A stretch of 64,000 nucleotides of DNA from Noviherbaspirillum sp. UKPF54 (lineage in GTDB: Bacteria; Pseudomonadota; Gammaproteobacteria; Burkholderiales; Burkholderiaceae_D): assembly GCF_007874125.1 (NCBI RefSeq), contig NZ_CP040128.1, forward strand, positions 3,596,001 to 3,660,000, in the 5' to 3' direction. Shown piece after piece: positions 1 through 64,000 of the stretch. Both the position numbers and the translations under genes were made by a program. The notes beneath the pieces were generated by a model. It ran no database searches, was not told where the DNA came from, and saw only the letters and a list, made by a program, of their open reading frames with translations. Every line of letters starts with the position of its first letter. Within the stretch, counting starts at the first letter, position 1.

Positions 1-92
1 ATTCGTCGCGCCAGCTGCGGCGCGTATGGAACAAGTTCGAGGCCGCGCCGCCCAGCCGCTACCGGGCCGGGATGGAAGACGCGCTACAGTAA
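1..92 (+). CDS. 3' end of an unidentified gene (5' part outside window)
   Basis: An open frame enters from the left edge and ends at TAA 90-92, giving about 29 C-terminal residues rich in Arg and Ala and ending in MEDALQ. It is convergent with the FAD dehydrogenase, with an 8-base gap between the two stop codons, which is a normal arrangement for two real genes. The piece is too short to assign a family. It could be a chance frame, but its position and coding-like composition favour a true gene end. Confidence 0.5.
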   Translation, partial: SSRQLRRVWNKFEAAPPSRYRAGMEDALQ

Positions 93-100
93 AGGTCCGG

Positions 101-1756
101 TCAGTAGATCTGAGCGCCGCCCGCCGTGCCGCCGTGGATGTCGGTGCTGCCGACCATGCTCAAGGCCACCGCTTCGGCCACCTTGATGCCGTCCACGGCC
201 GCGGAAAGAATGCCGCCTGCATAGCCCGCGCCTTCGCCCGCAGGGAATAGCCCTTTGACATTGAGGCTCTGGAAGTTGTCCAGCCGCTTGATGCGTACTG
301 GCGACGAAGTGCGGGTTTCGACGCCGGTCAGCACCGCATCGCTCATCGCATAGCCGCGAATCTGCCGGTCAAACACGGGCAGCGCTTCACGCATGGCCTC
401 GATCGCATAGTCGGGCAACGCTGGCGCCAGATCGGTGAGATGCACGCCCGGCTTGTAGGACGGGAGCACCGAGCCGAATTCCTTCGACGGCCGTCCGGCG
501 AGGAAATCGCCCACCAGCTGCCCCGGCGCGTCGTAATTACTCCCGCCCATCACGTAGGCGCGCGACTCCAGCTCACGCTGGAAATCGATACCCGCCAGCG
601 GGTGGCCTGGGTAATCGTCGGGCGTGATGCCGACCACGAAACCGCTGTTGGCGTTGCGCTCGTTGCGCGAATACTGGCTCATGCCGTTGGTGACCACGCG
701 CTGCGGCTCCGATGTGGCCGCCACCACGGTGCCGCCCGGGCACATGCAGAAACTGTAGACCGCGCGGCCATTCTTGCAGTGATGCACCAGCTTGTAGTCG
801 GCCGCGCCCAATAGAGGATGGCCGGCGAACTTGCCGAAGCGCGCGCGGTCGATCAGCGATTGCGGATGCTCGATGCGGAAACCGATCGAGAACGGCTTGG
901 CTTCCACGTACACGCCACGCTCGTACAGCATCTGGAAGGTGTCGCGCGCGCTGTGGCCGACGGCCAGCACGACGTTGTCCGTGGCGATATGTTCGCCGTT
1001 TTCCAGCACCACGCCGCGAATTTGCTTCCCTTCTTGGCCGTTGTCGATGTCGAGATCGGTGACCTTGGCCTGGAAGCGGAATTCGCCGCCGAGCGATTCG
1101 ATCGTCTCGCGCATGGCTTCCACCATCTTCACCAGGCGGAAGGTGCCGATGTGCGGCTTGCTCACGTACAGGATTTCTTCCGGCGCGTAGTGCTTCACGA
1201 ATTCGGCGAGCACCTTGCGGCTGTAATGCTTCGGGTCCTTGATCCCGCTGTGCAGCTTGCCGTCGGAAAAAGTGCCGGCCCCGCCTTCGCCGAACTGCAC
1301 GTTCGATTCCGGATTGAGGTCGCGCTTGCGCCACAGGCCCCAAGTATCCTTGGTGCGCTCGCGCACCACCTTGCCGCGTTCGAGGATGATCGGCCTGAAG
1401 CCCATCTGCGCCAGGATCAGCGCGGCGAAAATGCCGCACGGGCCGAAGCCGATGATCACCGGTCGCTGTTCGACGCGGGCCGGCGCCTGCGCGACGAACT
1501 TGTATTCCATGTCGGGCGTGATGCCCACATGCGGCACGCCTTGCATCCGCGCCAGCACGGCCGCTTCGTTTTTCACCTCGACGTCGAGCGTGTAGACCAG
1601 CATGATCGCACTGCGCCTGCGCGCATCGTAGCCGCGCCGGAAAACGGTATAGCCTGTCAGCTCGCCGGCGTCGATGTTCAGGCGCGCGAGGATGGCGGCG
1701 GGCAGGTCGGAATCGGGGTGGTCGAGCGGGAGTTGTACGTCAGTCAATCGCAGCAT
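101..1756 (-). CDS. FAD-dependent dehydrogenase (COG2509 type)
   Basis: This 551-residue protein belongs to the uncharacterised NAD(P)/FAD-dependent oxidoreductases of the COG2509 type. A short N-terminal domain of about 90 residues is followed by a Rossmann dinucleotide-binding motif GFGPCG at about residues 103-108. A conserved FGEGGAGTFSDGKL stretch and a C-terminal FAD-contact segment (PAGEGAGYAGGI) follow. The family resembles HI0933/BaiN-like flavoproteins, but its substrate is unknown. No signal peptide or membrane segment is seen, so it should be cytosolic. It is transcribed alone or as the last gene before the convergent left-edge gene. The start has only a weak ribosome site, and no better in-frame start is evident. 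Confidence 0.9.
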   Translation of the reverse strand: MLRLTDVQLPLDHPDSDLPAAILARLNIDAGELTGYTVFRRGYDARRRSAIMLVYTLDVEVKNEAAVLARMQGVPHVGITPDMEYKFVAQAPARVEQRPVIIGFGPCGIFAALILAQMGFRPIILERGKVVRERTKDTWGLWRKRDLNPESNVQFGEGGAGTFSDGKLHSGIKDPKHYSRKVLAEFVKHYAPEEILYVSKPHIGTFRLVKMVEAMRETIESLGGEFRFQAKVTDLDIDNGQEGKQIRGVVLENGEHIATDNVVLAVGHSARDTFQMLYERGVYVEAKPFSIGFRIEHPQSLIDRARFGKFAGHPLLGAADYKLVHHCKNGRAVYSFCMCPGGTVVAATSEPQRVVTNGMSQYSRNERNANSGFVVGITPDDYPGHPLAGIDFQRELESRAYVMGGSNYDAPGQLVGDFLAGRPSKEFGSVLPSYKPGVHLTDLAPALPDYAIEAMREALPVFDRQIRGYAMSDAVLTGVETRTSSPVRIKRLDNFQSLNVKGLFPAGEGAGYAGGILSAAVDGIKVAEAVALSMVGSTDIHGGTAGGAQIY

Positions 1757-1864
1757 GCGCGTCTTGGGGTGTGCGGTGGAAGGGCGCTATTTTACCGCAC
1801 GCCATGCGGCGGCCGGCGCAACGGAAGGCCGCTGCGCCGGCATCTTTTCCCCGGGCGGACGCGC

Positions 1865-2314
1865 CTACGCGCTGCGGTACTGGTCGCGCAGGCTTCTCAC
1901 CTGGTCATGGTTTTTCAGCACGCCCTGGTACTGCCGCTCCACCACGGCGCGCACCGCCGCCGGCAAGCCCTTTTCCAGCGCATTGCGATAGCGCGACACC
2001 GCCACATCCTCGCCGCGCTCGCACTCCTTCAGCACGGCCTTGACGTCGTTGCCGGCGATGACGGACTTGACGTCGACCCAGCGCCGGTGCAGCGCACCGC
2101 CCAGGCTGCTGCCGTGTTCCGGTTCGCCGCCATAGGCGCGCACCAGGTCCTGCAATTCCAGCGCGGAAGCCGCGCAGGTTTGCGCCCGGTTGGAAAAGAA
2201 GGACTTGAGCGCGGTATCGCCCACGTCCCGGGCGCAAGTCAGAAAGCCTTCCTCGCCATCCTTGCAGGTTTCGATCAGGTCGTTCAGGGTGGAGATCACT
2301 TCATCGTTATCCAT
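1865..2314 (-). CDS. PA2169-family four-helix-bundle protein (DUF2383)
   Basis: A 149-residue all-helical protein matching the DUF2383/PA2169 family. It has two ferritin-like helical pairs, opens with an NDEVISTLNDLIETCKDGEEG segment typical of the family, and has a central LHRRW motif. Family members are often found with general stress genes; their biochemical role is not established. The ATG is preceded by a purine-rich AGGGGG ribosome site. It lies 33 bases downstream of the DUF4142 gene on the same strand, so the two probably form a small stress operon. No transmembrane segment is seen. Confidence 0.85.
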   Translation of the reverse strand: MDNDEVISTLNDLIETCKDGEEGFLTCARDVGDTALKSFFSNRAQTCAASALELQDLVRAYGGEPEHGSSLGGALHRRWVDVKSVIAGNDVKAVLKECERGEDVAVSRYRNALEKGLPAAVRAVVERQYQGVLKNHDQVRSLRDQYRSA

Positions 2315-2347
2315 GCGCGCCCCCTCAGGTTGTGCATGAAGTCCGTC

Positions 2348-3127
2348 TTATTTGCCGCTCTCGGAGCCGGTCTGCGATTCGCCGCTCTTCTTGCCTGACC
2401 AGGATTTCGACGCTCCGGAAGCCGACGTTCCCTTGGTGCCGGAGGCGCCGGTGGTCGCGGCGGGATTGTGGCTCATCGCCTGCTTGGCCATGTCCGAGTG
2501 CTCGTTAATCTTCGGCATCATGTTCGATGCGAGCGTCTTCAGGTCGGAATCCTTGGCCTGCTTTTCAATGCGGCCCAGCAGCGCATGCGCCTGGCGATGG
2601 TCGGCCACGCCGCCTTTCGTGAGGTAGGCCTTGTCGAACTTGTCGCCGGACAGCGCGCTCAGCTTCTTGATTTCCGCCTTGTGCTTGGCATCCAGGTTAT
2701 CCGGCAGCGTCGCGCCCTTGGCCTGCGCCAGGTCTTTCAGCTGCGACTGCGCCGCGGTGTGGTCGTCGACCATCTTCTGCGCGAAGCTGCGCACCTGCTC
2801 ATCCTTGCTCTTGTTGAGCGCGATCTTGCCCGCCTCGATTTCGGCCATGTTGGCGATCGCGAGCTGGTTCATCATTGCCATGTCGGACTTGCCCAGCTTG
2901 TCGGCGCTGCTGCCGGTCTTGCCGGAAGCGGAATCGGACGCGCCGCTGGTCATCGGCTGGGTGCTGCTGGTTTCATTTTGCCCGGTCGGGCTCATGCGGC
3001 CTTCCTTGTTGGCCGGCGTCTGACCGCTGGCGTCCTTGGCGGACTGTGCGTACACGGAGCCTGCGCCGAACATGATCGCCAGCATGGCGACGCCGATCAC
3101 TTGAGTCAGATGTTTATGCTGTGCCAT
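2348..3127 (-). CDS. Exported DUF4142 protein
   Basis: About 259 residues. The N-terminus is a clear signal peptide (basic MAQHKH, then a hydrophobic stretch ending around SVYAQS), so the product is exported to the periplasm. The centre is a DUF4142 helical domain, with the pattern of alternating helices around QKMVDDHTAAQSQL. Both tails are low-complexity and rich in Ser, Gly, Thr and Lys. The chosen ATG has an AGGAG site eight bases upstream; the frame extends 16 codons further but without a ribosome site. The family is ferritin-like and of unknown function, often linked to stress. Confidence 0.85.
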   Translation of the reverse strand: MAQHKHLTQVIGVAMLAIMFGAGSVYAQSAKDASGQTPANKEGRMSPTGQNETSSTQPMTSGASDSASGKTGSSADKLGKSDMAMMNQLAIANMAEIEAGKIALNKSKDEQVRSFAQKMVDDHTAAQSQLKDLAQAKGATLPDNLDAKHKAEIKKLSALSGDKFDKAYLTKGGVADHRQAHALLGRIEKQAKDSDLKTLASNMMPKINEHSDMAKQAMSHNPAATTGASGTKGTSASGASKSWSGKKSGESQTGSESGK

Positions 3128-3630
3128 TTTGGGTCTCCTAGGGAAAAGGTAATAGCTATCGCCAACCAATCGCACCGAGCGGGCTGGACGCGGGGAGCAT
3201 GAGGCAATGTATATGCCAGATACCGGTGGTCGCGGCGGCGATGGGAGAGGACAAGCGCGGACAAGGCGGGACGAGCGAAACGTGGCGAAAGGCCGGGCCG
3301 GTGGAAGAGACTACAGAGAAGTGGAAAAAATTACAGCAATTACAACCGGGCAGACCCTGTCCATCCAGCACCGCTTGTAATGAAAATATTGTTGCCGGCG
3401 TAATGCGACGTGCAGACATTGCCAGCGCTGCAAAAAAAATGCCAAAGCAAAAGGAATTTGCTTTGGCAAATGCCCGTCGGGTCGCTCCGACAGGCGCCCA
3501 TGAAAGAGTGGCTACCTATCGCATCCATGCGAATTGCGTGCCACCTCGGGCGCCGGCTTGCGAAGGATGCGCCACGCAGCGACGCGTGCCCCTTTCGTTG
3601 CGCTGCCGCGCAAGCCCTGATGTCTAACGT
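3128..3630. other. Intergenic region between DUF4142 gene and spoVR
   Basis: About 500 bases without a convincing gene. The right half lies downstream of spoVR and holds a strong minus-strand terminator (3431-3467). The left half must hold the promoter of the DUF4142 gene, but no clear -35/-10 pair could be picked out. A plus-strand open frame here lacks a ribosome site and protein-like composition. Confidence 0.6.
3431..3467 (-). terminator. Rho-independent terminator after spoVR
   Basis: A perfect 11-bp stem (gccaaagcaaa with tttgctttggc, 3441-3451 and 3457-3467) with a 5-base loop. On the minus strand it is followed by eight Ts (As at 3432-3439 on the plus strand). It sits about 165 bases past the spoVR stop and closes the prkA-yeaH-spoVR operon. 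Confidence 0.85.
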
Positions 3631-5202
3631 CTACCGCCGCCGCTTCTCGCTCTTGACCTCGACGGTATCGAGCACGTTGCCGTCCGGGTCGACCGTCTCC
3701 AGCAGTACGTCGAAGCCCCACAGCCGTGCCACGTGCTTCAGCACTTCGTCGACCTGGTTGTTCAGCGGCCGGCGCAGGAACTGATTGTGGCGCAGCGTCA
3801 GCGACCGGTGGCCGCGCGTGTCGACCGACCAGACCTGGATGTTCGGCTCGCGGTTGTGCAGGTTGTACTGCGCGGCGAGCTGCTCGCGGATGTAGCGGTA
3901 GCCTTCCTCGTCGTGGATCGCGGAGACCTGCAGCCTGTCCTTCTTGTCGTCGTCCAGGATGGAGAAAAAGTGGAAATCGCGGATCAGCTTGGGCGACAGG
4001 TATTGCGCAATGAAGCTCTCATCCTTGAAGTTGCGCATCGCGAAGTCGAGCGTCTGCTTCCAGTCGGTTCCGGCGATGTCCGGGAACCAGCGGCGGTCTT
4101 CCTCGGTCGGGTCTTCGCAGATGCGGCGGATGTCGCGGAACATCGCAAAGCCCAGCGCATACGGATTGATGCCGTTGTAATACTTGCTGGTCACCGGCGG
4201 CTGGTACACCACGTTGGTATGGCTCTGCAAGAACTCCATCATGAAGCCGTCGCCGACGATGCCTTCGTCGTACAGCTGGTTCAGGATGGTGTAATGCCAG
4301 AACGTGGCCCAGCCCTCGTTCATCACCTGGGTCTGGCGCTGCGGATAGAAGTACTGCGAAATCTTGCGCACGATGCGCACCACCTCGCGCTGCCACGGTT
4401 CCAGCAGCGGCGCATACTTCTCGATGAAGTACAGCAGGTTTTCCTGCGGCTCGGCCGGGAAGCGGTTCGGCGCAGCCTCGGCCACTACCACTTCCTTCCT
4501 CGGCAGCGTGCGCCACAGATCGTTGACCTGCGACTGCAGGTAGCGCTCGCGCTCTTCCTGGCGTTCGCGTTCCTTTGCCAGCGACAGCTTGGCCGGACGC
4601 TTGTAGCGGTCCACGCCATGGTTTTGCAGCGCGTGGCAGGAGTCCAGCAATTCTTCCACCGCATCGATGCCGTAACGCTGCTCGCATTCAGCGATGTACT
4701 TCTTGGCGAACACCATGTAGTCGACGATGGCTTCGGCGTCGGTCCAGGTGCGGAACAGGTAGTTGCCCTTGAAGAAGGAGTTATGGCCGTATGAGGCGTG
4801 CGCGATCACCAGCGCCTGCATGGTCAGGCTGTTCTCTTCCATCAGGTAGGCGATGCACGGGCTGGAGTTGATCACGATCTCGTACGCCAGCCCCATGTGG
4901 CCGCGCTTGTAGCTCTTCTCGGTGGCCAGGAAGTGCTTGCCGAACGACCAGTGCGAATACGACACCGGCATGCCGACCGACGCGTACGCATCCATCATCT
5001 GCTCGGCGGTGATCACCTCGAGCTGGTTCGGATAGGTGTCCAGGCCGAAGCCCTCGGCGACGCGCCTGATCTCGTCATGGACCTGCTCGATCAGCTCGAA
5101 GGTCCATTCGGACTGGTCCGGCAGGCGAAACGGCTTGGCCTTCTTGCGCGACGTCTTGCCGGCCGTCTTCCTCGCGGGTTTCTTGATCGCTGTTATCGTC
5201 AT
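3631..5202 (-). CDS. spoVR: SpoVR family protein (YcgB-like)
   Basis: A 523-residue SpoVR/YcgB homologue. In Bacillus SpoVR is needed for spore cortex formation; in non-sporulating proteobacteria the homologue accompanies PrkA and YeaH in stress and stationary phase. The conserved N-terminal region has SYSHWSFGKHF and INSSPCIAYLMEEN, and a middle block contains VMNEGWATFWHY. The first 25 residues are Lys/Arg rich and look like a variable extension. Its ATG overlaps the yeaH stop codon by 4 bases (ATGA), so translation is coupled. It is the last gene of the operon and is followed by a strong terminator. Confidence 0.95.
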   Translation of the reverse strand: MTITAIKKPARKTAGKTSRKKAKPFRLPDQSEWTFELIEQVHDEIRRVAEGFGLDTYPNQLEVITAEQMMDAYASVGMPVSYSHWSFGKHFLATEKSYKRGHMGLAYEIVINSSPCIAYLMEENSLTMQALVIAHASYGHNSFFKGNYLFRTWTDAEAIVDYMVFAKKYIAECEQRYGIDAVEELLDSCHALQNHGVDRYKRPAKLSLAKERERQEERERYLQSQVNDLWRTLPRKEVVVAEAAPNRFPAEPQENLLYFIEKYAPLLEPWQREVVRIVRKISQYFYPQRQTQVMNEGWATFWHYTILNQLYDEGIVGDGFMMEFLQSHTNVVYQPPVTSKYYNGINPYALGFAMFRDIRRICEDPTEEDRRWFPDIAGTDWKQTLDFAMRNFKDESFIAQYLSPKLIRDFHFFSILDDDKKDRLQVSAIHDEEGYRYIREQLAAQYNLHNREPNIQVWSVDTRGHRSLTLRHNQFLRRPLNNQVDEVLKHVARLWGFDVLLETVDPDGNVLDTVEVKSEKRRR

Positions 5203-6464
5203 TTCGTTTGCTTCTTGAACAGTTCACGGAACACCGGATAGATATCGGCCGGCGACTCGATTTTCTGCATCGCGAAGTGCGGATGGTGATCCGCGATCTG
5301 CAGGTACTCGTACCACAAGTTCTGCGGCTCTCCCTCGGTGATCTCGACATAGGCGTAGTACTGCACCAGCGGCATGATCTTGTTGATCAGGAGCTCGCGG
5401 CAGGTGATCGAGTCGTTGTCCCAGTTGTCGCCGTCGGATGCCTGCGCCACGTACACGTTCCAGTCGCTGTTCGAATAGCGCTCGGTGATGACCTTGTTCA
5501 ACAGGTGTAGCGCCGACGACACCACGGTGCCGCCCGACTCGCGCGAGTTGAAGAACTCGTGCTCGTCGACTTCGGTCGCCTGCGTATGGTGGCGGATGAA
5601 CACCACTTCGATCTTTTCGTAGGCGCGCTCCAGGAACAGGTAGAGCAGGATGAAGAAGCGCTTGGCCGCATCCTTCTTGGCCTGGTCCATCGAACCCGAC
5701 ACGTCCATCACGCAGAACATCACTGCCTGGGAGGTGGGCTTGGGCACCTTGATGCGGTTGGCATAGCGCAGGTCGATCGGGTCGAGGAAGGGAATCGCGT
5801 GCAGCTTGGTGCGCAGGTGATGGATTTCCTTCTTCAGCGCCAGGATGCGGTGATCGTCCTCGAACGCGGTCTTCTGCAGTTCTTCGAGTTCGGCTTCCGC
5901 TTCCCTCAGCCGCTTGCGCGACTTGCCGCCGACCGCGATGCGGCGGCCGATCGCGCCGCGCATCGAGCGCAGCACGTGGATATTGGTGGGCGTGCCGGAG
6001 ATGGTGTAGCCGGCGCGCTGCTGCTTGAACTCCACCAGGGAGGTGAGCTGGGTCTTGATCAGGTTGGGCAGCTCGAGGTCTTCGAAGAAGTAATTCATGA
6101 ACTCTTCGCGCGTCAGCTCGAACGCGAAGTCGTCCTCGGAGGTTTCCTCGCTGTTGCTGGCCTTGCCCTTGCCCTGTCCCTGGCCGCCTTTCGGGCGCTG
6201 CAGCTGGTCGCCCTTTTGATACTCCTTGTTGCCTGGCCGGACAGTCTCCCACACGCCGCCATGCGCATGGCCGAACGTGGGTTCGCCGATGTCCTTGACC
6301 GGAATCGATACTTTTTCGCCTTTTTCGATATCCGTGATCGAGCGGCCCTTGATGGCGCGCGCCACGGCTTCCTTGATCTGGCCCTTGTAACGCCGCAAAA
6401 AGCGTTCGCGGTTGCCAGCAGACTTGTTCTTGCCCTGCAGACGCCGGTCGATGAGGTGAGCCAA
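5199..6464 (-). CDS. yeaH: YeaH/YhbH family protein (DUF444, vWA-like)
   Basis: About 421 residues. The N-terminus reads (M)AHLIDRRLQGKNKSAGNRER, which aligns by eye with E. coli YeaH. A Gly/Gln-rich linker lies at 90-105, and a von Willebrand A-like domain has the MIDAS-type motif DVSGSMD at about 254-260, followed by FIRHHTQATEVDEHEFF. The start is TTG with AGGAGG four bases upstream; the frame runs further up but would read through the intercistronic hairpin. Homologues act with the PrkA kinase. The last bases overlap the spoVR start. An ATT one codon before the TTG is an unlikely alternative. Confidence 0.9.
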   Translation of the reverse strand: MAHLIDRRLQGKNKSAGNRERFLRRYKGQIKEAVARAIKGRSITDIEKGEKVSIPVKDIGEPTFGHAHGGVWETVRPGNKEYQKGDQLQRPKGGQGQGKGKASNSEETSEDDFAFELTREEFMNYFFEDLELPNLIKTQLTSLVEFKQQRAGYTISGTPTNIHVLRSMRGAIGRRIAVGGKSRKRLREAEAELEELQKTAFEDDHRILALKKEIHHLRTKLHAIPFLDPIDLRYANRIKVPKPTSQAVMFCVMDVSGSMDQAKKDAAKRFFILLYLFLERAYEKIEVVFIRHHTQATEVDEHEFFNSRESGGTVVSSALHLLNKVITERYSNSDWNVYVAQASDGDNWDNDSITCRELLINKIMPLVQYYAYVEITEGEPQNLWYEYLQIADHHPHFAMQKIESPADIYPVFRELFKKQTK

Positions 6465-6488
6465 AATGCCTCCTGAAACTTTTTGGTT

Positions 6489-6514
6489 CCCTTCTCCCGC
6501 GAGCGGGAGAAGGG
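6489..6514. other. Perfect intercistronic hairpin between prkA and yeaH
   Basis: An 11-bp perfect inverted repeat (6489-6499 with 6504-6514) around a 4-base loop lies in the 70-base gap between the prkA stop and the yeaH start. Neither strand has a T-run, so it is not a standard terminator. It could stabilise the upstream mRNA, adjust the PrkA:YeaH ratio, or be one copy of a dispersed short palindromic repeat. Confidence 0.7.
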
Positions 6515-6534
6515 CCACTACGTACGAGCCGCGA

Positions 6535-8457
6535 TTACGACGACTTGCGCACGCGCAGATACCACTCGCACAGCAGGCGCACTTGCTTGGCGGTGTAGCC
6601 CTTCGCCACCATGCGCGACACGAACTCCTGGTGCTTGTTGGCGTCGTCGGCGCTGGCCTTGGCATTGAAGGAAATCACCGGCAGCAGGTCTTCGGTATTC
6701 GAGAACATCTTCTTCTCGATCACCGTGCGCAGCTTTTCGTAGCTGGTCCACACCGGGTTCTTGCCATGGTTGTGGGCCCGCGCGCGCAGCACGAAGTTGA
6801 CGATCTCGTTGCGGAAATCCTTCGGATTCGAAATCCCCGCCGGCTTCTCGATCTTCTCGAGTTCGCTGTTCAGCGATTCGCGGTCGAAGCTCTCGCCGGT
6901 GTCCGGATCACGGAATTCCTGGTCCTGGATCCAGAAGTCGGCGAACGTCACGTAACGATCGAAGATGTTCTGGCCATACTCGGAATAACTCTCCAGGTAG
7001 GCGGTCTGGATTTCCTTGCCGATGAACTCGACGTAACGCTGCGCCAGATACTCCTTGATGTACGACATGTAACGCTGCTCGGTCTCGGGCGGGAACTGCT
7101 CGCGCTCGACCTGCTGCTCCAGCACGTACAGCAAGTGCACCGGGTTGGCCGCCACTTCGGTATTGTCGAAGTTGAACACCTTGGACAGGATCTTGTACGC
7201 GAAGCGGGTCGACAAACCGTTCATGCCTTCATCGACGCCGGCGTAGTCGGCGTATTCCTGGCGCGACTTGGCCTTCGGATCGGTATCCTTCAGGTTCTCG
7301 CCGTCGTACACCTGCATCTTCGAGAAGATACTGGAGTTTTCCGGATCCTTGATACGCGATAGCACCGCGAACTGCGCCATCATCTTCAGCGTTCCCGGCG
7401 CACACGGCGCCTGTGCCAGCGACGAGCCCTTGATCAGCTTGTCGTAGATCTTGATCTCTTCCGACACGCGCAGGCAGTACGGCACCTTCACGATGTAGAT
7501 ACGGTCGAGGAACGCTTCGTTGTTCTTGTTGTTGCGGAAGGCCTTCCACTCGGATTCATTCGAGTGCGCCAGCACCACGCCGTCGAACGGGATCGCGCCG
7601 AAGCCTTCGGTGCCTTTGTAGTTGCCTTCCTGCGTTGCGGTCAACAGCGGGTGCAGCACCTTGATCGGGGCCTTGAACATCTCGACGAATTCCATCAAGC
7701 CCTGGTTCGACAGGCACAGCCCCCCGGAGTAGCTGTAGGCGTCCGGATCGTCCTGCGAATAGTCTTCCAGCTTGCGGATATCGACTTTACCGACCAGCGA
7801 CGAAATGTCCTGGTTGTTTTCGTCGCCCGGCTCGGTCTTGGAGATCGCGATCTGCTTCAGGATCGACGGATAGCGCTTGACCACGCGGAACTGGTTGATG
7901 TCGCCGTTGAACTCGTGCAGGCGCTTGACGGCCCACGGGCTGGGGATGGTTTTCAGATAGCGGCGCGGGATGCCGAAATCTTCTTCGAGGATCGCGCCGT
8001 CTTCCTCTTCACTGAACAGGCCGAGCGGCGATTCATTGACGGGCGAGCCTTTGATCGCATAAAACGGGACTTGCTCCATCAGGGACTTGAGCTTTTCGGC
8101 GATCGACGATTTGCCGCCGCCGACAGGTCCCAGCAGGTACAGCACTTGTTTGCGTTCTTCCAGGCCTTGGGCGGCATGACGGAAGTAGGATACGACCTGC
8201 TCGATCACTTCCTCCGTGCCGTAGAAATCACGGAACGCAGGATAAATTTTGATAACCTTGTTGGCGAAGATACGCGACAGACGCGGATCGTGGCGCGTGT
8301 CGATCAGCTCCGGCTCACCGATCGCTTCCAGCATGCGCTCGGCGGCGGTGGCGTAGGCGAGTCGATCGCGCTTGCACAATTCCAGATATTCTTGCAGGGA
8401 GTATTCCTCTTCCCGAGTCCGCTCATACCGTGCTGCGTAGTTGTCAAAGATTTTCAT
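6535..8457 (-). CDS. prkA: PrkA family serine protein kinase (YeaG)
   Basis: A 640-residue AAA+-type protein kinase of the PrkA/YeaG family. The Walker A motif GPVGGGKSS is at about residues 110-118; a long AAA core follows, with VVLAHSNESEW and the family-typical YSYSGGLCLSNQGL block, and then the C-terminal PrkA domain. Length matches the family norm. The ATG has AAAGGA seven bases upstream. It is the first gene of the operon with yeaH and spoVR. In enterobacteria the homologous operon responds to starvation and stationary phase; here the long structured leader suggests additional post-transcriptional control. Confidence 0.97.
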   Translation of the reverse strand: MKIFDNYAARYERTREEEYSLQEYLELCKRDRLAYATAAERMLEAIGEPELIDTRHDPRLSRIFANKVIKIYPAFRDFYGTEEVIEQVVSYFRHAAQGLEERKQVLYLLGPVGGGKSSIAEKLKSLMEQVPFYAIKGSPVNESPLGLFSEEEDGAILEEDFGIPRRYLKTIPSPWAVKRLHEFNGDINQFRVVKRYPSILKQIAISKTEPGDENNQDISSLVGKVDIRKLEDYSQDDPDAYSYSGGLCLSNQGLMEFVEMFKAPIKVLHPLLTATQEGNYKGTEGFGAIPFDGVVLAHSNESEWKAFRNNKNNEAFLDRIYIVKVPYCLRVSEEIKIYDKLIKGSSLAQAPCAPGTLKMMAQFAVLSRIKDPENSSIFSKMQVYDGENLKDTDPKAKSRQEYADYAGVDEGMNGLSTRFAYKILSKVFNFDNTEVAANPVHLLYVLEQQVEREQFPPETEQRYMSYIKEYLAQRYVEFIGKEIQTAYLESYSEYGQNIFDRYVTFADFWIQDQEFRDPDTGESFDRESLNSELEKIEKPAGISNPKDFRNEIVNFVLRARAHNHGKNPVWTSYEKLRTVIEKKMFSNTEDLLPVISFNAKASADDANKHQEFVSRMVAKGYTAKQVRLLCEWYLRVRKSS

Positions 8458-9010
8458 GGGCTTCCTTTGAGTTAGATCTACCGGTCATTTCGAGCGCCTA
8501 ACAAAATCCCGTTCGCCGCATGCACGTTCTGTTTTCTGTCTTGTTGTTGTGTCTCTTCTTGTTGTTGATCTTCTTGTTGTATGACTTGTGTGTCATGTCA
8601 GCGCGCTGTGCGATCGGCACTTTGTTAGGCGCTCTGGGGTGTCGGAATCAGTTACGAATTTCCACTCCGCAATTTAATAATACGCGCTCTTTTTTCTAGT
8701 CGGTAGGAAAATTTCGCTCTTTTTTTGCGCGCATAAATTATTGCGAAATACGCTTTTCACTTCGTATTTTCAAAGCGCTATTTATCGCGTCTTTATTTGT
8801 ATTTACAGCTCGATTGCGTAAAACTTTTTAGCGTAAAAGTTGTCGTGCAACGGGTTTTTCAGAGAGGAGAGTGTGCGGAAATGCGACAGACGATATCACC
8901 ACGCTATCACCGCGATGCCGCGCGCACGGCGTGGATCGCGCTCCGGCGATATCGTCATTAAAAACAGAGATTGATTAAATGGAAGTTGCGCCTATATTAA
9001 AAAGATAAGC
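8458..9010. other. AT-rich upstream region of the prkA operon
   Basis: About 550 bases without a protein gene, far more AT-rich than its surroundings between about 8640 and 9010, with runs of A and T and several short repeats (for example gcgtaaaa twice near 8815-8840). It must hold the prkA promoter on the minus strand. No sigma-54 consensus could be found. A small RNA cannot be excluded. Confidence 0.6.
8492..8634 (-). promoter_or_regulatory. Leader of prkA with a long-range 14-bp inverted repeat
   Basis: The sequence gagcgcctaacaaa (8492-8505) and its exact complement tttgttaggcgctc (8621-8634) enclose 115 bases. In the minus-strand transcript these form a 14-bp stem around a region rich in CAA/AAG triplets that looks unstructured. 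The 3' arm lies 34 bases before the prkA ATG. The start of transcription is not known, so it is an inference that the whole structure is in the mRNA. Confidence 0.5.
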
Positions 9011-9172
9011 TAGTGTCCTGAGTTAGAAGTTCGTTGAAAAATAAAACTGATGCAATGAGCGTCAGACGAGGCACAAACCGGAGCAAGGCCCGGGTGCCTT
9101 GCGAGGATTTGTAACGAAGGATGACGTTTATTTCATCGGTTTTATTCGACGGACTTCCAACTCAGGACACTA
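9011..9172. mobile_element. MITE-like 162-bp inverted-repeat element
   Basis: Ends tagtgtcctgagtt...aactcaggacacta are inverted repeats, 25 of 28 positions matching, and weaker complementarity continues inwards to a central stem gcaaggc/gccttgc, so the whole element can fold into one long hairpin. Each end is bordered by TA, as expected for TA target duplication of IS630/Tc1-mariner-type elements. There is no room for a transposase. The right end lies inside the 3' terminus of the AsmA-family gene. Confidence 0.7.
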
Positions 9173-11560
9173 TCTACCGAACAAGCCCTTCAGCTGGTCC
9201 TTGAGCTGATCCTGCACTTTTGCTTTTTCTTCTTCCAGCGCTTTTTGCGCTTTCGATTTCACTTCTTCCTTTTTCTCGTCGATGCGCTGCTTGGCCAGTT
9301 CGCTCGCCATGCCCGCGAAATCGATGCGCCAGCCGAGCGCCGCGAACGGCCCGCTCAGCCGCACCGGCACCGTCACGCCTCGCAACGCCTGCAGTTCCGG
9401 CCCGCCCTGCCCTTGCAGACTTTGCACCACCGTCGCGCGCACCAGATAGTCGAGCCGTTCCGCGCCAAGGTCGATATCGCCGGCGCCGCCGATGCGCATC
9501 AGGGGCGACTTGATGCTGAGGTCGTCGTTGTGCGCCACGCCGTTGGCGATGCGGAAGCTGCCGGACAGTTCGCTGAAGTCGGTCTTCTCGGCGGCCGAAC
9601 CCTGCCCGCTCTGCGCCGATGGTTGGCCGCTCCCCGTGTCGCCGCGGATTTCCCCGATCTTCGCCTTCGCGCTGCGCACCGCCTGCGCGATATTCACGCC
9701 GCGCACCGCGCCGTCGCGCAGTTCCATCCGCGCGGTCCCGTTCAATCCTTTCATCATTTGCGAGAAGGTGCCGCCGGCCGTCGTGACGTCGAGCTGCACA
9801 TTGCCCTTGCCCTCCAGCGTGTCCTTGTTGATCGCGTCCTTCAGCAGCGGGCCGACGTTGACGCCGGTAAGGCTTTGCCGCACCGCAAAACGCGCGGGCG
9901 TGCTCGCCGTGGCCGACAATGCGCCGGCCACGCTGCCTCCATAGAGGTTGGCGGCGAGCGGGCTGATGTCGAGCTTGCCGCCGGCGGCGTGCAGATCGAA
10001 GCGCACGTTCGAAGTCCGGATGTTTTTGACTTTCAAGGCGCCGACCCGCACGCTGCCGTCGGCGCGCAAGTCGCGCAGCGCGGTCAAGTCGATCGGCTTT
10101 TCCGGTGCATTCGGCTTGGGCGCGGCCGCAGCGGTTGCGGCCGGCTTGGCCTGGTAGCGGTCAAGATCGATGCGGTCGACGCCGATATCGAAGGTATAGG
10201 CGGCCGGGGAGAATTTCGTCAGGCCGAGTTTCGCATCGAATGCGCTTTCGTCGAGATGGCCCTTCAGTGCCGCCGACACCGTCTCCTTGCCGAGATTGAC
10301 GTGCGCGCTGCCGCCGGCTTTCAGCTTGAACGTGCCGCCGCCCGGGTTGGGCAAGGTGAAATCGGCAAGCAGGCTGGACAGATCGATCATGCCGGCGCCG
10401 AGATTGGCGGACAGCGGCGTGGTGAGCGTGCCGTCGATGGCGCTTCCTTCCTGCCTGCCCGACAGCGCGAGCGCCAGTTGCGGCGAGGTGAACAGCAGCT
10501 TGTCGATGTCGCCGGCAATGGCGCCGCTGATCTTCGCCTTCACGTCGCGCCTGGCGTCCTTCAAGGCGGCGTCCACCGTCAGCGCGGGCAGCTTGAATGC
10601 CTGCGGCGAGCCCTCGAACGACGGCGCGCCGAAACTGGCGCTGATGGCGCTGCCGGCCTGCGTGAGGCTGGCCGTGCCGCTAAGTTTGCCGCCGGACACC
10701 CGGGTGTCGGTGATCGCCAGCTGCGGCAGATCGAGCTTCACTTCCAGCGGCTCGCCGGCGCGCTTGCCGGCTGCGCTGAACTTGATGTCGTCCAGCGCGA
10801 AGCGCTTGCCGGTCGGCTTCAGGTCGGCGTTGCCGGCCAGCGTAAGCACGAGATCGCGGAAGTCGAGCACCGCGCCGGTCAGCTTGCCGTCCAGGCCCTT
10901 GAATACGTAGCGTCCCTGTTCCAGGTCCATGGTGAAGCCGGTGTCGAGCGCCAGCCTGGCATCGAGCGCCGGCTTGCCGCTTTTGATGCTGCTGGTCAAT
11001 TTCAGCTTGCTTGGCACGCCGCTGGCGATCTTGCCGGTTTCCAGGTTCAGGTCCGACAGCTCCAGCGTGCGTCCCTCCTTCTGGTCGTCATACAGAAGGT
11101 GCGCATGGCGGATGTCGACGCCGTCGATGTCGAACGCGACCTGCTGGCCGGATTCCTCGTTCTTCGACAGCAGGTCGTCGTAGTTGGCGCTGCCGTCCTC
11201 GCGCCGACGGATCTGCGCGCGCAAGCCGTCGATCTTCACCCGGTCGACCACCAGTTGCTTGCGCAACAGAGGAACCAGCGCGAGCGAGACCTTGGCGCTA
11301 TCCACCGACGCGAACTCGTCCCGGCTGTTGTGCTCGGAGATGCTGAGCTTGCCGAGATCGGCGCCCAGCCTGGGAAAGAAACTGAGCTTGATCTCGCCGG
11401 GGATGGACAGGGTGCGCTGCTTCTTTTCCTGCACCAGCCGGATAAGCAGCGGCTTGTAGTCGTTCGGGTCGAAGGTGGCGGCGATGAAGCCGGCAGCGGC
11501 CAGCAGCAGGCCGATCAGGGCAGCCAACGCGATGAGCAGATATTTGACGAGCTTGGGCAT
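9170..11560 (-). CDS. AsmA family protein
   Basis: A 796-residue AsmA-like protein. It has one N-terminal membrane anchor (residues about 5-28, LLIALAALIGLLLAAAGFIAA), then the conserved FDPNDYKPLL start of the AsmA domain, long beta-rich repeats, and an AsmA C-terminal domain around 560-740. A charged coiled segment rich in Lys, Glu and Gln follows. The family is periplasmic, inner-membrane anchored, and implicated in outer-membrane lipid homeostasis. The stop codon TAG is formed by the TA target plus the first G of the 9011-9172 element, so the native C-terminus may have been altered by a few residues. The ribosome site is weak. Confidence 0.92.
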   Translation of the reverse strand: MPKLVKYLLIALAALIGLLLAAAGFIAATFDPNDYKPLLIRLVQEKKQRTLSIPGEIKLSFFPRLGADLGKLSISEHNSRDEFASVDSAKVSLALVPLLRKQLVVDRVKIDGLRAQIRRREDGSANYDDLLSKNEESGQQVAFDIDGVDIRHAHLLYDDQKEGRTLELSDLNLETGKIASGVPSKLKLTSSIKSGKPALDARLALDTGFTMDLEQGRYVFKGLDGKLTGAVLDFRDLVLTLAGNADLKPTGKRFALDDIKFSAAGKRAGEPLEVKLDLPQLAITDTRVSGGKLSGTASLTQAGSAISASFGAPSFEGSPQAFKLPALTVDAALKDARRDVKAKISGAIAGDIDKLLFTSPQLALALSGRQEGSAIDGTLTTPLSANLGAGMIDLSSLLADFTLPNPGGGTFKLKAGGSAHVNLGKETVSAALKGHLDESAFDAKLGLTKFSPAAYTFDIGVDRIDLDRYQAKPAATAAAAPKPNAPEKPIDLTALRDLRADGSVRVGALKVKNIRTSNVRFDLHAAGGKLDISPLAANLYGGSVAGALSATASTPARFAVRQSLTGVNVGPLLKDAINKDTLEGKGNVQLDVTTAGGTFSQMMKGLNGTARMELRDGAVRGVNIAQAVRSAKAKIGEIRGDTGSGQPSAQSGQGSAAEKTDFSELSGSFRIANGVAHNDDLSIKSPLMRIGGAGDIDLGAERLDYLVRATVVQSLQGQGGPELQALRGVTVPVRLSGPFAALGWRIDFAGMASELAKQRIDEKKEEVKSKAQKALEEEKAKVQDQLKDQLKGLFGR

Positions 11561-11724
11561 GGTTCAGTCCGGGGAAATAGCAAGCGATGAAATGCGCGGC
11601 CGGCGCGGCCCTTGTTCGATCTTCAAGCTGATGCAAAAAACCCATTGTATAAGACTACATATTGCGATAATGGCGGTTTTACGTTTTGTATAAGGCTCTC
11701 GCCAGAGCCGGCTCCCCGACCGCA

Positions 11725-12225
11725 ATGACTCCATCCGACAAACCCGATTCCGCACGGCGCGCCGCGCCCGCTTTCGCCGTGCGCAATTCCACCGTCCACG
11801 GCAAGGGCGTGTTTGCCACGCGCAAGATCGCCGCCGGCAGCCTGATCGTCGAATACGAGGGCGAGCGCATCAGCTGGAAAGAGGCGGTGCGGCGCGAAAA
11901 CAAGAAGGCGCCCGGCGACTTCCACACGTTTTTCTTCAGCCTGGAAAGCGGCAAGATCATCGACGGCGGCAGCCAGGGCAACGACGCGCGCTGGATCAAC
12001 CATTCCTGCGAGCCGAACTGCGAGGCGCGCGAAGAGGACGGCCGCGTCTTCATCTACGCGCTGCGCGATATCCGGCGCGGCGAGGAATTGAATTACGACT
12101 ACGGACTGATCCTGGAACAGCGCCACACGCCGGCCCTGAAGCGCGCGTATGCCTGCCTGTGCGGCGCGCCGGGCTGCCGCCATACGCTCTTGGCGCCGAA
12201 ACGGAAAAGGAAGGCGGCGGCGTGA
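11725..12225 (+). CDS. SET-domain protein-lysine methyltransferase
   Basis: About 166 residues, a nearly minimal SET domain. Visible motifs are the N-terminal GKGVFATRKI, the SAM/lysine-site NHSCEPNCEA, the ELNYDYG motif, and a C-terminal cysteine-rich post-SET-like CLCGAPGCR. The enzyme should transfer a methyl group from S-adenosylmethionine to a lysine of a protein, but its target in this bacterium is unknown. The ATG at 11725 begins a polar leader; a TTG 13 codons earlier is possible. No good ribosome site is seen for either. It is divergent from the AsmA gene. Confidence 0.9.
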   Translation: MTPSDKPDSARRAAPAFAVRNSTVHGKGVFATRKIAAGSLIVEYEGERISWKEAVRRENKKAPGDFHTFFFSLESGKIIDGGSQGNDARWINHSCEPNCEAREEDGRVFIYALRDIRRGEELNYDYGLILEQRHTPALKRAYACLCGAPGCRHTLLAPKRKRKAAA

Positions 12226-12227
12226 GT

Positions 12228-12257
12228 GCGCCGGCGCTTACGATAGCGAGCCGGCGC
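12228..12257. other. GC-rich hairpin between convergent genes
   Basis: Arms gcgccggc (12228-12235) and gccggcgc (12250-12257) form an 8-bp perfect stem with a 14-base loop exactly between the SET gene stop and the siaD stop. There is no T-run on either strand, so a role in bidirectional termination is only a possibility. Confidence 0.35.
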
Positions 12258-12259
12258 CG

Positions 12260-13045
12260 TTACGGCGCGACCTCGTAGCGGTCGCGTCCGGCGTGCTTGG
12301 CCGCGTATAGCGCCGCGTCGGCGCGGTTGATGGTTTCGGAAATGCTTTCGCCCTGCCGGCGCTCGGCGATGCCGAAGCTGGCCGTCACGCAGATCTGCGC
12401 CTGGCCGGCGCGCACGCGCAAGGCGCCGACGGCGGCATGGACGCGCTCGATCATGTTCACCGCCTCGTCCGCGCCGATTTCCGGCATGATGATCAGGAAC
12501 TCCTCGCCGCCCCAGCGGCCGCAGGAGTCATATTCGCGCACGCTGGATTCGATCACGCGCGCCAGCTCGACCAGCGCCTTGTCGCCCGCCTCGTGGCCGT
12601 GCTCGTCGTTGATCGACTTGAAGTGGTCGACGTCCAGGATCGCCAGCACGAGCGGGCGGCCCAGGCGTTCGGCGCGCGCCGTTTCCGCCTTCAGGCGCTC
12701 CATCAGCATGCGCCGGTTGCCGATTCCGGTCAGCGCATCCTTGGTCGAGGCCTCTTTCAGGGCCTCATTGAGGTCGCGCATCATCAATTGGTAACGGTCT
12801 GAAATCCGGGCCAGCCGCTCCAGCTGGCGCAACTGCTTGCTGTAGCGCTCCGACAGCGACAGCTGATTTTCCCGGCTGGCGGTCTGAAAGCGGTCCGAGA
12901 TGCGGGTGATGCGCTCCATCTGGTACACCGCGTCGCGAAATTCCACATACAGGCGCGACAGTGCCTGCCGCAGCGGATGATCGGCATACAGCGGGTCTTC
13001 CAGCAGGCTCTCGACGGTTCTCTCCAGCTGGCGGTCGTCGCGCAT
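12260..13045 (-). CDS. siaD: SiaD-like diguanylate cyclase
   Basis: About 261 residues. The helical N-terminus (1-100) contains two repeats of an RITRISDRFQ / RLARISDRYQ motif, then a GGDEF domain begins at KDALTGIGNRR. The active site is GGEEF (RWGGEEFLII), and REYD five residues before it fits an RxxD inhibitory site, so it should make c-di-GMP and be product-inhibited. No membrane segment is seen. The ATG at 13045 has GGAGTGA upstream and lies two bases past the siaC stop. Gene order and the helical repeats identify it as SiaD; in Pseudomonas SiaD is activated by unphosphorylated SiaC. Confidence 0.93.
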   Translation of the reverse strand: MRDDRQLERTVESLLEDPLYADHPLRQALSRLYVEFRDAVYQMERITRISDRFQTASRENQLSLSERYSKQLRQLERLARISDRYQLMMRDLNEALKEASTKDALTGIGNRRMLMERLKAETARAERLGRPLVLAILDVDHFKSINDEHGHEAGDKALVELARVIESSVREYDSCGRWGGEEFLIIMPEIGADEAVNMIERVHAAVGALRVRAGQAQICVTASFGIAERRQGESISETINRADAALYAAKHAGRDRYEVAP

Positions 13046-13047
13046 CT

Positions 13048-13428
13048 TCACTCCACCCGGCAGGAAATCGAGAACGGAAACGTGCAATCCTCCTTGAACT
13101 CCTCAGCCAGCTCGGCCACCCGCTCGTTCTGTTCATCGTAGAACCAGTTGACCGCGACCTGGCGCCCCTTGCCGTGCGCTTCCTCCAGCATGTCGAAGAT
13201 GTCCATCATCGCCTTCACGCTGCTGGTGTTCAGGTACAGCAGGTACAGGTTGAGCGTCAGCGGCCGATCGCCGGCGCCGAGATAGCGTTCGATCCAGTCC
13301 AGCACCGGAGAGAACAGCTCGAAAGAATTTTCCGGGTAGGAGTCGCCGCGCATTTCCAGCGTTCCGGCCGCATGGCTGGTACAGATGGCGGGCGTCGATT
13401 GCGTGCTTTCGATTTTCAAGTCGTTCAT
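13048..13428 (-). CDS. siaC: SiaC-like DUF1987 regulator
   Basis: A 126-residue DUF1987 protein. The conserved YLNTSSVKAMMDIF block contains the Thr/Ser pair that in the Pseudomonas system includes the residue phosphorylated by SiaB and dephosphorylated by SiaA. The fold is STAS-like. Known function from that system: unphosphorylated SiaC binds and activates SiaD. The ATG is preceded by AGAAGGAAA; an ATG two codons upstream is out of frame. It lies between siaB and siaD with tight spacing, consistent with a four-gene operon. Confidence 0.9.
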   Translation of the reverse strand: MNDLKIESTQSTPAICTSHAAGTLEMRGDSYPENSFELFSPVLDWIERYLGAGDRPLTLNLYLLYLNTSSVKAMMDIFDMLEEAHGKGRQVAVNWFYDEQNERVAELAEEFKEDCTFPFSISCRVE

Positions 13429-13454
13429 TGCATTTCCTTCTATTGCGTATCCGC

Positions 13455-13997
13455 TTACATCACCACGCGCATGCTGAAAAACGCGCGCTCGTCGCCGACT
13501 GCCTGGACCGAGCAGACCAGCGGCTCGGCCGCCTTGCGCGCCATGTCGATCAGGCCAAGGCCGGCGCCGGTGACGGCGCCGTCGTCGCGCGGCTTGCGCA
13601 GCTGCTCCTTGTATTCCGCCTTCAGCCGCGCCTTGTCCATGGCGGCCAGCGCGGCGACGCGCGCGGCGAGCGCCTGCCCGTCGGCCGCATCGACGATGTT
13701 GCCGGCCGAGACCACGTAGCGCCCGAGCGCGTCGCGCGAAATCACCACCGTGGCCGACACTTCGGCATCGTTCCAGCCCTTGGCCGCCGCATAGTGGCGG
13801 ATATTCTGCGTCAGCTCGATATACGCGCCGAACACGTCCATCGCGGACGACGGCGTCGCGTTTTCGCGCTGCATGTAGTTGCGCAGCGCGTTGCCGATCT
13901 CCTCGATCAGGCTCTTGGTCAGCGGACCGTTAAAGCACAGCATGATGCGCTGCTGGTCATAGGTCTGCTGCAGTGAAAACAGGTCGATCAAGCCCAT
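13455..13997 (-). CDS. siaB: SiaB-like protein kinase
   Basis: A 180-residue SiaB family kinase with a GHKL/HATPase-like fold. An N-box-like segment is seen at IELTQNIRHYA, and a glycine-rich GAVTGAGLGLIDMARKA motif lies near the C-terminus. Known role from the Pseudomonas system: it phosphorylates SiaC and so turns SiaD off. The ATG lies 18 bases downstream of the siaA stop with a GGGAG site (ctccc on the plus strand). No membrane segment or signal peptide is seen. Confidence 0.9.
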   Translation of the reverse strand: MGLIDLFSLQQTYDQQRIMLCFNGPLTKSLIEEIGNALRNYMQRENATPSSAMDVFGAYIELTQNIRHYAAAKGWNDAEVSATVVISRDALGRYVVSAGNIVDAADGQALAARVAALAAMDKARLKAEYKEQLRKPRDDGAVTGAGLGLIDMARKAAEPLVCSVQAVGDERAFFSMRVVM

Positions 13998-14015
13998 GAA
14001 GTCTCCCGGAGCGAG

Positions 14016-16007
14016 TTATGCAAAGCGAAAGCACACTATCGTAATGTCGTCGCGCTGCGGATGGCTGCCCTGGTAGGCCGCCAAGGTGGAAGCAAACGCG
14101 CCGCTCTGTTCGGCCAGCGGCCGGTTGGCATGCCGCTGCAGCATTTCCACGAAACGCGCATTGCCGAAACCGAAGCCTTTTTCGCCGCCGGCCTGGTCGA
14201 GGAAGCCGTCGGTGGTCAGGTAAAAAGTGCGGGACGGCAGCAGCGCGACGCGCTCGTTATGATACCGGCCGGGCTGGCGCTCGCCCAGCGAGCGGCGCGC
14301 GCCCTTGACGGCGTCGACTTCCATGCCGTCGCACCAGTAGAGCGCGATCCGGGCGCCGGCGAAGGTCACCTGGCGCGACGCCAGATCGACGTAGGCCAGG
14401 CCCGCATCCATCATGGTCGCGACGTGGCGCGCCTCGCCGTCGGCCTGCAGCATGGCGCGCACCGCCTGGTCCGTGCGCGCCAGTATGCCCGCCGGATCGG
14501 CCGCGCCGGCTTCGTCGATTGCCTGGTCGAGCGCCGCGCGTGCCAGCATCGTCATGAATGCGCCGGGAACGCCGTGCCCGGCGCAATCGACCACGCCCAA
14601 GAGGCAGCCGCCCTCGACTTCCCTGTATACATAGAAGTCGCCGCCGACCACGTCGCGCGGGCGCCACAGCACGAAATGATTGTCGCCCAGCGCGCTGACG
14701 AGCTGACGGTCCGGCAAGATCGCGCGCTGGATCAGGCTGGCGTACGAGATCGAATCGCTGATCTTCTTGTGCGCGGCGGCCATTTCCTTGTTCGCCGCCA
14801 GCAGCTCGCCGGTGCGCTCGCGCACCTTGTCTTCCAGTTCCTCGGTATGGCTGCGCACCTTGTGCGCCATGGCGCCGAAGGCAGCCGTCAGCTCGCCGAT
14901 TTCGTCGTTGCGCGGCGCCGGCAGCGCCACCGAGTAATTGCCGGCGGCCATCTGCTGCGCCGACTGCTTGAGCCGCAGCAGCGGCCGCAGCACTAGCCGG
15001 TCGACCGCGAACGAAAAGCCGACTACCACCACCGCGAGCAGCGCCATGGCCGCCAGCGCGATCCATCTGAGCACGCCGGTATCGATCACGTTGGCCACGT
15101 CGAGGTCGACCGCGGTCAGCACATGCCATTTCAGCTCGGGAATGTAGGACACGGCGAACACCTGGTTCTTGCCATCGAGGCGGGCCGAAAACATTTCGGC
15201 GCTGCCGGGGGTACGCATGGCAGCGTTCAGCGCCGCCTGCGCCGCGGCGACGTCGGCGGGGCGCTGCAGCAAACCGAACAGCGACTTGTCGCTGGCGGCC
15301 GCGCCGGTGCCGGAATTGAACGCGATGTGCCGGTGGTCCGGATGTGCCTGAATCGCACCGGTGGCATCGACGATCATGGGCGTCACGCCCGGCTCGCTGG
15401 TGCCGATGAAGTCGCGCAGGAAGGCCGACAAGTCCAGCCCGGAACCGGCCAGGCCGATGTTGCGCTCGCCATCCCGGATCATCATGTTGAACCAGACCTT
15501 GGTCACGCCCAGCTTGACGTCCGGATCGACATTGATGTTGAACGGACGGTCGCTCTTGATGGTGTTGAAAAACCATGCGTCGTGGCTATCGTCCGGCTTC
15601 AAGCGGTAGCGCGGCTCGATGCTGAATGCCGACCGGGCATCGTTGAAGTAATAATTGTTCGACAGCGCGGAAACCAAAAAATAGGAGTGGTCCTGGAAGT
15701 CGCGGCGAAAGCTTTCCGCTTCCTCGAAGGCGCGCGCCTTCTTAGTGGCGTCGGTGTCGTCCTGCATCCATTGCCGGATCGCCTGCGACGCGGCCAGGCG
15801 CGATGACAATGCCAGCTCGCGCGTGACCGGCGCCAGGATACGCTCACGCTTGAGCAGAGTGAAGTTGCGGGTGTAGGCGGTGCCGAGATGGGAGCGGATC
15901 GAATTGACGGCTTGCCATCCGATCAGCGCCGCCAGCAGCAGCACCAGGATGCAGGTGATCAGCAGCGCAAGAACCGATTTCCCGCGTAGTCCCAGTGCCG
16001 CCCGCAT
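14016..16007 (-). CDS. siaA: SiaA-like membrane PP2C/SpoIIE phosphatase
   Basis: About 663 residues. Transmembrane segment 1 is at about 10-32, then a large periplasmic sensor of the Cache type (about 35-290), transmembrane segment 2 at about 315-335, a HAMP linker (LRLKQSAQQMAAGNYSV), a coiled coil, and a C-terminal SpoIIE/PPM phosphatase domain. The phosphatase has the metal-ligand motifs GGDFYVY and GVVDCAGHGVPGAFM. It should dephosphorylate SiaC in response to an external signal. The ATG at 16007 has GGAG seven bases upstream; eleven more in-frame codons upstream lack a ribosome site. It is the first gene of siaABCD. Confidence 0.93.
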   Translation of the reverse strand: MRAALGLRGKSVLALLITCILVLLLAALIGWQAVNSIRSHLGTAYTRNFTLLKRERILAPVTRELALSSRLAASQAIRQWMQDDTDATKKARAFEEAESFRRDFQDHSYFLVSALSNNYYFNDARSAFSIEPRYRLKPDDSHDAWFFNTIKSDRPFNINVDPDVKLGVTKVWFNMMIRDGERNIGLAGSGLDLSAFLRDFIGTSEPGVTPMIVDATGAIQAHPDHRHIAFNSGTGAAASDKSLFGLLQRPADVAAAQAALNAAMRTPGSAEMFSARLDGKNQVFAVSYIPELKWHVLTAVDLDVANVIDTGVLRWIALAAMALLAVVVVGFSFAVDRLVLRPLLRLKQSAQQMAAGNYSVALPAPRNDEIGELTAAFGAMAHKVRSHTEELEDKVRERTGELLAANKEMAAAHKKISDSISYASLIQRAILPDRQLVSALGDNHFVLWRPRDVVGGDFYVYREVEGGCLLGVVDCAGHGVPGAFMTMLARAALDQAIDEAGAADPAGILARTDQAVRAMLQADGEARHVATMMDAGLAYVDLASRQVTFAGARIALYWCDGMEVDAVKGARRSLGERQPGRYHNERVALLPSRTFYLTTDGFLDQAGGEKGFGFGNARFVEMLQRHANRPLAEQSGAFASTLAAYQGSHPQRDDITIVCFRFA

Positions 16008-16162
16008 TTTTTCTCCGCATGATTGTGGACGGAATGCCAAGCGCCCTGGCCGTCCTCCGGTCTAGTCGAACTGGGCGCGAATTCCCGCCCTCGCATCGCC
16101 AAGCCGGCAAATCGGCTTGATTTCCGGAAATTCTGCCAGTCATTGCGGCAACGCGCAAATAC

Positions 16163-16486
16163 TCAGGCAAATCCGCCGAGCTGCCAGGCAAGGAAGACGG
16201 CCAGCGCCACCACGATGGTGACCAGCTGGCGGCGCGTGGCGGCGCAGACCGCGATCGCGGCTAGGGAGGCGACCAGTTGCGGATTGTGCAAGGACAATTC
16301 CATGCCGCCGCCGTGCGGCGCCAGCACCATCGGCACGATAATCGCCGTCAGCACCGTCACCGGCACGAAACCGAGCGCCTGCTGCAGCAGCGGCGGGAAC
16401 ACGGCGCGGCTGCCGAGCACGAAGATCGCCGCCTTGATGAAGACCGTGACGGCGGCCATGCCGAGAATCATTACCGTGTAGTTCAT
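16163..16486 (-). CDS. azlD: AzlD-type branched-chain amino acid permease subunit
   Basis: A 107-residue membrane protein with about four hydrophobic segments, typical of AzlD, the small partner of AzlC in branched-chain amino acid export. It has the family-typical LGFVPVTVLTAIIVPMVL region. Its ATG overlaps the azlC stop by 4 bases (ATGA), so the two are translationally coupled and form a two-subunit exporter in the inner membrane. Confidence 0.9.
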   Translation of the reverse strand: MNYTVMILGMAAVTVFIKAAIFVLGSRAVFPPLLQQALGFVPVTVLTAIIVPMVLAPHGGGMELSLHNPQLVASLAAIAVCAATRRQLVTIVVALAVFLAWQLGGFA

Positions 16487-17211
16487 GCCGCGTCCCTCCT
16501 TTTCAATTGCGGCTGCGGCCGCATGCGCAGCAATGCCATGCCGACGGTCACGCCGATCAGCACGGCGGACATCAGCCCCAGCTTGTAAGGCAGCTCGCGC
16601 AGCATAAAGGCGAACAGGCCGGCCGCGAGTGCGGCACCGAAATGCGGAATGCGGTTCAGCTGCGGCACCACGATCGCGATGAAGGTGGCCACCATCGCGA
16701 AGTCGAGGCCGAGCGACTGCAATTGCGGAAACGCTTCGCCGAACAGCAGGCCGGCCAGCGTCCACAATTGCCAATTGAGGTACATGGCCAGCCCGGAACC
16801 GAGGAAATACCAGTGCCCGAGCCTGGTGTCGGCGTGCGTGCCGTAATAGCCGTTCATCACCGCGAAGGTTTCGTCGGTCATCAGAAAGCCGAGGGCCCAG
16901 CGCCAGCGCGCCGGCAGGTGCGCCACGCGCGGCAGCAGGGTTGCCGCATACAGCATGTGGCGCAGGTTGACGATGAAGGTGGTGAGCCAGATCACCAGCA
17001 GCCCGGCGTGGCCGGCCGCCAGGCCGACCGCGATGAATTGGCTGGAGCCGGCGAAGACGCCCATCGACATCAGCTGCCCCTGCCATGCTGCCAGCGGTCC
17101 GGAGGCAACCAGGGCGCCGAAGATCACGCCGAACGGGGCGGCACCGACCATCATCGGCAGCGTGTCGCGCGCGCCGGCGGCCAGGCTGGAAAAACGGGTG
17201 GAATGCGGCAT
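16483..17211 (-). CDS. azlC: AzlC family branched-chain amino acid permease
   Basis: About 242 residues with seven or eight membrane segments. AzlC hallmarks are APFGVIFGALVASG near the N-terminus, MGVFAGSSQFIAVGL, and the MTDETFAVMNGYY block. With AzlD it should export branched-chain amino acids or analogues across the inner membrane. The chosen ATG begins MPHSTRF and has AAGGA eight bases before it; a longer frame upstream lacks membrane-protein character. It is divergent from the EamA transporter gene. Confidence 0.93.
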   Translation of the reverse strand: MPHSTRFSSLAAGARDTLPMMVGAAPFGVIFGALVASGPLAAWQGQLMSMGVFAGSSQFIAVGLAAGHAGLLVIWLTTFIVNLRHMLYAATLLPRVAHLPARWRWALGFLMTDETFAVMNGYYGTHADTRLGHWYFLGSGLAMYLNWQLWTLAGLLFGEAFPQLQSLGLDFAMVATFIAIVVPQLNRIPHFGAALAAGLFAFMLRELPYKLGLMSAVLIGVTVGMALLRMRPQPQLKRRDAA

Positions 17212-17354
17212 GAACGAATCCTTGTATTGGGGGTGAAATGGTAATGCGGCGACGCCGGGGACGCTTGGATATTCTTGCGCGGCGTGCATGGCCGGCAGAA
17301 TGTGCGCGTGCCGCTTACAATCTTGTCTTCATTTTCCGCATTCCCCGGCCATTC

Positions 17355-18254
17355 ATGTCCAACTCCAATCTTGCCAGACTGTTCTTGCTCGGCGCCATCT
17401 GGGGCACGAGCTTCCTGCTCATGCGCATCGCCGCCCCGGCGCTCGGGCCGCTGCTGACCAGCTTCCTGCGCGCGCTGCTGGGCGGCGCCGCGCTCTTGGC
17501 CGTGGCGCGCATGCGCCGCGTCGATTTCGCCTGGCGCCGCAACGCCAAGGCATACCTGGTGATCGGCCTGTTCAATACCGCGATCCCGTTTTCCCTGTTC
17601 GCGTGGTCGGCGCTGTACATCCCGTCGGCCTACATGGCGACCATGAATTCGCTGGCGCCGGTATTCACCGCCGTGTTCGGCTTTTTGCTGCTGGGCGAGC
17701 GCATGACGCTCATGCGCCTGGGCGCCTTCGTGCTCGGGCTGGCCGGCGTGGGGGTGCTGGTGGGCGTGGGCCCAACGGCGGTGACGCTGCATGTGGCGCT
17801 AGGCGTGCTGGCGGCCATCGGCGCGGCGGTCTGCTACGGCTATGCCGCCACCTATACCCGCATGAAGGCCGGCGGCATTCCCTCGCTGGCGGCCGCCGCC
17901 GGCAGCCAGCTGGCGGCCTCGGCGGCATTGCTGCCGCTGGCGCTGACCGACGTGCCGCATGCGCTGGCGGCGTGGACACCGACCTCGGTGCTCGCCGTCA
18001 CGGTACTCGGCCTGGTCTGCACCGGCGTGGCCTACGCGATTTTCTTCCACCTGATTGCCGCCGAGGGCGCAAGCAAGGCGATCACTGTCACCTTCCTGGT
18101 GCCGGCCACCGCCTCGATCTGGGCCTGGCTGCTGCTGGGCGAGCCGATCACCCCGGGCACGGTGGCGGGCATTTCGGTCGTGCTGTGCGCGACGGCGATG
18201 GCGCTGGGGCTGGTCGAAAAATGGAAGAGCCTGCGGGCGCAAAACCGCGCATGA
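17355..18254 (+). CDS. EamA/DMT family transporter
   Basis: About 299 residues with ten predicted membrane segments in two EamA repeats, the normal DMT (RhaT-like) architecture. The first repeat opens GAIWGTSFLLMRI and the second begins around LAAIGAAVCYGYAATYTR, with the typical GLVCTGVAYAIFFHLI. Likely a metabolite or amino acid exporter of the inner membrane; substrate unknown. The ATG beginning MSNSNLARL is chosen because the 39 codons before it are hydrophilic and basic. Confidence 0.92.
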   Translation: MSNSNLARLFLLGAIWGTSFLLMRIAAPALGPLLTSFLRALLGGAALLAVARMRRVDFAWRRNAKAYLVIGLFNTAIPFSLFAWSALYIPSAYMATMNSLAPVFTAVFGFLLLGERMTLMRLGAFVLGLAGVGVLVGVGPTAVTLHVALGVLAAIGAAVCYGYAATYTRMKAGGIPSLAAAAGSQLAASAALLPLALTDVPHALAAWTPTSVLAVTVLGLVCTGVAYAIFFHLIAAEGASKAITVTFLVPATASIWAWLLLGEPITPGTVAGISVVLCATAMALGLVEKWKSLRAQNRA

Positions 18255-18308
18255 AGCGCCCCGCCCTGCTATCGTAGCGGCTTTCGTACCGCATCATTTA
18301 TCCACGTC

Positions 18309-18797
18309 ATGCCGCGCATTCTCATCAGCATCCCGCAGCAATCACTGGAACTGTTCGACGACGACGGTCATCTGCTGCGGCGGTACCCGGTGTCGACCGC
18401 CAGCAACGGTCCCGGCGAACAACGCGGCAGCAACTGCACGCCGCGCGGACGGCATATCGTGCGCGCCAAGATCGGCGCCGGCATGCCATCGGGCGCGGTA
18501 TTCGTGGCGCGCCGGCCGACCGGAGAAATCCATACGCCGGAACTGGCCGCGGCTCATCCGGGGCGCGACTGGATCCTGTCGCGCATCCTGTGGCTGTCCG
18601 GCTGCGAACCCGGCGTCAACCGGCTGGGCGAGGTGGACACGATGCGGCGCTACATCTATATGCATGGTTGCGCCGACAGCGCGCCGATGGGCGTGCCGCT
18701 GTCGCACGGCTGCGTACGCATGCGCAATGCCGACATCATCGAGCTGTTCGAGCTGACGCCGGCCGGGACGCCGGTCGAAATTACCGATCGGGCTTGA
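18309..18797 (+). CDS. L,D-transpeptidase (YkuD domain) without visible signal peptide
   Basis: A 162-residue protein consisting of just a YkuD/ErfK domain. The catalytic motif is intact: YIYMHG followed by SHGCVRM with the nucleophilic Cys. The family forms 3-3 peptidoglycan cross-links or attaches lipoproteins in the periplasm, yet this product starts directly with MPRILISIPQQSLELF and has no signal peptide. Its last 17 bases overlap the 3' end of the convergent DUF1275 gene. The start could in principle lie upstream, but no in-frame start extends it. Confidence 0.88.
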   Translation: MPRILISIPQQSLELFDDDGHLLRRYPVSTASNGPGEQRGSNCTPRGRHIVRAKIGAGMPSGAVFVARRPTGEIHTPELAAAHPGRDWILSRILWLSGCEPGVNRLGEVDTMRRYIYMHGCADSAPMGVPLSHGCVRMRNADIIELFELTPAGTPVEITDRA

Positions 18798-19518
18798 ACA
18801 TCGGCGCCGATGACAGGATGACCATCCCGATCGCCAGCGGAATGGTGGCGGAAAAGCCGACGTACTTGAAGCCGAACGCGCCGAGCACGCCGCCGCAGAA
18901 GAAGGAAGCGACCAGCAGCAGGTGCACCTTCAGTTTCCTGCGATTGGCCGCCACGAACAAATCCCTGCGGTCGGCGGAGTGGCGGTTCCAGTAGAACAGC
19001 TTGCCCAGTTCGATGCCGATGTCGGTGACCAGTCCGGTCACGTGGGTGGTGCGGATTTCGGCGTTCGAGATCTTCGTCACCAGCGCATTCTGCAACCCCA
19101 TCACGTAGCATAGAAGCACGGCGGTGAGCGACATGTCGATCAGCTCGTGCTTGCGCAGGTTGGCGCCCATCAGCCCGAAAATCAGCAGCAGGAAGGCTTC
19201 CAGCAGCAGCGGCGGCGTGTACGGATTGCGGTCGGTATTGCGTTTCGAATAATTGATCATGACCGCGCTCGACGCCGCGCCGCACGCGAACGACACCAGC
19301 GACAGGAATGCGGTGGCGACGAGCGGAAAGTCGCCGAGGATCAGGTTGTCGGCGGCCGACGACACCATGCCGGTCATGTGGGAGGTGTACTGGCCGATGG
19401 CGAGAAAGCCGCCGGCGTTCAACGCGCCGGCATTGAACGCGAGCGACGCGCCCAGGTGCATGTTGGCGCGTGCGGTGCGTTCGGCGGAGGTAAGCGAAGC
19501 AAGATAGCTGATGGGCAT
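18781..19518 (-). CDS. YoaK family DUF1275 membrane protein
   Basis: About 245 residues with six hydrophobic segments, matching DUF1275/YoaK. It has the family-typical GALNAGGFLAIGQYTSHMTG near the start and TTHVTGLVTDIGIELGK in the middle. Function unknown; an inner-membrane transporter role is usually assumed. The ATG beginning MPISYLASLTSAE is preferred; 18 in-frame codons upstream are possible but lack membrane-protein character. The 3' end overlaps the L,D-transpeptidase gene. Confidence 0.88.
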   Translation of the reverse strand: MPISYLASLTSAERTARANMHLGASLAFNAGALNAGGFLAIGQYTSHMTGMVSSAADNLILGDFPLVATAFLSLVSFACGAASSAVMINYSKRNTDRNPYTPPLLLEAFLLLIFGLMGANLRKHELIDMSLTAVLLCYVMGLQNALVTKISNAEIRTTHVTGLVTDIGIELGKLFYWNRHSADRRDLFVAANRRKLKVHLLLVASFFCGGVLGAFGFKYVGFSATIPLAIGMVILSSAPMFKPDR

Positions 19519-19575
19519 GGAAGAAAGCCTTGGAATCCGCGGATGACTATGTCGGCTCAATGATACGGCCAAGCT

Positions 19576-21153
19576 TCACCCGCTGCAGGAAAGCGCGGCG
19601 CGGGCATCGCCTTTTTCGAGCCGGAATGCGCTGACGGCTTGCGCCAGGCCGGCCGCCTGCTCCTGCATTGCCTGCGAAGCGGCCGCCGCTTCCTCGACCA
19701 GCGCCGCGTTCTGCTGCGTGACCTGGTCCATCTGCGTCACCGCCTGGTTGATCTGCTCGATGCCGGACGTCTGTTCCTCGCTGGCGGCGGCGATCTCGCC
19801 CATGATATCGGTGACGCGCCGGATGCTGTCGACGACTTGCTGCATCGTGGCGCCGGCCTGGTCGACCAGCCTGCTGCCGGCGTCGACCTTCTCCACCGAG
19901 TCGCCGATCAGCGCCTTGATTTCCCTGGCGGCGGCGGCCGAGCGCTGCGCGAGGTTGCGGACTTCCGTCGCAACGACGGCGAAGCCGCGCCCCTGCTCGC
20001 CGGCGCGGGCCGCTTCCACCGCCGCGTTCAGGGCAAGGATGTTGGTCTGGAACGCGATGCCGTCGATCACGCCGATGATGTCGACGATCTTGCGCGACGA
20101 TTCGTTGATCGAACCCATCGTGCCGACCACCTGCGATACGACCACGCCGCCATGCCCGGCCACGTCGGACGCTGACCTGGCCAAGCTGTTGGCCTGGCGC
20201 GCGTTGTCGGCGTTCTGCTTGACGGTGGAGGTCAGCTCCTCCAGCGAGGACGCGGTCTCCTCCAGCGAGCTGGCCTGCTGTTCGGTGCGGGCGGACAAGT
20301 CCATGTTTCCGGAAGCGATCTGGTGGGACGCGGTGACGATAGCATCCGTGCCGGAACGGACCTGGCCGACGATGCGTACCAGGCTCTCGCTCATGTTCTT
20401 CAATGCCAGCATGAGGCGGCCGAATTCGTCGCCCGAGGTCACCTCAATACGCCGCGTCAGGTCGCCGGCGGCCACGTCATCGGCGAGCCGGACGGCCGCC
20501 TCGAGCGGCCGGGAAATGGCGCGAAGCAGCCAGGCGCCGACGACCGCCGCCAGTAGCAGGCCGCATATCACGCTGGCGATACCGGCGCCGCGCACCATCC
20601 GATAGGTGCGCTGCGACTTTTCATATTCGCTCTTGGCGACGTCGAGCTGCAGCTGGATGAGGGCGTTGATGGCTTCGCGCACCGGCACGAAGGAGGCCGC
20701 CATCGGCCCGTGCACGATCTCGGTGGCGGTCTTGGCGTCCTGCGCGCGCAGCGCCGCGACCGCCGGCTTGAGGCCCGTCTCCACGAACTTCCTGCGGCTT
20801 TCCGCAAACTGCTCGGCCAGTTGCTTTTCCCGCGGCGTCATGGCGGTCGCCATGAACCGGCTCCACACCTCGGTGATGCGCTGGATGTTGCTTTCCACCT
20901 CGTCCAGCCGCGGCCCGGTGGCGGCCGGATCGGCCGTCAACGCCTTGGCGATGAGCAGCTGGTTAGCGTCGAGCATGCGCACCACCCGGTCCAGCTGCCC
21001 GGTGGCGACCAGGCGGTCGTCGTAGATCGTCCTGGTGGCATCGTTGGCCAAGCCGAGACTGACGATGCCGACGAGGGCGCTCAGGACGAGCAGCAGGGAC
21101 AGGAATCCGATCACGAAGATCAGGCGGGTCTTGATGGAGAGATTTCTGAGCAT
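19576..21153 (-). CDS. Methyl-accepting chemotaxis protein
   Basis: About 525 residues with class I chemoreceptor layout. TM1 is near 12-32, a four-helix-bundle periplasmic domain spans about 35-185, TM2 is at about 190-212, then a HAMP domain and a long signalling coiled coil. The hairpin tip is conserved ([32 protein letters not shown]), so it should bind CheW and control CheA. The ATG beginning [10 protein letters not shown] has GGGAG seven bases upstream. The C-terminus ends SCSG and has no NWETF-like pentapeptide. The ligand is unknown. Confidence 0.95.
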
Positions 21154-21205
21154 TGTCGTACTCCCGTCATGAAATGGGCGCGCCCCTGCACGGCGAAAAA
21201 TCCGC

Positions 21206-22366
21206 TTACTTCTGTTCCGCACACCCCACACAACAATTCTTGCCGGCGACCTTGGCCTGGTACATGCGCTGGTCGGCGATTTCAAGCAGCTTGCTCCAGC
21301 TGTCGGCGCTATCCGCGCAGCGCTCGGCCAAGCCGAAGCTGGCCGTCATGGGCGCGCCGTCCGGCCGCGTGCCCAGCCCGCGCTCGCGCAGGCGCGCCAC
21401 CGTGGTGGCCGCTGTGGCGCCGGACGCCCCCGGCAGGATGATGACGAATTCCTCCCCGCCCCAGCGCGCCAGGATGTCGCCGCCGCGCAAATTGGCGCGC
21501 AGCGTTTCGGCCGCCGCGCGCAGCGCGCGGTCCCCGCTGTCGTGCCCGAACCGGTCGTTGATCCGCTTGAAGTCGTCGAGGTCGACAAACACCACGGCCA
21601 GCGGCGCGCCGCTGCGAACGGAAATATGGAACTGGATATCGAGCAGCTCCTCGCCGGAGGCGCGCGAAAAACAGCCGGTCAGCGTGTCGTGGCTGGCCTG
21701 CCGCACCAGCGAAATCATGAAGCTGAGCTGGCTCATGCCCGCCAGCGAAGCGACCGCGGCGATCAGCAGCAGCAGCCAGAACGCCCCCAGGTGCGAGCTC
21801 CAGCTCAACAGGTTGAGCTGCATGAGCGCCACCAGCGCCTCGGCACCCAGCACCGGCAGCGCGAACAGCACGCCCTCGGCCGCCGTCAGCGGAAACACGG
21901 CCAGCCCCGCCACCATCACGAACGGCAGGAAGGCATAGCCAGCCGAAATGGCCGCTGCCGGCCCGGCCATGTGGAAGTGCGACAGCAGCGGATGCGAGTA
22001 GATGAAAAACAGGGTCGGGATCGCGAACATGAACGCCAGCGCGCGGTAGGCGTCGGCCATCCTGGCCGACTTGCGATAGGCGCGCGCGAGCATGCCGAAA
22101 GCGATGCTGGTGACGAGGCGGCCGACGACCAGCATGATGGTGAGCGGCCAGCTGAACACCAGCACGTCGACGATGATCCACAGCGGCGTGAGCAGGGCGA
22201 ACAGGGCAGCCACCATGCGCATGCGCGAGATGATCAGTTCGGCGCGGCGGCGCTCCAGCAGCGATGCATGGCCGAACGGCAGCACCAGGTCGCGCAGCAG
22301 TCCGCGCGGCAGCGCGCCGAAAATCGGCTCGGCCATGAATGGGAACAGCAACTTCAGGATGTGCAC
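21206..22366 (-). CDS. Membrane diguanylate cyclase (GGDEF)
   Basis: About 386 residues. Six or so transmembrane helices fill about 45-225 (a MASE-like membrane sensor not firmly assigned), then a GGDEF domain from [10 protein letters not shown]. The active site is GGEEF ([10 protein letters not shown]), and RGGD five residues earlier fits the RxxD inhibitory site, so it should make c-di-GMP. The GTG at 22366 is chosen for its AAGGA site six bases upstream; an ATG ten codons later (MAEPIFG) is the alternative. An FNR-type palindrome lies about 180 bases upstream. Confidence 0.9.
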
Positions 22367-22547
22367 GGGTATTCCTTCAAGCCCCTCCCTTCGGGGGGTA
22401 TTCAACGACACTGCAGTGATGCGCTGGGCTGGCCGGTTTGACAATGGATGGCGTTTAGCCGATATCGGGATTTACAAGACGAACAGGACAATCTTCCCGC
22501 AAGCGTAGGCAGCCAGCACGTTATACCGAATTGCAATAGGGAAAACA

Positions 22548-22561
22548 TTGACGCAGATCAA
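22548..22561. promoter_or_regulatory. FNR/Anr-type binding site
   Basis: TTGACGCAGATCAA fits the FNR consensus (TTGAT-N4-ATCAA) in 9 of the 10 fixed positions. It lies in the 247-base gap upstream of the membrane diguanylate cyclase and would make that gene responsive to oxygen limitation. No experimental support is visible in the sequence. Confidence 0.55.
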
Positions 22562-22613
22562 TTTGCGCCAGAAGCCATGCGACTTTCGGGCAGGACGTGG
22601 CGAAACGGGCCGG

Positions 22614-23216
22614 TCAGAACGACGATCCCGGCTGCCGCAGGAAGGCCAGCTCGTCGGGACTCGACTGCCGCCCCAGGATCTGGTTGCGGTGCGGGAAGCG
22701 GCCGAAGCGGACAATCACGTCGCGGTGCCGGCGCGCATAATCCAGAAAACCGTCGAACGCCGCCTGGCGGGTGGCACCGGCCTGCGCCACCAACTCCTCG
22801 AACAGGGCCACCGCCTGCGCCTGGTCGTCGGCCGCTTCCGAGTGTTCCAGCGGCAGATAGAAAAACACGCGCTCAATCGGCCGCAGCGCGTGGTGGACGC
22901 CTGCGGCCAGCCCCTGCTTGCACCATGCCAGCGCGTATCGGTCGTAGGCGAAGGAGCGCGGCGTGCCGCGATAGATATTGCGCGGGAATTGATCGGTCAG
23001 CAGGATCAGCGCCAGGCGTCCGCGTGGCGTCGCGGCCCAGCCGTCGAGCGCGCCGGCGGCGGCCTGGTCCACGCAGGCGGCGAAGCGCCGTTCGATCTCG
23101 CGGTCGGTCGCCGCATCCTTGGCCCACCACAAGCGGGCGCGTTCCTGCGCCAGCAGCGCGTCGTCGACCTCGGCGCCGAACCAGAACGCGTGGATGCTGA
23201 CGGGCGTTTCCGTCAT
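22614..23216 (-). CDS. DUF924 family protein
   Basis: About 200 residues, an all-helical DUF924 protein with TPR-like fold. Family hallmarks are the N-terminal IHAFWFG, then LILLTDQFPRNIYRGTPRSFAYD and FFYLPLEHSE. Function unknown; it is widespread in proteobacteria. The ATG begins MTETPVSI and lies one base from the stop codon of the upstream secreted protein gene, so the two are probably co-transcribed. The longer upstream frame is Arg/Ser/Ala-rich and overlaps that gene, so it was rejected. Confidence 0.9.
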   Translation of the reverse strand: MTETPVSIHAFWFGAEVDDALLAQERARLWWAKDAATDREIERRFAACVDQAAAGALDGWAATPRGRLALILLTDQFPRNIYRGTPRSFAYDRYALAWCKQGLAAGVHHALRPIERVFFYLPLEHSEAADDQAQAVALFEELVAQAGATRQAAFDGFLDYARRHRDVIVRFGRFPHRNQILGRQSSPDELAFLRQPGSSF

Positions 23217-23217
23217 G

Positions 23218-23667
23218 TCAGCGGTTGTTCTTGCCGTGGCCGTTGCCGTGCCCCTTGCCGTGGCTGGCATGGGACTCCTCGCCGCCGGCCGACGCCAGCT
23301 GGAAGTCGCCGCGCTTGAGCGCATGGAACTCGGGCGAGCCCGGCTTGATGCCGAGGTCCTTGGCGATCGCGCCCCAGCCCTTGCCATGCCCGGAACGGTA
23401 CACCTGCAATACGCGCTCGACCGGCTGGTGCGACATGGCGCCGAGCTGGAAGATCATGAAGGCGTCCGCCGGCTGCCCGACCGAGCCGAGCACTGCGCGC
23501 ACCTGCACGTTGTCGACGCCGAACTGGCTGCTCAGGCGCACCGAGAACCCGGACATGTCGGCCCTGGCCTGGACGTTCGTATTGCGCAGGAAATCGTCCA
23601 GGCCGTCGCCGGCGAACGCGGCGTTGCAGAGAATGGAGATAGCGGCGACGACCAGCATTTTTTTCAT
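23218..23667 (-). CDS. Small exported protein of unknown function
   Basis: 149 residues with a clear signal peptide (MKKMLVVAAISILCNAAFAG), so it is exported to the periplasm or beyond. The mature part is about 125 residues, has the phrase GHGKGWGAIAKDLGIKPGSPEFHAL, and ends in a His/Gly/Lys-rich tail (SHASHGKGHGNGHGKNNR) that might bind metal. No family is recognised. The GGGAG ribosome site is well placed. It directly precedes the DUF924 gene. Confidence 0.85.
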   Translation of the reverse strand: MKKMLVVAAISILCNAAFAGDGLDDFLRNTNVQARADMSGFSVRLSSQFGVDNVQVRAVLGSVGQPADAFMIFQLGAMSHQPVERVLQVYRSGHGKGWGAIAKDLGIKPGSPEFHALKRGDFQLASAGGEESHASHGKGHGNGHGKNNR

Positions 23668-23753
23668 GATATGGCTCCCTTGAAGATGTATGGCATGCCT
23701 TGCATCATACCTCGGCTGGCGGCCGCGCATGGATGGCGTATCCGCCCGTCCGA

Positions 23754-24323
23754 TTAGCGCAGCCGGCCATGGCAAAAGCAGTCGACCCGGTGGTCGTTGA
23801 CCATGCCGATGGCTTGCATGTAGGCGTAGACGATGGTCGAGCCGACGAACTTGAAGCCGCGTTTCGCCAGATCCTTCGAGAGGCGGTCCGACAGCGGCGT
23901 GGTGGCCGGCGCGGGCTGCTGCGCCGTCCAGGCGTTGCGCAGCGGCTTGCCGTCCACGTAGGCCCACAGGAAGGGAGCCAGGCCGCCGGCTTCGTCGCGC
24001 AGCCGCAGATAGGCGCGGGCATTGGTGATGGCGGCGGCGATCTTGAGGCGGTTGCGGATGATGCCGGTATTGGCCAGCAGCTGCGCCACCTTGGCGTCGT
24101 CGTAGCGCGCGATCTTTTCCGCGTCCCAGTTATCGAACGCGGCGCGGTAGTTTTCCCGCTTGTTGAGCACGGTTTCCCAGCTCAGGCCGGCCTGCGCACC
24201 CTCCAGGTTGAGCATTTCGAACAGGCGCGTCTCGTCATGGCAGGGCACGCCCCACTCTTCATCGTGATAGGCGAGGTACAGCGGGTTGGCCGGATTGGCC
24301 CAGGCGCAGCGGGTCGGGGTCAT
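23754..24323 (-). CDS. tag: DNA-3-methyladenine glycosylase I
   Basis: A 189-residue Tag homologue that removes 3-methyladenine from alkylated DNA in base excision repair. Seen: N-terminal RCAWAN with the zinc-ligand Cys, YHDEEWGVP, LNLEGAQAGLSWETVL, and C-terminal FVGSTIVYAYMQAIGMVNDHRVDCFCH, which has the other zinc ligands (His, Cys, His). Length matches the family. Transcribed alone; the ribosome site is modest. Confidence 0.96.
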   Translation of the reverse strand: MTPTRCAWANPANPLYLAYHDEEWGVPCHDETRLFEMLNLEGAQAGLSWETVLNKRENYRAAFDNWDAEKIARYDDAKVAQLLANTGIIRNRLKIAAAITNARAYLRLRDEAGGLAPFLWAYVDGKPLRNAWTAQQPAPATTPLSDRLSKDLAKRGFKFVGSTIVYAYMQAIGMVNDHRVDCFCHGRLR

Positions 24324-24370
24324 GAATCGATCGCGTCGGGAGGACAGGCGTCGATTCTACCGCAGCGGGT

Positions 24371-24607
24371 TTATTTCGAGCCTTGCCTGGTCTTCGACCA
24401 GCGCAGCAGGCCGATCACGATCGCGACGCCGGCCAGGTCGGCCGCCGCGGTCTGCTGGTTGACGGTGAATCCGAGCAATCCCTTGATGCCGGTGACGATC
24501 ATCCAGGCGCTCACGGCCGACAGGGCGACGTGGGTGAGCGGGCCGGAGTATGCCTTGCCCATAGTGGCCAGCAGGCCGGGCTTCTTGTCGTCGGGTTGCT
24601 TATTCAT
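24371..24607 (-). CDS. Small membrane protein of unknown function
   Basis: 78 residues with two hydrophobic segments (HVALSAVSAWMIVTGIKGLLGF and AADLAGVAIVIGLLRW) between charged ends. No family is recognised. It begins 26 bases after the stop codon of the alpha/beta hydrolase on the same strand, so it is probably co-transcribed with it. The frame continues upstream into the hydrolase region, but the ATG here is the only start that makes a membrane protein. Confidence 0.7.
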   Translation of the reverse strand: MNKQPDDKKPGLLATMGKAYSGPLTHVALSAVSAWMIVTGIKGLLGFTVNQQTAAADLAGVAIVIGLLRWSKTRQGSK

Positions 24608-24633
24608 GCCGATGCATCCATTCCATGTGTCGT

Positions 24634-25878
24634 TCAGGGACCGGTCAGCGCCTGCGTGGCCTTGCTGGGCGCGGCCGCGGTAGCGGTGCCGTTGACCGGC
24701 TGGTCGTCGACCCACACCACGTTGTTGTCGACTGCGTACAGCTTGCATGGCTGGGAACTGTGCTTCTGGCAGTCGGCCAATACCTGTTCGGCCGGATCGT
24801 CGCCGTCCTCGGCCCAGCTCCAGGCGCCCGACGCGGAAACCGCGAAGGCGCGCGGAGTCGACTTGGTCAGGAATTCGCGGTAGTGCTCGCGCGCATCCCC
24901 CTTCAGGTAAGGCACGGCATCGATGTTGTCGAGGGTGGCATACTCAGTCTTCGGAATCTTGATTTCATCGGACAGCGCGACCACCGGCTCGGTGGGCATG
25001 CCGAGCTCTTTCAAGAACTTCTCGGTCTCCGGCCACCAGATCTTCACGCCGTCGCGGCTGCCGCTCATGCCGTGCGCATCCTTCTTGAACGCGCCGTAGG
25101 CCACCAGCTTGGCGTGGCCGCCGGCCTGCACGTAGGCGTCATGCATGCGGCTGGCCAGGTCCGGGCCGAAGTGCTGGTCGTTGGCACCGTAGAACCAGAT
25201 GCTCGGCAGCGCGGTCTTGCCGCCATAGCTGGAAACCGCCTGCACCAGCGAATCCTGCCAGTGGCAGTCGCCGCCATGCATCTTGAGGCCGCCCGCGAAA
25301 TTGATCAGGCCGCGCACGCCGGGAAAATGGCGCGTGCCGAACGCGAGCGTGGCCAGGCCGCCGTACGACTGGCCGGCGACGATGATGCGGTCGCGGTCGA
25401 CCCATTCCTGCTTGTCGAGGTATTCCAGCGTGCCCTGCAGGTCGTCCGCCTGCGACTGGCCGTGCGCGGTCATGTTGCAGCCCTGGTCGACATAATCGCC
25501 GGTGGACTTGGAAAAACCCTTGCGCATCGGGATCACGACCGCGTAGCCGCGTCGGACGAATTCGCGGCTCAGCACCACGAAGCGGTCGCGCCCTTGCGAA
25601 TGCGGATTGCCGAGCGCCTTGCCGTGATTCATGATCACCAGCGGGAACGGGCCGGTGCCGGGCGGCTTGAAGACGGTGGTTTCCAGCTGCACCTGCGCGC
25701 CGCCGGACTGCACCGGGATCATCACGACCTGTTCATTGAGGGCGGCGTCGAGCGTGACGGCCGGCGCCGGCGAGGGATGGCTCATCAGGCCCAAGGCCAA
25801 TGCGGCCAGGCCAATGAAGGTCGAGAAAGTCCAGCGTTTGTTGTTGGTGCTCCGATTCTGTACAAGTGCTTCTGCCAT
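24634..25878 (-). CDS. Exported alpha/beta hydrolase (dienelactone hydrolase-like)
   Basis: About 414 residues. An N-terminal hydrophobic segment (FIGLAALALGLMSHPSPAPA) acts as a signal peptide or anchor. The hydrolase core has the oxyanion segment VIMNHGKALGNP, the nucleophile elbow AGQSYGG, and a late acid/His region (YGANDQHFG and KDAHGMSG). It resembles the DLH/prolyl-oligopeptidase type of hydrolase; the substrate is unknown. The ATG beginning MAEALVQN is chosen over one 14 codons upstream. A small membrane protein follows. Confidence 0.85.
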   Translation of the reverse strand: MAEALVQNRSTNNKRWTFSTFIGLAALALGLMSHPSPAPAVTLDAALNEQVVMIPVQSGGAQVQLETTVFKPPGTGPFPLVIMNHGKALGNPHSQGRDRFVVLSREFVRRGYAVVIPMRKGFSKSTGDYVDQGCNMTAHGQSQADDLQGTLEYLDKQEWVDRDRIIVAGQSYGGLATLAFGTRHFPGVRGLINFAGGLKMHGGDCHWQDSLVQAVSSYGGKTALPSIWFYGANDQHFGPDLASRMHDAYVQAGGHAKLVAYGAFKKDAHGMSGSRDGVKIWWPETEKFLKELGMPTEPVVALSDEIKIPKTEYATLDNIDAVPYLKGDAREHYREFLTKSTPRAFAVSASGAWSWAEDGDDPAEQVLADCQKHSSQPCKLYAVDNNVVWVDDQPVNGTATAAAPSKATQALTGP

Positions 25879-26040
25879 TGATCTGATCCACGTCGAGGGA
25901 AAAAACAAACCGGCCCGCATCGCAAGCCGCCGCGTGGCTTCGCCTACTCATTACTTTTCGGAATGCGCCCGGGGCGCGATCCGCAGAAATGCCGTAACGC
26001 GGAGCTGTGACTGCGTGCAATTTCAGAGCAGAAACTCATC

Positions 26041-26054
26041 TTGACGCAGCTCAA
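26041..26054. promoter_or_regulatory. Imperfect FNR-like palindrome
   Basis: TTGACGCAGCTCAA resembles the stronger site at 22548-22561 but has a mismatch in each inner position of the half-sites. It lies about 160 bases upstream of the hydrolase gene and 310 bases upstream of the DUF6139-like gene. Possibly a weak site or chance. Confidence 0.25.
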
Positions 26055-26214
26055 CGTTGCCCATTCTAAATACCGATTTTCCGCGGTTCAATACTCAATC
26101 ATGCAATTCGTAAAGATTTGTTTCAGGGAACTTGTACATTCAACAAGAATACGAAGGAAATGCTTGAAAGCACGGCAAGAGGTGTTGCTATGCAGACAGG
26201 AAGGCGGGAGGAAG

Positions 26215-26334
26215 ATGGACGAACGGATACTGTCCGCGCGCAAGGACAGGAGAAATGGAGAGGATGAAAATCGGACAGGCGGCGTGGCGGTTTCGCTATC
26301 GCCCGCAACCTTTAAGATGATGAACGGTCAATAG
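26215..26334 (+). CDS. Possible 39-residue protein
   Basis: A short frame (MDERILSARKDRRNG...MMNGQ) whose ATG is preceded by GGGAGGAAG. It ends 29 bases before the DUF6139-like gene, in the same direction, so it could be a small leader gene. It is charged and has no membrane segment. Without homologues it may be chance; the ribosome site and position are the only support. Confidence 0.25.
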   Translation: MDERILSARKDRRNGEDENRTGGVAVSLSPATFKMMNGQ

Positions 26335-26363
26335 CAGACACTGCACTTGATGAGGATGGAAAC

Positions 26364-26615
26364 ATGAAAGTTGACGTGTACAAGCGCCCTGAACAGGCCG
26401 GTATGTATTCCTACCTGGCGGTTCCGGAAGGCCGGCCGATTCCCGAGGAAGCGACCAACATCGACTGGGAAACGGCGGAACACAATGTCGATCTGGACCA
26501 GGACAACGAGCCGGTGCTCGGCCTGACGGCGGACGACGCGCTGCGGCAGATCAGCGACAAGGGATACGCGATCTCCAGCGTGCACAACAAGATCCGGATC
26601 GGACCGGGCATTTAA
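26364..26615 (+). CDS. Small DUF6139-like protein
   Basis: 83 residues, acidic, with the pattern MKVDVYKRPEQ...SYLAVPEGRPIPEEATNIDWE, which recalls the DUF6139 family of small betaproteobacterial proteins. Function unknown; no signal peptide or membrane segment. The ATG is preceded by GAGGATGGAAAC, a good ribosome site. The assignment to DUF6139 is from memory of the family pattern. Confidence 0.8.
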   Translation: MKVDVYKRPEQAGMYSYLAVPEGRPIPEEATNIDWETAEHNVDLDQDNEPVLGLTADDALRQISDKGYAISSVHNKIRIGPGI

Positions 26616-26666
26616 TTCTCCCTCCTCCCATGACCTGGCCTCGCGAGCGAGGTCAGTTGCACCCGT

Positions 26667-27494
26667 TCATTCTCGAATTTCCAGTTCGCCATGCGGCGCC
26701 GCGGCGGTCCACCCTTCGACCGGATCGAGCGTGCGCGGCAACCCGAAATGCGGGCGCTGCGCCGCCCATGCCGCCGCTACCGCGCATAGCACCGCGTCGA
26801 GCCAGTCGGCGCTGCCGTCGTCGACCAGCTTGCGGCGCAACGCAGGCGCCAGTCGCAGCCGGATGCCGAGCGGGTGGTTGCCGTTTTCCAGCACCTGCAC
26901 GATTTGCACGCGGGCGGCGCGCCGCGCCGGCGTCTGCTTGGCGCGCTCGTCGCTCTTGTAGGAGGCGCGCGTCACTGCCCGCGCCACCAGCCCCGGATAT
27001 CCCTCCAGCGCAATGCGCCGCGGGTCGCCGTCGTGCAGACCGAACACCGTCACGCCGGCGCGCAGCAGACGCTGCGTGCCTTCATGGAACATGTAGGCGA
27101 CCGGCGGATTCACCCATTTCATCGACGGGCTGGAACCGGCGGGGCGGTCGGTGGCGCGATGGGCGAACTTGTTGCCCACGGGACGGGCATCGCAGAAGGC
27201 CTTGAACGTCTCACGCAATTGCGCGCGCGGCAAAGCTGCGCAATGCATCACCAGCGCCGCCCAGTTCTGCGGCCAGCCGAGGTGCTCGACCAATTCGCGC
27301 GGCAGCCCGAACGGAAAATCGAAGGCGCCCACCCATGACCCGGGTTGATCGAGCCATGCTTCAAACGATGCCCAGTCGCCATGCTCGTCCACGCGCTCAA
27401 TGCGCAACAGCGCGCCGTCGGCCATGCCGTGCGCGACCGTGATCGGCTTGGCTCGCCGCGGGACGGAAGTGAAATCGACGCCGACTACGTGCAT
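26667..27494 (-). CDS. DUF429 family protein
   Basis: 275 residues matching DUF429, a family with an RNase H-like fold of unconfirmed function. Typical features are the N-terminal VVGVDFTSVP with the acidic residue, then VGAFDFPFGLPRELV and the late DWLDAVLCAVAAAWA. It is soluble. The gene is divergent from the phospholipase D gene with about 75 bases between the two starts. Confidence 0.85.
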   Translation of the reverse strand: MHVVGVDFTSVPRRAKPITVAHGMADGALLRIERVDEHGDWASFEAWLDQPGSWVGAFDFPFGLPRELVEHLGWPQNWAALVMHCAALPRAQLRETFKAFCDARPVGNKFAHRATDRPAGSSPSMKWVNPPVAYMFHEGTQRLLRAGVTVFGLHDGDPRRIALEGYPGLVARAVTRASYKSDERAKQTPARRAARVQIVQVLENGNHPLGIRLRLAPALRRKLVDDGSADWLDAVLCAVAAAWAAQRPHFGLPRTLDPVEGWTAAAPHGELEIRE

Positions 27495-27569
27495 GAAATC
27501 AAATTAACGGAATTAAAAGACGGAAAAAGATTCAAACAGGCAGGAGCTTCCCGACATAAAGGATGCCAG

Positions 27570-28994
27570 ATGAACATAGCGGCGCACGCGCCTCGTTTTT
27601 CTCACCGCCTGACCTGGTGCATCATCGTATTTATTGTAGGCATTGTCGTCGCCTGCGCCACCCTGCCCGACGTCGGCTATCTGCAAGCGCGCGAAGCGGC
27701 GCCGGCGTCCGCCCCGACCATTGTCAATGCCCACGGCGAACTGGCGCAAGGCAAGAAGCAGGCATTGCTGAACAACCTGGAGGACAAGACCGGCGCCTCC
27801 GACATCCTGACCAAGCATGTCGCGGTCGAAGAAGCGATCAGCGGCGCGCCGCTGGTGGCGGGCAACAAGGTCGTGCTGCTCGACGACGGGCCGATCACGA
27901 TGCGCGCCATGATGAACGCCATCCGCGCCGCGCGCGACCATATCAACCTCGAAACCTACATCTTCGAGGACGACGAAGTCGGACGCGCGCTGGCCGACCT
28001 GCTGATCGAAAAGCAGGCGGCGGGCGTGCGGGTCAACCTGATCTACGACAGCGCGGGCACCATCGACACCGCGCGCGAATTTTTCGGGCGGCTGCGCGCG
28101 GCCGGCGTCAGCACGCTCGAATTCAATCCGGTCAATCCGCTGCACACGGGCGGCGACTGGGAACTGAACCAGCGCGACCATCGCAAGCTGCTGGTGGTGG
28201 ACGGACGCATCGCCTTCACCGGCGGCGTCAACATCAGCAAGGTGTACGGCAAGAGTTCCTTCCTCAAGAGCCGGCGGCAGGCGCCGCCCAAGGATGCGAA
28301 GGAGGCTGCCTGGCGCGACACCCACATGCAGATCGAGGGTCCGGCCGTCGCCGAGTTCCAGAAGCTGTTCCTCGAAACCTGGCGCCGCAAGACTGGCCGC
28401 CCGCCCGGCGATGCCCACTACTTCCCGCCGCTGACGGCGCAAGGCACGGCGCTGGTGCGCGCCATCGGCAGCACGCCCGAGCACGCCGACTACACGATCT
28501 ACAAGACGTATGTCTCGGCGCTGGCCAACGCCGACAAGACCGCGCACCTGACCACGGCCTACTTCGTGCCGGACCGGCAGATACTGCGGGCCATGCAGGA
28601 CGCGGCGCGGCGCGGCGTCGACGTGAGCATCGTCTTTCCCAGCTTTACCGACGTCGGCATGATCCTGTACGCCGGCCGCGCCTATTACGACGAACTGCTG
28701 GAAGCGGGCATCAAGATCTACGAACGCAAGGATGCCATGCTGCATGCGAAGACGGCGGTGATCGACGGCGTCTGGTCGACCATCGGCTCCACCAATCTGG
28801 ATATGCGCAGCTTCCTGCACAACGACGAAATCAATGCCGTCGTGCTCGACGCGGAGTTTGCCGGGCGCATGGAAGCCCTGTTCCAGCGCGACTTGCGGGA
28901 ATCGTCGGAAATTACCCGTGAGCAGTGGAGCAGGCGCGGGCCGGTGGAACGCATCAAGGAATGGGCTGTGCAATTGTTCTCGTACTGGCTGTGA
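27570..28994 (+). CDS. Phospholipase D / cardiolipin synthase-like lipoprotein
   Basis: 474 residues. The N-terminus is hydrophobic and ends VVACA, a lipobox with Cys at 29, so it is probably a lipoprotein. Two complete HKD catalytic motifs are present: H204, K206, D211 (HRKLLVVDG) and H392, K394, D399 (HAKTAVIDG), each followed by the usual GGVN or GSTN. It should hydrolyse or transfer phosphatidyl groups, as cardiolipin synthases do, but on the periplasmic side. The ATG has AAGGA six bases upstream; about 75 in-frame upstream codons overlap the DUF429 gene and were rejected. Confidence 0.92.
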   Translation: MNIAAHAPRFSHRLTWCIIVFIVGIVVACATLPDVGYLQAREAAPASAPTIVNAHGELAQGKKQALLNNLEDKTGASDILTKHVAVEEAISGAPLVAGNKVVLLDDGPITMRAMMNAIRAARDHINLETYIFEDDEVGRALADLLIEKQAAGVRVNLIYDSAGTIDTAREFFGRLRAAGVSTLEFNPVNPLHTGGDWELNQRDHRKLLVVDGRIAFTGGVNISKVYGKSSFLKSRRQAPPKDAKEAAWRDTHMQIEGPAVAEFQKLFLETWRRKTGRPPGDAHYFPPLTAQGTALVRAIGSTPEHADYTIYKTYVSALANADKTAHLTTAYFVPDRQILRAMQDAARRGVDVSIVFPSFTDVGMILYAGRAYYDELLEAGIKIYERKDAMLHAKTAVIDGVWSTIGSTNLDMRSFLHNDEINAVVLDAEFAGRMEALFQRDLRESSEITREQWSRRGPVERIKEWAVQLFSYWL

Positions 28995-29178
28995 CAACAA
29001 GCGGCGCTTGCCTGCCGATCCCGTCGAAATCTGCGAAGCGGCATGAACTTTGAGCGGCAACATTGATGTTTTCCTGTATGGTGCGCCGCAAACCTTGGGC
29101 AACGTCAAGTTTGAACCAAAATGACATCCCGACATCACATCGTGACTGCATGTGCAGGGATACTGCAAGACAACAACG

Positions 29179-30618
29179 ATGAACATGTTCGCGATGGCAG
29201 CGCGCCGGCTGACCAAACATCCCCTGTCGGTTCTGGCGGCGCTCAGTGTGACCTGCCTGGTGCTGGCCTGCAGTGGCGGCGGCGGGGACGGCAGCAGCAG
29301 CAGCGGCAATAGTGGTGGTGAGGCCGCGAGCGCGCCCACTCCTCCCGCCAGCGGCGCGACCGCGACTCCTGCGGCCGGCGCTTCCGCCAGCGCCACGCTG
29401 CAAGTTCCCGACGCGCTGGCGTCGCCCCCCTTCGACACGAAACGCAGCCTGCAGGTGCCGCCGGGGTTCGGGATCCGGGTATGGGCGCGCGTGGGCGGCG
29501 CGCGCTTCATGGCGCTCGCGCCCAATGGCGACGTGCTGGTGTCGGTGCCGTCCGAGGGCAAGATCGTGCTGCTGCGCGAGCGCGCCGGCGACACGCCGCA
29601 AGTGTCGGACTTCGCCACCGGCCTGCACAATCCGCACGACATGGTGTTCCATGCCATCGCGGGACAAACCTATCTCTATGTCGCGGAATCGAACCGTATC
29701 AGCCGCTCCGTCTACCGCAGCGGCGACACGCAACGCGCCGACAGCGAAGTGGTGGTCGACGGCTTGCCCGACGATTCCACGCCGGAGTTGCGCGGCAGAT
29801 ATGGGCATGAGCTGAAAAACATTGCGCTCGGACCGGACGACAAGCTCTATGTCTCGATCGCCTCGACCTGCAATGCCTGCACCGAAGACACAACCAGCGA
29901 TCCGGTGCGCGGCGCGATCTACCAATATACCGCCGACGGCAAGCAAGGCCGGCTGTTCGCGCGCGGCATACGCAATGCGGAAGGCCTCGATTTCATTCCG
30001 GGCACCAATGCGTTGTGGATGACCGTCAACGGCCGCGACGAGATCCGCGTTCCGCAAGACATCGATGTCGATGGAGACGGCAGCAGCGACCTGGGCAAGC
30101 TCATCGCCAGCTATGTCGACGAGCATCCGGCGGAAATTTTCTCTGTCGTGCGCGATGGCGGCAACTATGGCTGGCCCTTCTGCGACCAGGAGCAGAACGC
30201 CAGCATGTCCAACCTCGATGCGACCGCCGACTTCGAATTCAATCGCAACGGCGCGAACCTCGACTGTGGCGGCATCACCCGCGCCTCCAAGGGCATCCGT
30301 CCGCATGCCGCGCCGCTCGGCTTCAGCTTCCTGCACGACAGCAATGTGCCGGCGGCGTACCGCAAGGGTGCGGCGGTCGCGCTGCACGGCTGCTGGAACT
30401 GCACCAGCCTGCGCGCCGGCTACAAGGTCGTGTTTTTCCCGTTCGACGACGCCGGCAATGCGGGCGCCGAAATCGACCTGGTCACCGGCTTTGTCACCGA
30501 TCCCGACGCGCGCGCGCTGTGGGGCCGCCCGGTCGATGTGATTGCCGATGGCCGCGGCAACCTGCTGATTTCCGACGATTTCGCCGGCGCGGTGTACCAG
30601 CTTTTTCCCTCGCCGTAG
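29179..30618 (+). CDS. PQQ-type sugar/sorbosone dehydrogenase-like lipoprotein
   Basis: About 479 residues. A signal peptide ends LVLACSGGGG, a lipobox, followed by a low-complexity Ser/Gly/Ala/Pro linker of about 50 residues. The rest is a six-bladed propeller of the soluble glucose/L-sorbosone dehydrogenase type (LHNPHDMVFH, GRYGHELKNIALGPDDKLYVSI, IRNAEGLDF, GGNYGWPFC). The mature domain has several Cys pairs (CNACTED, CWNCTS). Cofactor and substrate are not shown by sequence alone. Several ATGs are close together at 29179-29194, so the start is uncertain by a few codons. Confidence 0.85.
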   Translation: MNMFAMAARRLTKHPLSVLAALSVTCLVLACSGGGGDGSSSSGNSGGEAASAPTPPASGATATPAAGASASATLQVPDALASPPFDTKRSLQVPPGFGIRVWARVGGARFMALAPNGDVLVSVPSEGKIVLLRERAGDTPQVSDFATGLHNPHDMVFHAIAGQTYLYVAESNRISRSVYRSGDTQRADSEVVVDGLPDDSTPELRGRYGHELKNIALGPDDKLYVSIASTCNACTEDTTSDPVRGAIYQYTADGKQGRLFARGIRNAEGLDFIPGTNALWMTVNGRDEIRVPQDIDVDGDGSSDLGKLIASYVDEHPAEIFSVVRDGGNYGWPFCDQEQNASMSNLDATADFEFNRNGANLDCGGITRASKGIRPHAAPLGFSFLHDSNVPAAYRKGAAVALHGCWNCTSLRAGYKVVFFPFDDAGNAGAEIDLVTGFVTDPDARALWGRPVDVIADGRGNLLISDDFAGAVYQLFPSP

Positions 30619-30713
30619 CGCAGTTTTACAGCGGCGCGGTAAGGCTTACCGGCCAACGGAGGACGTGCCGGCGGCCTTTGCCGGGCCAGACGCTGGCATG
30701 CATGCTGCATCAC

Positions 30714-30757
30714 GCAAACCGCGCAGGCGTTCCCCGACTGCGCGGTTTGCTTCTTTT
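30714..30757 (+). terminator. Rho-independent terminator
   Basis: A 13-bp perfect stem (gcaaaccgcgcag, 30714-30726, with ctgcgcggtttgc, 30738-30750), 11-base loop, followed by a T-rich tract (ttctttt). It lies about 95 bases after the PQQ-type dehydrogenase gene and ends that transcript. Confidence 0.85.
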
Positions 30758-30811
30758 CGACTCCCTGTTCGATCCGCTTAACCTGTCCGACCAGTTCCAC
30801 CCGTGCGCAAC

Positions 30812-31345
30812 ATGGGAAATCGCATCGCCTTCCTGCCGCCGCAGAAGCGGCGCTTCAACTGGGCCGGCTACCTGCTCGGCTTTGCGCTGGGCGGCTTTTT
30901 CGACGGCATCCTGCTGCACCAGATTCTCCAGTGGCATCATTTACTGAGCGGAATCACGCGCGCCCCGTTCGACCAGGCCGAGGTCCAGATCCTCGCCGAC
31001 GGCGTGTTTCAAGCCGGCATGTGCGTCATTGCGGCGCTCGGCATGCGCAAGCTGCTGCAGGCGCGCTATGTCTTGATCGACCGGGCCTTCGACCGCGTGC
31101 TGGCGGCCGACGTGCTGATCGGCTTTGGCGTCTGGCACGTGGCGGACGGCATTCTGTCGAATTGGCTGCTGGGCCTGCACCATGTACGGATGGACGCGGC
31201 GGATTTTGCGTGGTGGGACGTGCTGTGGTTCCTGCTGTTCGGCGTGCTGGTTGTCACCGCCGGCATTGCCTTGCGCATCAGGCGCGAGCCGCCATCGGTC
31301 GACGACCGGAAAAAGCCCGACCGGCCTCGCTCGACGCCGGCCTAG
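30812..31345 (+). CDS. DUF2243 membrane protein
   Basis: About 177 residues with four transmembrane segments. The DUF2243 signature GGFFDGILLHQILQWHH is clear near the N-terminus, followed by LADGVFQ and GFGVWHVADGILSNWLLGLHHVR, with many His residues in membrane-flanking positions. Function unknown. A GTG three codons upstream is an alternative start. The stop codon TAG overlaps the first two bases of the 270-bp inverted-repeat element. Confidence 0.88.
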   Translation: MGNRIAFLPPQKRRFNWAGYLLGFALGGFFDGILLHQILQWHHLLSGITRAPFDQAEVQILADGVFQAGMCVIAALGMRKLLQARYVLIDRAFDRVLAADVLIGFGVWHVADGILSNWLLGLHHVRMDAADFAWWDVLWFLLFGVLVVTAGIALRIRREPPSVDDRKKPDRPRSTPA

Positions 31346-31613
31346 AGGGTGTTATGAACTAGGGAAGGGGGCGCGTTCGAGCGAGAAGGGACGCAGGGCA
31401 AGGCGCGACGCGCCGCTCAGGGTGGCCCCCTGCGCAAGCGGCGCAACGCTGCAATGCGCCCCTTCTCGCTCGAACCCTTCGGGCATCCCCGGGAGCCGGC
31501 CGCCTGCGGTGTTGCGGCTCCTTGCCGTAGCACCGCTACGACGCGTCGCCGCGCCTTGCATTCTGCCGGCTTCCGGGGCTGCGCACCCCCTTCCCTAGTT
31601 CATAACACCCTCT
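31344..31613. mobile_element. 270-bp inverted-repeat element between convergent genes
   Basis: The two ends are a perfect 28-bp inverted repeat (31344-31371 and 31586-31613, starting agagggtgttatgaactagg). Inside there are further complementary pairs, such as ttcgagcgagaaggg (about 31375-31389) with ccccttctcgctcgaa, and gcaaggcgcgacgcg with a later near-complement. No open frame of note is inside. It fits exactly between the 3' ends of the DUF2243 and CHRD genes. Likely a non-autonomous element or dispersed repeat; no clear target duplication was found. Confidence 0.7.
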
Positions 31614-31615
31614 GG

Positions 31616-32200
31616 TCAGAAGCCGACGGTCAGCCCGATGCCCACTCCGGAGTGCGGGAAATCCTGTGCATCCTCGATTTCCTGGATTTGCCGCAGTTGC
31701 TGCTCGATGAGCACCGACTGCGCGCGCGCCTGCTCCAGCAGCTGGAATTGCTGGGACGACGGCAGCTGTTCGAACAATTGCCCGCGCAGCTCCCCGGCCG
31801 GATGCACGACGGTGCCCACGTTGAAGTAATAGCGGCCATCGCGCAGGGCGCGCAGCTGGGCATCGCTGATGTCGGCGCGCACGGTCCAGGCGCCGCTGGC
31901 GGCTTCCTTGTTGAGCGCAAAGACGACCGGTCCGTTCACACCGCCGAAACCGTCCTGGATCCACGCCTGCGTATCGCCGATGCCGGTCACCACGATACTG
32001 GCGCGCAAGGTGCGGCCGCTCGAATCGACCGTCACCACGCCCGCGCCGGTACCGGCGCTGGACACCGGCGGTACCTCTTCCGCGCTGGTCAGCGTGGTGC
32101 TGAAGGCGAACGGCACATCGTCATGGCCGCCGCCGCAGGACGCCAGCAGCGGCAACGTCAGCGCCAGCGGCGCGAGCAAGCGCACAGCGAAAGAATGCAT
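31616..32200 (-). CDS. CHRD-domain lipoprotein
   Basis: 194 residues. A signal peptide ends LLASCGGG, a lipobox, so it is a lipoprotein. A CHRD domain follows (about 30-145), recognised by LTSAEEVPPV, GVVTVDSSGRTL and YYFNVGTVVHPAGELRGQL. The C-terminal 45 residues are Gln-rich and helical. CHRD domains occur in secreted proteins of unknown role. The ribosome site GAGGAGGAC is strong. The stop lies 3 bases from the inverted-repeat element. Confidence 0.9.
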   Translation of the reverse strand: MHSFAVRLLAPLALTLPLLASCGGGHDDVPFAFSTTLTSAEEVPPVSSAGTGAGVVTVDSSGRTLRASIVVTGIGDTQAWIQDGFGGVNGPVVFALNKEAASGAWTVRADISDAQLRALRDGRYYFNVGTVVHPAGELRGQLFEQLPSSQQFQLLEQARAQSVLIEQQLRQIQEIEDAQDFPHSGVGIGLTVGF

Positions 32201-32286
32201 GACAAGTCCTCCTCGAACCTTGCTTCATGCTACGCCAAATCGCACGCGCCGGTCATGCGCTACCCCCAACTATGCGGCACCGGGTA

Positions 32287-32520
32287 TCACTTCCTGCGCG
32301 GCGCGGTGAGCATCGATACCGTGATCAGGCTGCGGGTTTTCAGGTCGAGCCCGTCGCGGCACCAGACCGTGCCCCAGGCATTGCGCGTGACGAAGTCCTG
32401 CAGCGGCATCGTGAAGTCGGTTGCGTTGGCGAACGCCTTGTCGACGAAATCTTCGCCCATCACCTTCTTGCGCATCTGCAAGCCGTCCTGATACTGCTGG
32501 TCCTTGTTGTTCTGATCCAT
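32287..32520 (-). pseudogene. Truncated carboxymuconolactone decarboxylase-family gene
   Basis: 77 residues corresponding to the N-terminal half of a CMD-family protein (DGLQMRKKVMGEDFVDKAF..., then GLDLKTRSLITVSMLTA). The normal family length is about 125 residues; here the frame leaves the pattern after SMLTA and stops at PRRK. The expected second half, with its helical GALNNG-type motif, is absent in all three minus-strand frames down to the CHRD gene, so this is a 3' deletion and not a simple frameshift. Probably a non-functional remnant. Confidence 0.65.
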
Positions 32521-32549
32521 GCCGCGCCTCCGCTGATAAAAGGAGGATT

Positions 32550-33761
32550 TTAATTCAGCGCCAGGCCCATCGCGCCGCGCCTAGCCTTCACCGCCGCCAG
32601 AAAGCATGCGAGCGAAACCAGCGAGACGGCCAGCAGGATGAAAAGCATCCAGCGCGGCGCCGGATTGGCTTCGACAAACGCGGCCATCGCCAGCGGCCCG
32701 GCGGCCTTGGCCAACAGGGACGGCCCGGCCAGCGCGCCGGAAATGGCGCCATAGTTTTCGCGGCCGAACAGGCTTTGCGGTACGGTGCCGCGCACGATCG
32801 TCAGGATGCCGTTGCCCAGCCCGTACAGCATGCAGAACCCGGCGACCGCGAAGCGGTTCTCCCCGAATGCCAGCAAGGCCAGCAGGGCCGCCGGCAGGCA
32901 GGAAAACGTCAGCCGGCCCACCGTTTGCGGCAGCACGCGGTGGGCCAGCGCCATTTCGCCGAGGCGCCCGGCCACCTGCATCGGCCCGATCAGGGCCGCC
33001 ACCAGCACGGCGGTGGCGGCCGGATGGCCGAAGCGCTGCAGCAGCGGAATCAGGTGCACCGACAGCGCCGAAAAGATGAACATGTTGGTGGCGAAGGCGA
33101 ACGCCAGTTTCCAGAACGCCGGGTCGCGCAAGGCTTCATGCAGGGTATAGTTGCGCGCCGCCTGCCCGTCCCCGGCAGCGCGGCGCGCTCGTCCATCTCC
33201 GCCCGCGCCCAGCAGCGCATGCAGCGGCGCGCACAGCGCCAGGTGCGCGATACCATAGACCAGGAAGGTATGGCGCCAGCCGAGCGCGCCGTTCAACTGC
33301 AGCGTCAGCGGCCAGAACACGGTGCTGGCCAGTCCGCCGAACAGCGTCAGCACCGAGATCGCCTTGCGCGAATGCAGCAGGAATTCGCGGTTGATAGTGG
33401 CGAACGCCGCTTCGTACAGCACCATCGCCATCGCGACGCCGACCATGCTCCACGCAACGAAGTACAGTGCGACCGAATGCGCCATGGCCAGCATGACCAT
33501 GCCGCCGCCGGCCAGCAGTGAGCCGCAGCTCATCACGGCACGCCCGCCGAAGCGGTCGATCAGCATGCCGACCGGCGTGGCCGCCAGGCCGGCTGCCAGC
33601 AGGCTCCAGGAATAGGCGCCGAACACCACGCCGGTGGACCAGCCGAACTCGCGCTGGATATCGTGCGCGACGATGGCAAACGCGTAGTACAGCGAACCCC
33701 AGGACACGATTTGCGTGACCGCCAGGAGACGGACGAGGCGCCAGGGTTCTTTGTTGTCCAT
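32550..33761 (-). CDS. MFS transporter
   Basis: About 403 residues with twelve hydrophobic segments in a standard MFS fold. The motif after helix 2 reads GMLIDRFGGRAV. The central cytoplasmic loop is basic (GGDGRARRAAGDGQ). It resembles oxalate/formate-type or monocarboxylate-type MFS carriers, but the substrate is not clear. The ATG starting MDNKEPWRLV is preferred; 36 upstream in-frame codons overlap the divergent promoter region. It is divergent from the EmrA-like gene. Confidence 0.9.
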   Translation of the reverse strand: MDNKEPWRLVRLLAVTQIVSWGSLYYAFAIVAHDIQREFGWSTGVVFGAYSWSLLAAGLAATPVGMLIDRFGGRAVMSCGSLLAGGGMVMLAMAHSVALYFVAWSMVGVAMAMVLYEAAFATINREFLLHSRKAISVLTLFGGLASTVFWPLTLQLNGALGWRHTFLVYGIAHLALCAPLHALLGAGGDGRARRAAGDGQAARNYTLHEALRDPAFWKLAFAFATNMFIFSALSVHLIPLLQRFGHPAATAVLVAALIGPMQVAGRLGEMALAHRVLPQTVGRLTFSCLPAALLALLAFGENRFAVAGFCMLYGLGNGILTIVRGTVPQSLFGRENYGAISGALAGPSLLAKAAGPLAMAAFVEANPAPRWMLFILLAVSLVSLACFLAAVKARRGAMGLALN

Positions 33762-33880
33762 GCGAATGTTTTTTGGTGGAGTCTTGTAGTGTAACGCATG
33801 GCCGTCCGTATCATTTTCGATCCGCGCATGCTTCTTGCATCGGTAACCGATCGCCAATACGCCGAACAATCAGGCCTGCC

Positions 33881-34927
33881 ATGGATGCACCTGTGCACGC
33901 TGAAAAACCGTTGATACGCAAGGAAAGACTTTCCGGGAAAAAGCTCATCAAATGGGTGGCGATCGCCGCGCTGCTGATCCTCGCCGCCATCTTCGGCTAC
34001 CGCTACTGGCGCCACGGCCAGCTGTACGCCGACACCGACAATGCCTACATCAATGCCAACACGGTCGAAATCGCCGCCCAGGTCGGCGGCAAGGTCACGC
34101 AAGTCTTTGTACGCGACAACCAGAAGGTGAAGGCCGGCGGGGCGCTGTTCGAGATCGATCCCGAGCCCTACCGGCTGGCGCTGGAAAAGGCGCAGGCGCA
34201 GCTGCAGCTGGCCGGACAGGCGGTCGGCCAGCAAAGCGCGGCGGTGGCCGCCGCCGAGGCGCAGGTCAACCAGCGCAAGGCGGAACTGCAGATTGCGCAA
34301 TCGAACAACCGGCGCGAGCAACAGCTGGTGCGGCAAGGCTTCCTGTCGAAACAGGGCGCCGAAACCGCCCGTACCCAGGTCGCCACGGCCGAAGCGGCGC
34401 TGCGCGCGGCGCAAGCCAACCTGGAACAGGCGCGCAGCACGCTGGGCGCCACCGGCGAACGCAATGCGACCGTGCAGGCGGCGCAGGCCGCCGTCGACCA
34501 GGCCCGGCTCGACCTGGAACACACCCATGTCGCGGCGCCCACCGACGGCAGCATCGCCAACCTGTCTCTGCGTCCGGGCAACACCGTGCAGCCCGGCGCG
34601 CCCCTGTTCGCACTCATCGCCAGCCAGGAATACTGGGCCGACGCCAATTTCAAGGAAACCGAGCTGGAGCGCATCCGGCCCGGCGAAGCTGCCACGGTCA
34701 CCGTCGACATGTATCCCGACCACCCGTTCCACGGCGTGGTGGAAAGCGTCAGCGGCGGCGCCGGCACGGCCTTCTCGCTGCTGCCGCCGCAGAATGCGAC
34801 CGGCAACTGGGTCAAGGTCACGCAGCGCGTGCCGGTGCGGGTGCGTATCACCGATCCCGATCCTGCCTACCCGCTGCGCATCGGCACCACGGCCACCGTC
34901 GAGGTGGCGGTTCGCGACAACCGCTGA
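33881..34927 (+). CDS. HlyD/EmrA family membrane fusion protein
   Basis: About 348 residues. One N-terminal membrane anchor (about 22-38, WVAIAALLILAAIFGY), then the biotinyl-lipoyl domain starting YADTDNAYINANTVEIAAQVGGKV, a long Ala/Gln-rich coiled-coil hairpin (about 95-200), and the second lipoyl half and beta-barrel (HVAAPTDGSIANLSLRPGNTV). It is an EmrA-type adaptor that links an inner-membrane pump to an outer-membrane channel. Its pump partner lies two genes downstream. No TolC-type gene is in this cluster. Confidence 0.93.
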   Translation: MDAPVHAEKPLIRKERLSGKKLIKWVAIAALLILAAIFGYRYWRHGQLYADTDNAYINANTVEIAAQVGGKVTQVFVRDNQKVKAGGALFEIDPEPYRLALEKAQAQLQLAGQAVGQQSAAVAAAEAQVNQRKAELQIAQSNNRREQQLVRQGFLSKQGAETARTQVATAEAALRAAQANLEQARSTLGATGERNATVQAAQAAVDQARLDLEHTHVAAPTDGSIANLSLRPGNTVQPGAPLFALIASQEYWADANFKETELERIRPGEAATVTVDMYPDHPFHGVVESVSGGAGTAFSLLPPQNATGNWVKVTQRVPVRVRITDPDPAYPLRIGTTATVEVAVRDNR

Positions 34928-34936
34928 GGACGACGC

Positions 34937-35374
34937 ATGTACCGCAAGATCCTGCTTTGCTACGACGGCTCGGTCGAAGGCCGCAATGCGTTGAAGGACG
35001 GTGCCGACGTGGCGCTGTGCATGCAGGCCGAGGCGCACCTGCTGGCCATCATCCGCACCCTGGCCGGGCGCACCATCCCCGAGGGAGTCAGCGCAACCTC
35101 GATCGAGCAGGAAAACGACGAAGCCTCCCGCATCCTGAAGGAAGGCGTCGCCTGGCTCAAGGAGCGCGGGCTCGACGCGCACGGCTATATCGCCTTCGGC
35201 GACCCGATCGCGCAGATCGACGCGGCCGCGCGCGCGCTTGGCGTCGACCTGATCGTGCTCGGGCACCGCCACCGCAGCCGGCTGGCGCGCTGGTGGAGCG
35301 ACGCCGAGGATGCGACGCTGCTGGAGCGCGCGCCGTGCAGCATCCTGGTGGCGGTGGCGCCGCCGATAATATGA
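34937..35374 (+). CDS. Universal stress protein (UspA family)
   Basis: 145 residues with a single Usp domain. It starts MYRKILLCYDGSVEGRNAL, and the ATP-binding type segment GxxGHRHRSR...S is partly kept as VLGHRHRSRLARWW, with SDAEDATLLERAPCSILVAV at the end. It is probably soluble and may bind nucleotide. It is inserted between the EmrA-like and EmrB-like genes, 9 bases after the first and overlapping the second by 4 bases (ATGA), so it is clearly part of the operon. Confidence 0.93.
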   Translation: MYRKILLCYDGSVEGRNALKDGADVALCMQAEAHLLAIIRTLAGRTIPEGVSATSIEQENDEASRILKEGVAWLKERGLDAHGYIAFGDPIAQIDAAARALGVDLIVLGHRHRSRLARWWSDAEDATLLERAPCSILVAVAPPII

Positions 35375-36897
35375 CGCAGGAGACCGACAAGGCCGCGCGC
35401 CTGATGATCACGCTGGCGGTGATGTCCGCCACGCTGATCCAGGTGCTCGACACCACCATCGTCAATGTCGCACTGCCGCACATGCAGGGCGAGCTGGGCG
35501 CGACCACCGACCAGATCAGCTGGGTCTTGACCAGCTACCTGGTGACGGCCGCCATCTTCATGCCGCTGACCGGCTATTTTTCCGACATCCTCGGGCGCAA
35601 GCGCTACCTGCTGGTGTGCATCGCCGGCTTCGTCGGCGCCTCGGCCCTGTGCGGCATCGCCGGCAACGTGGTGCAGATCGTGCTGTACCGCATGTTGCAG
35701 GGCATGTTCGGCGCGGCGCTGGTGCCGCTGTCGCAAGCCATCATGAGCGACGCCTACCCGCCCGAAGAGCGCGGCAAGGCGATGGCGCTGTGGGGCCTGG
35801 GCGTGATGGTCGGGCCGGTGCTGGGGCCGACCCTGGGCGGGTGGCTGACCGAAGTGGCGAGCTGGCGCTGGACGTTTTACATCAACGTGCCGGTGGGCGC
35901 ACTGTCGTTTTTCCTGGCCTCGCAGTTCGTGCCGGAGACGCAAAGGAAGGCGCGCAAGATGGACTGGCCGGGGCTGGCGCTATTGGCCGCCGGCGTGGCC
36001 GGCTCGCAGTACGCGCTCGACCGCGGCAACTTGCAGGACTGGCTGGCGGCCACCGACATCCGCGTATCGGCCCTGCTCGGGGTGGTCGGCCTGGCCGGCT
36101 TCGCCTGGTACAGCCTGCGCGCCAAGGAGCGCGCGCTGTTCGACATCCGCATCTTCACCGACCGCAACTTCGCCACCGCCTGCCTGGTCATCGCGCTCCT
36201 GGGCCTGGGCATGTTCGGCACCATCGTGGTCCAGCCGATCCTGCTGGAGCGGCTGCTGAACTACCCGATCCTGACCACCGGCATGATCATGGCGCCGCGC
36301 GGCATCGCCACCGCCATCAGCATGCTGATCGTCGGGCGCCTGGTCGGCCGCACCGACGCGCGCCTGCTGGTCGGCGCCGGCATGGCGATCAGCGCGGTCG
36401 GCTCGCACTTCATGACGCATTACTCGCTCGACGTCGACGCCTTCTGGATCATCTGGCCAGCCATGCTGCAGGGCCTGGGCATGGGCCTGATCTTCGTGCC
36501 GCTGTCGACGATCGCCTACGCCACGCTGCCGCGCGCGCGCATGGCCGAAGCCGCCGGCCTGTACAGCCTGGTGCGCACCATGGGCTCGGCCATCGGCATC
36601 TCGATCGTCACCACGCTGCTGTCGCGCCAGGGGCAGGTCTTATGGAACGAACTCGGCGGCCGCCTGACCCGCTTCAATCCGGCCGTGCGGCACTACCTGC
36701 AGGGGTTGCACCTGGCGCCGGACAGCCCGAAGGCCGCCGCCCTGATGGCCGAACAGATGGCGCGGCAAGCCGAGATGCTGGCGATGATCGACGTGTTCCA
36801 GCTCATTACCTGGAGCTTCGTGGCGATGCTGCCGCTGGTGTTCTTGCTGAAGAAGAAGCAGGCGGGCGGCGGGCCGATTCCGGTCGCAGCGGAATAA
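35371..36897 (+). CDS. EmrB/QacA family drug:proton antiporter (DHA2 MFS)
   Basis: About 508 residues with fourteen membrane segments, the DHA2 type. Motifs include LDTTIVNVALPHMQGEL, the motif C-like GPVLGPTLGGWL, and TEVASWRWTFYINVPVG. With the EmrA-like adaptor it should expel hydrophobic drugs or metabolites across both membranes. The ATG overlaps the usp stop codon (ATGA). The long in-frame extension upstream crosses the emrA and usp genes and is only an artefact of high GC content. Confidence 0.95.
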   Translation: MTQETDKAARLMITLAVMSATLIQVLDTTIVNVALPHMQGELGATTDQISWVLTSYLVTAAIFMPLTGYFSDILGRKRYLLVCIAGFVGASALCGIAGNVVQIVLYRMLQGMFGAALVPLSQAIMSDAYPPEERGKAMALWGLGVMVGPVLGPTLGGWLTEVASWRWTFYINVPVGALSFFLASQFVPETQRKARKMDWPGLALLAAGVAGSQYALDRGNLQDWLAATDIRVSALLGVVGLAGFAWYSLRAKERALFDIRIFTDRNFATACLVIALLGLGMFGTIVVQPILLERLLNYPILTTGMIMAPRGIATAISMLIVGRLVGRTDARLLVGAGMAISAVGSHFMTHYSLDVDAFWIIWPAMLQGLGMGLIFVPLSTIAYATLPRARMAEAAGLYSLVRTMGSAIGISIVTTLLSRQGQVLWNELGGRLTRFNPAVRHYLQGLHLAPDSPKAAALMAEQMARQAEMLAMIDVFQLITWSFVAMLPLVFLLKKKQAGGGPIPVAAE

Positions 36898-36905
36898 GCC
36901 CGCGT

Positions 36906-37247
36906 CTATAGCAAACCGAGTTCGAGGCGGGTCTCTTCCGACATCGAGTCGATGCTCCACGGCGGCTCCCACACCAGTTCGACGTGCACCGACTGCACGC
37001 CCGGCACTTCGGCCACGCGCGCCTCGACTACCGAGGGGAAGGTGCCTGCCACCGGGCAGGCCGGCGCGGTCAGCGTCATCTCGATCTCGACGTTCCCCTG
37101 CGGGTCGATGTCGAGCACGTAGATCAGGCCAAGGTCGAGGATGTTGACGTGGATTTCAGGATCGTAGATCGTGCGCAGCACGGTGACGATATCCTGCCGC
37201 AGCTCTTCCTCGGCGTCGTGCGATTCAGCGGGCGCTTGCATGTTCAT
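36906..37247 (-). CDS. sufT: SufT, Fe-S assembly protein (MIP18/DUF59)
   Basis: 113 residues with the DUF59/MIP18 fold. Motifs: TIYDPEIHVNILDLGLIY, VEIEMTLTAPACPVAG with the conserved Cys, and HVELVWEPPWSIDSMSEE. It helps mature Fe-S proteins. It is the last gene of the suf operon, 9 bases after sufU. Two starts (MNM...) are possible; the second ATG, at 37241, has the better GGAG spacing. Confidence 0.92.
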   Translation of the reverse strand: MNMQAPAESHDAEEELRQDIVTVLRTIYDPEIHVNILDLGLIYVLDIDPQGNVEIEMTLTAPACPVAGTFPSVVEARVAEVPGVQSVHVELVWEPPWSIDSMSEETRLELGLL

Positions 37248-37256
37248 TCTCCATTT

Positions 37257-37718
37257 TCATTCGGTCGACACCGACACGGCGCTGTCCTGCGCGGCGCGCT
37301 CCTTCAGCGCGGCCTGCAGCGTGTGCCAGGCCAGCGTGGCGCACTTGACCCGCGCCGGGAACTCGCGCACGCCGGCCAGCACTTCCAGCTTGCCCAGCGC
37401 CGGGTCCGGCTCGGCGTCATCCTGCGTGACCATCTGGTGGAACTGCTGGAACAGGCGCTCGGCCTCGTCGAGCGTTTTGCCCTTCAGGGCATCGGTCATC
37501 AGCGACGCCGACGCCGTCGAGATGGCGCATCCGGCGCCCTCGAAGCTCACATCCTCGATCACGCCGCCGGCCACCTGCAGGTAGACGGTGAGCTGGTCGC
37601 CGCACAACCGGTTGTGGCCGTGCGCGACATGGTTGGCACCGGCCAGCGCATGGAAGTTGCGCGGCTTTTTGTAGTGGTCGAAGATCACTTCCTGGTAGAG
37701 ATCGCGCAAGTCGCTCAT
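37257..37718 (-). CDS. sufU: SufU-type Fe-S scaffold/sulfur transfer protein
   Basis: 153 residues of the IscU/SufU fold. Three conserved Cys are visible: HNRLCGDQL, GAGCAIS and RVKCATLAW. The insertion between the second and third Cys is typical of SufU. It should accept sulfur from SufS, with zinc, or act as scaffold. Its ATG overlaps the sufS stop codon by 4 bases. SufU is classic in Firmicutes, where it replaces SufE, and is also known in suf operons of this layout. Confidence 0.93.
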   Translation of the reverse strand: MSDLRDLYQEVIFDHYKKPRNFHALAGANHVAHGHNRLCGDQLTVYLQVAGGVIEDVSFEGAGCAISTASASLMTDALKGKTLDEAERLFQQFHQMVTQDDAEPDPALGKLEVLAGVREFPARVKCATLAWHTLQAALKERAAQDSAVSVSTE

Positions 37719-38971
37719 CGCTGAAACATCTCCTGTACCCGAACCAGCGCCGCCGCCAGCGCATCGACTTCGGCGCGCGTGTTGTACAGCGCGAACGAGG
37801 CGCGCGCGGTGCCGGCGATGCCGAAGCGCTGCATCACCGGCATGGCGCAGTGATGGCCGGCGCGGATCGCCACGCCGTCATGGTCGAGGATGGTGCCGAT
37901 GTCGTGCGGGTGCACGCCGTCCAGCGTGAAGGAAAGGATGCTGGCCTTTTCGCGCGCGGTGCCGACGATTTTCAGCCCGGCAATCGCGCGCACTTGCGCA
38001 GTGGCGTACTTCAGCAAGGCCCGCTCATGCGCGGCGATGGCGTCGAGGCCCAGCGCCGCCACGTAGTCGAGCGCCTCGCCCAGCGCGATGGCGCCGGCAA
38101 TGTTGGGCGTGCCGGCCTCGAACTTGTAGGGCAGCTCGTTGTACTCGGTCTGGCCGAAGGTGACCGAGCGTATCATGTCGCCGCCGACCTGGTAGGGCGG
38201 CATCGCTTCGAGCAGCGCCGCCTTCCCGTACAGCACGCCGATGCCGGTCGGGCCGTAGATCTTGTGCCCGGAAAACGCATAGAAATCGACGTCAAGCGCG
38301 CGCACGTCCACGCCCAGGTGCGCGATCGCCTGCGCGCCGTCGAGCAGCACAGGAACCTTGTGCGCATGCGCGATCTCGATAATGCGCTCGACCGGCGTGA
38401 TGGTGCCCAGCGCGTTGGACAGGTGGGTGACGGCGACAAGCCGGGTTCCCGGCCCGATCAGCCGCTCGAACATGTCGAGGTCGAGCTCGCCGGCGTCGTT
38501 GATCGGCGCCACCCGCAGCTCCGCGCCTGTCTGCGCACACGCCATCTGCCACGGCACGATGTTGGAATGGTGTTCCATCGCGCTGATGAGCACGTTGTCG
38601 TCCGGCCCCAGGCGCACCCGTGCATGGCTTTGCGCGACCAGGTTGATGGCCTCAGTGGTGCCGCGCACGAACACGATTTCCTGCGCCGACGCGGCGTTGA
38701 TGAAGCGCCGCACCTTCTCGCGCGCCGCCTCGTAGCGGTCGGTGGCGCGCTGGCTCAACGCGTGCACGCCCCGGTGCACATTGGCGTTATCGTGGCGGTA
38801 GAACGCCGCCTCGGCCTCGATCACGGCCTGCGGCTTGTGGGTGGTGGCCGCATTGTCGAGATATACCAGCGGCTTGCCGTGCACGCTCTCGCGCAACACC
38901 GGAAAGTCGGCGCGCCAGCGCGCGACGGCGTCGTCCTGGGACAATCGCAGCACTTCCGATTCCATTTTCAT
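37715..38971 (-). CDS. sufS: SufS cysteine desulfurase
   Basis: About 418 residues, PLP-dependent class V aminotransferase fold, group II desulfurase. Motifs: YLDNAATTHKPQAV, the PLP lysine segment DFYAFSGHKIYGPTGIGVLYG, and the catalytic Cys in RAGHHCAMPVM. It takes sulfur from cysteine for Fe-S cluster assembly. The ATG at 38971 is six bases after GGAGG and shares its A with the sufD stop (TGATG); a GTG one codon earlier is less well spaced. Confidence 0.96.
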   Translation of the reverse strand: MKMESEVLRLSQDDAVARWRADFPVLRESVHGKPLVYLDNAATTHKPQAVIEAEAAFYRHDNANVHRGVHALSQRATDRYEAAREKVRRFINAASAQEIVFVRGTTEAINLVAQSHARVRLGPDDNVLISAMEHHSNIVPWQMACAQTGAELRVAPINDAGELDLDMFERLIGPGTRLVAVTHLSNALGTITPVERIIEIAHAHKVPVLLDGAQAIAHLGVDVRALDVDFYAFSGHKIYGPTGIGVLYGKAALLEAMPPYQVGGDMIRSVTFGQTEYNELPYKFEAGTPNIAGAIALGEALDYVAALGLDAIAAHERALLKYATAQVRAIAGLKIVGTAREKASILSFTLDGVHPHDIGTILDHDGVAIRAGHHCAMPVMQRFGIAGTARASFALYNTRAEVDALAAALVRVQEMFQR

Positions 38972-40317
38972 CACAGTCCTCCGATTCGTTCTTGCTGAGG
39001 CAGCCGCGCCAGCAGCAATTGTTCGAGCCGCGCGCGCAGCGAGGCGACCCGGATGCGCTCGATGACGTCATGGGCGAACGCATGCACCAGCAGGCTTCTC
39101 GCCGCCGCCTCGGCGATGCCGCGCGAGCGCAGGTAAAACAGCTGCGTCTCGTCGAGCTGGCCGACCGTGGCGCCATGGTTGCACTTGACGTCGTCGGCGA
39201 AGATTTCCAGCTGCGGCTTGGTGTCGACCTCGGCCTCGCGCGAGAGCAGCAGGTTGTGGTTGGCCTGGTAGGCATTGGTCTTTTGCGCGCCCGGGTGCAC
39301 GATCACCTTGCCGTTGAAGACCGCGTGCGCGTGCCCGTCGAGCACGCCGCGATAGTGCTCGCTGCTGGTGCCGTTGGGCTGGCGGTGGTCGATGCGGGTG
39401 TGGGTGTCGACATGCTGGCTGCCGCCCACCAGGTACAGTCCGTTGAGCGTGGCCTCGCAGCCGGCGGCATCGAACACGGTGCTGATGTCGTTGCGCGTCA
39501 GCGCGCCGCCCAGCGTGAATGCGTGCGAGGCGATGCGGCTGTCGCGCTGCTGGCGCGCATGGATGCCGGCGATGTGAAACGCCTCGGCGCCGTCCTGCTG
39601 CAGCTTGTGGTGCTCGACGGCGGCGCCGGGCGCGGCGAAGATGCGCGTGACGACGTTATTGAAGTAACACGCGCCGTCGGCGCCGACAAAATGTTCGATC
39701 ACGGTCGCCTGCGCGCCTTCTTCGGCCACGATGAAGTTGCGCAGGTGGTGCGCGGCGCCTTCCTCGGTGGCGATGAACAGCAGGTGCAGCGGCGCTTCCA
39801 GCACGGTGCCGCGCGCCAGGCGCAGCCATGCGCCGTCGGCCATGAAGGCGGCGTTCAGGGCGTCGAACGCGGCCTGCGGCTCGCCATGGTTGTCGCCTGC
39901 GAGGTAGGGCTGCAGCGCTTCCGGGTCGGCGTCGAGCATGTGCGCGACGCTGTGCAACTGCGCCCCGGCCGGCAGCTTCCCCGGCGCCGACAGCGCCGGC
40001 AGGTAGCGGCCGTTGTGAAAGACCAGCAGGTGGCTGCCGTCCTGCGGCAGCGCCAGGCAGGACAGGATCGCGGCGGCGGCCTGCGTGTCGTCGGCCGAGG
40101 CGTCCCCGCAGGTCGCCGTGAACGGCTGCTGCTGCAACGCAGCCACGCTGGTGTATTTCCAGTCCTCGTCGTGCCGGGTCGGAAAGCCGCGCTGCGCAAA
40201 CAGGTCGAGCGCAGCGGCGCGCTGGCGCACCAGCCACGGCAGATGGCTGCCGGGCAGCGCGCCGGCCACGCGCAGGTAATCGGACAGGTAGTGATCGCGG
40301 GCGTCATTCATCGTCAT
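38971..40317 (-). CDS. sufD: SufD, Fe-S cluster assembly
   Basis: 448 residues with the SufBD beta-helix core. Recognisable blocks: HEGxx-like region is diverged, but GSQHVDTHTRIDHRQPNGTSSEHYRGVLDG and KTNAYQANHNLLLS, EIFADDVKCNHGATVGQLDETQLFYLRSRGI are clear. It forms the SufBC2D scaffold complex with SufB and SufC. It overlaps sufC by 4 bases (ATGA) and sufS by 3. Confidence 0.95.
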   Translation of the reverse strand: MTMNDARDHYLSDYLRVAGALPGSHLPWLVRQRAAALDLFAQRGFPTRHDEDWKYTSVAALQQQPFTATCGDASADDTQAAAAILSCLALPQDGSHLLVFHNGRYLPALSAPGKLPAGAQLHSVAHMLDADPEALQPYLAGDNHGEPQAAFDALNAAFMADGAWLRLARGTVLEAPLHLLFIATEEGAAHHLRNFIVAEEGAQATVIEHFVGADGACYFNNVVTRIFAAPGAAVEHHKLQQDGAEAFHIAGIHARQQRDSRIASHAFTLGGALTRNDISTVFDAAGCEATLNGLYLVGGSQHVDTHTRIDHRQPNGTSSEHYRGVLDGHAHAVFNGKVIVHPGAQKTNAYQANHNLLLSREAEVDTKPQLEIFADDVKCNHGATVGQLDETQLFYLRSRGIAEAAARSLLVHAFAHDVIERIRVASLRARLEQLLLARLPQQERIGGL

Positions 40318-41102
40318 GCCCCCGCGCGCGCGGCGCGCACCGGTTTGGCTTGCCGCGCCGGCGCCTCGTCGAGCCAGCCGTAGCCGCGCTCTTCCAGCTC
40401 CAGCGCCAGTTCCTTGCCTCCGCTCTTGACGATGCGGCCCTTTGACAGCACGTGCACGAAGTCCGGCACCACGTAATCGAGCAGCCGCTGGTAATGCGTC
40501 ACCATGATCATGGCGCGCTCCGGGCTGCGCAATGCGTTGATGCCCTGAGCGACCAGCTGCAGCGCGTCGATGTCGAGGCCGGAATCGGTTTCGTCCAGGA
40601 TCGCCAGCTTCGGTTCCAAGAGCGCCATCTGCAGCACTTCGTTGCGCTTTTTCTCGCCGCCGGAAAAGCCTTCGTTGACCGAGCGGTACAGCAGCTCGTC
40701 GCGCATCTGCATTTGATTCATCTTTTGCTTGATGAGCTTCAAAAATTCCATCGCGTCGAGCTCCGGCAGCCCGCGATGCGTGCGCACGTTGTTGACCGCT
40801 GCCTTGAGCAAATAGACGTTGCTCACGCCGGGAATTTCGACCGGATACTGGAAGGCGAGGAACACGCCTTCTCGCGCGCGCTCCTCGGGCGCCAGCGGCA
40901 GCAGGTCGCGCCCCTGGTACAGCACTTCACCGGCGGTGACCTGGTAGTTCTCGCGTCCGGCCAGCACCTGCGCCAGCGTGCTCTTGCCGGAGCCGTTCGG
41001 CCCCATGATGGCGTGCACTTCGCCGGGGTTCACGGTGAGATTCAGGCCGCGCAGGATCTCGTTGCCGTCGACCGTTGCGTGAAGATTGGTGATTTTCAAC
41101 AT
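40314..41102 (-). CDS. sufC: SufC, Fe-S assembly ATPase
   Basis: 262 residues, ABC-type ATPase. Walker A GPNGSGKST is at 34-42, the signature is FSGGEKKRNEVLQM, and Walker B and D-loop are LAILDETDSGLDIDAL. It powers conformational changes in SufBC2D. The C-terminus (ARQAKPVRAARAGA) is a basic extension. It starts 15 bases after sufB with an AGGGAAA site. Confidence 0.97.
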   Translation of the reverse strand: MLKITNLHATVDGNEILRGLNLTVNPGEVHAIMGPNGSGKSTLAQVLAGRENYQVTAGEVLYQGRDLLPLAPEERAREGVFLAFQYPVEIPGVSNVYLLKAAVNNVRTHRGLPELDAMEFLKLIKQKMNQMQMRDELLYRSVNEGFSGGEKKRNEVLQMALLEPKLAILDETDSGLDIDALQLVAQGINALRSPERAMIMVTHYQRLLDYVVPDFVHVLSKGRIVKSGGKELALELEERGYGWLDEAPARQAKPVRAARAGA

Positions 41103-41117
41103 ATCCGTTTTCCCTTG

Positions 41118-42562
<1,445 letters not shown>

Positions 42563-42566
<4 letters not shown>

Positions 42567-43042
42567 GATGTCGTTTCCTGTGTCCTGTTCGTTGCGGGGG
42601 CGCGCTTGCGGCTGAGCGCGCTGGCGTCGACCGTCTGCGGCACCGGCGCGATCATCTGGTCGAGCGTGATCTCGCGCAGCACGCCGAGCACGGCGCGGTT
42701 GATGCGCTGCCAGTTGGCGCGCACCGCGCACGCCGCCTCCTGGCTGCACAAGCCGGGCGTGACACTGCATTCGGTCATGCCGATCGGCCCGTCCATGGCA
42801 TCGATGATGTCGGCCAGCGTGATCTGTTCGGCCGGCCGCGCCAGCAGATAGCCGCCGTGCGCGCCGCGCAGCGAGGCCACCAGGCCGCCGCGCCCCAGGA
42901 TCTTGAGGATCTTGCTGACGGTAGGCACCGGCACATGAATCGTGGCGGCGATCTCCGCGGCGCTGCGGCTGCGCTCCGGCTCGCGGATCATCGCGGTCAG
43001 CACCACCGTGCCGTAGTCAGCCATCTTGCTCAGTCTTAGCAT
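42563..43042 (-). CDS. SUF-system Rrf2 family regulator (SufR/IscR type)
   Basis: 159 residues, Rrf2-type winged helix. It starts [19 protein letters not shown], and the ligand region has three Cys ([14 protein letters not shown]) suited to bind an Fe-S cluster. It should sense cluster supply and repress the suf operon when clusters are plentiful. It is the first gene of the operon and overlaps sufB by 4 bases. A matching palindrome lies in its promoter (43064-43087), suggesting autoregulation. Confidence 0.93.
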
Positions 43043-43063
43043 CGTCGTTGCGGGTAATTTTTA

Positions 43064-43087
43064 AACAGTACCAATTTAGTCCTATTA
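43064..43087. promoter_or_regulatory. Rrf2/IscR-type operator of the suf operon
   Basis: On the minus strand the sequence reads AATAGGACTAAATTGGTACTG, close to the type 1 IscR pattern of ATA-x-GACTAAA-x-GGT. It lies about 25 bases upstream of the regulator's start codon and is the natural site for autoregulation by the SUF-type Rrf2 protein. Confidence 0.6.
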
Positions 43088-43214
43088 AAAGGATTTTGCA
43101 AGCCCCGTGGCAATGCGGCGTGCCTTTGAACTTCTCCGATATAAAAAAGTCATCCACCTGCGGAACAGGCCGATCGGCGCCGGTTCCGGCAGTCCTTCTT
43201 ATACGGCGGACAAC

Positions 43215-43589
43215 ATGAAAGCCTCGCGGCCGACGTTCTTCAACCTGACGCAGATCCAGCTGCCGGTCGGCGCCTGCACCTCGATCGCACACCGCATCAG
43301 CGGCATGCTGCTGGCGGTTGGCACGCCGTTCGGCATCTACCTGCTGGACCTGTCGCTGCGCGGGCCGCAGGGCTATGCGCGGGCGGGCGCGCTGCTCGAC
43401 CGCACGGCGATCAAGATCCTGCTGCTCCTGTTCATCTGGGCGCTGGCGCACCACCTGCTGGCGGGACTGCGCCACCTGCTCACCGACATCGACATCGGTT
43501 CCGAGCTGCGCCCGGCGCGCGCCAGCGCCTGGGCCGTCAACTGCGGCGCGGCCGTCATCGCGCTCCTGGGTATCGGAGCGCTGTTTTGA
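43215..43589 (+). CDS. sdhC: SdhC-like succinate dehydrogenase cytochrome b subunit
   Basis: 124 residues with three transmembrane helices. The motif RPTFFNLTQIQLPVGACTSIAHRISG holds the family-typical HRISG, and the second helix carries HHLLAGLRHLLTD with the heme-ligand His. It anchors the dehydrogenase and binds heme b and quinone together with SdhD. It starts a three-gene run with sdhD and sdhB and lies beyond the suf operon promoter. An upstream extension in the same frame overlaps the suf promoter region and was rejected. Confidence 0.9.
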   Translation: MKASRPTFFNLTQIQLPVGACTSIAHRISGMLLAVGTPFGIYLLDLSLRGPQGYARAGALLDRTAIKILLLLFIWALAHHLLAGLRHLLTDIDIGSELRPARASAWAVNCGAAVIALLGIGALF

Positions 43590-43924
43590 AAAAGGCGCTG
43601 TCCGGACTGCGCGCCTGGCTAGTGCAGCGCGTCACCGCCGTCTACATGCTGCTGTTTTGCGTCGCCGCGCTGCTGCGCCTGGCTCTGGGGCGGCCGCACT
43701 CCTACGATGAATGGCGCGGCTGGCTGGCCGCGCCGCTGACGCGCATCGCGACCGCGCTGTTCTTCGCCGCGTTGCTGCTGCATGCCTGGGTGGGGTTGCG
43801 CGACGTGATGATGGACTACGTGCAGCCGCTCGCGCTGCGCGTGGCGCTGCTGGCACTGCTGGCGTTCGCACTCGGCGGCATGGCGCTGTGGGTGGCCCGC
43901 ATCCTGCTGCTGGCGTCGGCCTGA
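43586..43924 (+). CDS. sdhD: SdhD-like succinate dehydrogenase membrane anchor
   Basis: 112 residues with three membrane helices. Typical SdhD features are QRVTAVYMLLF and HAWVGLRDVMMDYV with the His and Asp/Tyr near the quinone site. The start is TTG overlapping the sdhC stop (TTGA), which is the only start that gives the conserved N-terminus. The next gene is sdhB after 27 bases; sdhA is absent from the normal place between them. Confidence 0.9.
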   Translation: MKKALSGLRAWLVQRVTAVYMLLFCVAALLRLALGRPHSYDEWRGWLAAPLTRIATALFFAALLLHAWVGLRDVMMDYVQPLALRVALLALLAFALGGMALWVARILLLASA

Positions 43925-43951
43925 CGGCGGCTTGAACGAGACGGAGCGCGC

Positions 43952-44647
43952 ATGAAATTTTCCATTTACCGCTACGATCCGGACGCCGATGCGCGCCCCT
44001 ACATGCAGGATTACGATATCGCGCTGGCGCCGACCGACCACATGCTGCTCGATGCGATCCTGCACATCAAGATGCTGGACGATTCGCTCAGCATCCGGCG
44101 CTCCTGCCGCGAAGGCGTGTGCGGCTCCGACGCGATCAACATCAACGGCCGCAACGGCCTGGCCTGCATCACGCCGGTCAGGGGCCTGAAGGAACCGGTC
44201 GAATTGCGGCCGCTGCCGAGCTTTCCAGTGATCCGCGACTTGGTGGTCGACATGACGCAGTTTTTCAGGCAGTACCATTCGGTCAAGCCGTTCCTGATCA
44301 ACCACGACACGCCGCCCGAGAAGGAGAGATTGCAATCGCCGCAGCAGCGCGACGAACTCGATGGACTGTACGAGTGCATCCTGTGCGCCTGCTGCTCCAG
44401 CCAGTGCCCGTCGTTCTGGTGGAACCCGGACAAGTTCGTGGGGCCGGCCGGGCTGCTGCAGGCGTGCCGCTTCATTTCCGACAGCCGCGACCAGGCCACG
44501 CAGGAGCGGCTCGACGACCTGAACGACGCCTACCGGCTGTTTCGCTGCCGCACCATCATGAATTGCTCCGAGGTCTGCCCGAAGGGGTTGCGGCCGTCGC
44601 GCGCCATCGAGAAAATCCGGCTGCGCATGGTCAGGGAGTCATTCTGA
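43952..44647 (+). CDS. sdhB: SdhB, succinate dehydrogenase iron-sulfur subunit
   Basis: 231 residues with all clusters intact: the 2Fe-2S region SCREGVCGSDA...GLACITP, then the 4Fe-4S and 3Fe-4S ligands in CILCACCSSQCPSFWW, QACRF and CRTIMNCSEVCPKGL. It should pass electrons from a flavoprotein SdhA to the membrane anchor. It ends 9 bases before the convergent NhaR-like gene. There is no flavoprotein gene here, so SdhB must work with an SdhA encoded elsewhere, or the unit is not functional. Confidence 0.95.
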   Translation: MKFSIYRYDPDADARPYMQDYDIALAPTDHMLLDAILHIKMLDDSLSIRRSCREGVCGSDAININGRNGLACITPVRGLKEPVELRPLPSFPVIRDLVVDMTQFFRQYHSVKPFLINHDTPPEKERLQSPQQRDELDGLYECILCACCSSQCPSFWWNPDKFVGPAGLLQACRFISDSRDQATQERLDDLNDAYRLFRCRTIMNCSEVCPKGLRPSRAIEKIRLRMVRESF

Positions 44648-44656
44648 CTGCGACGC

Positions 44657-45565
44657 CTAGCTCATGAATTCCTTGCCGTGGATCGCCGACAGGATCGCCT
44701 CAACGGCCGGATGCTTGATCTTGCGCTCGTTCGAAATCGCGTAGAACTGTTCGCGCACCTGGGCCAGTTCGCCCACCGGCACCGCGCCGAACTGCTCGCG
44801 TACATCCTTGGCCAGCGCCGACGGCGCGGGGAACAGGCCGGCGCCGTTGCGTCCGAAGGTGTTCAGCAGCGCATTGTCATCGAACTCGCCGACCACGTCC
44901 GGGCGCACGTCATGATTCTCGAACCAATGATCGAGGCGGCCGCGGATGGCGTTACCGCGCGTGGGCAGCAGCAGCGGCGCGCCATTCAGGCTGGCCGGGA
45001 ACTTCGGGCGGTAGCGCTTGGCGAGTTCTGGCAGGGCGAACAGCGAGATTTCACTTTCCCCAAGTAAATGACTAAACACGCGCAAGGTCGTGCCGGACGG
45101 CACCGGCCGGTCGGTCAGCACGACGTCGAGCTTGTGGACCGACAAATTGCCGAGCAGCGATTCGAAATCGTCTTCGTAGCAGACCAGCTTGATCTTTTGC
45201 GGCAGTTTCAATGCCGCATCCAGCAGGCGCGACGCGATCAGTTTCGGCAGGGAATCGGAAATCCCCACCGCCAGCCGCATCGTGCGGCCGACATCGGTTT
45301 CGGCCAGCACTTCCTGCATCTGCTCGCCGAGCAGGAAAATCTGGTCCGCGTAGCCGAGCGCCACGCGCCCGGCCTCGGTCAGCACCAGGCGGCGCCCCTG
45401 CGGCGCCAGCAGCGCCTTGCCGATCGCCTGTTCCAGAAGGGCAAGTTGCGCGCTGATGGTCTGGACCGCGACATCGAGCCGCTCGGCGGCGCGCGTCACG
45501 CTTCCTTCCTTGGCGACGACCCAGAAATAGTAGAGATGGCGGTAGTTCAGCGCGGCATTCTTCAT
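44657..45565 (-). CDS. nhaR: NhaR-like LysR family regulator
   Basis: 302 residues. The N-terminal winged helix (NYRHLYYFWVVAKEGSVTRAAERLDVAVQTISAQL) matches NhaR-type LysR regulators, and an effector domain follows (about 90-300). In E. coli NhaR responds to Na+ and activates nhaA; no Na+/H+ antiporter gene is in this window, so its target is unknown. It is divergent from the YccA gene. A much longer frame upstream is antisense to the next two genes and was rejected. Confidence 0.88.
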   Translation of the reverse strand: MKNAALNYRHLYYFWVVAKEGSVTRAAERLDVAVQTISAQLALLEQAIGKALLAPQGRRLVLTEAGRVALGYADQIFLLGEQMQEVLAETDVGRTMRLAVGISDSLPKLIASRLLDAALKLPQKIKLVCYEDDFESLLGNLSVHKLDVVLTDRPVPSGTTLRVFSHLLGESEISLFALPELAKRYRPKFPASLNGAPLLLPTRGNAIRGRLDHWFENHDVRPDVVGEFDDNALLNTFGRNGAGLFPAPSALAKDVREQFGAVPVGELAQVREQFYAISNERKIKHPAVEAILSAIHGKEFMS

Positions 45566-45730
45566 ACTTCGGTTTTTACGAAATAAAACTTCTATTATCT
45601 TCGCTTTTTTATGCGATGCAAGCGTTATAACATGACGCCTGTCGATGTTGATGGGAGCGTCCGATGTAGTTGCGCATCGCCTGCCAAGCCTATTGCCTGA
45701 CTGTTTGTATTTTTCCGAAAGGGATGAATC

Positions 45731-46420
45731 ATGAATGACCGCTACACTTCGCTGCGCGCCGGTTCGCTGCGCAGCCGCTCGGCCACCACGGTGATCGATG
45801 CTTCCGCGCACCGTGTGCTGCGCAATACCTACATGCTGCTGTCGCTCACGCTGGCCTTTTCCGCCGTGACCGCCGGCGCGTCCGCCGCACTCGGCCTGCC
45901 GCGCCCTGGCATGCTGATCACGCTGGCCGGCTATTTCGGCCTGCTGTTTTTGGTCAACAAGTTCCGAGACCAGGGACTGGGCGTGGCCTTCGTGTTCGCG
46001 CTGACCGGCTTCATGGGTTACACGCTGGGGCCGATCATCAGCCATTACCTGCACATGCCCAACGGCGCGCAGATCGTGATGACCGCCATGGGCGGCACCG
46101 CCGCGATCTTCCTCGGCCTGTCGGCGTATGCACTGGTGTCCAAGCGCGATTTCACGTTCATGGGCGGCTTCTTGTTCGTCGGCGTGCTGGTCGCCTTCCT
46201 GGCGGGGCTCGCGGCCATCCTGTTCCAGATCCCGGCGCTGTCGCTGGCCGTGTCCGCGATCTTCGTGCTGCTCATGTCCGGCATGATCCTGTTTGAAACC
46301 AGCAATATCGTGCGCGGCGGCGAAACCAACTACGTGATGGCAACGGTGAGCCTGTACGTGACGATCTTCAACCTGTTCACCAGCCTGCTGCAACTGCTGG
46401 GTTTCGCGAACAACGAATAA
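45731..46420 (+). CDS. Bax inhibitor-1/YccA family membrane protein
   Basis: 229 residues with seven membrane helices, the BI-1/YccA type. It has the LRNTYMLLSLTLAFSAVTAGASA start and the late SLYVTIFNLFTSLLQLLGF. In E. coli YccA interacts with the FtsH protease. The ATG has AAAGGG seven bases upstream. A strong terminator follows 18 bases after the stop codon. Confidence 0.93.
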   Translation: MNDRYTSLRAGSLRSRSATTVIDASAHRVLRNTYMLLSLTLAFSAVTAGASAALGLPRPGMLITLAGYFGLLFLVNKFRDQGLGVAFVFALTGFMGYTLGPIISHYLHMPNGAQIVMTAMGGTAAIFLGLSAYALVSKRDFTFMGGFLFVGVLVAFLAGLAAILFQIPALSLAVSAIFVLLMSGMILFETSNIVRGGETNYVMATVSLYVTIFNLFTSLLQLLGFANNE

Positions 46421-46438
46421 CCCTGCTTGTCTCACTTT

Positions 46439-46468
46439 AAGGGCGTCTTCATCGGCGCCCTTTTTTTT
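46439..46468 (+). terminator. Rho-independent terminator after yccA
   Basis: Arms aagggcg (46439-46445) and cgccctt (46456-46462) form a 7-bp stem, followed by an eight-base T tract (46461-46468). It ends 18 bases before the terC start codon, so it separates the two genes or could act as an attenuator for terC. Confidence 0.8.
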
Positions 46469-46486
46469 ATCAACGAAAAAACTACC

Positions 46487-47242
46487 ATGCTCGAACTGCT
46501 GCTCGACCCGCAAGCCTGGATCGCCCTGCTCACCCTGACCGCGCTGGAACTGGTGCTGGGCATCGACAACATCATCTTCATTTCGATCCTGGTCGCCAAG
46601 CTGCCGCGCGCGCAGCAGGAGCTGGCGCGCCGGCTCGGCCTGTTCCTGGCGATGTTCATGCGCATCGCCCTGCTGCTGGTGCTGTCGTGGATCGTCGGCC
46701 TGACCGCGCCGCTGTTTTCCATCGGCCAATGGGAATTCTCCGGGCGCGACCTGGTGCTGGTGGGCGGCGGCCTGTTCCTGCTATGGAAGAGCGTGGGCGA
46801 AATCCACGACACCTTCGAAGGCGCGGAAGGCGCGGTGACCGCCGCCAAGAAGCTCAGCTTCGCCTCGGCCATCATGCAGATCATGCTGATCGACCTGGTG
46901 TTCTCGCTCGACTCCATCATCACCGCCGTCGGCATGGTCGACCAGCTGCCGGTGATGATCGCCGCCGTGATCATGTCGGTCGGCCTGATGATGTTCTTCG
47001 CGCGCCCGATCGGCCATTTCGTGTCGGAACACCCGACCATCAAGATGCTGGCCCTGTCCTTCCTGGTGGTGGTCGCGGTCGTGCTGATCGCCGAAGGCTT
47101 CGGCAACCACGTGCCGAAGGGATACATCTACAGCGCGATGGCATTTTCGGTGGTGGTGGAAATGCTCAATATCCGCCTGCGCAAGCGCACCCGGACCACC
47201 CATGCGGCGCAGCCGGAGCATGCGCCTCAGGAAGAGCATTGA
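46487..47242 (+). CDS. TerC family membrane protein
   Basis: 251 residues with seven to eight membrane helices. TerC hallmarks: ALELVLGIDNIIFISIL with the acidic pair and SFASAIMQIMLIDLVFSLDSIITAVGM. Members are linked to metal (Mn) export and tellurite resistance. The C-terminus is hydrophilic (RTTHAAQPEHAPQEEH). The ATG has no ribosome-site-like sequence upstream and lies just after a terminator, so initiation may be leaderless or depend on readthrough. Confidence 0.93.
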   Translation: MLELLLDPQAWIALLTLTALELVLGIDNIIFISILVAKLPRAQQELARRLGLFLAMFMRIALLLVLSWIVGLTAPLFSIGQWEFSGRDLVLVGGGLFLLWKSVGEIHDTFEGAEGAVTAAKKLSFASAIMQIMLIDLVFSLDSIITAVGMVDQLPVMIAAVIMSVGLMMFFARPIGHFVSEHPTIKMLALSFLVVVAVVLIAEGFGNHVPKGYIYSAMAFSVVVEMLNIRLRKRTRTTHAAQPEHAPQEEH

Positions 47243-47330
47243 TCACCCCTGAAGTTTCCGCCGCGATCTGCTAATCTCGGGCATTCCGGCACGCGCCGCA
47301 TGGGCGGCGCGTGCGCCTGCCTGTGAAGCA

Positions 47331-48536
47331 ATGATCAATCCGCTGCGCGAATACCGCTCTTTCCGCCACTTCTTCCTCAGTCGCATCGCGACCACCATGG
47401 CCAACCAGATGATGATGGTCGTCATCGGCTGGCAAATGTACGATCTCACCCACAGTGCCTACGATCTCGGCATGGTCGGCCTGGCGCAGTTCCTGCCGTC
47501 GCTGGCATTGACGCTGGTGGTCGGCCAGGTAGCCGACCGCTTCGACCGGCGCCGCGTACTCGCCTGGTGCCTGTGCGGCCAGCTGCTGGTCGCGCTGCTG
47601 CTGATCGCCGGCACCTGGGGCGGCTGGCTGAACAGGGAGGCAATCCTGGCCGCCGCCGTCGCGCTGGGCGCGGCCAAGGCGTTCCAGATGCCCACGCAGC
47701 AATCGCTCGGCCCGCTGCTGGTGCCGGCGCCGGTGCTGCCGCGCGCGATTTCGGTCAGCGCGGCCGGCTCGCAGTTCGCGATCATCGTCGGTCCCGCCGT
47801 GGGCGGTTTCCTGTACGTGGCCGGGCCGCAGGCGGTATACGGAACCAGCGCCGCGCTGTTTGCAGCCGCCGTCGGCATGGCGCTGGCGATCCGTCTCGAT
47901 CATGCGCCGGTCAAGCGCGAGGCGGTCAGCCTGCAAAGCCTGTTTGCCGGCATCGCCTTCATCTGGCGGCGCAAGGAAGTGCTCGGGGCGATTTCGCTCG
48001 ACCTGTTCGCGGTGCTGCTGGGCGGCGCCACCGCGCTGCTGCCGATTTTCGCGCGCGACATCCTGCACGTAGGCCCGTGGGGACTGGGGCTACTGCGCTC
48101 GGCGCCGGCCATCGGCGCGCTGGCCGTGTCGCTCTACCTGGCGCGACATCCGATCCAGCGCCGCGCGGGAAAAATCATGTTCGGCTCGGTCGCGCTGTAT
48201 GGCGTGGCCACGCTGGCATTCGCCTTGTCCGGCTCGTTCCTGCTGTCGCTGGCCGCGCTGGCCGCCAGCGGCGCCTTCGACATGGTGTCGGTGGTGATCC
48301 GCCAGTCGCTGGTGCAGCTCGACACGCCCAACGACATGCGCGGGCGCGTCAGCGCGGTCAACTCGATCTTCATCGGCGCCTCCAACCAGCTCGGCGAATT
48401 CGAATCCGGCCTGACCGCCGCCTGGTTCGGCACCGTGCCGTCGGTGATCATCGGCGGCGCCGGCACGCTGCTGGTGGTGGCGGCGTGGATGAAGCTGTTT
48501 CCGGCGCTGGTGCATCGCGAGCGGCTGGCCGACTAG
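47331..48536 (+). CDS. MFS transporter (EntS-like)
   Basis: 401 residues with about twelve membrane helices, MFS_3 (EntS/enterobactin exporter-like) type: RHFFLSRIATTMANQMMMVVIGWQMYDLT and the motif GQVADRFDRRRVL, then SAAGSQFAIIVGPAVGGFL. The EntS resemblance is broad, and no siderophore genes are nearby. It is transcribed after terC with 88 bases between; only a weak ribosome site is seen. Confidence 0.9.
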   Translation: MINPLREYRSFRHFFLSRIATTMANQMMMVVIGWQMYDLTHSAYDLGMVGLAQFLPSLALTLVVGQVADRFDRRRVLAWCLCGQLLVALLLIAGTWGGWLNREAILAAAVALGAAKAFQMPTQQSLGPLLVPAPVLPRAISVSAAGSQFAIIVGPAVGGFLYVAGPQAVYGTSAALFAAAVGMALAIRLDHAPVKREAVSLQSLFAGIAFIWRRKEVLGAISLDLFAVLLGGATALLPIFARDILHVGPWGLGLLRSAPAIGALAVSLYLARHPIQRRAGKIMFGSVALYGVATLAFALSGSFLLSLAALAASGAFDMVSVVIRQSLVQLDTPNDMRGRVSAVNSIFIGASNQLGEFESGLTAAWFGTVPSVIIGGAGTLLVVAAWMKLFPALVHRERLAD

Positions 48537-48551
48537 CGCTCGCGTCGCGCA

Positions 48552-48950
48552 TCACGCCACGGCCGCCTGCCGGCGCAAGCCGAAGAACTCCAGCTCGGCG
48601 AACAGCGCCACCGCCAGCGCCTGGACCACCACGAATGCCTTGCCCGGCAAGGTCGGCGTCACCCAACCCGCCAGCAGCAGCATGGCGCTGTCGAATGCCC
48701 ACAATGCGTTGCTGATGACGATCACCCATACCAGCATACGCGGCAACTGGGGACGGGTGGCGGTGAAGAGCACCAGTGCGGCAAACGGATACAGCAGCAT
48801 CCCGGCCTCGCACAGCAGCGCCTGCGGCAAGCCAAGCAGCGGCTGCAGGACATCGGCGCCGAGCGTGAGCAGCAATCCCGTCGCAAGACAGGTGGCGGCA
48901 TCGGCCAACAGGACGCGGCGCAGGAAATGGGGCGATTGAAGGTTCAACAT
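48552..48950 (-). CDS. Small integral membrane protein
   Basis: About 132 residues with four hydrophobic helices and a short hydrophilic C-terminus. No family is assigned with confidence. It begins MLNLQSPHFLRRVLLADAAT; the ATG has GAGGAG six bases upstream. It is divergent from the MmyB-type regulator gene (about 160 bases apart), a common arrangement for a regulator and its target. A 21-codon upstream extension with several Cys is unlikely. Confidence 0.78.
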   Translation of the reverse strand: MLNLQSPHFLRRVLLADAATCLATGLLLTLGADVLQPLLGLPQALLCEAGMLLYPFAALVLFTATRPQLPRMLVWVIVISNALWAFDSAMLLLAGWVTPTLPGKAFVVVQALAVALFAELEFFGLRRQAAVA

Positions 48951-49112
48951 GGCAGGCTCCTCATGCATCGTCATGCCGCAAGGACATGACATGGTTGAAA
49001 AACAGGTATGCAAAACTGCTCTAACATGAGGTCATCTTTGCCGACATGAGGCGGCAAGTCGATTACGCCGCAGGTAATGGAAAGGCATAGCCGCGCTGGA
49101 TATGATCGGAAC

Positions 49113-49916
49113 ATGATGAACAATACCCGCCCCGTTGGAGAGGTCCTGCGCCACTGGCGCCAGCGCCGCCGGCTGAGCCAGCTCGACCTGGCGCTGGATG
49201 CCGAGATTTCGACGCGTCACCTGAGTTTCATGGAAACCGGTCGTTCCCTGCCGAGCCGAGAGATGGTGCTGCGGCTGGCGGAGCGGCTCGACATTCCGCT
49301 GCGCGAACGCAATACGCTGCTGATGGCCGCCGGTTACGCGCCGCTTTTCCCCGAGCGGAAACTGGACGACCCGGCGCTGCAGGCGGCGCGCAAGGCGATG
49401 GAACTGGTGCTGGCCGGGCACGAGCCGTATCCGGCGCTGGCCATCGACCGCCACTGGAACCTGGTGGCGACCAACAAGGCGCTGGCGCCGCTGCTGGCCG
49501 GAGTCGATCCGGCGCTGCTGCAGCCGCCGGTCAATGTGCTGAGGCTGAGCCTGCACCCGCAGGGCGTGGCGCCGCGCATCGTCAATTACCGGGAATGGCG
49601 CGCCCACCTGTTCGAGCGGCTGCGCCACCAGATCGATGTCTCGGGCGACCCGGTGCTGGAGGACTTGATGCGCGAGCTGAGCGCTTATCCGGCGCCCGCC
49701 GGGCTGGCGCCGCAGGCGCAGTGCGAGCACCAGTCGTATGCCGGCGTGGTCGTGCCGTTCCAGTTAATGACGCCCGCGGGCACGCTGTCGTTCATCAGCA
49801 CCACCACCGTGTTCGGCACGCCGCTCGACGTGACGCTGTCGGAACTGGCGCTGGAGTCGTTCTTCCCGGCCGATGCGCAGACGGCGCAGGCGTTGCGCCT
49901 GCATGCCGCGGCGTAG
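49113..49916 (+). CDS. HTH regulator with MmyB-like ligand domain
   Basis: About 267 residues. An N-terminal Xre-type HTH (VGEVLRHWRQRRRLSQLDLALDAEISTRHLSFMETGRSLPSREM) is followed by an MmyB-like PAS-type ligand domain (HWNLVATNKAL...). Members regulate nearby dehydrogenase or membrane genes. The ATG beginning MMNNTRPVG is preferred; upstream codons are basic and lack a ribosome site. It is divergent from the small membrane protein. Confidence 0.92.
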   Translation: MMNNTRPVGEVLRHWRQRRRLSQLDLALDAEISTRHLSFMETGRSLPSREMVLRLAERLDIPLRERNTLLMAAGYAPLFPERKLDDPALQAARKAMELVLAGHEPYPALAIDRHWNLVATNKALAPLLAGVDPALLQPPVNVLRLSLHPQGVAPRIVNYREWRAHLFERLRHQIDVSGDPVLEDLMRELSAYPAPAGLAPQAQCEHQSYAGVVVPFQLMTPAGTLSFISTTTVFGTPLDVTLSELALESFFPADAQTAQALRLHAAA

Positions 49917-49948
49917 CGGGCGCGCGAAACAGCGCCGCTTATCGTTGC

Positions 49949-51052
49949 TTACTCGGGCTTGATCGCCACCTTCAGCACGCCATCCCGCTGGTTGGCGAAC
50001 AGGTCGTAGGCTGCGACGATGTCATCGAGCTTGTAGTGATGCGTGACGAGCACGCCGAGGTCCAGGCGGTTTGATTCCACCACTGCCATCAGCCGCCGCA
50101 TGCGTTCCTTGCCGCCGGGGCAAAGCGCGGTGTTGATCCTGTGATCGCCCAGGCCCGCCGCAAACGCCGCCACCGGGATGGTCAGGTCTTTCGAGTACAC
50201 CCCGAGGCTGGACAAGGTCCCGCCCGGCTTCAGCACGCGCAGCGCGGACTCGAACGTCTGCTGCGTGCCCAGCGCCTCGATGGCAGAGTCCGCCCCGCGC
50301 CCGCCGGTCAGGCGCATCACCTCGCCGACCACGTCGCAAGTCCTGAAATTGAGGGTGATGTCCGCCCCCATCTTCTTCGCGATTTCCAGGCGATGATCGT
50401 TGCCATCCACTCCGATGATGGTGGTCGCCCCGAGCAGGCGCGCGCCCGCCGTGGCGCACAGCCCGATCGGTCCCTGCGCAAAGACCACGACCGTGTCGCC
50501 GATCTTGATATTGGCGTTTTCCGCGCCCTTGAAGCCGGTGGACATGATATCCGGGCACATGAGCACTTGTTCGTCCGTCAGCCCATCCGGAATCGGGGCG
50601 AGATTTGCCTGCGCATCCGGCACGAGCACGTATTCGGCCTGCGTACCGTCGATCATGTTGCCAAAGCGCCAGCCCGCGGTCGCCTTGTAGCCATGGCAGC
50701 CGCAGCGCCCGCTCGGGATCAGGTAGCTGCCATCCTGCGATGGGGCGCCGTCCTGGGCGGCGTAGGAATTGAAATTCGGGCAGATCGCACCCGCGATGAC
50801 GCGCTGGCCTTCCCGGTAGCCGGAGACCGCGCTGCCGAGCTTCTCGATCACGCCGACCGGTTCGTGACCGACGGTCAGTCCCCTGGCAACCGGGTACTCT
50901 CCCTTGAGGATATGGACATCGGTGCCGCAAATCGTCGTGGTCGTGATGCGCACCAGTGCATCGTTCGGCCCCACGTCCGGAATCGGCTTATCGGTCAGTT
51001 CGATGCGGCCGGGTTCGACGAACACGGCTGCTTTCATCATTTTCGCTGCCAC
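49949..51052 (-). CDS. Zinc-dependent alcohol dehydrogenase family protein
   Basis: About 367 residues, medium-chain (MDR) zinc alcohol dehydrogenase. Catalytic-zinc region: TTTICGTDVHILKGEYPV and LTVGHEPVGVIEKLG. The structural-zinc loop is reduced: CPNFNSYA...SGRCGCHGYK. The Rossmann motif is GPIGLCATAGARLLGA. It is closest to the broad isopropanol/formaldehyde-type group. The GTG start at 51052 has AAGGA six bases upstream; an ATG four codons later (MMKAAVF) is a close alternative. Confidence 0.9.
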   Translation of the reverse strand: MAAKMMKAAVFVEPGRIELTDKPIPDVGPNDALVRITTTTICGTDVHILKGEYPVARGLTVGHEPVGVIEKLGSAVSGYREGQRVIAGAICPNFNSYAAQDGAPSQDGSYLIPSGRCGCHGYKATAGWRFGNMIDGTQAEYVLVPDAQANLAPIPDGLTDEQVLMCPDIMSTGFKGAENANIKIGDTVVVFAQGPIGLCATAGARLLGATTIIGVDGNDHRLEIAKKMGADITLNFRTCDVVGEVMRLTGGRGADSAIEALGTQQTFESALRVLKPGGTLSSLGVYSKDLTIPVAAFAAGLGDHRINTALCPGGKERMRRLMAVVESNRLDLGVLVTHHYKLDDIVAAYDLFANQRDGVLKVAIKPE

Positions 51053-51197
51053 GGCATTTCCTTTCCCAAGGTAAGAACGGAGCGTCCAAAGTCCTTCGGA
51101 AATACTGTGCGCCGCATTCGCGCCAGGCACAACGGTCGCGTGCCTTTACGTTAATGCGGGTCAAGCAGCCCGCGATTCTTGAAGGCAGATCGCGAAT

Positions 51198-51461
51198 TTA
51201 GCCAGAAGATCCGGGGTCCAGCGAGTCAATGTAACCCAGCACCTCGTCCGCGCGCCCGTCTGCCACCAGCTGTGCCGCAGTCTTGCCATCGAATGCGCTC
51301 AATGGCTCGGTCATCCATGCGCTGGCGGCGTCATCGCTGCCAGCGGCTGCCCGCACCCTGTGCATGATCGTGTAATAAGCCTGCGCCTTGCGCGACTGCT
51401 CTTGAAAGCGCGCACGGAGCGCATCCAGTCCCTGAAGAGAAGGGTGTCCGTCTTTGGTCAT
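51198..51461 (-). CDS. Orphan MbcA/ParS/Xre-type toxin-binding domain protein (DUF2384)
   Basis: 87 residues. The second half (AWMTEPLSAFDGKTAAQLVADGRADEVLGYIDSLD) fits the DUF2384 antitoxin C-terminal domain (WL..PN.AL.G..P..LL..G....V). The first half is a charged helix without a recognisable HTH. In toxin-antitoxin systems this domain binds a RES toxin; no RES gene is adjacent. It may be a solitary remnant or have another function. Confidence 0.75.
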   Translation of the reverse strand: MTKDGHPSLQGLDALRARFQEQSRKAQAYYTIMHRVRAAAGSDDAASAWMTEPLSAFDGKTAAQLVADGRADEVLGYIDSLDPGSSG

Positions 51462-51493
51462 GATTTACCTTGGTTAAAGCGGAAGGGCGAAGT

Positions 51494-51787
51494 TCAGTCG
51501 CCCGCGCCGGACTGGCCCTTGACCCAGAAAACGATGACCGAGGTCTTTTCCACAAAACGCTCGGCGTGTTCCGTGTTGGCGGGAATGGTGCACCATTCTC
51601 CCGGCCGCACCGCCCGCTCCGCGCCATCCAGCGTCAGATACAAGGTTCCTTCGGTCACCGTAACGTAATTGGTGGTGGGATGCGTGTGCGGCTGGGTACT
51701 GACGCCCTCGCGCGTGGCGACAGTCACGTCGCCGGCCTCGCTGCTGAGTTTGCCCAGGCCAAGCAGGGCCGCCGGAATATGCGCCAT
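51494..51787 (-). CDS. Small cupin-domain protein
   Basis: About 97 residues, a single cupin barrel. Metal-binding His cluster: STQPHTHPTTNYVTVTEGTLYLT, and NTEHAERFVEKTSVIVFW. The enzyme or sensor role is unknown. The ATG beginning MAHIPAAL has AAAGG seven bases upstream. It is followed by the orphan DUF2384 gene with about 30 bases between, and may be co-transcribed with it. Confidence 0.88.
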   Translation of the reverse strand: MAHIPAALLGLGKLSSEAGDVTVATREGVSTQPHTHPTTNYVTVTEGTLYLTLDGAERAVRPGEWCTIPANTEHAERFVEKTSVIVFWVKGQSGAGD

Positions 51788-51979
51788 AGAGAAACCTTTG
51801 AAAGAAAGCACCAAGTATAGCAACGCGAGCGGCCATTCCCTTGGAGCGAACTGCCAGCTGGCTCAGCAACATGTAACAGTTCATCACAAGCGCTAAACTT
51901 CACTATTCGTTGTCTGTCCAACAAGATCGATAAGGCGATGCCTACAGACATCGCGTATCGTCTTCAGGAAGGACTGGCA

Positions 51980-52705
51980 ATGGCTGCGATTGCACAATCG
52001 GATCGGGAATGCAGGAACGCCCTGCTGGCGCTGTTGCCCGACGAGGACTATGAGAAGCTGGCGCCGCACTTGCAGCGGGTTCCGACGCCGTTCAACACTG
52101 TACTGTTCGAGCGCGACAAGCCGATCGATTATGTGTATTTCCCCTGCAGTGGCGCCCATTCGGTGCTGGCGGTGATGCAGGACGGCGCCATGGTGGAAGT
52201 CGGCACGGTGGGCAACGAGGGCTTGTCGACGGTGGAAATCCTGATCGGCGGCGAGGTGGCGACCGAGAGAGTCGTATGCCAGGTTCCCGGCGAAAGCCTG
52301 CGCATGCCGGCGGCGCGCTTCCGCGAAGCCATAGCCGGGGATACGGCGCTGCGCCGCGTGGCGCTGCGCTACCTGCAAGCTTACCTCAGCCAGGTGTCGC
52401 AGTCGGTGGCTTGCAACCGGCTGCATTCGATCGAGGAACGCTTCGCGCGCTGGCTGCTGATGAGCCATGATCGCTCTCCCGGGTACGACGTCCAGCTCAC
52501 GCAGGAATACCTCGCCATCATGCTCGGGGTACACCGGCCCAGCGTGAGCCTGGTGGCGCGGACCTTCCAGCAGGCCGGCATCATCAAGTACAGCCGGGGC
52601 ACGATCACCGTGCTCGACCGTCCGGCACTGGAAGACGCCTGCTGCGAATGCTATTTCGTGGTGCGCAAGCAGTTCGAGCGCACGCTCGGCATATCGTCTT
52701 CCTGA
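51980..52705 (+). CDS. Crp/Fnr family regulator
   Basis: About 241 residues. A cyclic nucleotide-binding-like sensor domain (HLQRVPTPFNTVLFERDKPIDYVYFPCSGAHSVL) and a C-terminal HTH (LTQEYLAIMLGVHRPSVSLVARTFQQAGIIKYSRGTI). There is no N-terminal Cys cluster, so it does not bind an Fe-S cluster as FNR does. The CNB pocket lacks the usual Arg/Ser pair, as in the FixK-like and related groups. The ATG at 51980 has AGGAAGG upstream and was chosen over one 14 codons earlier. Confidence 0.9.
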   Translation: MAAIAQSDRECRNALLALLPDEDYEKLAPHLQRVPTPFNTVLFERDKPIDYVYFPCSGAHSVLAVMQDGAMVEVGTVGNEGLSTVEILIGGEVATERVVCQVPGESLRMPAARFREAIAGDTALRRVALRYLQAYLSQVSQSVACNRLHSIEERFARWLLMSHDRSPGYDVQLTQEYLAIMLGVHRPSVSLVARTFQQAGIIKYSRGTITVLDRPALEDACCECYFVVRKQFERTLGISSS

Positions 52706-52821
52706 GGTCTTCCTGATTCCTGATGCAGCGGCGCGCCTTTCTCCCTCGTATGTCCGGAATCGTACAGAACAAGCTCTTCCCAAATGCGAGAATGCCGCGC
52801 ATTTCCACAAGAGCCGATTCC

Positions 52822-53136
52822 ATGAACAATACGCCGAAAGACGGACCGCTCCCGTCGCTGAACTTCCTGGCCGGGGAACATTCCGGTCCGGAATGGCAGG
52901 AGCCGATGGACGTCGACGCGGGACGTCTGCTCGATCGCCTGCTTACCAGGCTGCAGTTGGCGGACGATGCCGCGCTGGCGCAACGGCTGCAGGTGACGCC
53001 GCCCATCATCAAGATGATCCGGGAAGAAAAGCTGGCGGTCAGTCCGCTGGTGATGCTGCGCTGGGCGCATGTCACCACGGGGATCGCATTCGATGAATTG
53101 CGCGCGCTGGCGCAAGGCGGGAAAGACGGCGCCTGA
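52822..53136 (+). CDS. Small HTH-like protein
   Basis: 104 residues with an acidic N-terminus and a C-terminal helix-turn-helix-like segment (ADDAALAQRLQVTPPIIKMIREEKLAVSPLVMLRWAHVTTG). It may be a DNA-binding regulator or an adaptor. Family not identified. The ATG beginning MNNTPKDG is preferred; upstream in-frame codons are Arg/Phe-rich and not helical. It lies downstream of the Crp-type gene but has no clear link to it. Confidence 0.7.
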   Translation: MNNTPKDGPLPSLNFLAGEHSGPEWQEPMDVDAGRLLDRLLTRLQLADDAALAQRLQVTPPIIKMIREEKLAVSPLVMLRWAHVTTGIAFDELRALAQGGKDGA

Positions 53137-53154
53137 GGCGCCGCGCAACCGACC

Positions 53155-53457
53155 TCAACCGGCGCCGACCGCCGCTACGGTATCGCAGAACACGACACGC
53201 GGCGGCATCGCCAGCAAATGCTCGAAGCGCTTGAGCGCCTGCCGGACCTGCGCCGACGCCAGGTGCAGATCGCACGCGGCCCAGTCCCGATACAGCTCGT
53301 ACAGCACGAAAGCGGTGGCGCTTTGCTGCTGCCGGTGCACCGCGTAGGCCAGCGTGCCGGGTTCGCCGCGCGCAGCTTCCACCAGCCCCTTCAATATGCC
53401 TTCCACTTCTTGTACCGCGGACGGCGCGGCGTTCAGTTCTGCAAGCAGCAGCAACAT
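53155..53457 (-). CDS. Putative quinol monooxygenase (ABM domain)
   Basis: 100 residues of the antibiotic biosynthesis monooxygenase (ABM) fold: LLAELNAAPSAVQEVEGILKGLVEAARGEPGTLAYAVHRQQ, then FVLYELYRDWAACDLHLAS. YgiN-type proteins act on quinols. Likely co-transcribed after the AraC-type gene (38 bases apart). The annotated start gives an ordinary family length. Confidence 0.9.
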   Translation of the reverse strand: MLLLLAELNAAPSAVQEVEGILKGLVEAARGEPGTLAYAVHRQQQSATAFVLYELYRDWAACDLHLASAQVRQALKRFEHLLAMPPRVVFCDTVAAVGAG

Positions 53458-53495
53458 GGCTTCTCCTTTTCGTTGGCGGGAGCAGCCATGTTCCG

Positions 53496-54338
53496 CTAGG
53501 CGCGCCAGGGCGTATTGTAAAAATGCGTCCTGGCGCGGGCTTCCTCGAAATGGCGCTGCGGCGTCGACTGCGCCAGTTCCCGGAAGTCACGGATGAAATG
53601 CGCCTGGTCGTAGTAGCCGTGCGCCAGCGCCGCATCGAGATAGCGCATGCCGGGCGCGAGCATCACCGCCCGCGCCGTCTTCTGGAAACGGGCGAGGCGC
53701 CGCACTTCGGCCGGCGTCTGCCCGGTTGCCAGCTTGAAGCGGCGCTCCAGCTGGCGCCTGCCGATGCCCAGGCGCAGGGCAAGGCGCTCAATTGGCAGCG
53801 CCGCGCATTCGCGGTAAATATCCGCCACTGCCTGTTCAACCAGGGCATCGCCCACGCCGCTGCGCAGGCGCGCCAGCAGGAAGGACTGGATCAGGGCGGC
53901 CTTGCCGGCAAACGAAGCGATGCCGGCAACGCGCCCGGCCAGCTCCTTTGCGGCGGCGCCCCACAGTTCGTCCAGTGGACATGCCTGGTCGATCAGCTCA
54001 TGCGGCGGAATGCGCGTGAACCGTGGCAGCATGCCGGCGCGAAAGCGAACGGCGACAAAACCGACCTGGTCGGACGGCTGCAGCGCGATCGGCGCACGGC
54101 GCACGCACAGCAGATGGGCCGGCGGCAGGAAATCCATGCCAGCCTGCGCGCTGTTGCGGCAAAACGGCATGCGATAGTGAAAGTAAACCTCGGCTCCGGT
54201 GCCCGGCAGCAGGGTCGGCAGCGCAACGCGCTGTTTCTTGGCGCTCTCCCAGCCCCAGATACGGTCGATGTAAGGGCGCAGGGCGGCATGCGGCAAGAAC
54301 TGGAAAGTGCTCACGCCTGTCTGTCCGCCGGTTGTCAT
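53496..54338 (-). CDS. AraC family regulator
   Basis: 280 residues. An N-terminal cupin-like sensor (FQFLPHAALRPYIDRIWGWES...LLPGTGAEVYFHY) of the DUF6597 type is followed by an AraC HTH (IERLALRLGIGRRQLERRFKLATGQTPAEVRRLARFQKTARAV...YYDQAHFIRDFRELAQSTP). It probably controls the adjacent ABM or SugE genes. The ribosome site is weak. Confidence 0.92.
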   Translation of the reverse strand: MTTGGQTGVSTFQFLPHAALRPYIDRIWGWESAKKQRVALPTLLPGTGAEVYFHYRMPFCRNSAQAGMDFLPPAHLLCVRRAPIALQPSDQVGFVAVRFRAGMLPRFTRIPPHELIDQACPLDELWGAAAKELAGRVAGIASFAGKAALIQSFLLARLRSGVGDALVEQAVADIYRECAALPIERLALRLGIGRRQLERRFKLATGQTPAEVRRLARFQKTARAVMLAPGMRYLDAALAHGYYDQAHFIRDFRELAQSTPQRHFEEARARTHFYNTPWRA

Positions 54339-54350
54339 GCTGCATCCGCC

Positions 54351-54671
54351 TCAGTGCGGCGACGCCAGCTTGAGCCCGACGATGCCGGCGACGATCAGCG
54401 CGACGCTGATCAGGCGCGCGGTAGCGGCGGATTCGCCGAACAGGACGATACCGAGTATCACGGTGCCTACCGCTCCCACGCCGACCCAGACCGCGTAGGC
54501 CGTGCCGACGGGCAGCGATTTCATCGCGATGCCCAGCAGCCCGACGCTGGCGAGCATGGCTAAAGCGGTGCCGATGCTCGGCCACAGGCGGGTGAAACCC
54601 TCGGAGTATTTCAAGCCGATGGCCCAGCCGACTTCGAGCAGGCCGGCGAGAATCAATAGTATCCAGTGCAT
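54351..54671 (-). CDS. sugE: SugE/Gdx small multidrug-resistance family transporter
   Basis: 106 residues with four membrane helices, SMR family. The N-terminal catalytic Glu lies in [18 protein letters not shown] and the [20 protein letters not shown] motif follows. The W at VGWA and the GxG pattern fit the SugE/Gdx subgroup (guanidinium exporters). No guanidine riboswitch-like structure could be seen upstream. It begins 22 bases after the pyrimidine-dimer glycosylase gene and could be co-transcribed. Confidence 0.93.
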
Positions 54672-54693
54672 GAATGTCTCGATCAGGATGGCG

Positions 54694-55122
54694 TCAAACC
54701 CGCTCCCACTCCTCGATCCCGCCCGGAACGACTGTAAACAGCGGATGCGGCCGCGGACGCGCGATGGCCTTGTGCGTGTCGTAGACGGCCGGCGAGCGTG
54801 CCGCGAGCTTGCGCAGCAGGTGTTCCCATTCATAGTCGAGCTGCCCCTGGCGCACCGGTACCGGCGACAGAACGCCGGACTGGACCACTTTCGACGCATC
54901 GAAGCGGTAACCGCGCCGGGTCGCTTCCGCCACCACCGCGCTCAGGTAGCAGCCGATGGCGAGCACCGGATCGGGCTGCGCGCGAAACCGCGCCAGCTGC
55001 GGATGGGCACGATAGCCGCGCGTCTGCCCCAGCAGCACCTTTTGCGCCAGCAAGCCTTCACGCCACAGTGCCACCAGCCCCATCGGGTCCAGGTAGCCGG
55101 GATCGATCGACCAAAGACGCAA
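54694..55122 (-). CDS. Pyrimidine dimer DNA glycosylase-type protein (PF03013)
   Basis: 142 residues. The pattern (M)[45 protein letters not shown] is the hallmark of the Pyr_excise (T4 endonuclease V-like) family, which removes UV photoproducts. It starts with TTG, preceded by GGAGG six bases upstream; the nearest ATG upstream is in another frame. The usual N-terminal Thr of T4 endonuclease V is not conserved in this subfamily, so activity is inferred from family only. Confidence 0.85.
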
Positions 55123-55253
55123 GACATGCCTCCGCGAAAAAAAGCGCCTGCCGTGCCGTGCGGCGCGACAAGTCATGAATGGGAATGGTGACGCCTGCCA
55201 TGATATCGGGTTGCCGCCAGTCTTGCTCGCGCTGCTCGCCGGCATACAAGGAC

Positions 55254-55457
55254 TCAGGCCCGGATCACGCCTTGGAGAGCGGCCAGGAGCCAGGCCAGCA
55301 GCGCGGCGCACGTGGCCAGCCGCAGGCGGACGAATTGCCTCTGCTGCAAGCGTTGCCGCGCACGGAGCTGCCGCAGGAACGCGCCATGATGGCAGGCCGC
55401 ATGCCGCCTGCTCTGCCGCTCGCTGAGTGTGACCAGCCACTCGTTCCTGGGATCCAT
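55254..55457 (-). CDS. Possible small single-pass membrane protein
   Basis: 67 residues, very basic in the middle, with a C-terminal hydrophobic segment (LRLATCAALLAWLLAALQGVI). The ATG has GAGGAAG five bases upstream. It lies between the GGDEF-EAL gene and the pyrimidine-dimer glycosylase, on the same strand. No homologues are known to me; it could be chance. Confidence 0.4.
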   Translation of the reverse strand: MDPRNEWLVTLSERQSRRHAACHHGAFLRQLRARQRLQQRQFVRLRLATCAALLAWLLAALQGVIRA

Positions 55458-55556
55458 TGCTTCCTCGCTGAAAGAAGCGTTAATTTGCCTGTCGCGGCGA
55501 GGCGGGAATTGAGATTCGACAAGGCGGCTGCGCGGGGGGCGTCATCCAGATCAAGG

Positions 55557-58157
55557 CTAGGCCGCCAACAGGCCGTCGATTTCGGCGCTGGGCAGCGGCA
55601 CGCTGCACAGGAAACCCTGCAGCTGGTCGCAATTGAGCAGCTTCAGCAGTTTTTCCTGTTCCCTGTCGTCGACACCCTCGGCGATCACTTGCAGCTGCAG
55701 CGAATGCGCCAGCGAAATGACGGAGCTGACGATGGCCAGTCCGGACGCGCTTTGATTCATGCCGAGCACGAAGGAGCGGTCGATCTTGAGCAAGTCGATC
55801 GGCAGCCGGGTCAGGTAGCTGAGCGAGGAGTAGCCGGTACCGAAGTCGTCCATCGCGATCTTCATCCCCATTTCCTTGGCCGCCTGCAGCTTGGGGATGT
55901 TTTGGTCGATATCCTCCATCATGATGCTTTCCGTGATTTCCAGGTCGAGGACATGAGCGCCGTCCGGGATCTTGTCGCGGATGCGCTGGAGCGCGTTGAC
56001 GAAGTTGCGGTGCCTCAACTGGATCACCGACACATTGATCGCGATCGGCGGCGGCTTCAGCCCCATCCCGGCCCAGCGCAGGTAGTCGGAAACCGCCTTT
56101 TCCATGATCCACTGCCCGACCTGCAGGATCATGCCGGTTTCCTCCAGGATCGGGATGAACGCCGTCGGCAGCACCAGTCCCGACTCCGGTTCGTTCCAGC
56201 GCAAGAGCGACTCCAGGCCCACGATCCTGCCCGTGGCGGTATGGATCTTGGGCTGGTAGTACAGCGTGAATTCCTCGCGTTCCAGCGCGCGGTACAGGCG
56301 GTTCTCCAGGGTCAGCCGCCGGGCCACGCTGGCGTTCATCTCGGGCCGGTAGAACAGGTAAGCCTCGTCGCTGCGCTTGGCCTTCCTGAGCGCGACTTCG
56401 GCGTTCTTGTAGAGAAGGTCGCGCTCGGCGCCGTCGCCGGGGAACATCGCAATGCCGGCCTTGACCGAGACATACAGTTCGTTGTCGCCGATCTGGAAGG
56501 CGCTGTCGAAGCATTCGTGCACCAGCTTTTCCAGCAGGTGGGCGGCATCGGCCGCGCCGACATTGGCCAGCAGCAACGCGAAGCGGTCGCCGCCGATATG
56601 CGCCAGCGTATCGTGCGCCGAGACCTGGTGCTTCAGGCGCGACGCCGCTTCCCGCAGCACCGCGTCGCCGACATGACGCCCGTAGCTGTCGTTGATGTTG
56701 GAAAAGCGCTCGCAATCGAGGACGATGACCGCCATGCGCTGCTGTTCGCGACGCGCCGATTCGACATGCAGCTGCAAGCGGTCGAAAAACAATGCGCGGT
56801 TGGGAAGATCGGTCAGCGAGTCGTAATACGCGAGGTAGTTGCTGCGCTCTTCCTTGGCCAGGTGATCGAGCGCATACGAAATGTCTTCCGCCATTTCGTA
56901 CAGCAGCTTCATTTCGTCACGATCGAAGAAGTGGGCTTCGGCGGCGTAGATGGACAACACGCCGGCCGTCTTGTCCAGCGCCGACAGCGGGAACACCACC
57001 AGCGAGCGGTAGCCGCGCCGCAGGTGCTCCTCCTTGCGCGCGATGCGCCGGTCGGAGGCGATGTCGTTGCAGACGATCGCCTTGCCGCCCTTGAGCGCGC
57101 GCTCCAGCAGCGCCGGCTCCTCGATCATGCCGGCGCTGTTCCTGCCGCCGTCCCCGGCCGTCGTCACGTTCAGCTGGCCGGCCGCCCCCAGCCCGATCCA
57201 GGCCATGTTGAACTTGCCGTATTCGACCAGGATGCGGCACACCTCGCGCACCAGCGCGCCACGCTCGCCGATGCGCACGATGGCGGCATTGATGGCGCTC
57301 ATGATTTCGCGGATGCGGGTCAGGCGGGCGATTTTCCTTTCCTGGTTCTTGCGCTCGGTGATCACCTCGGTGAAGATGATGATGCCGCCGATTTCCTGTC
57401 GCTCGTCATACCAGGGATGGGCTTCCCAGCGCACGTAGTCGACCGTGCCGTCGGCACGCACGAACATGTCGTCTTCGCTCTTTTCGGTGGCTCCCGCCAG
57501 GCAGCGCCGGTAGACGTCGCGCCAGCGCTGCGGCGTTTCGGGGAACACGTCGTAATGGGACAAGCCGATCAGGTCGCGCTCTTCCAGCCGGTAGTCGGTC
57601 AGCCAGCGCGGACTGTACAGCACGTAGCACAATCCCTTGTCGAGCATCGCGACGGCAGCCGGATTGTGCTTGATGAAAAGGCGCATGCGTTCCTCGCTGC
57701 GCCGCAACGCCTCGCTTTTCTGTCCCAGCGCGGTATTGAGCGTGCGCAGCTGCGCGATGGTTTCCGCATAGCCGCGGTACATCATGTCGAAGGGCGCCAG
57801 CACCTGGCCGAAGAACTCGGCCCCCTTGGCGATGACGACGGCTGCTTCCTTGCCGGGCTGCGGCCGTATCTCGATGTCGGCGGCCAGCATGGCCGACTGG
57901 TGGATCTCGCTCAGGTCCAGGATGCTCAACTGCTCGGCCGCACCGCGTCGCCCCAGGTCATAGGCATGCAGCAGCGCGTCTTCGTCGGGCAAGCCCCTCA
58001 GGTAGTCGAGCAGCGCCACACGGTAGGCCTGACGAAAGCCGCCCTGCCCGACCGGCATTTCCGCTTCCTTGTGCACGAACCTGAGCGTCCGGGGCTCGGC
58101 TGGTTCGCGCGGCGTCAGCCTTCCACGCTGGCCGGCATCATTTCGCCGCTTGTCCAT
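55557..58157 (-). CDS. RsbU_N-PAS-GAF-GGDEF-EAL protein (stressosome output)
   Basis: 866 residues. N-terminal RsbU_N domain (about 41-130: FRQAYRVALLDYLRG...EFFGQVLAPFDMMYRGY), then PAS (about 155-270), GAF (about 285-430), a GGDEF-like domain (about 445-600) and an EAL domain (about 615-855). The GGDEF motif is degenerate (IGGDRF) with no RxxD site; the EAL domain keeps ESLLRW, DDFGTGYSS, LKIDRSFV and EGV, so phosphodiesterase activity is likely. RsbU_N is the docking site for RsbT. It overlaps the phosphatase gene by 43 bases. A second ATG at 58058, with AAGGA upstream, is a plausible start. Confidence 0.92.
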   Translation of the reverse strand: MDKRRNDAGQRGRLTPREPAEPRTLRFVHKEAEMPVGQGGFRQAYRVALLDYLRGLPDEDALLHAYDLGRRGAAEQLSILDLSEIHQSAMLAADIEIRPQPGKEAAVVIAKGAEFFGQVLAPFDMMYRGYAETIAQLRTLNTALGQKSEALRRSEERMRLFIKHNPAAVAMLDKGLCYVLYSPRWLTDYRLEERDLIGLSHYDVFPETPQRWRDVYRRCLAGATEKSEDDMFVRADGTVDYVRWEAHPWYDERQEIGGIIIFTEVITERKNQERKIARLTRIREIMSAINAAIVRIGERGALVREVCRILVEYGKFNMAWIGLGAAGQLNVTTAGDGGRNSAGMIEEPALLERALKGGKAIVCNDIASDRRIARKEEHLRRGYRSLVVFPLSALDKTAGVLSIYAAEAHFFDRDEMKLLYEMAEDISYALDHLAKEERSNYLAYYDSLTDLPNRALFFDRLQLHVESARREQQRMAVIVLDCERFSNINDSYGRHVGDAVLREAASRLKHQVSAHDTLAHIGGDRFALLLANVGAADAAHLLEKLVHECFDSAFQIGDNELYVSVKAGIAMFPGDGAERDLLYKNAEVALRKAKRSDEAYLFYRPEMNASVARRLTLENRLYRALEREEFTLYYQPKIHTATGRIVGLESLLRWNEPESGLVLPTAFIPILEETGMILQVGQWIMEKAVSDYLRWAGMGLKPPPIAINVSVIQLRHRNFVNALQRIRDKIPDGAHVLDLEITESIMMEDIDQNIPKLQAAKEMGMKIAMDDFGTGYSSLSYLTRLPIDLLKIDRSFVLGMNQSASGLAIVSSVISLAHSLQLQVIAEGVDDREQEKLLKLLNCDQLQGFLCSVPLPSAEIDGLLAA

Positions 58158-58741
58158 CGCCCCCCCAGCAGCAACGCATCATCCGTGCTTCTGTTGTGTT
58201 CCATAAAAATTCGATGCACCAACTCATGTGGATGTTCCGTAAATCGGATGTCGCGTATGAACGCGCTGTATATGCCATCCGTGGCAAAAAAAAGCAGGTC
58301 GCCGCAATGCAATGGCAGGGTGGTCGGCAACAGGTTCGGCAGCCGGTCGCCGACGATGCCACCGCGCAACAACAAGCTGGAGCGCCTGCCGGAGGCGGAT
58401 AGCAGCATGCCTTCGACATTGCCAATGCCCAGCCAGGTCATGCTATTGGTTGCCGCATGGCATGATGCAATGCTCATGACCGCGCCACGCATACGCCTTA
58501 ACGCGTGATGACAACGCTGCGCCAGGGCCGTCACCGGCTCGCCCGCATGCGCCGCCAGCACGGCAGTCGCGGTGCGGGCGGCAACAGCGGCCTCGGCACC
58601 ATGGCCGAGGCCATCCACCACGGCAATGAGCACGCCGTCAGGAAACGGCGCCACCAGGAATTGGTCGCCTGATTCGGATTGTCCCGGCATCGGGCGCGTG
58701 ACGACCCAGTAGTCGAGCAACGGCGTGGAGCCGGATGTCAT
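58115..58741 (-). CDS. SpoIIE/PP2C-like phosphatase (RsbX-like)
   Basis: 208 residues, a stand-alone PPM/SpoIIE phosphatase. Metal-binding motifs GVLIAVVDGLGHGAEAAVAA and LLFFATDGIYSAFI are present. In stressosome operons RsbX is the phosphatase that resets RsbR and RsbS, and this gene occupies its place after rsbT. It shares no sensory domain. The stop of the upstream ATPase gene and its start are back to back, suggesting coupling. Confidence 0.88.
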   Translation of the reverse strand: MTSGSTPLLDYWVVTRPMPGQSESGDQFLVAPFPDGVLIAVVDGLGHGAEAAVAARTATAVLAAHAGEPVTALAQRCHHALRRMRGAVMSIASCHAATNSMTWLGIGNVEGMLLSASGRRSSLLLRGGIVGDRLPNLLPTTLPLHCGDLLFFATDGIYSAFIRDIRFTEHPHELVHRIFMEHNRSTDDALLLGGRWTSGEMMPASVEG

Positions 58742-59155
58742 CTATCGTTCCCATTTCTTCATGGTGATGGTGGTTCCCTTTCCGACTTCCGATTCGATTT
58801 CGAATTCATCCATGAGCCGCTTGGCGCCGGGCAAACCGATGCCAAGGCCGCGCGACGTGGTATAGCCGTCCTGCATCGCCAGCGACAGGTCGGCGATGCC
58901 GGGGCCGCCATCCTCAGCGATCACCAGCAGTCCGCGCCGGTTTCCCTTCTGGATAAGGCGTAATTCCATCCAGCCATCCTTGGCATACAGCACGGTGTTG
59001 CGGGCGATTTCGGAAATCGCAGTGGCGATAATGGTCAGTTCGCTGGTCGAAAAACGCAGCGACGACGCCAGTTCCTTGCCGTGCTGCCGTGCCTTGAGCA
59101 CGTCCACGTCGGAACTAAGCGGCATGGCGGCTTCATGGCTGGTGGCCGGCATCAT
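58742..59155 (-). CDS. rsbT: RsbT-like serine kinase (GHKL ATPase)
   Basis: About 137 residues, HATPase of the RsbT/RsbW type. N-box TAISEIARNTVLYA, G1 box DGGPGIADLS, G2 box TTSRGLGIGLPGAKRLMDEF. RsbT phosphorylates RsbS and RsbR, leaves the stressosome, and binds the RsbU_N domain of the downstream enzyme. The ATG has AGAGAGA upstream; it overlaps the rsbS stop region. A second ATG one codon later is equally possible. Confidence 0.93.
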   Translation of the reverse strand: MMPATSHEAAMPLSSDVDVLKARQHGKELASSLRFSTSELTIIATAISEIARNTVLYAKDGWMELRLIQKGNRRGLLVIAEDGGPGIADLSLAMQDGYTTSRGLGIGLPGAKRLMDEFEIESEVGKGTTITMKKWER

Positions 59156-59513
59156 TCTCTCTTGCTCCACGCGATCGCAGGATCGCCAAGCCATCCTCCA
59201 GATCCAACGCGATAATCGCATGGTCCAGCGTCAAGCCAAGCTGCACCATCGATATCGCCACTTCCGGCTGAATTCCGGCAATCACCGTTTGCGCGCCGAG
59301 CAGCCGGGTCATCTGCGCGATGCTGCGCAGGGTGCGTGCGGCAAACGAATCCATAAGATCCAGCACCGTCACGTCGATCACCACGCCGCGCGACCGGTGC
59401 TGCCGTACCTGCGCCACCAGCTGATCGCGCAGCGTCAGCAGTTCGGCGTCGCTTAACTCGCCCTGGATGGATGCGATCAGACAATGCTCCTGTTTCAAGA
59501 TGGGAACGAGCAT
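59133..59513 (-). CDS. rsbS: RsbS-like STAS-domain protein
   Basis: 126 residues, a single STAS domain. The kinase-target Ser is S56 in VLDLMDSFAARTL, aligned with Ser59 of Bacillus RsbS (VDSF). The GIQPEVAISMVQLGL segment is also RsbS-like. It forms the stressosome core with RsbR. The ATG beginning MLVPILKQEH has a purine-rich GAGGAAAGC site; twelve further codons overlap rsbR and are unlikely. Confidence 0.94.
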   Translation of the reverse strand: MLVPILKQEHCLIASIQGELSDAELLTLRDQLVAQVRQHRSRGVVIDVTVLDLMDSFAARTLRSIAQMTRLLGAQTVIAGIQPEVAISMVQLGLTLDHAIIALDLEDGLAILRSRGARENDAGHQP

Positions 59514-59520
59514 GCTTTCC

Positions 59521-60495
59521 TCACCCGCCCTGTTCGTCCGCCTGATCATCCTTGTCGATTCTGACCATGCGGTAGCCGCTCAGCTGCTCGGCGCGTTCTA
59601 TCCCGCTCTGCATGTCGCCAACAGTCTCGACGCGCCCGAGGTCGGCGCCGATGGCCACCATGGTCAGGGCGATTTCCGGCGACACGCCTGAAACGATCGC
59701 CTTGGCGCCCATCAGGCGCGCCGCCTCCACCGTTTGCACCAGGTGGCTGGCTACGCGCGAATCGACATAGGGCACGCCGGTGATATCCACCAGCACGTAC
59801 TTGGCGCGGTTGTCGCGTATGGCGCGCAGCAATTGTTCGGTGAGCTGGCTGGCGCGGTAGGAATCGATCAGGCCGACGATCGGCAGGAGCAGAATGCCCG
59901 GCCGAAACGGCAGCACCGGCGTCGACAATTCGCGGATCGCTTCCTGCTGGTCGCCGATGGTGCGCTCGCGCGAACTGACATAGGTATCGATCGCCAACCC
60001 CATGTCGAAAAAGGTCAGCTTCGTGAGGGACAGGAAGATGTCGAGCGCCCGCCCCGGATCATGCTTGTACGCATCGAATACCCGCCCGGCCACCGCACGC
60101 AGATAAAAGTTGTACATCGCCAGATAGGACTTGATCGGCAAGGAAATGCGCTCGTGCGCGGCGCCGATCTTCAGGCGGTTCTCGACATACTCGGAGTCGT
60201 AGTTCCCTTTCGTCAGGCGCAGGAAGTATCTCTTTTGCGCATTCTTCACGCGTTCCAGCAATTGCGGATCGCTAAAGAACGAACGGGTTTCATCGAAGGA
60301 CATCAGGTGCTTGTAAAAGTCCTCGATCACCACGTCGGCATACTGCATCGCCAGTTCGTTGATGCTGGTCAGTCGCGTCTCGTCGGTTTCGTCAAACTGC
60401 AGAAACTGCTTGCGGCGACGAATCTCCTGCTCGTCGATTTCATATCCTTGCAGCAAGGAGGCGCGATCCTTGCGTGGGTGAGCTTTTACATCCAT
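59521..60495 (-). CDS. rsbR: Globin-coupled RsbR-like stressosome sensor
   Basis: 324 residues. The N-terminal globin-coupled sensor domain (about 20-180) has its proximal His at H114 in RLKIGAAHERISLPIKSYL, typical of heme-binding globin sensors. The C-terminal STAS domain (about 195-310) keeps the RsbR phosphosites: S246 (VDSRVA, Thr171 in Bacillus) and T278 (EIALTMV, Thr205). It should sense a gas or redox signal through heme in the stressosome. GGAG is 8-9 bases before the ATG at 60495. It is the first gene of the operon. Confidence 0.95.
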   Translation of the reverse strand: MDVKAHPRKDRASLLQGYEIDEQEIRRRKQFLQFDETDETRLTSINELAMQYADVVIEDFYKHLMSFDETRSFFSDPQLLERVKNAQKRYFLRLTKGNYDSEYVENRLKIGAAHERISLPIKSYLAMYNFYLRAVAGRVFDAYKHDPGRALDIFLSLTKLTFFDMGLAIDTYVSSRERTIGDQQEAIRELSTPVLPFRPGILLLPIVGLIDSYRASQLTEQLLRAIRDNRAKYVLVDITGVPYVDSRVASHLVQTVEAARLMGAKAIVSGVSPEIALTMVAIGADLGRVETVGDMQSGIERAEQLSGYRMVRIDKDDQADEQGG

Positions 60496-60801
60496 TGAGA
60501 CTGTCTCCGGTAGCAATCGGCGGCTGAATAGGAGTGCGGCAGCCTGATCGCGGTTATTCGCATTTTTGACAACAAGAAATCAAAAGAGTTTTCACAGATC
60601 GATTCGCCGCCTCTACGGGCTTGCCTGCAAGCAAAGGTGCAACCGCATTCAGTCTTGCAGCTACACAAAATTCCGCGCGCAGGAATGCTTGCGCAAACGA
60701 GCCCGTTGCCTACTCTACCCAGCGCGAACATGTATTGCTATCCGGGTGATACCTGAGTTTCTCTACGGGAATTTTGTGGCGCCGAAGACAGCGCCGGCCG
60801 C
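60496..60801. other. Intergenic region upstream of the stressosome operon
   Basis: About 300 bases between the rsbR start and the stop of the response regulator gene (minus strand). A possible sigma-70-like promoter for rsbR (TTGATT, 18 bases, GAATAA on the minus strand around 60550-60590) can be read but is weak. No terminator for the two-component pair was found. Nothing else recognised. Confidence 0.45.
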
Positions 60802-61452
60802 TCAGTCCGCGTCGACGACCAGACCGGTGCGCACCGCGAAGCGGATCAGCCCAGCCATGTCGTGAATGCCCAGGCGCTCCATGAGCTGCGCGCGGTGCGT
60901 CTCGACCGTCTTCGGGCTGAGATCGAGCTGGCGTGCGATCTGCTTGGTACTGGCGCCATCGGCGATCAGGACCAGGATCTCGCGCTGGCGCGGCGTGAGC
61001 ATGTCCGGCGACGGATTGCCGCTGCCAGTGCGCTGCATGTAGGCCTCGACGATCTGCTTGGAGATCGGCGGCGACAGATAGATTTCGCCGCGCATCACCG
61101 TTTCCAGCGCCAGCGGAAGTTCTCCGGTGGCCGCGTCCTTGAGCAGGTAGCCGGAGGCACCGGCGCGCAGCGCCTGCATCACATGCTCCTCGCTGGAGAA
61201 CATGGACAGGATGGCGACATGCACCGCGGGAAAATCGGCCTTGATGCGGGCGGTCGCCTCCAGCCCGCCCATGCCTTTCATGCCGATATCCATCAGCACG
61301 ATATCGGGGACGAGCTGCGCGACGATGTCGAGCGCCTGTGCGCCGGAGCCGGCCTCGCACACCGATTCGACTTGCGGCACCCGCTCGAGCAGGCCACGGA
61401 TGCCGGCGCGCACCAGCGTATGGTCGTCGACCAGTAGGACGCGCAATGCCAT
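60802..61452 (-). CDS. LuxR/NarL family response regulator
   Basis: 216 residues. Receiver domain with phospho-acceptor D55 (IVLMDIGMKG) and conserved K near KDAATG, then a NarL-type HTH (LTPRQREILVLIADGASTKQIARQLDLSPKTVETHRAQLMERLG). It should be activated by the kinase encoded just upstream. The ATG has AAGGAGA seven bases before it. There is a gap of about 300 bases between it and the stressosome operon. Confidence 0.95.
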   Translation of the reverse strand: MALRVLLVDDHTLVRAGIRGLLERVPQVESVCEAGSGAQALDIVAQLVPDIVLMDIGMKGMGGLEATARIKADFPAVHVAILSMFSSEEHVMQALRAGASGYLLKDAATGELPLALETVMRGEIYLSPPISKQIVEAYMQRTGSGNPSPDMLTPRQREILVLIADGASTKQIARQLDLSPKTVETHRAQLMERLGIHDMAGLIRFAVRTGLVVDAD

Positions 61453-61493
61453 GAGAATCTCCTTTTCAAACTGGCTTTCGGACGTTCTGGTTG

Positions 61494-63350
61494 TCAGTCG
61501 TCCTTGTTGTCGGCGGCAAGCGGGATCTCGGCCCACACCATCGTGCCCTTCCCGGGCTCGGAGCGCACGTCGAAACGCCCGCCCAGGAGCGTGACGCGCT
61601 CCTCCATGCCGGACAATCCCATGCACTCGCCACGATCCTGCAACGGCTTGCCGGCAGCCGCGTCGAAGCCGCGCCCGTCGTCGCGCACCTTGACCTGCAG
61701 CGCGCCGCGGTAAGCATCCAGCTTGACCGAGACGTGGCGCGCCTCGGCATGGCGCACGACATTGGTCAGCGCTTCCTGGATCACGCGGAAAATCGCAGTT
61801 TCCAAGCCTGGCGCCAGCCGCGGCAAAGTATCCGCATGGAAATAAGCTTCGAAGCCCGCTTCGCGCGCCTGCTGGTCCAGGTGCCAGCGCACCGCGGCGA
61901 CCAGCCCGAGGTCGTCGAGTTGCGGCGGCCGCAGCCCGAGAAACAGCCCCTTCACGCGCGCCAGCGTGTCGTCGCACATGGCCACGCTGTGCCGAATCGG
62001 CGCGCGGCATGCCTGCGCAGCGCAGTGATCCAGGGACTCCAGCTTGAGCTTGACCGCGGTCAGCGCCTGGCCGATTTCGTCGTGCAGCTCGCGCGCGATG
62101 TGGCGCCGCTCATTTTCCTGCACATCGAGCATGCGCTCGGACAGGCGGTGCAGGCGGCTGTTGGCTTCCTTCAGGCGCGCCAGCGTGAGGTTGCGCTCGC
62201 CGAGGTCGGCATACAGACGCAGCGTGCCGCGGCCGCCATCCTTGCCGCCCTGGTAGGGCGCCGACCACAAGGCCACTTCGACCGCGCTTCCATCCTTGCG
62301 CCGCCGCGTCAGCTCCACGCCGTTGCGTCGCGCGCCGCGCACCTCCTCCGCCAGCATTTGCCGGAACGCCGGTATTTCCTGCTGCGGCGTGATGGGCAGC
62401 TCGCGCCCGAGCACCTCGTCGCGGCGCCAGCCGAACAGGCGCTCCGCAGCCTGGTTCCACAGCATCACCCGGCCTGCGCTGTCGAGCAAGATGATGGCCA
62501 GCGGCGACACGTCGACCAGCATTTGCAACTCGTCCCTGGCGCGCAGCAGTTCCGACTCCAGCGCGCGCCGCTCGGTGATGTCGCGCACCACCTTGCCGTA
62601 GCCGCGCAGGCGCCCAGACTCGTCGCGCAGCGCCGTGATCGACGACATGGCGAGGAACGGCGAGCCGTCGCGCCGTACCAGCCAGCCCTCCACTTCCAGG
62701 CTGCCGTCGCGTTCGGCGGCGGCGAACAGCTGCTGCGGCACCCGCATTTCCTGGTCCTCGGGCCGGAAGAATCCCGCACATGCGCGGCCGATCGCCTGCG
62801 CCGCCGTATAGCCGGTCATGCGTTCGGCGCCTTCGTTCCAGCTCGTGATGCGCCCGTCGGTGTCGAGAGTGACGATGGCGTACTCCTTCACGCTGTGCAC
62901 CAGCAGGCGGAAGCGCTCTTCGGCGTCGAGCAGGGCCGCGCGCTGCTCGGTGAGATCGATGCTGCAGCCGACATAGCCGGTGAACGCGCCGCCCTCGCCG
63001 TAGCAGGGCGCCGAGCGCGACTGGATCCAGCGGTAGACGCCATCGGCGCGCCGCAGGCGGTAGGACAGCGTCACTTGCTGACGCAGCCGGACCGACTCCA
63101 TGAATACGGCGATGCAGCCGCGCAGGTCATCCGGATGGACGCTTTCCTGCCATCCGTCGCCCAGTTCCTGCTCCAGGCTGCGGCCGGTGAACTGGAGCCA
63201 GGATGGGCTCACGTAGGTGCATTGCGCGTCGCCGTCGCACATCCATGTCATCGCCGGATTGAAGTGTGCCAGCAGATGCAGGCGCGCGAGGTCATCGTCA
63301 TGGCGCCCGGCGCTGGCGAAATCATCGTTATCGGCGGTCCGGCTTGGCAT
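61494..63350 (-). CDS. Multi-PAS sensor histidine kinase (HisKA_3)
   Basis: 618 residues, no membrane segment. Three PAS domains occupy about 20-385 (first with NPAMTWMCDGD, second EEYAIVTLDTDGRITSWNEGAERM, third SPLAIILLDSAGRVMLWNQAAERLFG), then a HisKA_3 dimerisation domain (RRHIARELHDEIGQALTAVKLKLES, phospho-His) and HATPase with QEALTNVVRHA and DDGRGFD. It pairs with the NarL-type regulator 41 bases downstream. It probably senses a cytosolic ligand or redox state. Confidence 0.95.
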   Translation of the reverse strand: MPSRTADNDDFASAGRHDDDLARLHLLAHFNPAMTWMCDGDAQCTYVSPSWLQFTGRSLEQELGDGWQESVHPDDLRGCIAVFMESVRLRQQVTLSYRLRRADGVYRWIQSRSAPCYGEGGAFTGYVGCSIDLTEQRAALLDAEERFRLLVHSVKEYAIVTLDTDGRITSWNEGAERMTGYTAAQAIGRACAGFFRPEDQEMRVPQQLFAAAERDGSLEVEGWLVRRDGSPFLAMSSITALRDESGRLRGYGKVVRDITERRALESELLRARDELQMLVDVSPLAIILLDSAGRVMLWNQAAERLFGWRRDEVLGRELPITPQQEIPAFRQMLAEEVRGARRNGVELTRRRKDGSAVEVALWSAPYQGGKDGGRGTLRLYADLGERNLTLARLKEANSRLHRLSERMLDVQENERRHIARELHDEIGQALTAVKLKLESLDHCAAQACRAPIRHSVAMCDDTLARVKGLFLGLRPPQLDDLGLVAAVRWHLDQQAREAGFEAYFHADTLPRLAPGLETAIFRVIQEALTNVVRHAEARHVSVKLDAYRGALQVKVRDDGRGFDAAAGKPLQDRGECMGLSGMEERVTLLGGRFDVRSEPGKGTMVWAEIPLAADNKDD

Positions 63351-63517
63351 AGGGTATGTGCGTCGTCCTGAGGGAAAATGTGCCGGCGGCCCGCGCCTGC
63401 TCTATCAAGGAAGATTGGCCTTTGTTTCCCTTAGTTCCGTTGTCAGGGGGAAATTCATAGGCCATGCAAGGTCAATCATAACGCCGGCACCGGGACGCTG
63501 CAGGACGCCACGCCGGG

Positions 63518-64000
63518 TCATGCGGGAAGGCGCGCCCGGGCGGCCATGTCGGGCGAAAACAGCTGGAAGCTGCCGCGTCCGGCGCGCTTGGCGCAATACA
63601 TCGCCGCGTCGGCGCAGCCGAGCAAGGTGTCCGCATCGGCGCCATCCTGCGGATACAGGCTGATGCCGATGGAGGGCGTCACGCTCAGCACGTGGTCTTC
63701 CACCGCGTACGGCTGCGCCAGCGCGTCCAGCACACGATGCGCGGCGTCGCCGGCATCGCCGGCGCCATGCAGTCCGGGCAGCACCAGCACGAACTCGTCG
63801 CCGCCCAGCCGGGCGACGGTGTCGACGCCGCGCACCAGGCTGCGCAGGCGCTGCCCGACCGCCTTGAGCAGCAGGTCGCCGATGCGATGGCCGAGCAGGT
63901 CGTTGATCGGCTTGAAGCGGTCGAGGTCGATGAACAGCACCGCGACCAGGTTGCCGTGGCGGCGCGCCATCTCCATCGCCTGCTCCAGCCGGTCTTCCAG
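63518..64000 (-). CDS. 3' part of a GGDEF diguanylate cyclase (start outside window)
   Basis: At least 160 residues are in the window, running to its right edge; the upstream frame continues (LEDRLEQAMEMARRHGN). The GGDEF motif is intact (RLGGDEFVLV), with RGVD five residues earlier as a likely inhibitory site, so it should make c-di-GMP. The N-terminal sensor is not visible. Separated from the histidine kinase gene by about 165 bases. Confidence 0.92.
   Translation of the reverse strand: MEDRLEQAMEMARRHGNLVAVLFIDLDRFKPINDLLGHRIGDLLLKAVGQRLRSLVRGVDTVARLGGDEFVLVLPGLHGAGDAGDAAHRVLDALAQPYAVEDHVLSVTPSIGISLYPQDGADADTLLGCADAAMYCAKRAGRGSFQLFSPDMAARARLPA

Follow-up and report, generated by a model that had tools for sequence, protein, structure and literature searches.

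Within the window (the whole 64,000-nucleotide stretch of DNA that we analysed), five compact genes run on the minus strand from 60495 to 55557 and encode RsbR, RsbS, RsbT, an RsbX-type phosphatase and, at the end, an RsbU_N-PAS-GAF-GGDEF-EAL protein. A sequence-only reading had described a tight five-gene operon on this strand; all five genes do lie there, and their Pfam domains agree with the names given to them.

59521..60495, minus strand: rsbR, protoglobin-STAS sensor/scaffold, 324 aa, with its ATG at 60495
59133..59513, minus strand: rsbS, single STAS domain, 126 aa
58742..59155, minus strand: rsbT, switch kinase, 137 aa
58115..58741, minus strand: rsbX, PP2C/SpoIIE-type feedback phosphatase, 208 aa
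55557..58157, minus strand: output gene, predicted RsbU_N-PAS-GAF-GGDEF(degenerate)-EAL phosphodiesterase, 866 aa
57678..58049, minus strand: RsbU_N and its connecting helix, covering approximately residues 37-160 within the output protein
55599..56303, minus strand: EAL domain with its full catalytic set, within the output protein

The packing is close: rsbS and rsbT overlap by 23 bases, rsbT runs into rsbX without a gap, and rsbX overlaps the phosphodiesterase gene by 43 bases in five of six loci (the window among them) and by 76 bases in L002. The earlier reading had asked whether the same gene order occurs elsewhere, and R-S-T-X-phosphodiesterase is kept, gene overlaps included, in all six of the loci examined.

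The globin sensor and the stressosome core

What would identify a stressosome module here is the adjacency of genes for a sensor-STAS protein (RsbR), a single STAS protein (RsbS; Pfam STAS 1.2e-14) and a GHKL kinase (RsbT; Pfam HATPase_c_2 5.7e-9), together with candidate phosphorylatable serines in the two kinds of STAS domain and a single-domain PP2C phosphatase of the RsbX type, and all of these are present. The serines are Ser212 and Ser246 of RsbR, which presumably correspond in role to the phospho-threonines of Listeria RsbR with which they align, and Ser56 of RsbS, which sits in a DSFAART motif and which we take to be the position phosphorylated in Bacillus subtilis RsbS (Ser59); each is identical in six of six loci. 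Across the six loci, three parts of RsbT (N-box, D.GPGI box and MQDGYTTS..GLGIGLPG..RLMDEF block) vary little or not at all, and RsbX matches Pfam SpoIIE (5.7e-12) and the PDB entries 3zt9 (E 2e-16) and 3w40, an RsbX (E 2e-12).

The sensor is a globin. RsbR matches Protoglobin (1e-37) and STAS (5.5e-16) in Pfam, and its top PDB match is 7o0i_B (E 4e-50), which we take to be RsbR of the Vibrio vulnificus stressosome. The Tyr and His of 7o0i_B align with Tyr61 and His114, both identical in the six aligned loci, so that all six RsbR proteins have the protoglobin with proximal His (His114) and distal Tyr (Tyr61) of a heme globin-coupled RsbR; V. brasiliensis is reported to have a second distal residue, a Ser, whose counterpart here is probably Ala86, a position that is Ser in L090. 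Because RsbR carries a heme-type protoglobin, the only protoglobin found in the whole genome, oxygen is its likely input; that is, these alignments suggest that RsbR probably responds to O2 through a heme globin. The earlier account of the locus had its anatomy right and left this input out. In V. brasiliensis, reversible O2 binding alters RsbT kinase activity, which Fe(II) RsbR raises (PMC4976288).

A predicted docking domain joined to an EAL enzyme

The output protein matches EAL (3e-67), GGDEF (1e-37), GAF_2 (4e-16) and PAS_4 (2e-11) in Pfam, and its top PDB match is 4rnh, a “Motility regulator” (E 3.5e-102). Nine EAL residues to which we assign catalytic or metal-binding roles through the 4rnh alignment (E649, N708, E740, E743, D770, D771, K791, E827 and Q847) are invariant in 27 of 27 family members, as is the DDFGTGYSS loop, and the EAL motif itself is spelled ESL in the window (S in 20 of the 27 in total, A in 3, C in 4). 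The GG(D/E)EF signature of a diguanylate cyclase lacks its catalytic Glu in every one of the 27, Val (20), Arg (4) or Leu (3) standing in its place. Judged by its sequence, then, the protein is a dedicated c-di-GMP phosphodiesterase whose cyclase motif has been lost, and the enzyme type first proposed for it holds. Asp481, Asn489 and Asp498 of the degenerate GGDEF domain, residues whose roles we take to be the known ones, are kept in 27 of 27, and GTP may therefore still bind. The top NCBIfam match of the C-terminal half is to DibA-type GGDEF-EAL phosphodiesterases (E 7.5e-120; 401 bits, under that family's 980-bit cut-off), from which the window protein differs in its N-terminal RsbU_N and its stressosome operon.

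Taken by itself, the RsbU_N match of the window protein is weak. Pfam places RsbU_N (PF08673) at residues 44-124; its cut-off is 25.5 bits, and the match scores 21.0 bits when the protein is searched and 25.6 bits when the genome is. Among the 27 family members, 22 match the model at E<=0.01. A mixed profile run against the PDB gave significant matches only to B. subtilis RsbU (the N-terminal structures 2j6z, 2j70, 2j6y and 1w53, E 5e-12 to 2e-10), and by these profile matches the domain is probably a genuine RsbU_N relative. Its AF2 model (pLDDT at least 90 at 111 of 160 residues) has helices at 38-53, 59-74 and 79-97 and then one continuous helix from 103 to 159; from the full-length model (mean pLDDT 72.9, pTM 0.36) we used only the continuous helix, 103-164. 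Searches with the RsbU_N model returned no significant match in Foldseek, and in VIA-align a KaiA structure ranked first and RsbU 25th, inside helical-bundle noise; we take the predicted structure as no more than compatible with the RsbU fold.

E59, aligned with RsbU Glu24, a residue that contacts RsbT (PMC12143880), is Glu in 27 of 27, and the equivalents of RsbU Tyr28, Ile74 and Ile78 are not kept. Along the linker helix, Leu137, Leu144 and Leu151 are invariant at heptad spacing, as is Asn141, which the profile alignment sets at RsbU Gln94, with Arg138 (26 of 27) at RsbU Arg91, the two RsbU residues being linked to linker coiling and RsbT contact (PMC12143880). Between the window and L001, its closest relative, purifying selection is seen in both parts, with a dN/dS of 0.049/0.305 in RsbU_N and of 0.013/0.441 in the linker.

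A proposed path from oxygen to c-di-GMP

Where would the signal go? The B. subtilis RsbRSTU-VW-SigB cascade shares with this locus the R-S-T core, the RsbX reset and RsbU_N as the docking domain for RsbT, but in the window RsbX follows RsbT directly, and in its genome neither an RsbU phosphatase nor an RsbW-sized kinase was detected. The genome's single RsbU_N match is the EAL protein itself; its 27 HATPase_c_2 matches at E<=0.001 include one short frame (162 aa), that of RsbT, the remainder sitting in frames of at least 366 aa, and no other kinase of RsbW size was found among them. The earlier remark that no anti-sigma gene lies nearby can thus be widened, for the RsbW type, to the whole genome. 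The six STAS matches in the genome are RsbR, RsbS, two long frames (606 and 504 aa) and two short genes, of which one stands beside a CheY-like gene and the other in an Mla-like cluster (neighbours judged by eye).

We consider it rather probable that a heme-globin (oxygen) RsbRSTX stressosome is wired here to a dedicated c-di-GMP phosphodiesterase and not to a SigB cascade, and the route from stressosome to RsbT to RsbU_N to c-di-GMP hydrolysis is the best reading of the locus. At low O2, the RsbR globin would be unliganded, and RsbT would phosphorylate RsbR and RsbS and leave the shell that these two form. Free RsbT might then dock on the RsbU_N dimer and adjoining helix of the output protein, stiffening them as on B. 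subtilis RsbU; docking would alter (most likely raise) EAL hydrolysis, c-di-GMP would drop, and RsbX would strip the phosphates and reset the shell. The sequence itself shows the components lying together, with the residues of the EAL catalytic site and of the heme pocket intact and the catalytic residue of GGDEF gone; heme and O2 binding, the release of RsbT, its binding to RsbU_N and the sign of its effect are steps that we infer.

That sign is not readable from sequence, and RsbT might bind RsbU_N and yet inhibit the phosphodiesterase (or its release might relieve inhibition), in which case stress would raise c-di-GMP. There is a possible precedent in Moorella thermoacetica, whose sensor is a non-heme globin-like domain and whose stressosome is made of MtR-MtS-MtT-MtX-MtG: the RsbT homologue there reportedly inhibits its RsbU_N-linked cyclase (Quin 2012). 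We nevertheless think inhibition unlikely, for B. subtilis RsbU is activated by RsbT, through linker stiffening (PMC12143880), and an invariant polar residue in the linker, Asn141, is in keeping with a coiled coil that relies on assistance to assemble. One might also suppose that RsbU_N is a dimerisation module only, with no RsbT dialogue, and that activity is governed by what the PAS and GAF domains bind; the N-terminal domain of RsbU is indeed a dimerisation domain (PMC12143880), and the equivalents of Tyr28, Ile74 and Ile78 are not kept, but the genome's sole RsbU_N match shares an operon with its sole short kinase of RsbT/RsbW type, a pairing found in six of six loci, and of all the alternatives this one seems to us the least probable.

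The stressosome could also act, as has been proposed for Vibrio, through the adjacent PAS histidine kinase (61494-63350) and NarL-type regulator (60802-61452), the phosphodiesterase being only co-transcribed. This pair is directly upstream of rsbR in the window and in L001, and in L095, L096 and L099, from other genomes of this class, RsbU_N belongs to a protein that is a kinase in its own right, with a related regulator after it; however, no such pair was found within some 4 to 7 kb upstream of rsbR in four of the six loci (L002, L089, L090 and L091), whereas the phosphodiesterase is present in all six, and the window's PAS histidine kinase has no RsbU_N by Pfam, all of which makes this route quite improbable. 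It is very improbable, too, that the output protein works as a sensor of c-di-GMP or GTP, or as a scaffold (a “trigger” enzyme), in which hydrolysis is not what matters: the ESL spelling and the three retained GGDEF residues would suit such a role, but the nine catalytic and metal residues and the DDFGTGYSS loop have not varied.

Precedents, neighbours and ancestry

A stressosome joined to c-di-GMP surprises less than it might have, because a Moorella cyclase, a 2022 catalogue of RSTX modules and a Vibrio phosphodiesterase hypothesis all came before. In Moorella, RsbT has control of a c-di-GMP enzyme (PMC12143880, PMC4976288), which starts with the RsbU N-terminal domain (PMC12143880), but that output is an RsbU N-terminal domain-GAF-GGDEF cyclase (PMC12143880), and the window's is an EAL phosphodiesterase without the cyclase motif. 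Heinz et al. 2022 (PMC9237108) catalogue globin RSTX modules with RsbU_N outputs and, in Vibrio, Chromobacterium and Herbaspirillum, with c-di-GMP outputs, the latter like the window's in their RSTX order, their globin RsbR and the RsbX that adjoins RsbT; some of the outputs from alpha-, beta- and gammaproteobacteria are described there as having RsbU_N-like N termini, and EAL and GGDEF stand in the domain list of Fig. 3. The exact RsbU_N-PAS-GAF-GGDEF-EAL chain may be among the architectures of that figure, since a relative of the output protein, P0018, is named from Herbaspirillum sp. HC18. Vibrio brasiliensis and V. vulnificus resemble the window in their heme-globin RsbR, RsbS, RsbT and O2-dependent RsbT kinase (PMC4976288), and V. 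vulnificus also in its RSTX order, but the protein downstream in V. vulnificus has no detected RsbU_N and an RsbT-VvD1 interaction could not be demonstrated (PMC9237108). The operon of this soil-type bacterium is a real and coherent member of an arrangement whose relatives are already listed in print.

In the literature that we searched, from which subscription papers were mostly absent, no experimental link between a stressosome and a phosphodiesterase was found, and the link to hydrolysis appears in print only as the hypothesis, for Vibrio, of a stressosome-linked phosphodiesterase or downstream c-di-GMP-degrading module (PMC10014275). Should the proposed steps prove right, the operon would offer a compact system, with a single gas signal, a single kinase and a single hydrolase, that could be rebuilt in vitro, and such a reconstitution would test the RsbT-linker mechanism of RsbU on a c-di-GMP hydrolase. 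For c-di-GMP biology, the operon points to one enzyme with a predictable input among the 60 EAL matches of a single genome.

When the 330 bases upstream of rsbR were aligned for six loci, the window and L001 were the one pair that looked clearly similar on visual inspection, and neither FNR-type (TTGAY-N4-RTCAA) nor TGGCAC/GGCA-TGC patterns matched upstream of rsbR in any of the six; the promoter scan gave 0 sites (1.7 in shuffles), and there were 3 terminator-like sites (4.0 in shuffles). We considered the siaABCD-like operon of the window as a conserved neighbour of the stressosome and rejected it, because SiaC was not found in two of five genomes (G014 and G004), while in G006 about 0.5 Mb separates it from the stressosome and in G001 it is on another contig.

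We also gave up the idea that a degenerate GGDEF marks capture by a stressosome. Of the 26 nearest GGDEF-EAL rows without a detected RsbU_N, L020_1 alone retains GGDEF; the other 25 have no Glu at the fourth position either, and the EAL residues are intact. The absence of RsbU_N from the 26 is judged from matches to the window protein that start at residue 135 or later and from a profile search of 188 frames, all 26 included, in which nothing matched at E<=10 apart from the six family loci and L110; some of the frames end at a stretch border (L020_1 and L022 most). Since 25 of 26 such relatives share it, the loss of the Glu is older than the RsbU_N fusion.

A wider picture can be drawn, although we hold it tentatively and find it somewhat doubtful as a whole. 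An oxygen-sensing stressosome would drive c-di-GMP destruction without transcription, with RsbT zipping the RsbU_N linker and Asn141 acting as a polar “gate” like RsbU Gln94; the same docking module would serve outputs of four kinds (phosphatases, histidine kinases, cyclases and phosphodiesterases), and RsbT would therefore be a general plug-in activator; and a cyclase-dead GGDEF-EAL lineage would have been captured, possibly more than once, in the Burkholderiales. L110, from another family of that order, has a globin RsbR-S-T-X-RsbU_N-PAS-GGDEF-EAL arrangement. In a tree of 37 rows, whose relatives were picked as nearest to the window and in which L110 is a long branch, its GGDEF-EAL falls outside a group made up of the window family and 24 rows that lack RsbU_N, the fork there being an open one, and an AU test did not reject a single origin of L110 with the window family (p 0.124).

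Operon anatomy and the input to the stressosome

What does this stressosome sense, and what does it control? The best reading, and to us a somewhat probable one, is of an O2-sensing stressosome controlling a c-di-GMP phosphodiesterase, with docking of RsbT predicted. The sequence-only reading had described a five-gene minus-strand operon at 55557-60495, and all five genes are present there; its interpretation holds in part, as the phosphodiesterase-type output stands and no RsbW branch was found, and what it missed was the globin input, probably O2.

Genes of the stressosome operon
rsbR, 60495-59521, minus strand, 324 aa, Protoglobin + STAS
rsbS, 59513-59133, minus strand, 126 aa, STAS
rsbT, 59155-58742, minus strand, 137 aa, GHKL ATPase
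rsbX, 58741-58115, minus strand, 208 aa, SpoIIE/PP2C type
output gene, 58157-55557, minus strand, 866 aa, RsbU_N-PAS-GAF-GGDEF-EAL

The genes are tightly packed—rsbS and rsbT overlap by 23 bases, rsbT and rsbX have no gap between them, and rsbX overlaps the output gene by 43 bases in five of six loci (the window among the six) and by 76 in the sixth, L002. The gene-order search in relatives that had been proposed found R-S-T-X-phosphodiesterase at all six loci examined (window, L001, L002, L089, L090 and L091). The output protein of N. autotrophicum TSA66 is 90% identical to the window's. Comparison of the window with L001, the locus of its closest relative, N. autotrophicum, shows purifying selection on each of the five genes (whole-gene dN/dS at most 0.24 each), with a value of about 0.03 in the linker of the output protein and a looser one, about 0.5, in its residues 1-40. 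Directly upstream of rsbR (60802-63350, minus strand) lie a three-PAS HisKA_3 kinase and a NarL-type response regulator, a pair also seen upstream of rsbR in L001 and not found upstream in the four other loci with the operon.

The overlooked input is the globin sensor of RsbR. Its sensor domain is a protoglobin (Pfam, E 1e-37), the only one found in the genome, and this RsbR is not of the Bacillus type; its top PDB match is chain 7o0i_B (E 4e-50), which we take to come from the V. vulnificus stressosome. Proximal His114 and distal Tyr61 are retained across six aligned RsbR, and the phospho-acceptor positions (RsbR Ser212 and Ser246, RsbS Ser56) are identical in six loci. In V. brasiliensis, RsbT kinase activity is described as raised with deoxy Fe(II) RsbR and basal with Fe(II)-O2 (PMC4976288), and by that behavior low O2 would be the likeliest activating signal. 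RsbR residue 86 (window about 60240-60238) is Ala here and Ser in the 7o0i chain and in L090; if, as we infer, it is a distal-pocket position, Ala there possibly alters O2 affinity.

Is there also a SigB-type branch? The claim that no anti-sigma gene is nearby holds, for the RsbW type, genome-wide: among 27 HATPase_c_2 matches no RsbW branch was found, RsbT being the only short frame. RsbU_N has a single match in the genome. STAS matches besides RsbR and RsbS number four, in frames of 606 and 504 aa and in two short proteins, one adjoining a CheY-like gene and the other in an Mla-like cluster (neighbors judged by eye).

The output enzyme and its docking domain

Judged by its residues, the output protein is a phosphodiesterase whose cyclase motif has been lost. 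Across its family (alignment A3, 27 relatives carrying EAL, the window protein included), the nine EAL catalytic and metal residues never vary, nor does the DDFGTGYSS loop (27/27), the fourth-position Glu of GGDEF is always replaced (by Val in 20, Arg in 4 and Leu in 3), and Ser occupies the inhibitory-site Arg position in all 27; the catalytic, metal and inhibitory-site roles of these positions are our assignment. Asp481, Asn489 and Asp498 are still present in the degenerate GGDEF, by virtue of which GTP binding would be possible. As a control, the Glu is also lost in 25 of 26 relatives in which RsbU_N was not found, and given this common loss, the stressosome seems to have taken over an already cyclase-dead phosphodiesterase lineage. 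The best NCBIfam match is DibA, below the DibA cut-off. The c-di-GMP network of this 4.7-Mb genome is very large, with 60 matches to the EAL domain at E<=1e-10.

That an RsbU_N domain sits on this c-di-GMP enzyme had been proposed from the sequence, and although the window protein alone is marginal against Pfam RsbU_N (21.0 bits, cut-off 25.5; 25.6 bits in a genome scan), the proposal is backed from several sides. The Pfam model is matched at E<=0.01 by 22 of the 27 family members. A profile was built from ten RsbU_N regions: that of the window, those of two close relatives, and seven taken from operons elsewhere that have RsbT-like or further stressosome-like neighbors. In the PDB, significance was reached by four B. 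subtilis RsbU sequences alone (E 5e-12 to 2e-10; next 0.61), and the signal owes part to the clearer members of the profile. AlphaFold models the N-terminal region as four helices, of which the last is unbroken (103-159, reaching residue 164 in the full-length model) and heads towards the PAS domain; comparison of folds is no more than compatible with RsbU_N.

Would RsbT dock here as it does on RsbU? For RsbU, residues implicated in binding RsbT are Glu24, Tyr28, Ile74 and Ile78 (PMC12143880, eLife 2025); Glu59, the Glu24 equivalent, is invariant (27/27), and the replacement of the other three by Leu63, Gly117 and Ala121 counts against likeness in RsbT binding. In the RsbU linker, Arg91 has RsbT Asp92 as its predicted partner, a charge swap of Arg91 abolishes stimulation, and Gln94 packs unfavorably in the coiled coil (PMC12143880). 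By a mapping made by hand, which hinges on a four-residue alignment gap, Arg138, aligned with Arg91 in the profile alignment, is Arg in 26 of 27 members, and Asn141, at the Gln94 position, is invariant on the same helix as invariant Leu137, Leu144 and Leu151.

Distribution and earlier descriptions

The output protein is present in 5 of 15 genomes of the genus (G000-G014); in seven others the RsbT-like proteins are all more distant (best E 1e-32 to 1e-36), and the remaining three have none at E<=1e-12. One of the seven carries a different stressosome (L092, 4261-10320), with an RsbRD_N-STAS sensor, RsbS and RsbT followed by two ATPase fusions, the first to SpoIIE and the second to a histidine kinase, and by a hybrid kinase; L101 resembles it by BLAST only. 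Protein searches with the RsbU_N region gave 5 proteins at E<=0.001 and 29 at E<=0.01, the 27 with EAL forming A3, whose named members are Noviherbaspirillum and one Herbaspirillum sp. HC18.

The Pfam RsbU_N cut-off was passed in 8 of 369 genomes drawn from the class, the window's and seven others that have RsbU_N-histidine kinases (six by Pfam, L094 by eye from sequence). Five of these seven loci adjoin RsbR-, RsbS-, RsbT- and RsbX-like genes, L096 (a short contig) adjoins an RsbT-like gene, and L098 adjoins an RsbX-like fragment only; the operons at L093, L094 and L097 have two adjacent RsbT-like genes with the kinase. Three of 399 genomes sampled from the order passed: the window's, one with a kinase (L111) and one from a second Burkholderiales family (L110, 3224-7613). 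There, a globin RsbR-S-T-X set precedes a 713-aa RsbU_N-PAS-GGDEF-EAL protein, in which Pfam shows no GAF, GGDEF reads GSDEF with the first metal Asp changed too, and the EAL residues are intact; a single fusion shared by L110 and the window is not rejected by the AU test (p 0.124).

Heinz et al. 2022 (PMC9237108) list eleven types of output for globin RSTX modules, note RsbU_N on some alpha-, beta- and gammaproteobacterial outputs, and name c-di-GMP types in Vibrio, Chromobacterium and Herbaspirillum, with EAL in a figure legend. Moorella RsbT is reported to control a cyclase that begins with the N-terminal domain of RsbU (PMC12143880; also PMC4976288, where the passage on it leaves the domain unnamed), and a c-di-GMP-degrading downstream module is a hypothesis for V. 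vulnificus (PMC10014275); the kind of system is therefore already known. What is added here is residue-level evidence for a phosphodiesterase-only output, the ancestry of the enzyme and a specific linker prediction.

The window also holds a complete siaABCD-like operon at 12260-16040 (minus strand) for dCache-HAMP-SpoIIE, DUF6272, SiaC and GGDEF proteins. Its closeness to the stressosome is not conserved in the relatives' genomes; these 64 kb carry two partner-switching systems, with a probable c-di-GMP synthase as the last member of one and a hydrolase as that of the other.
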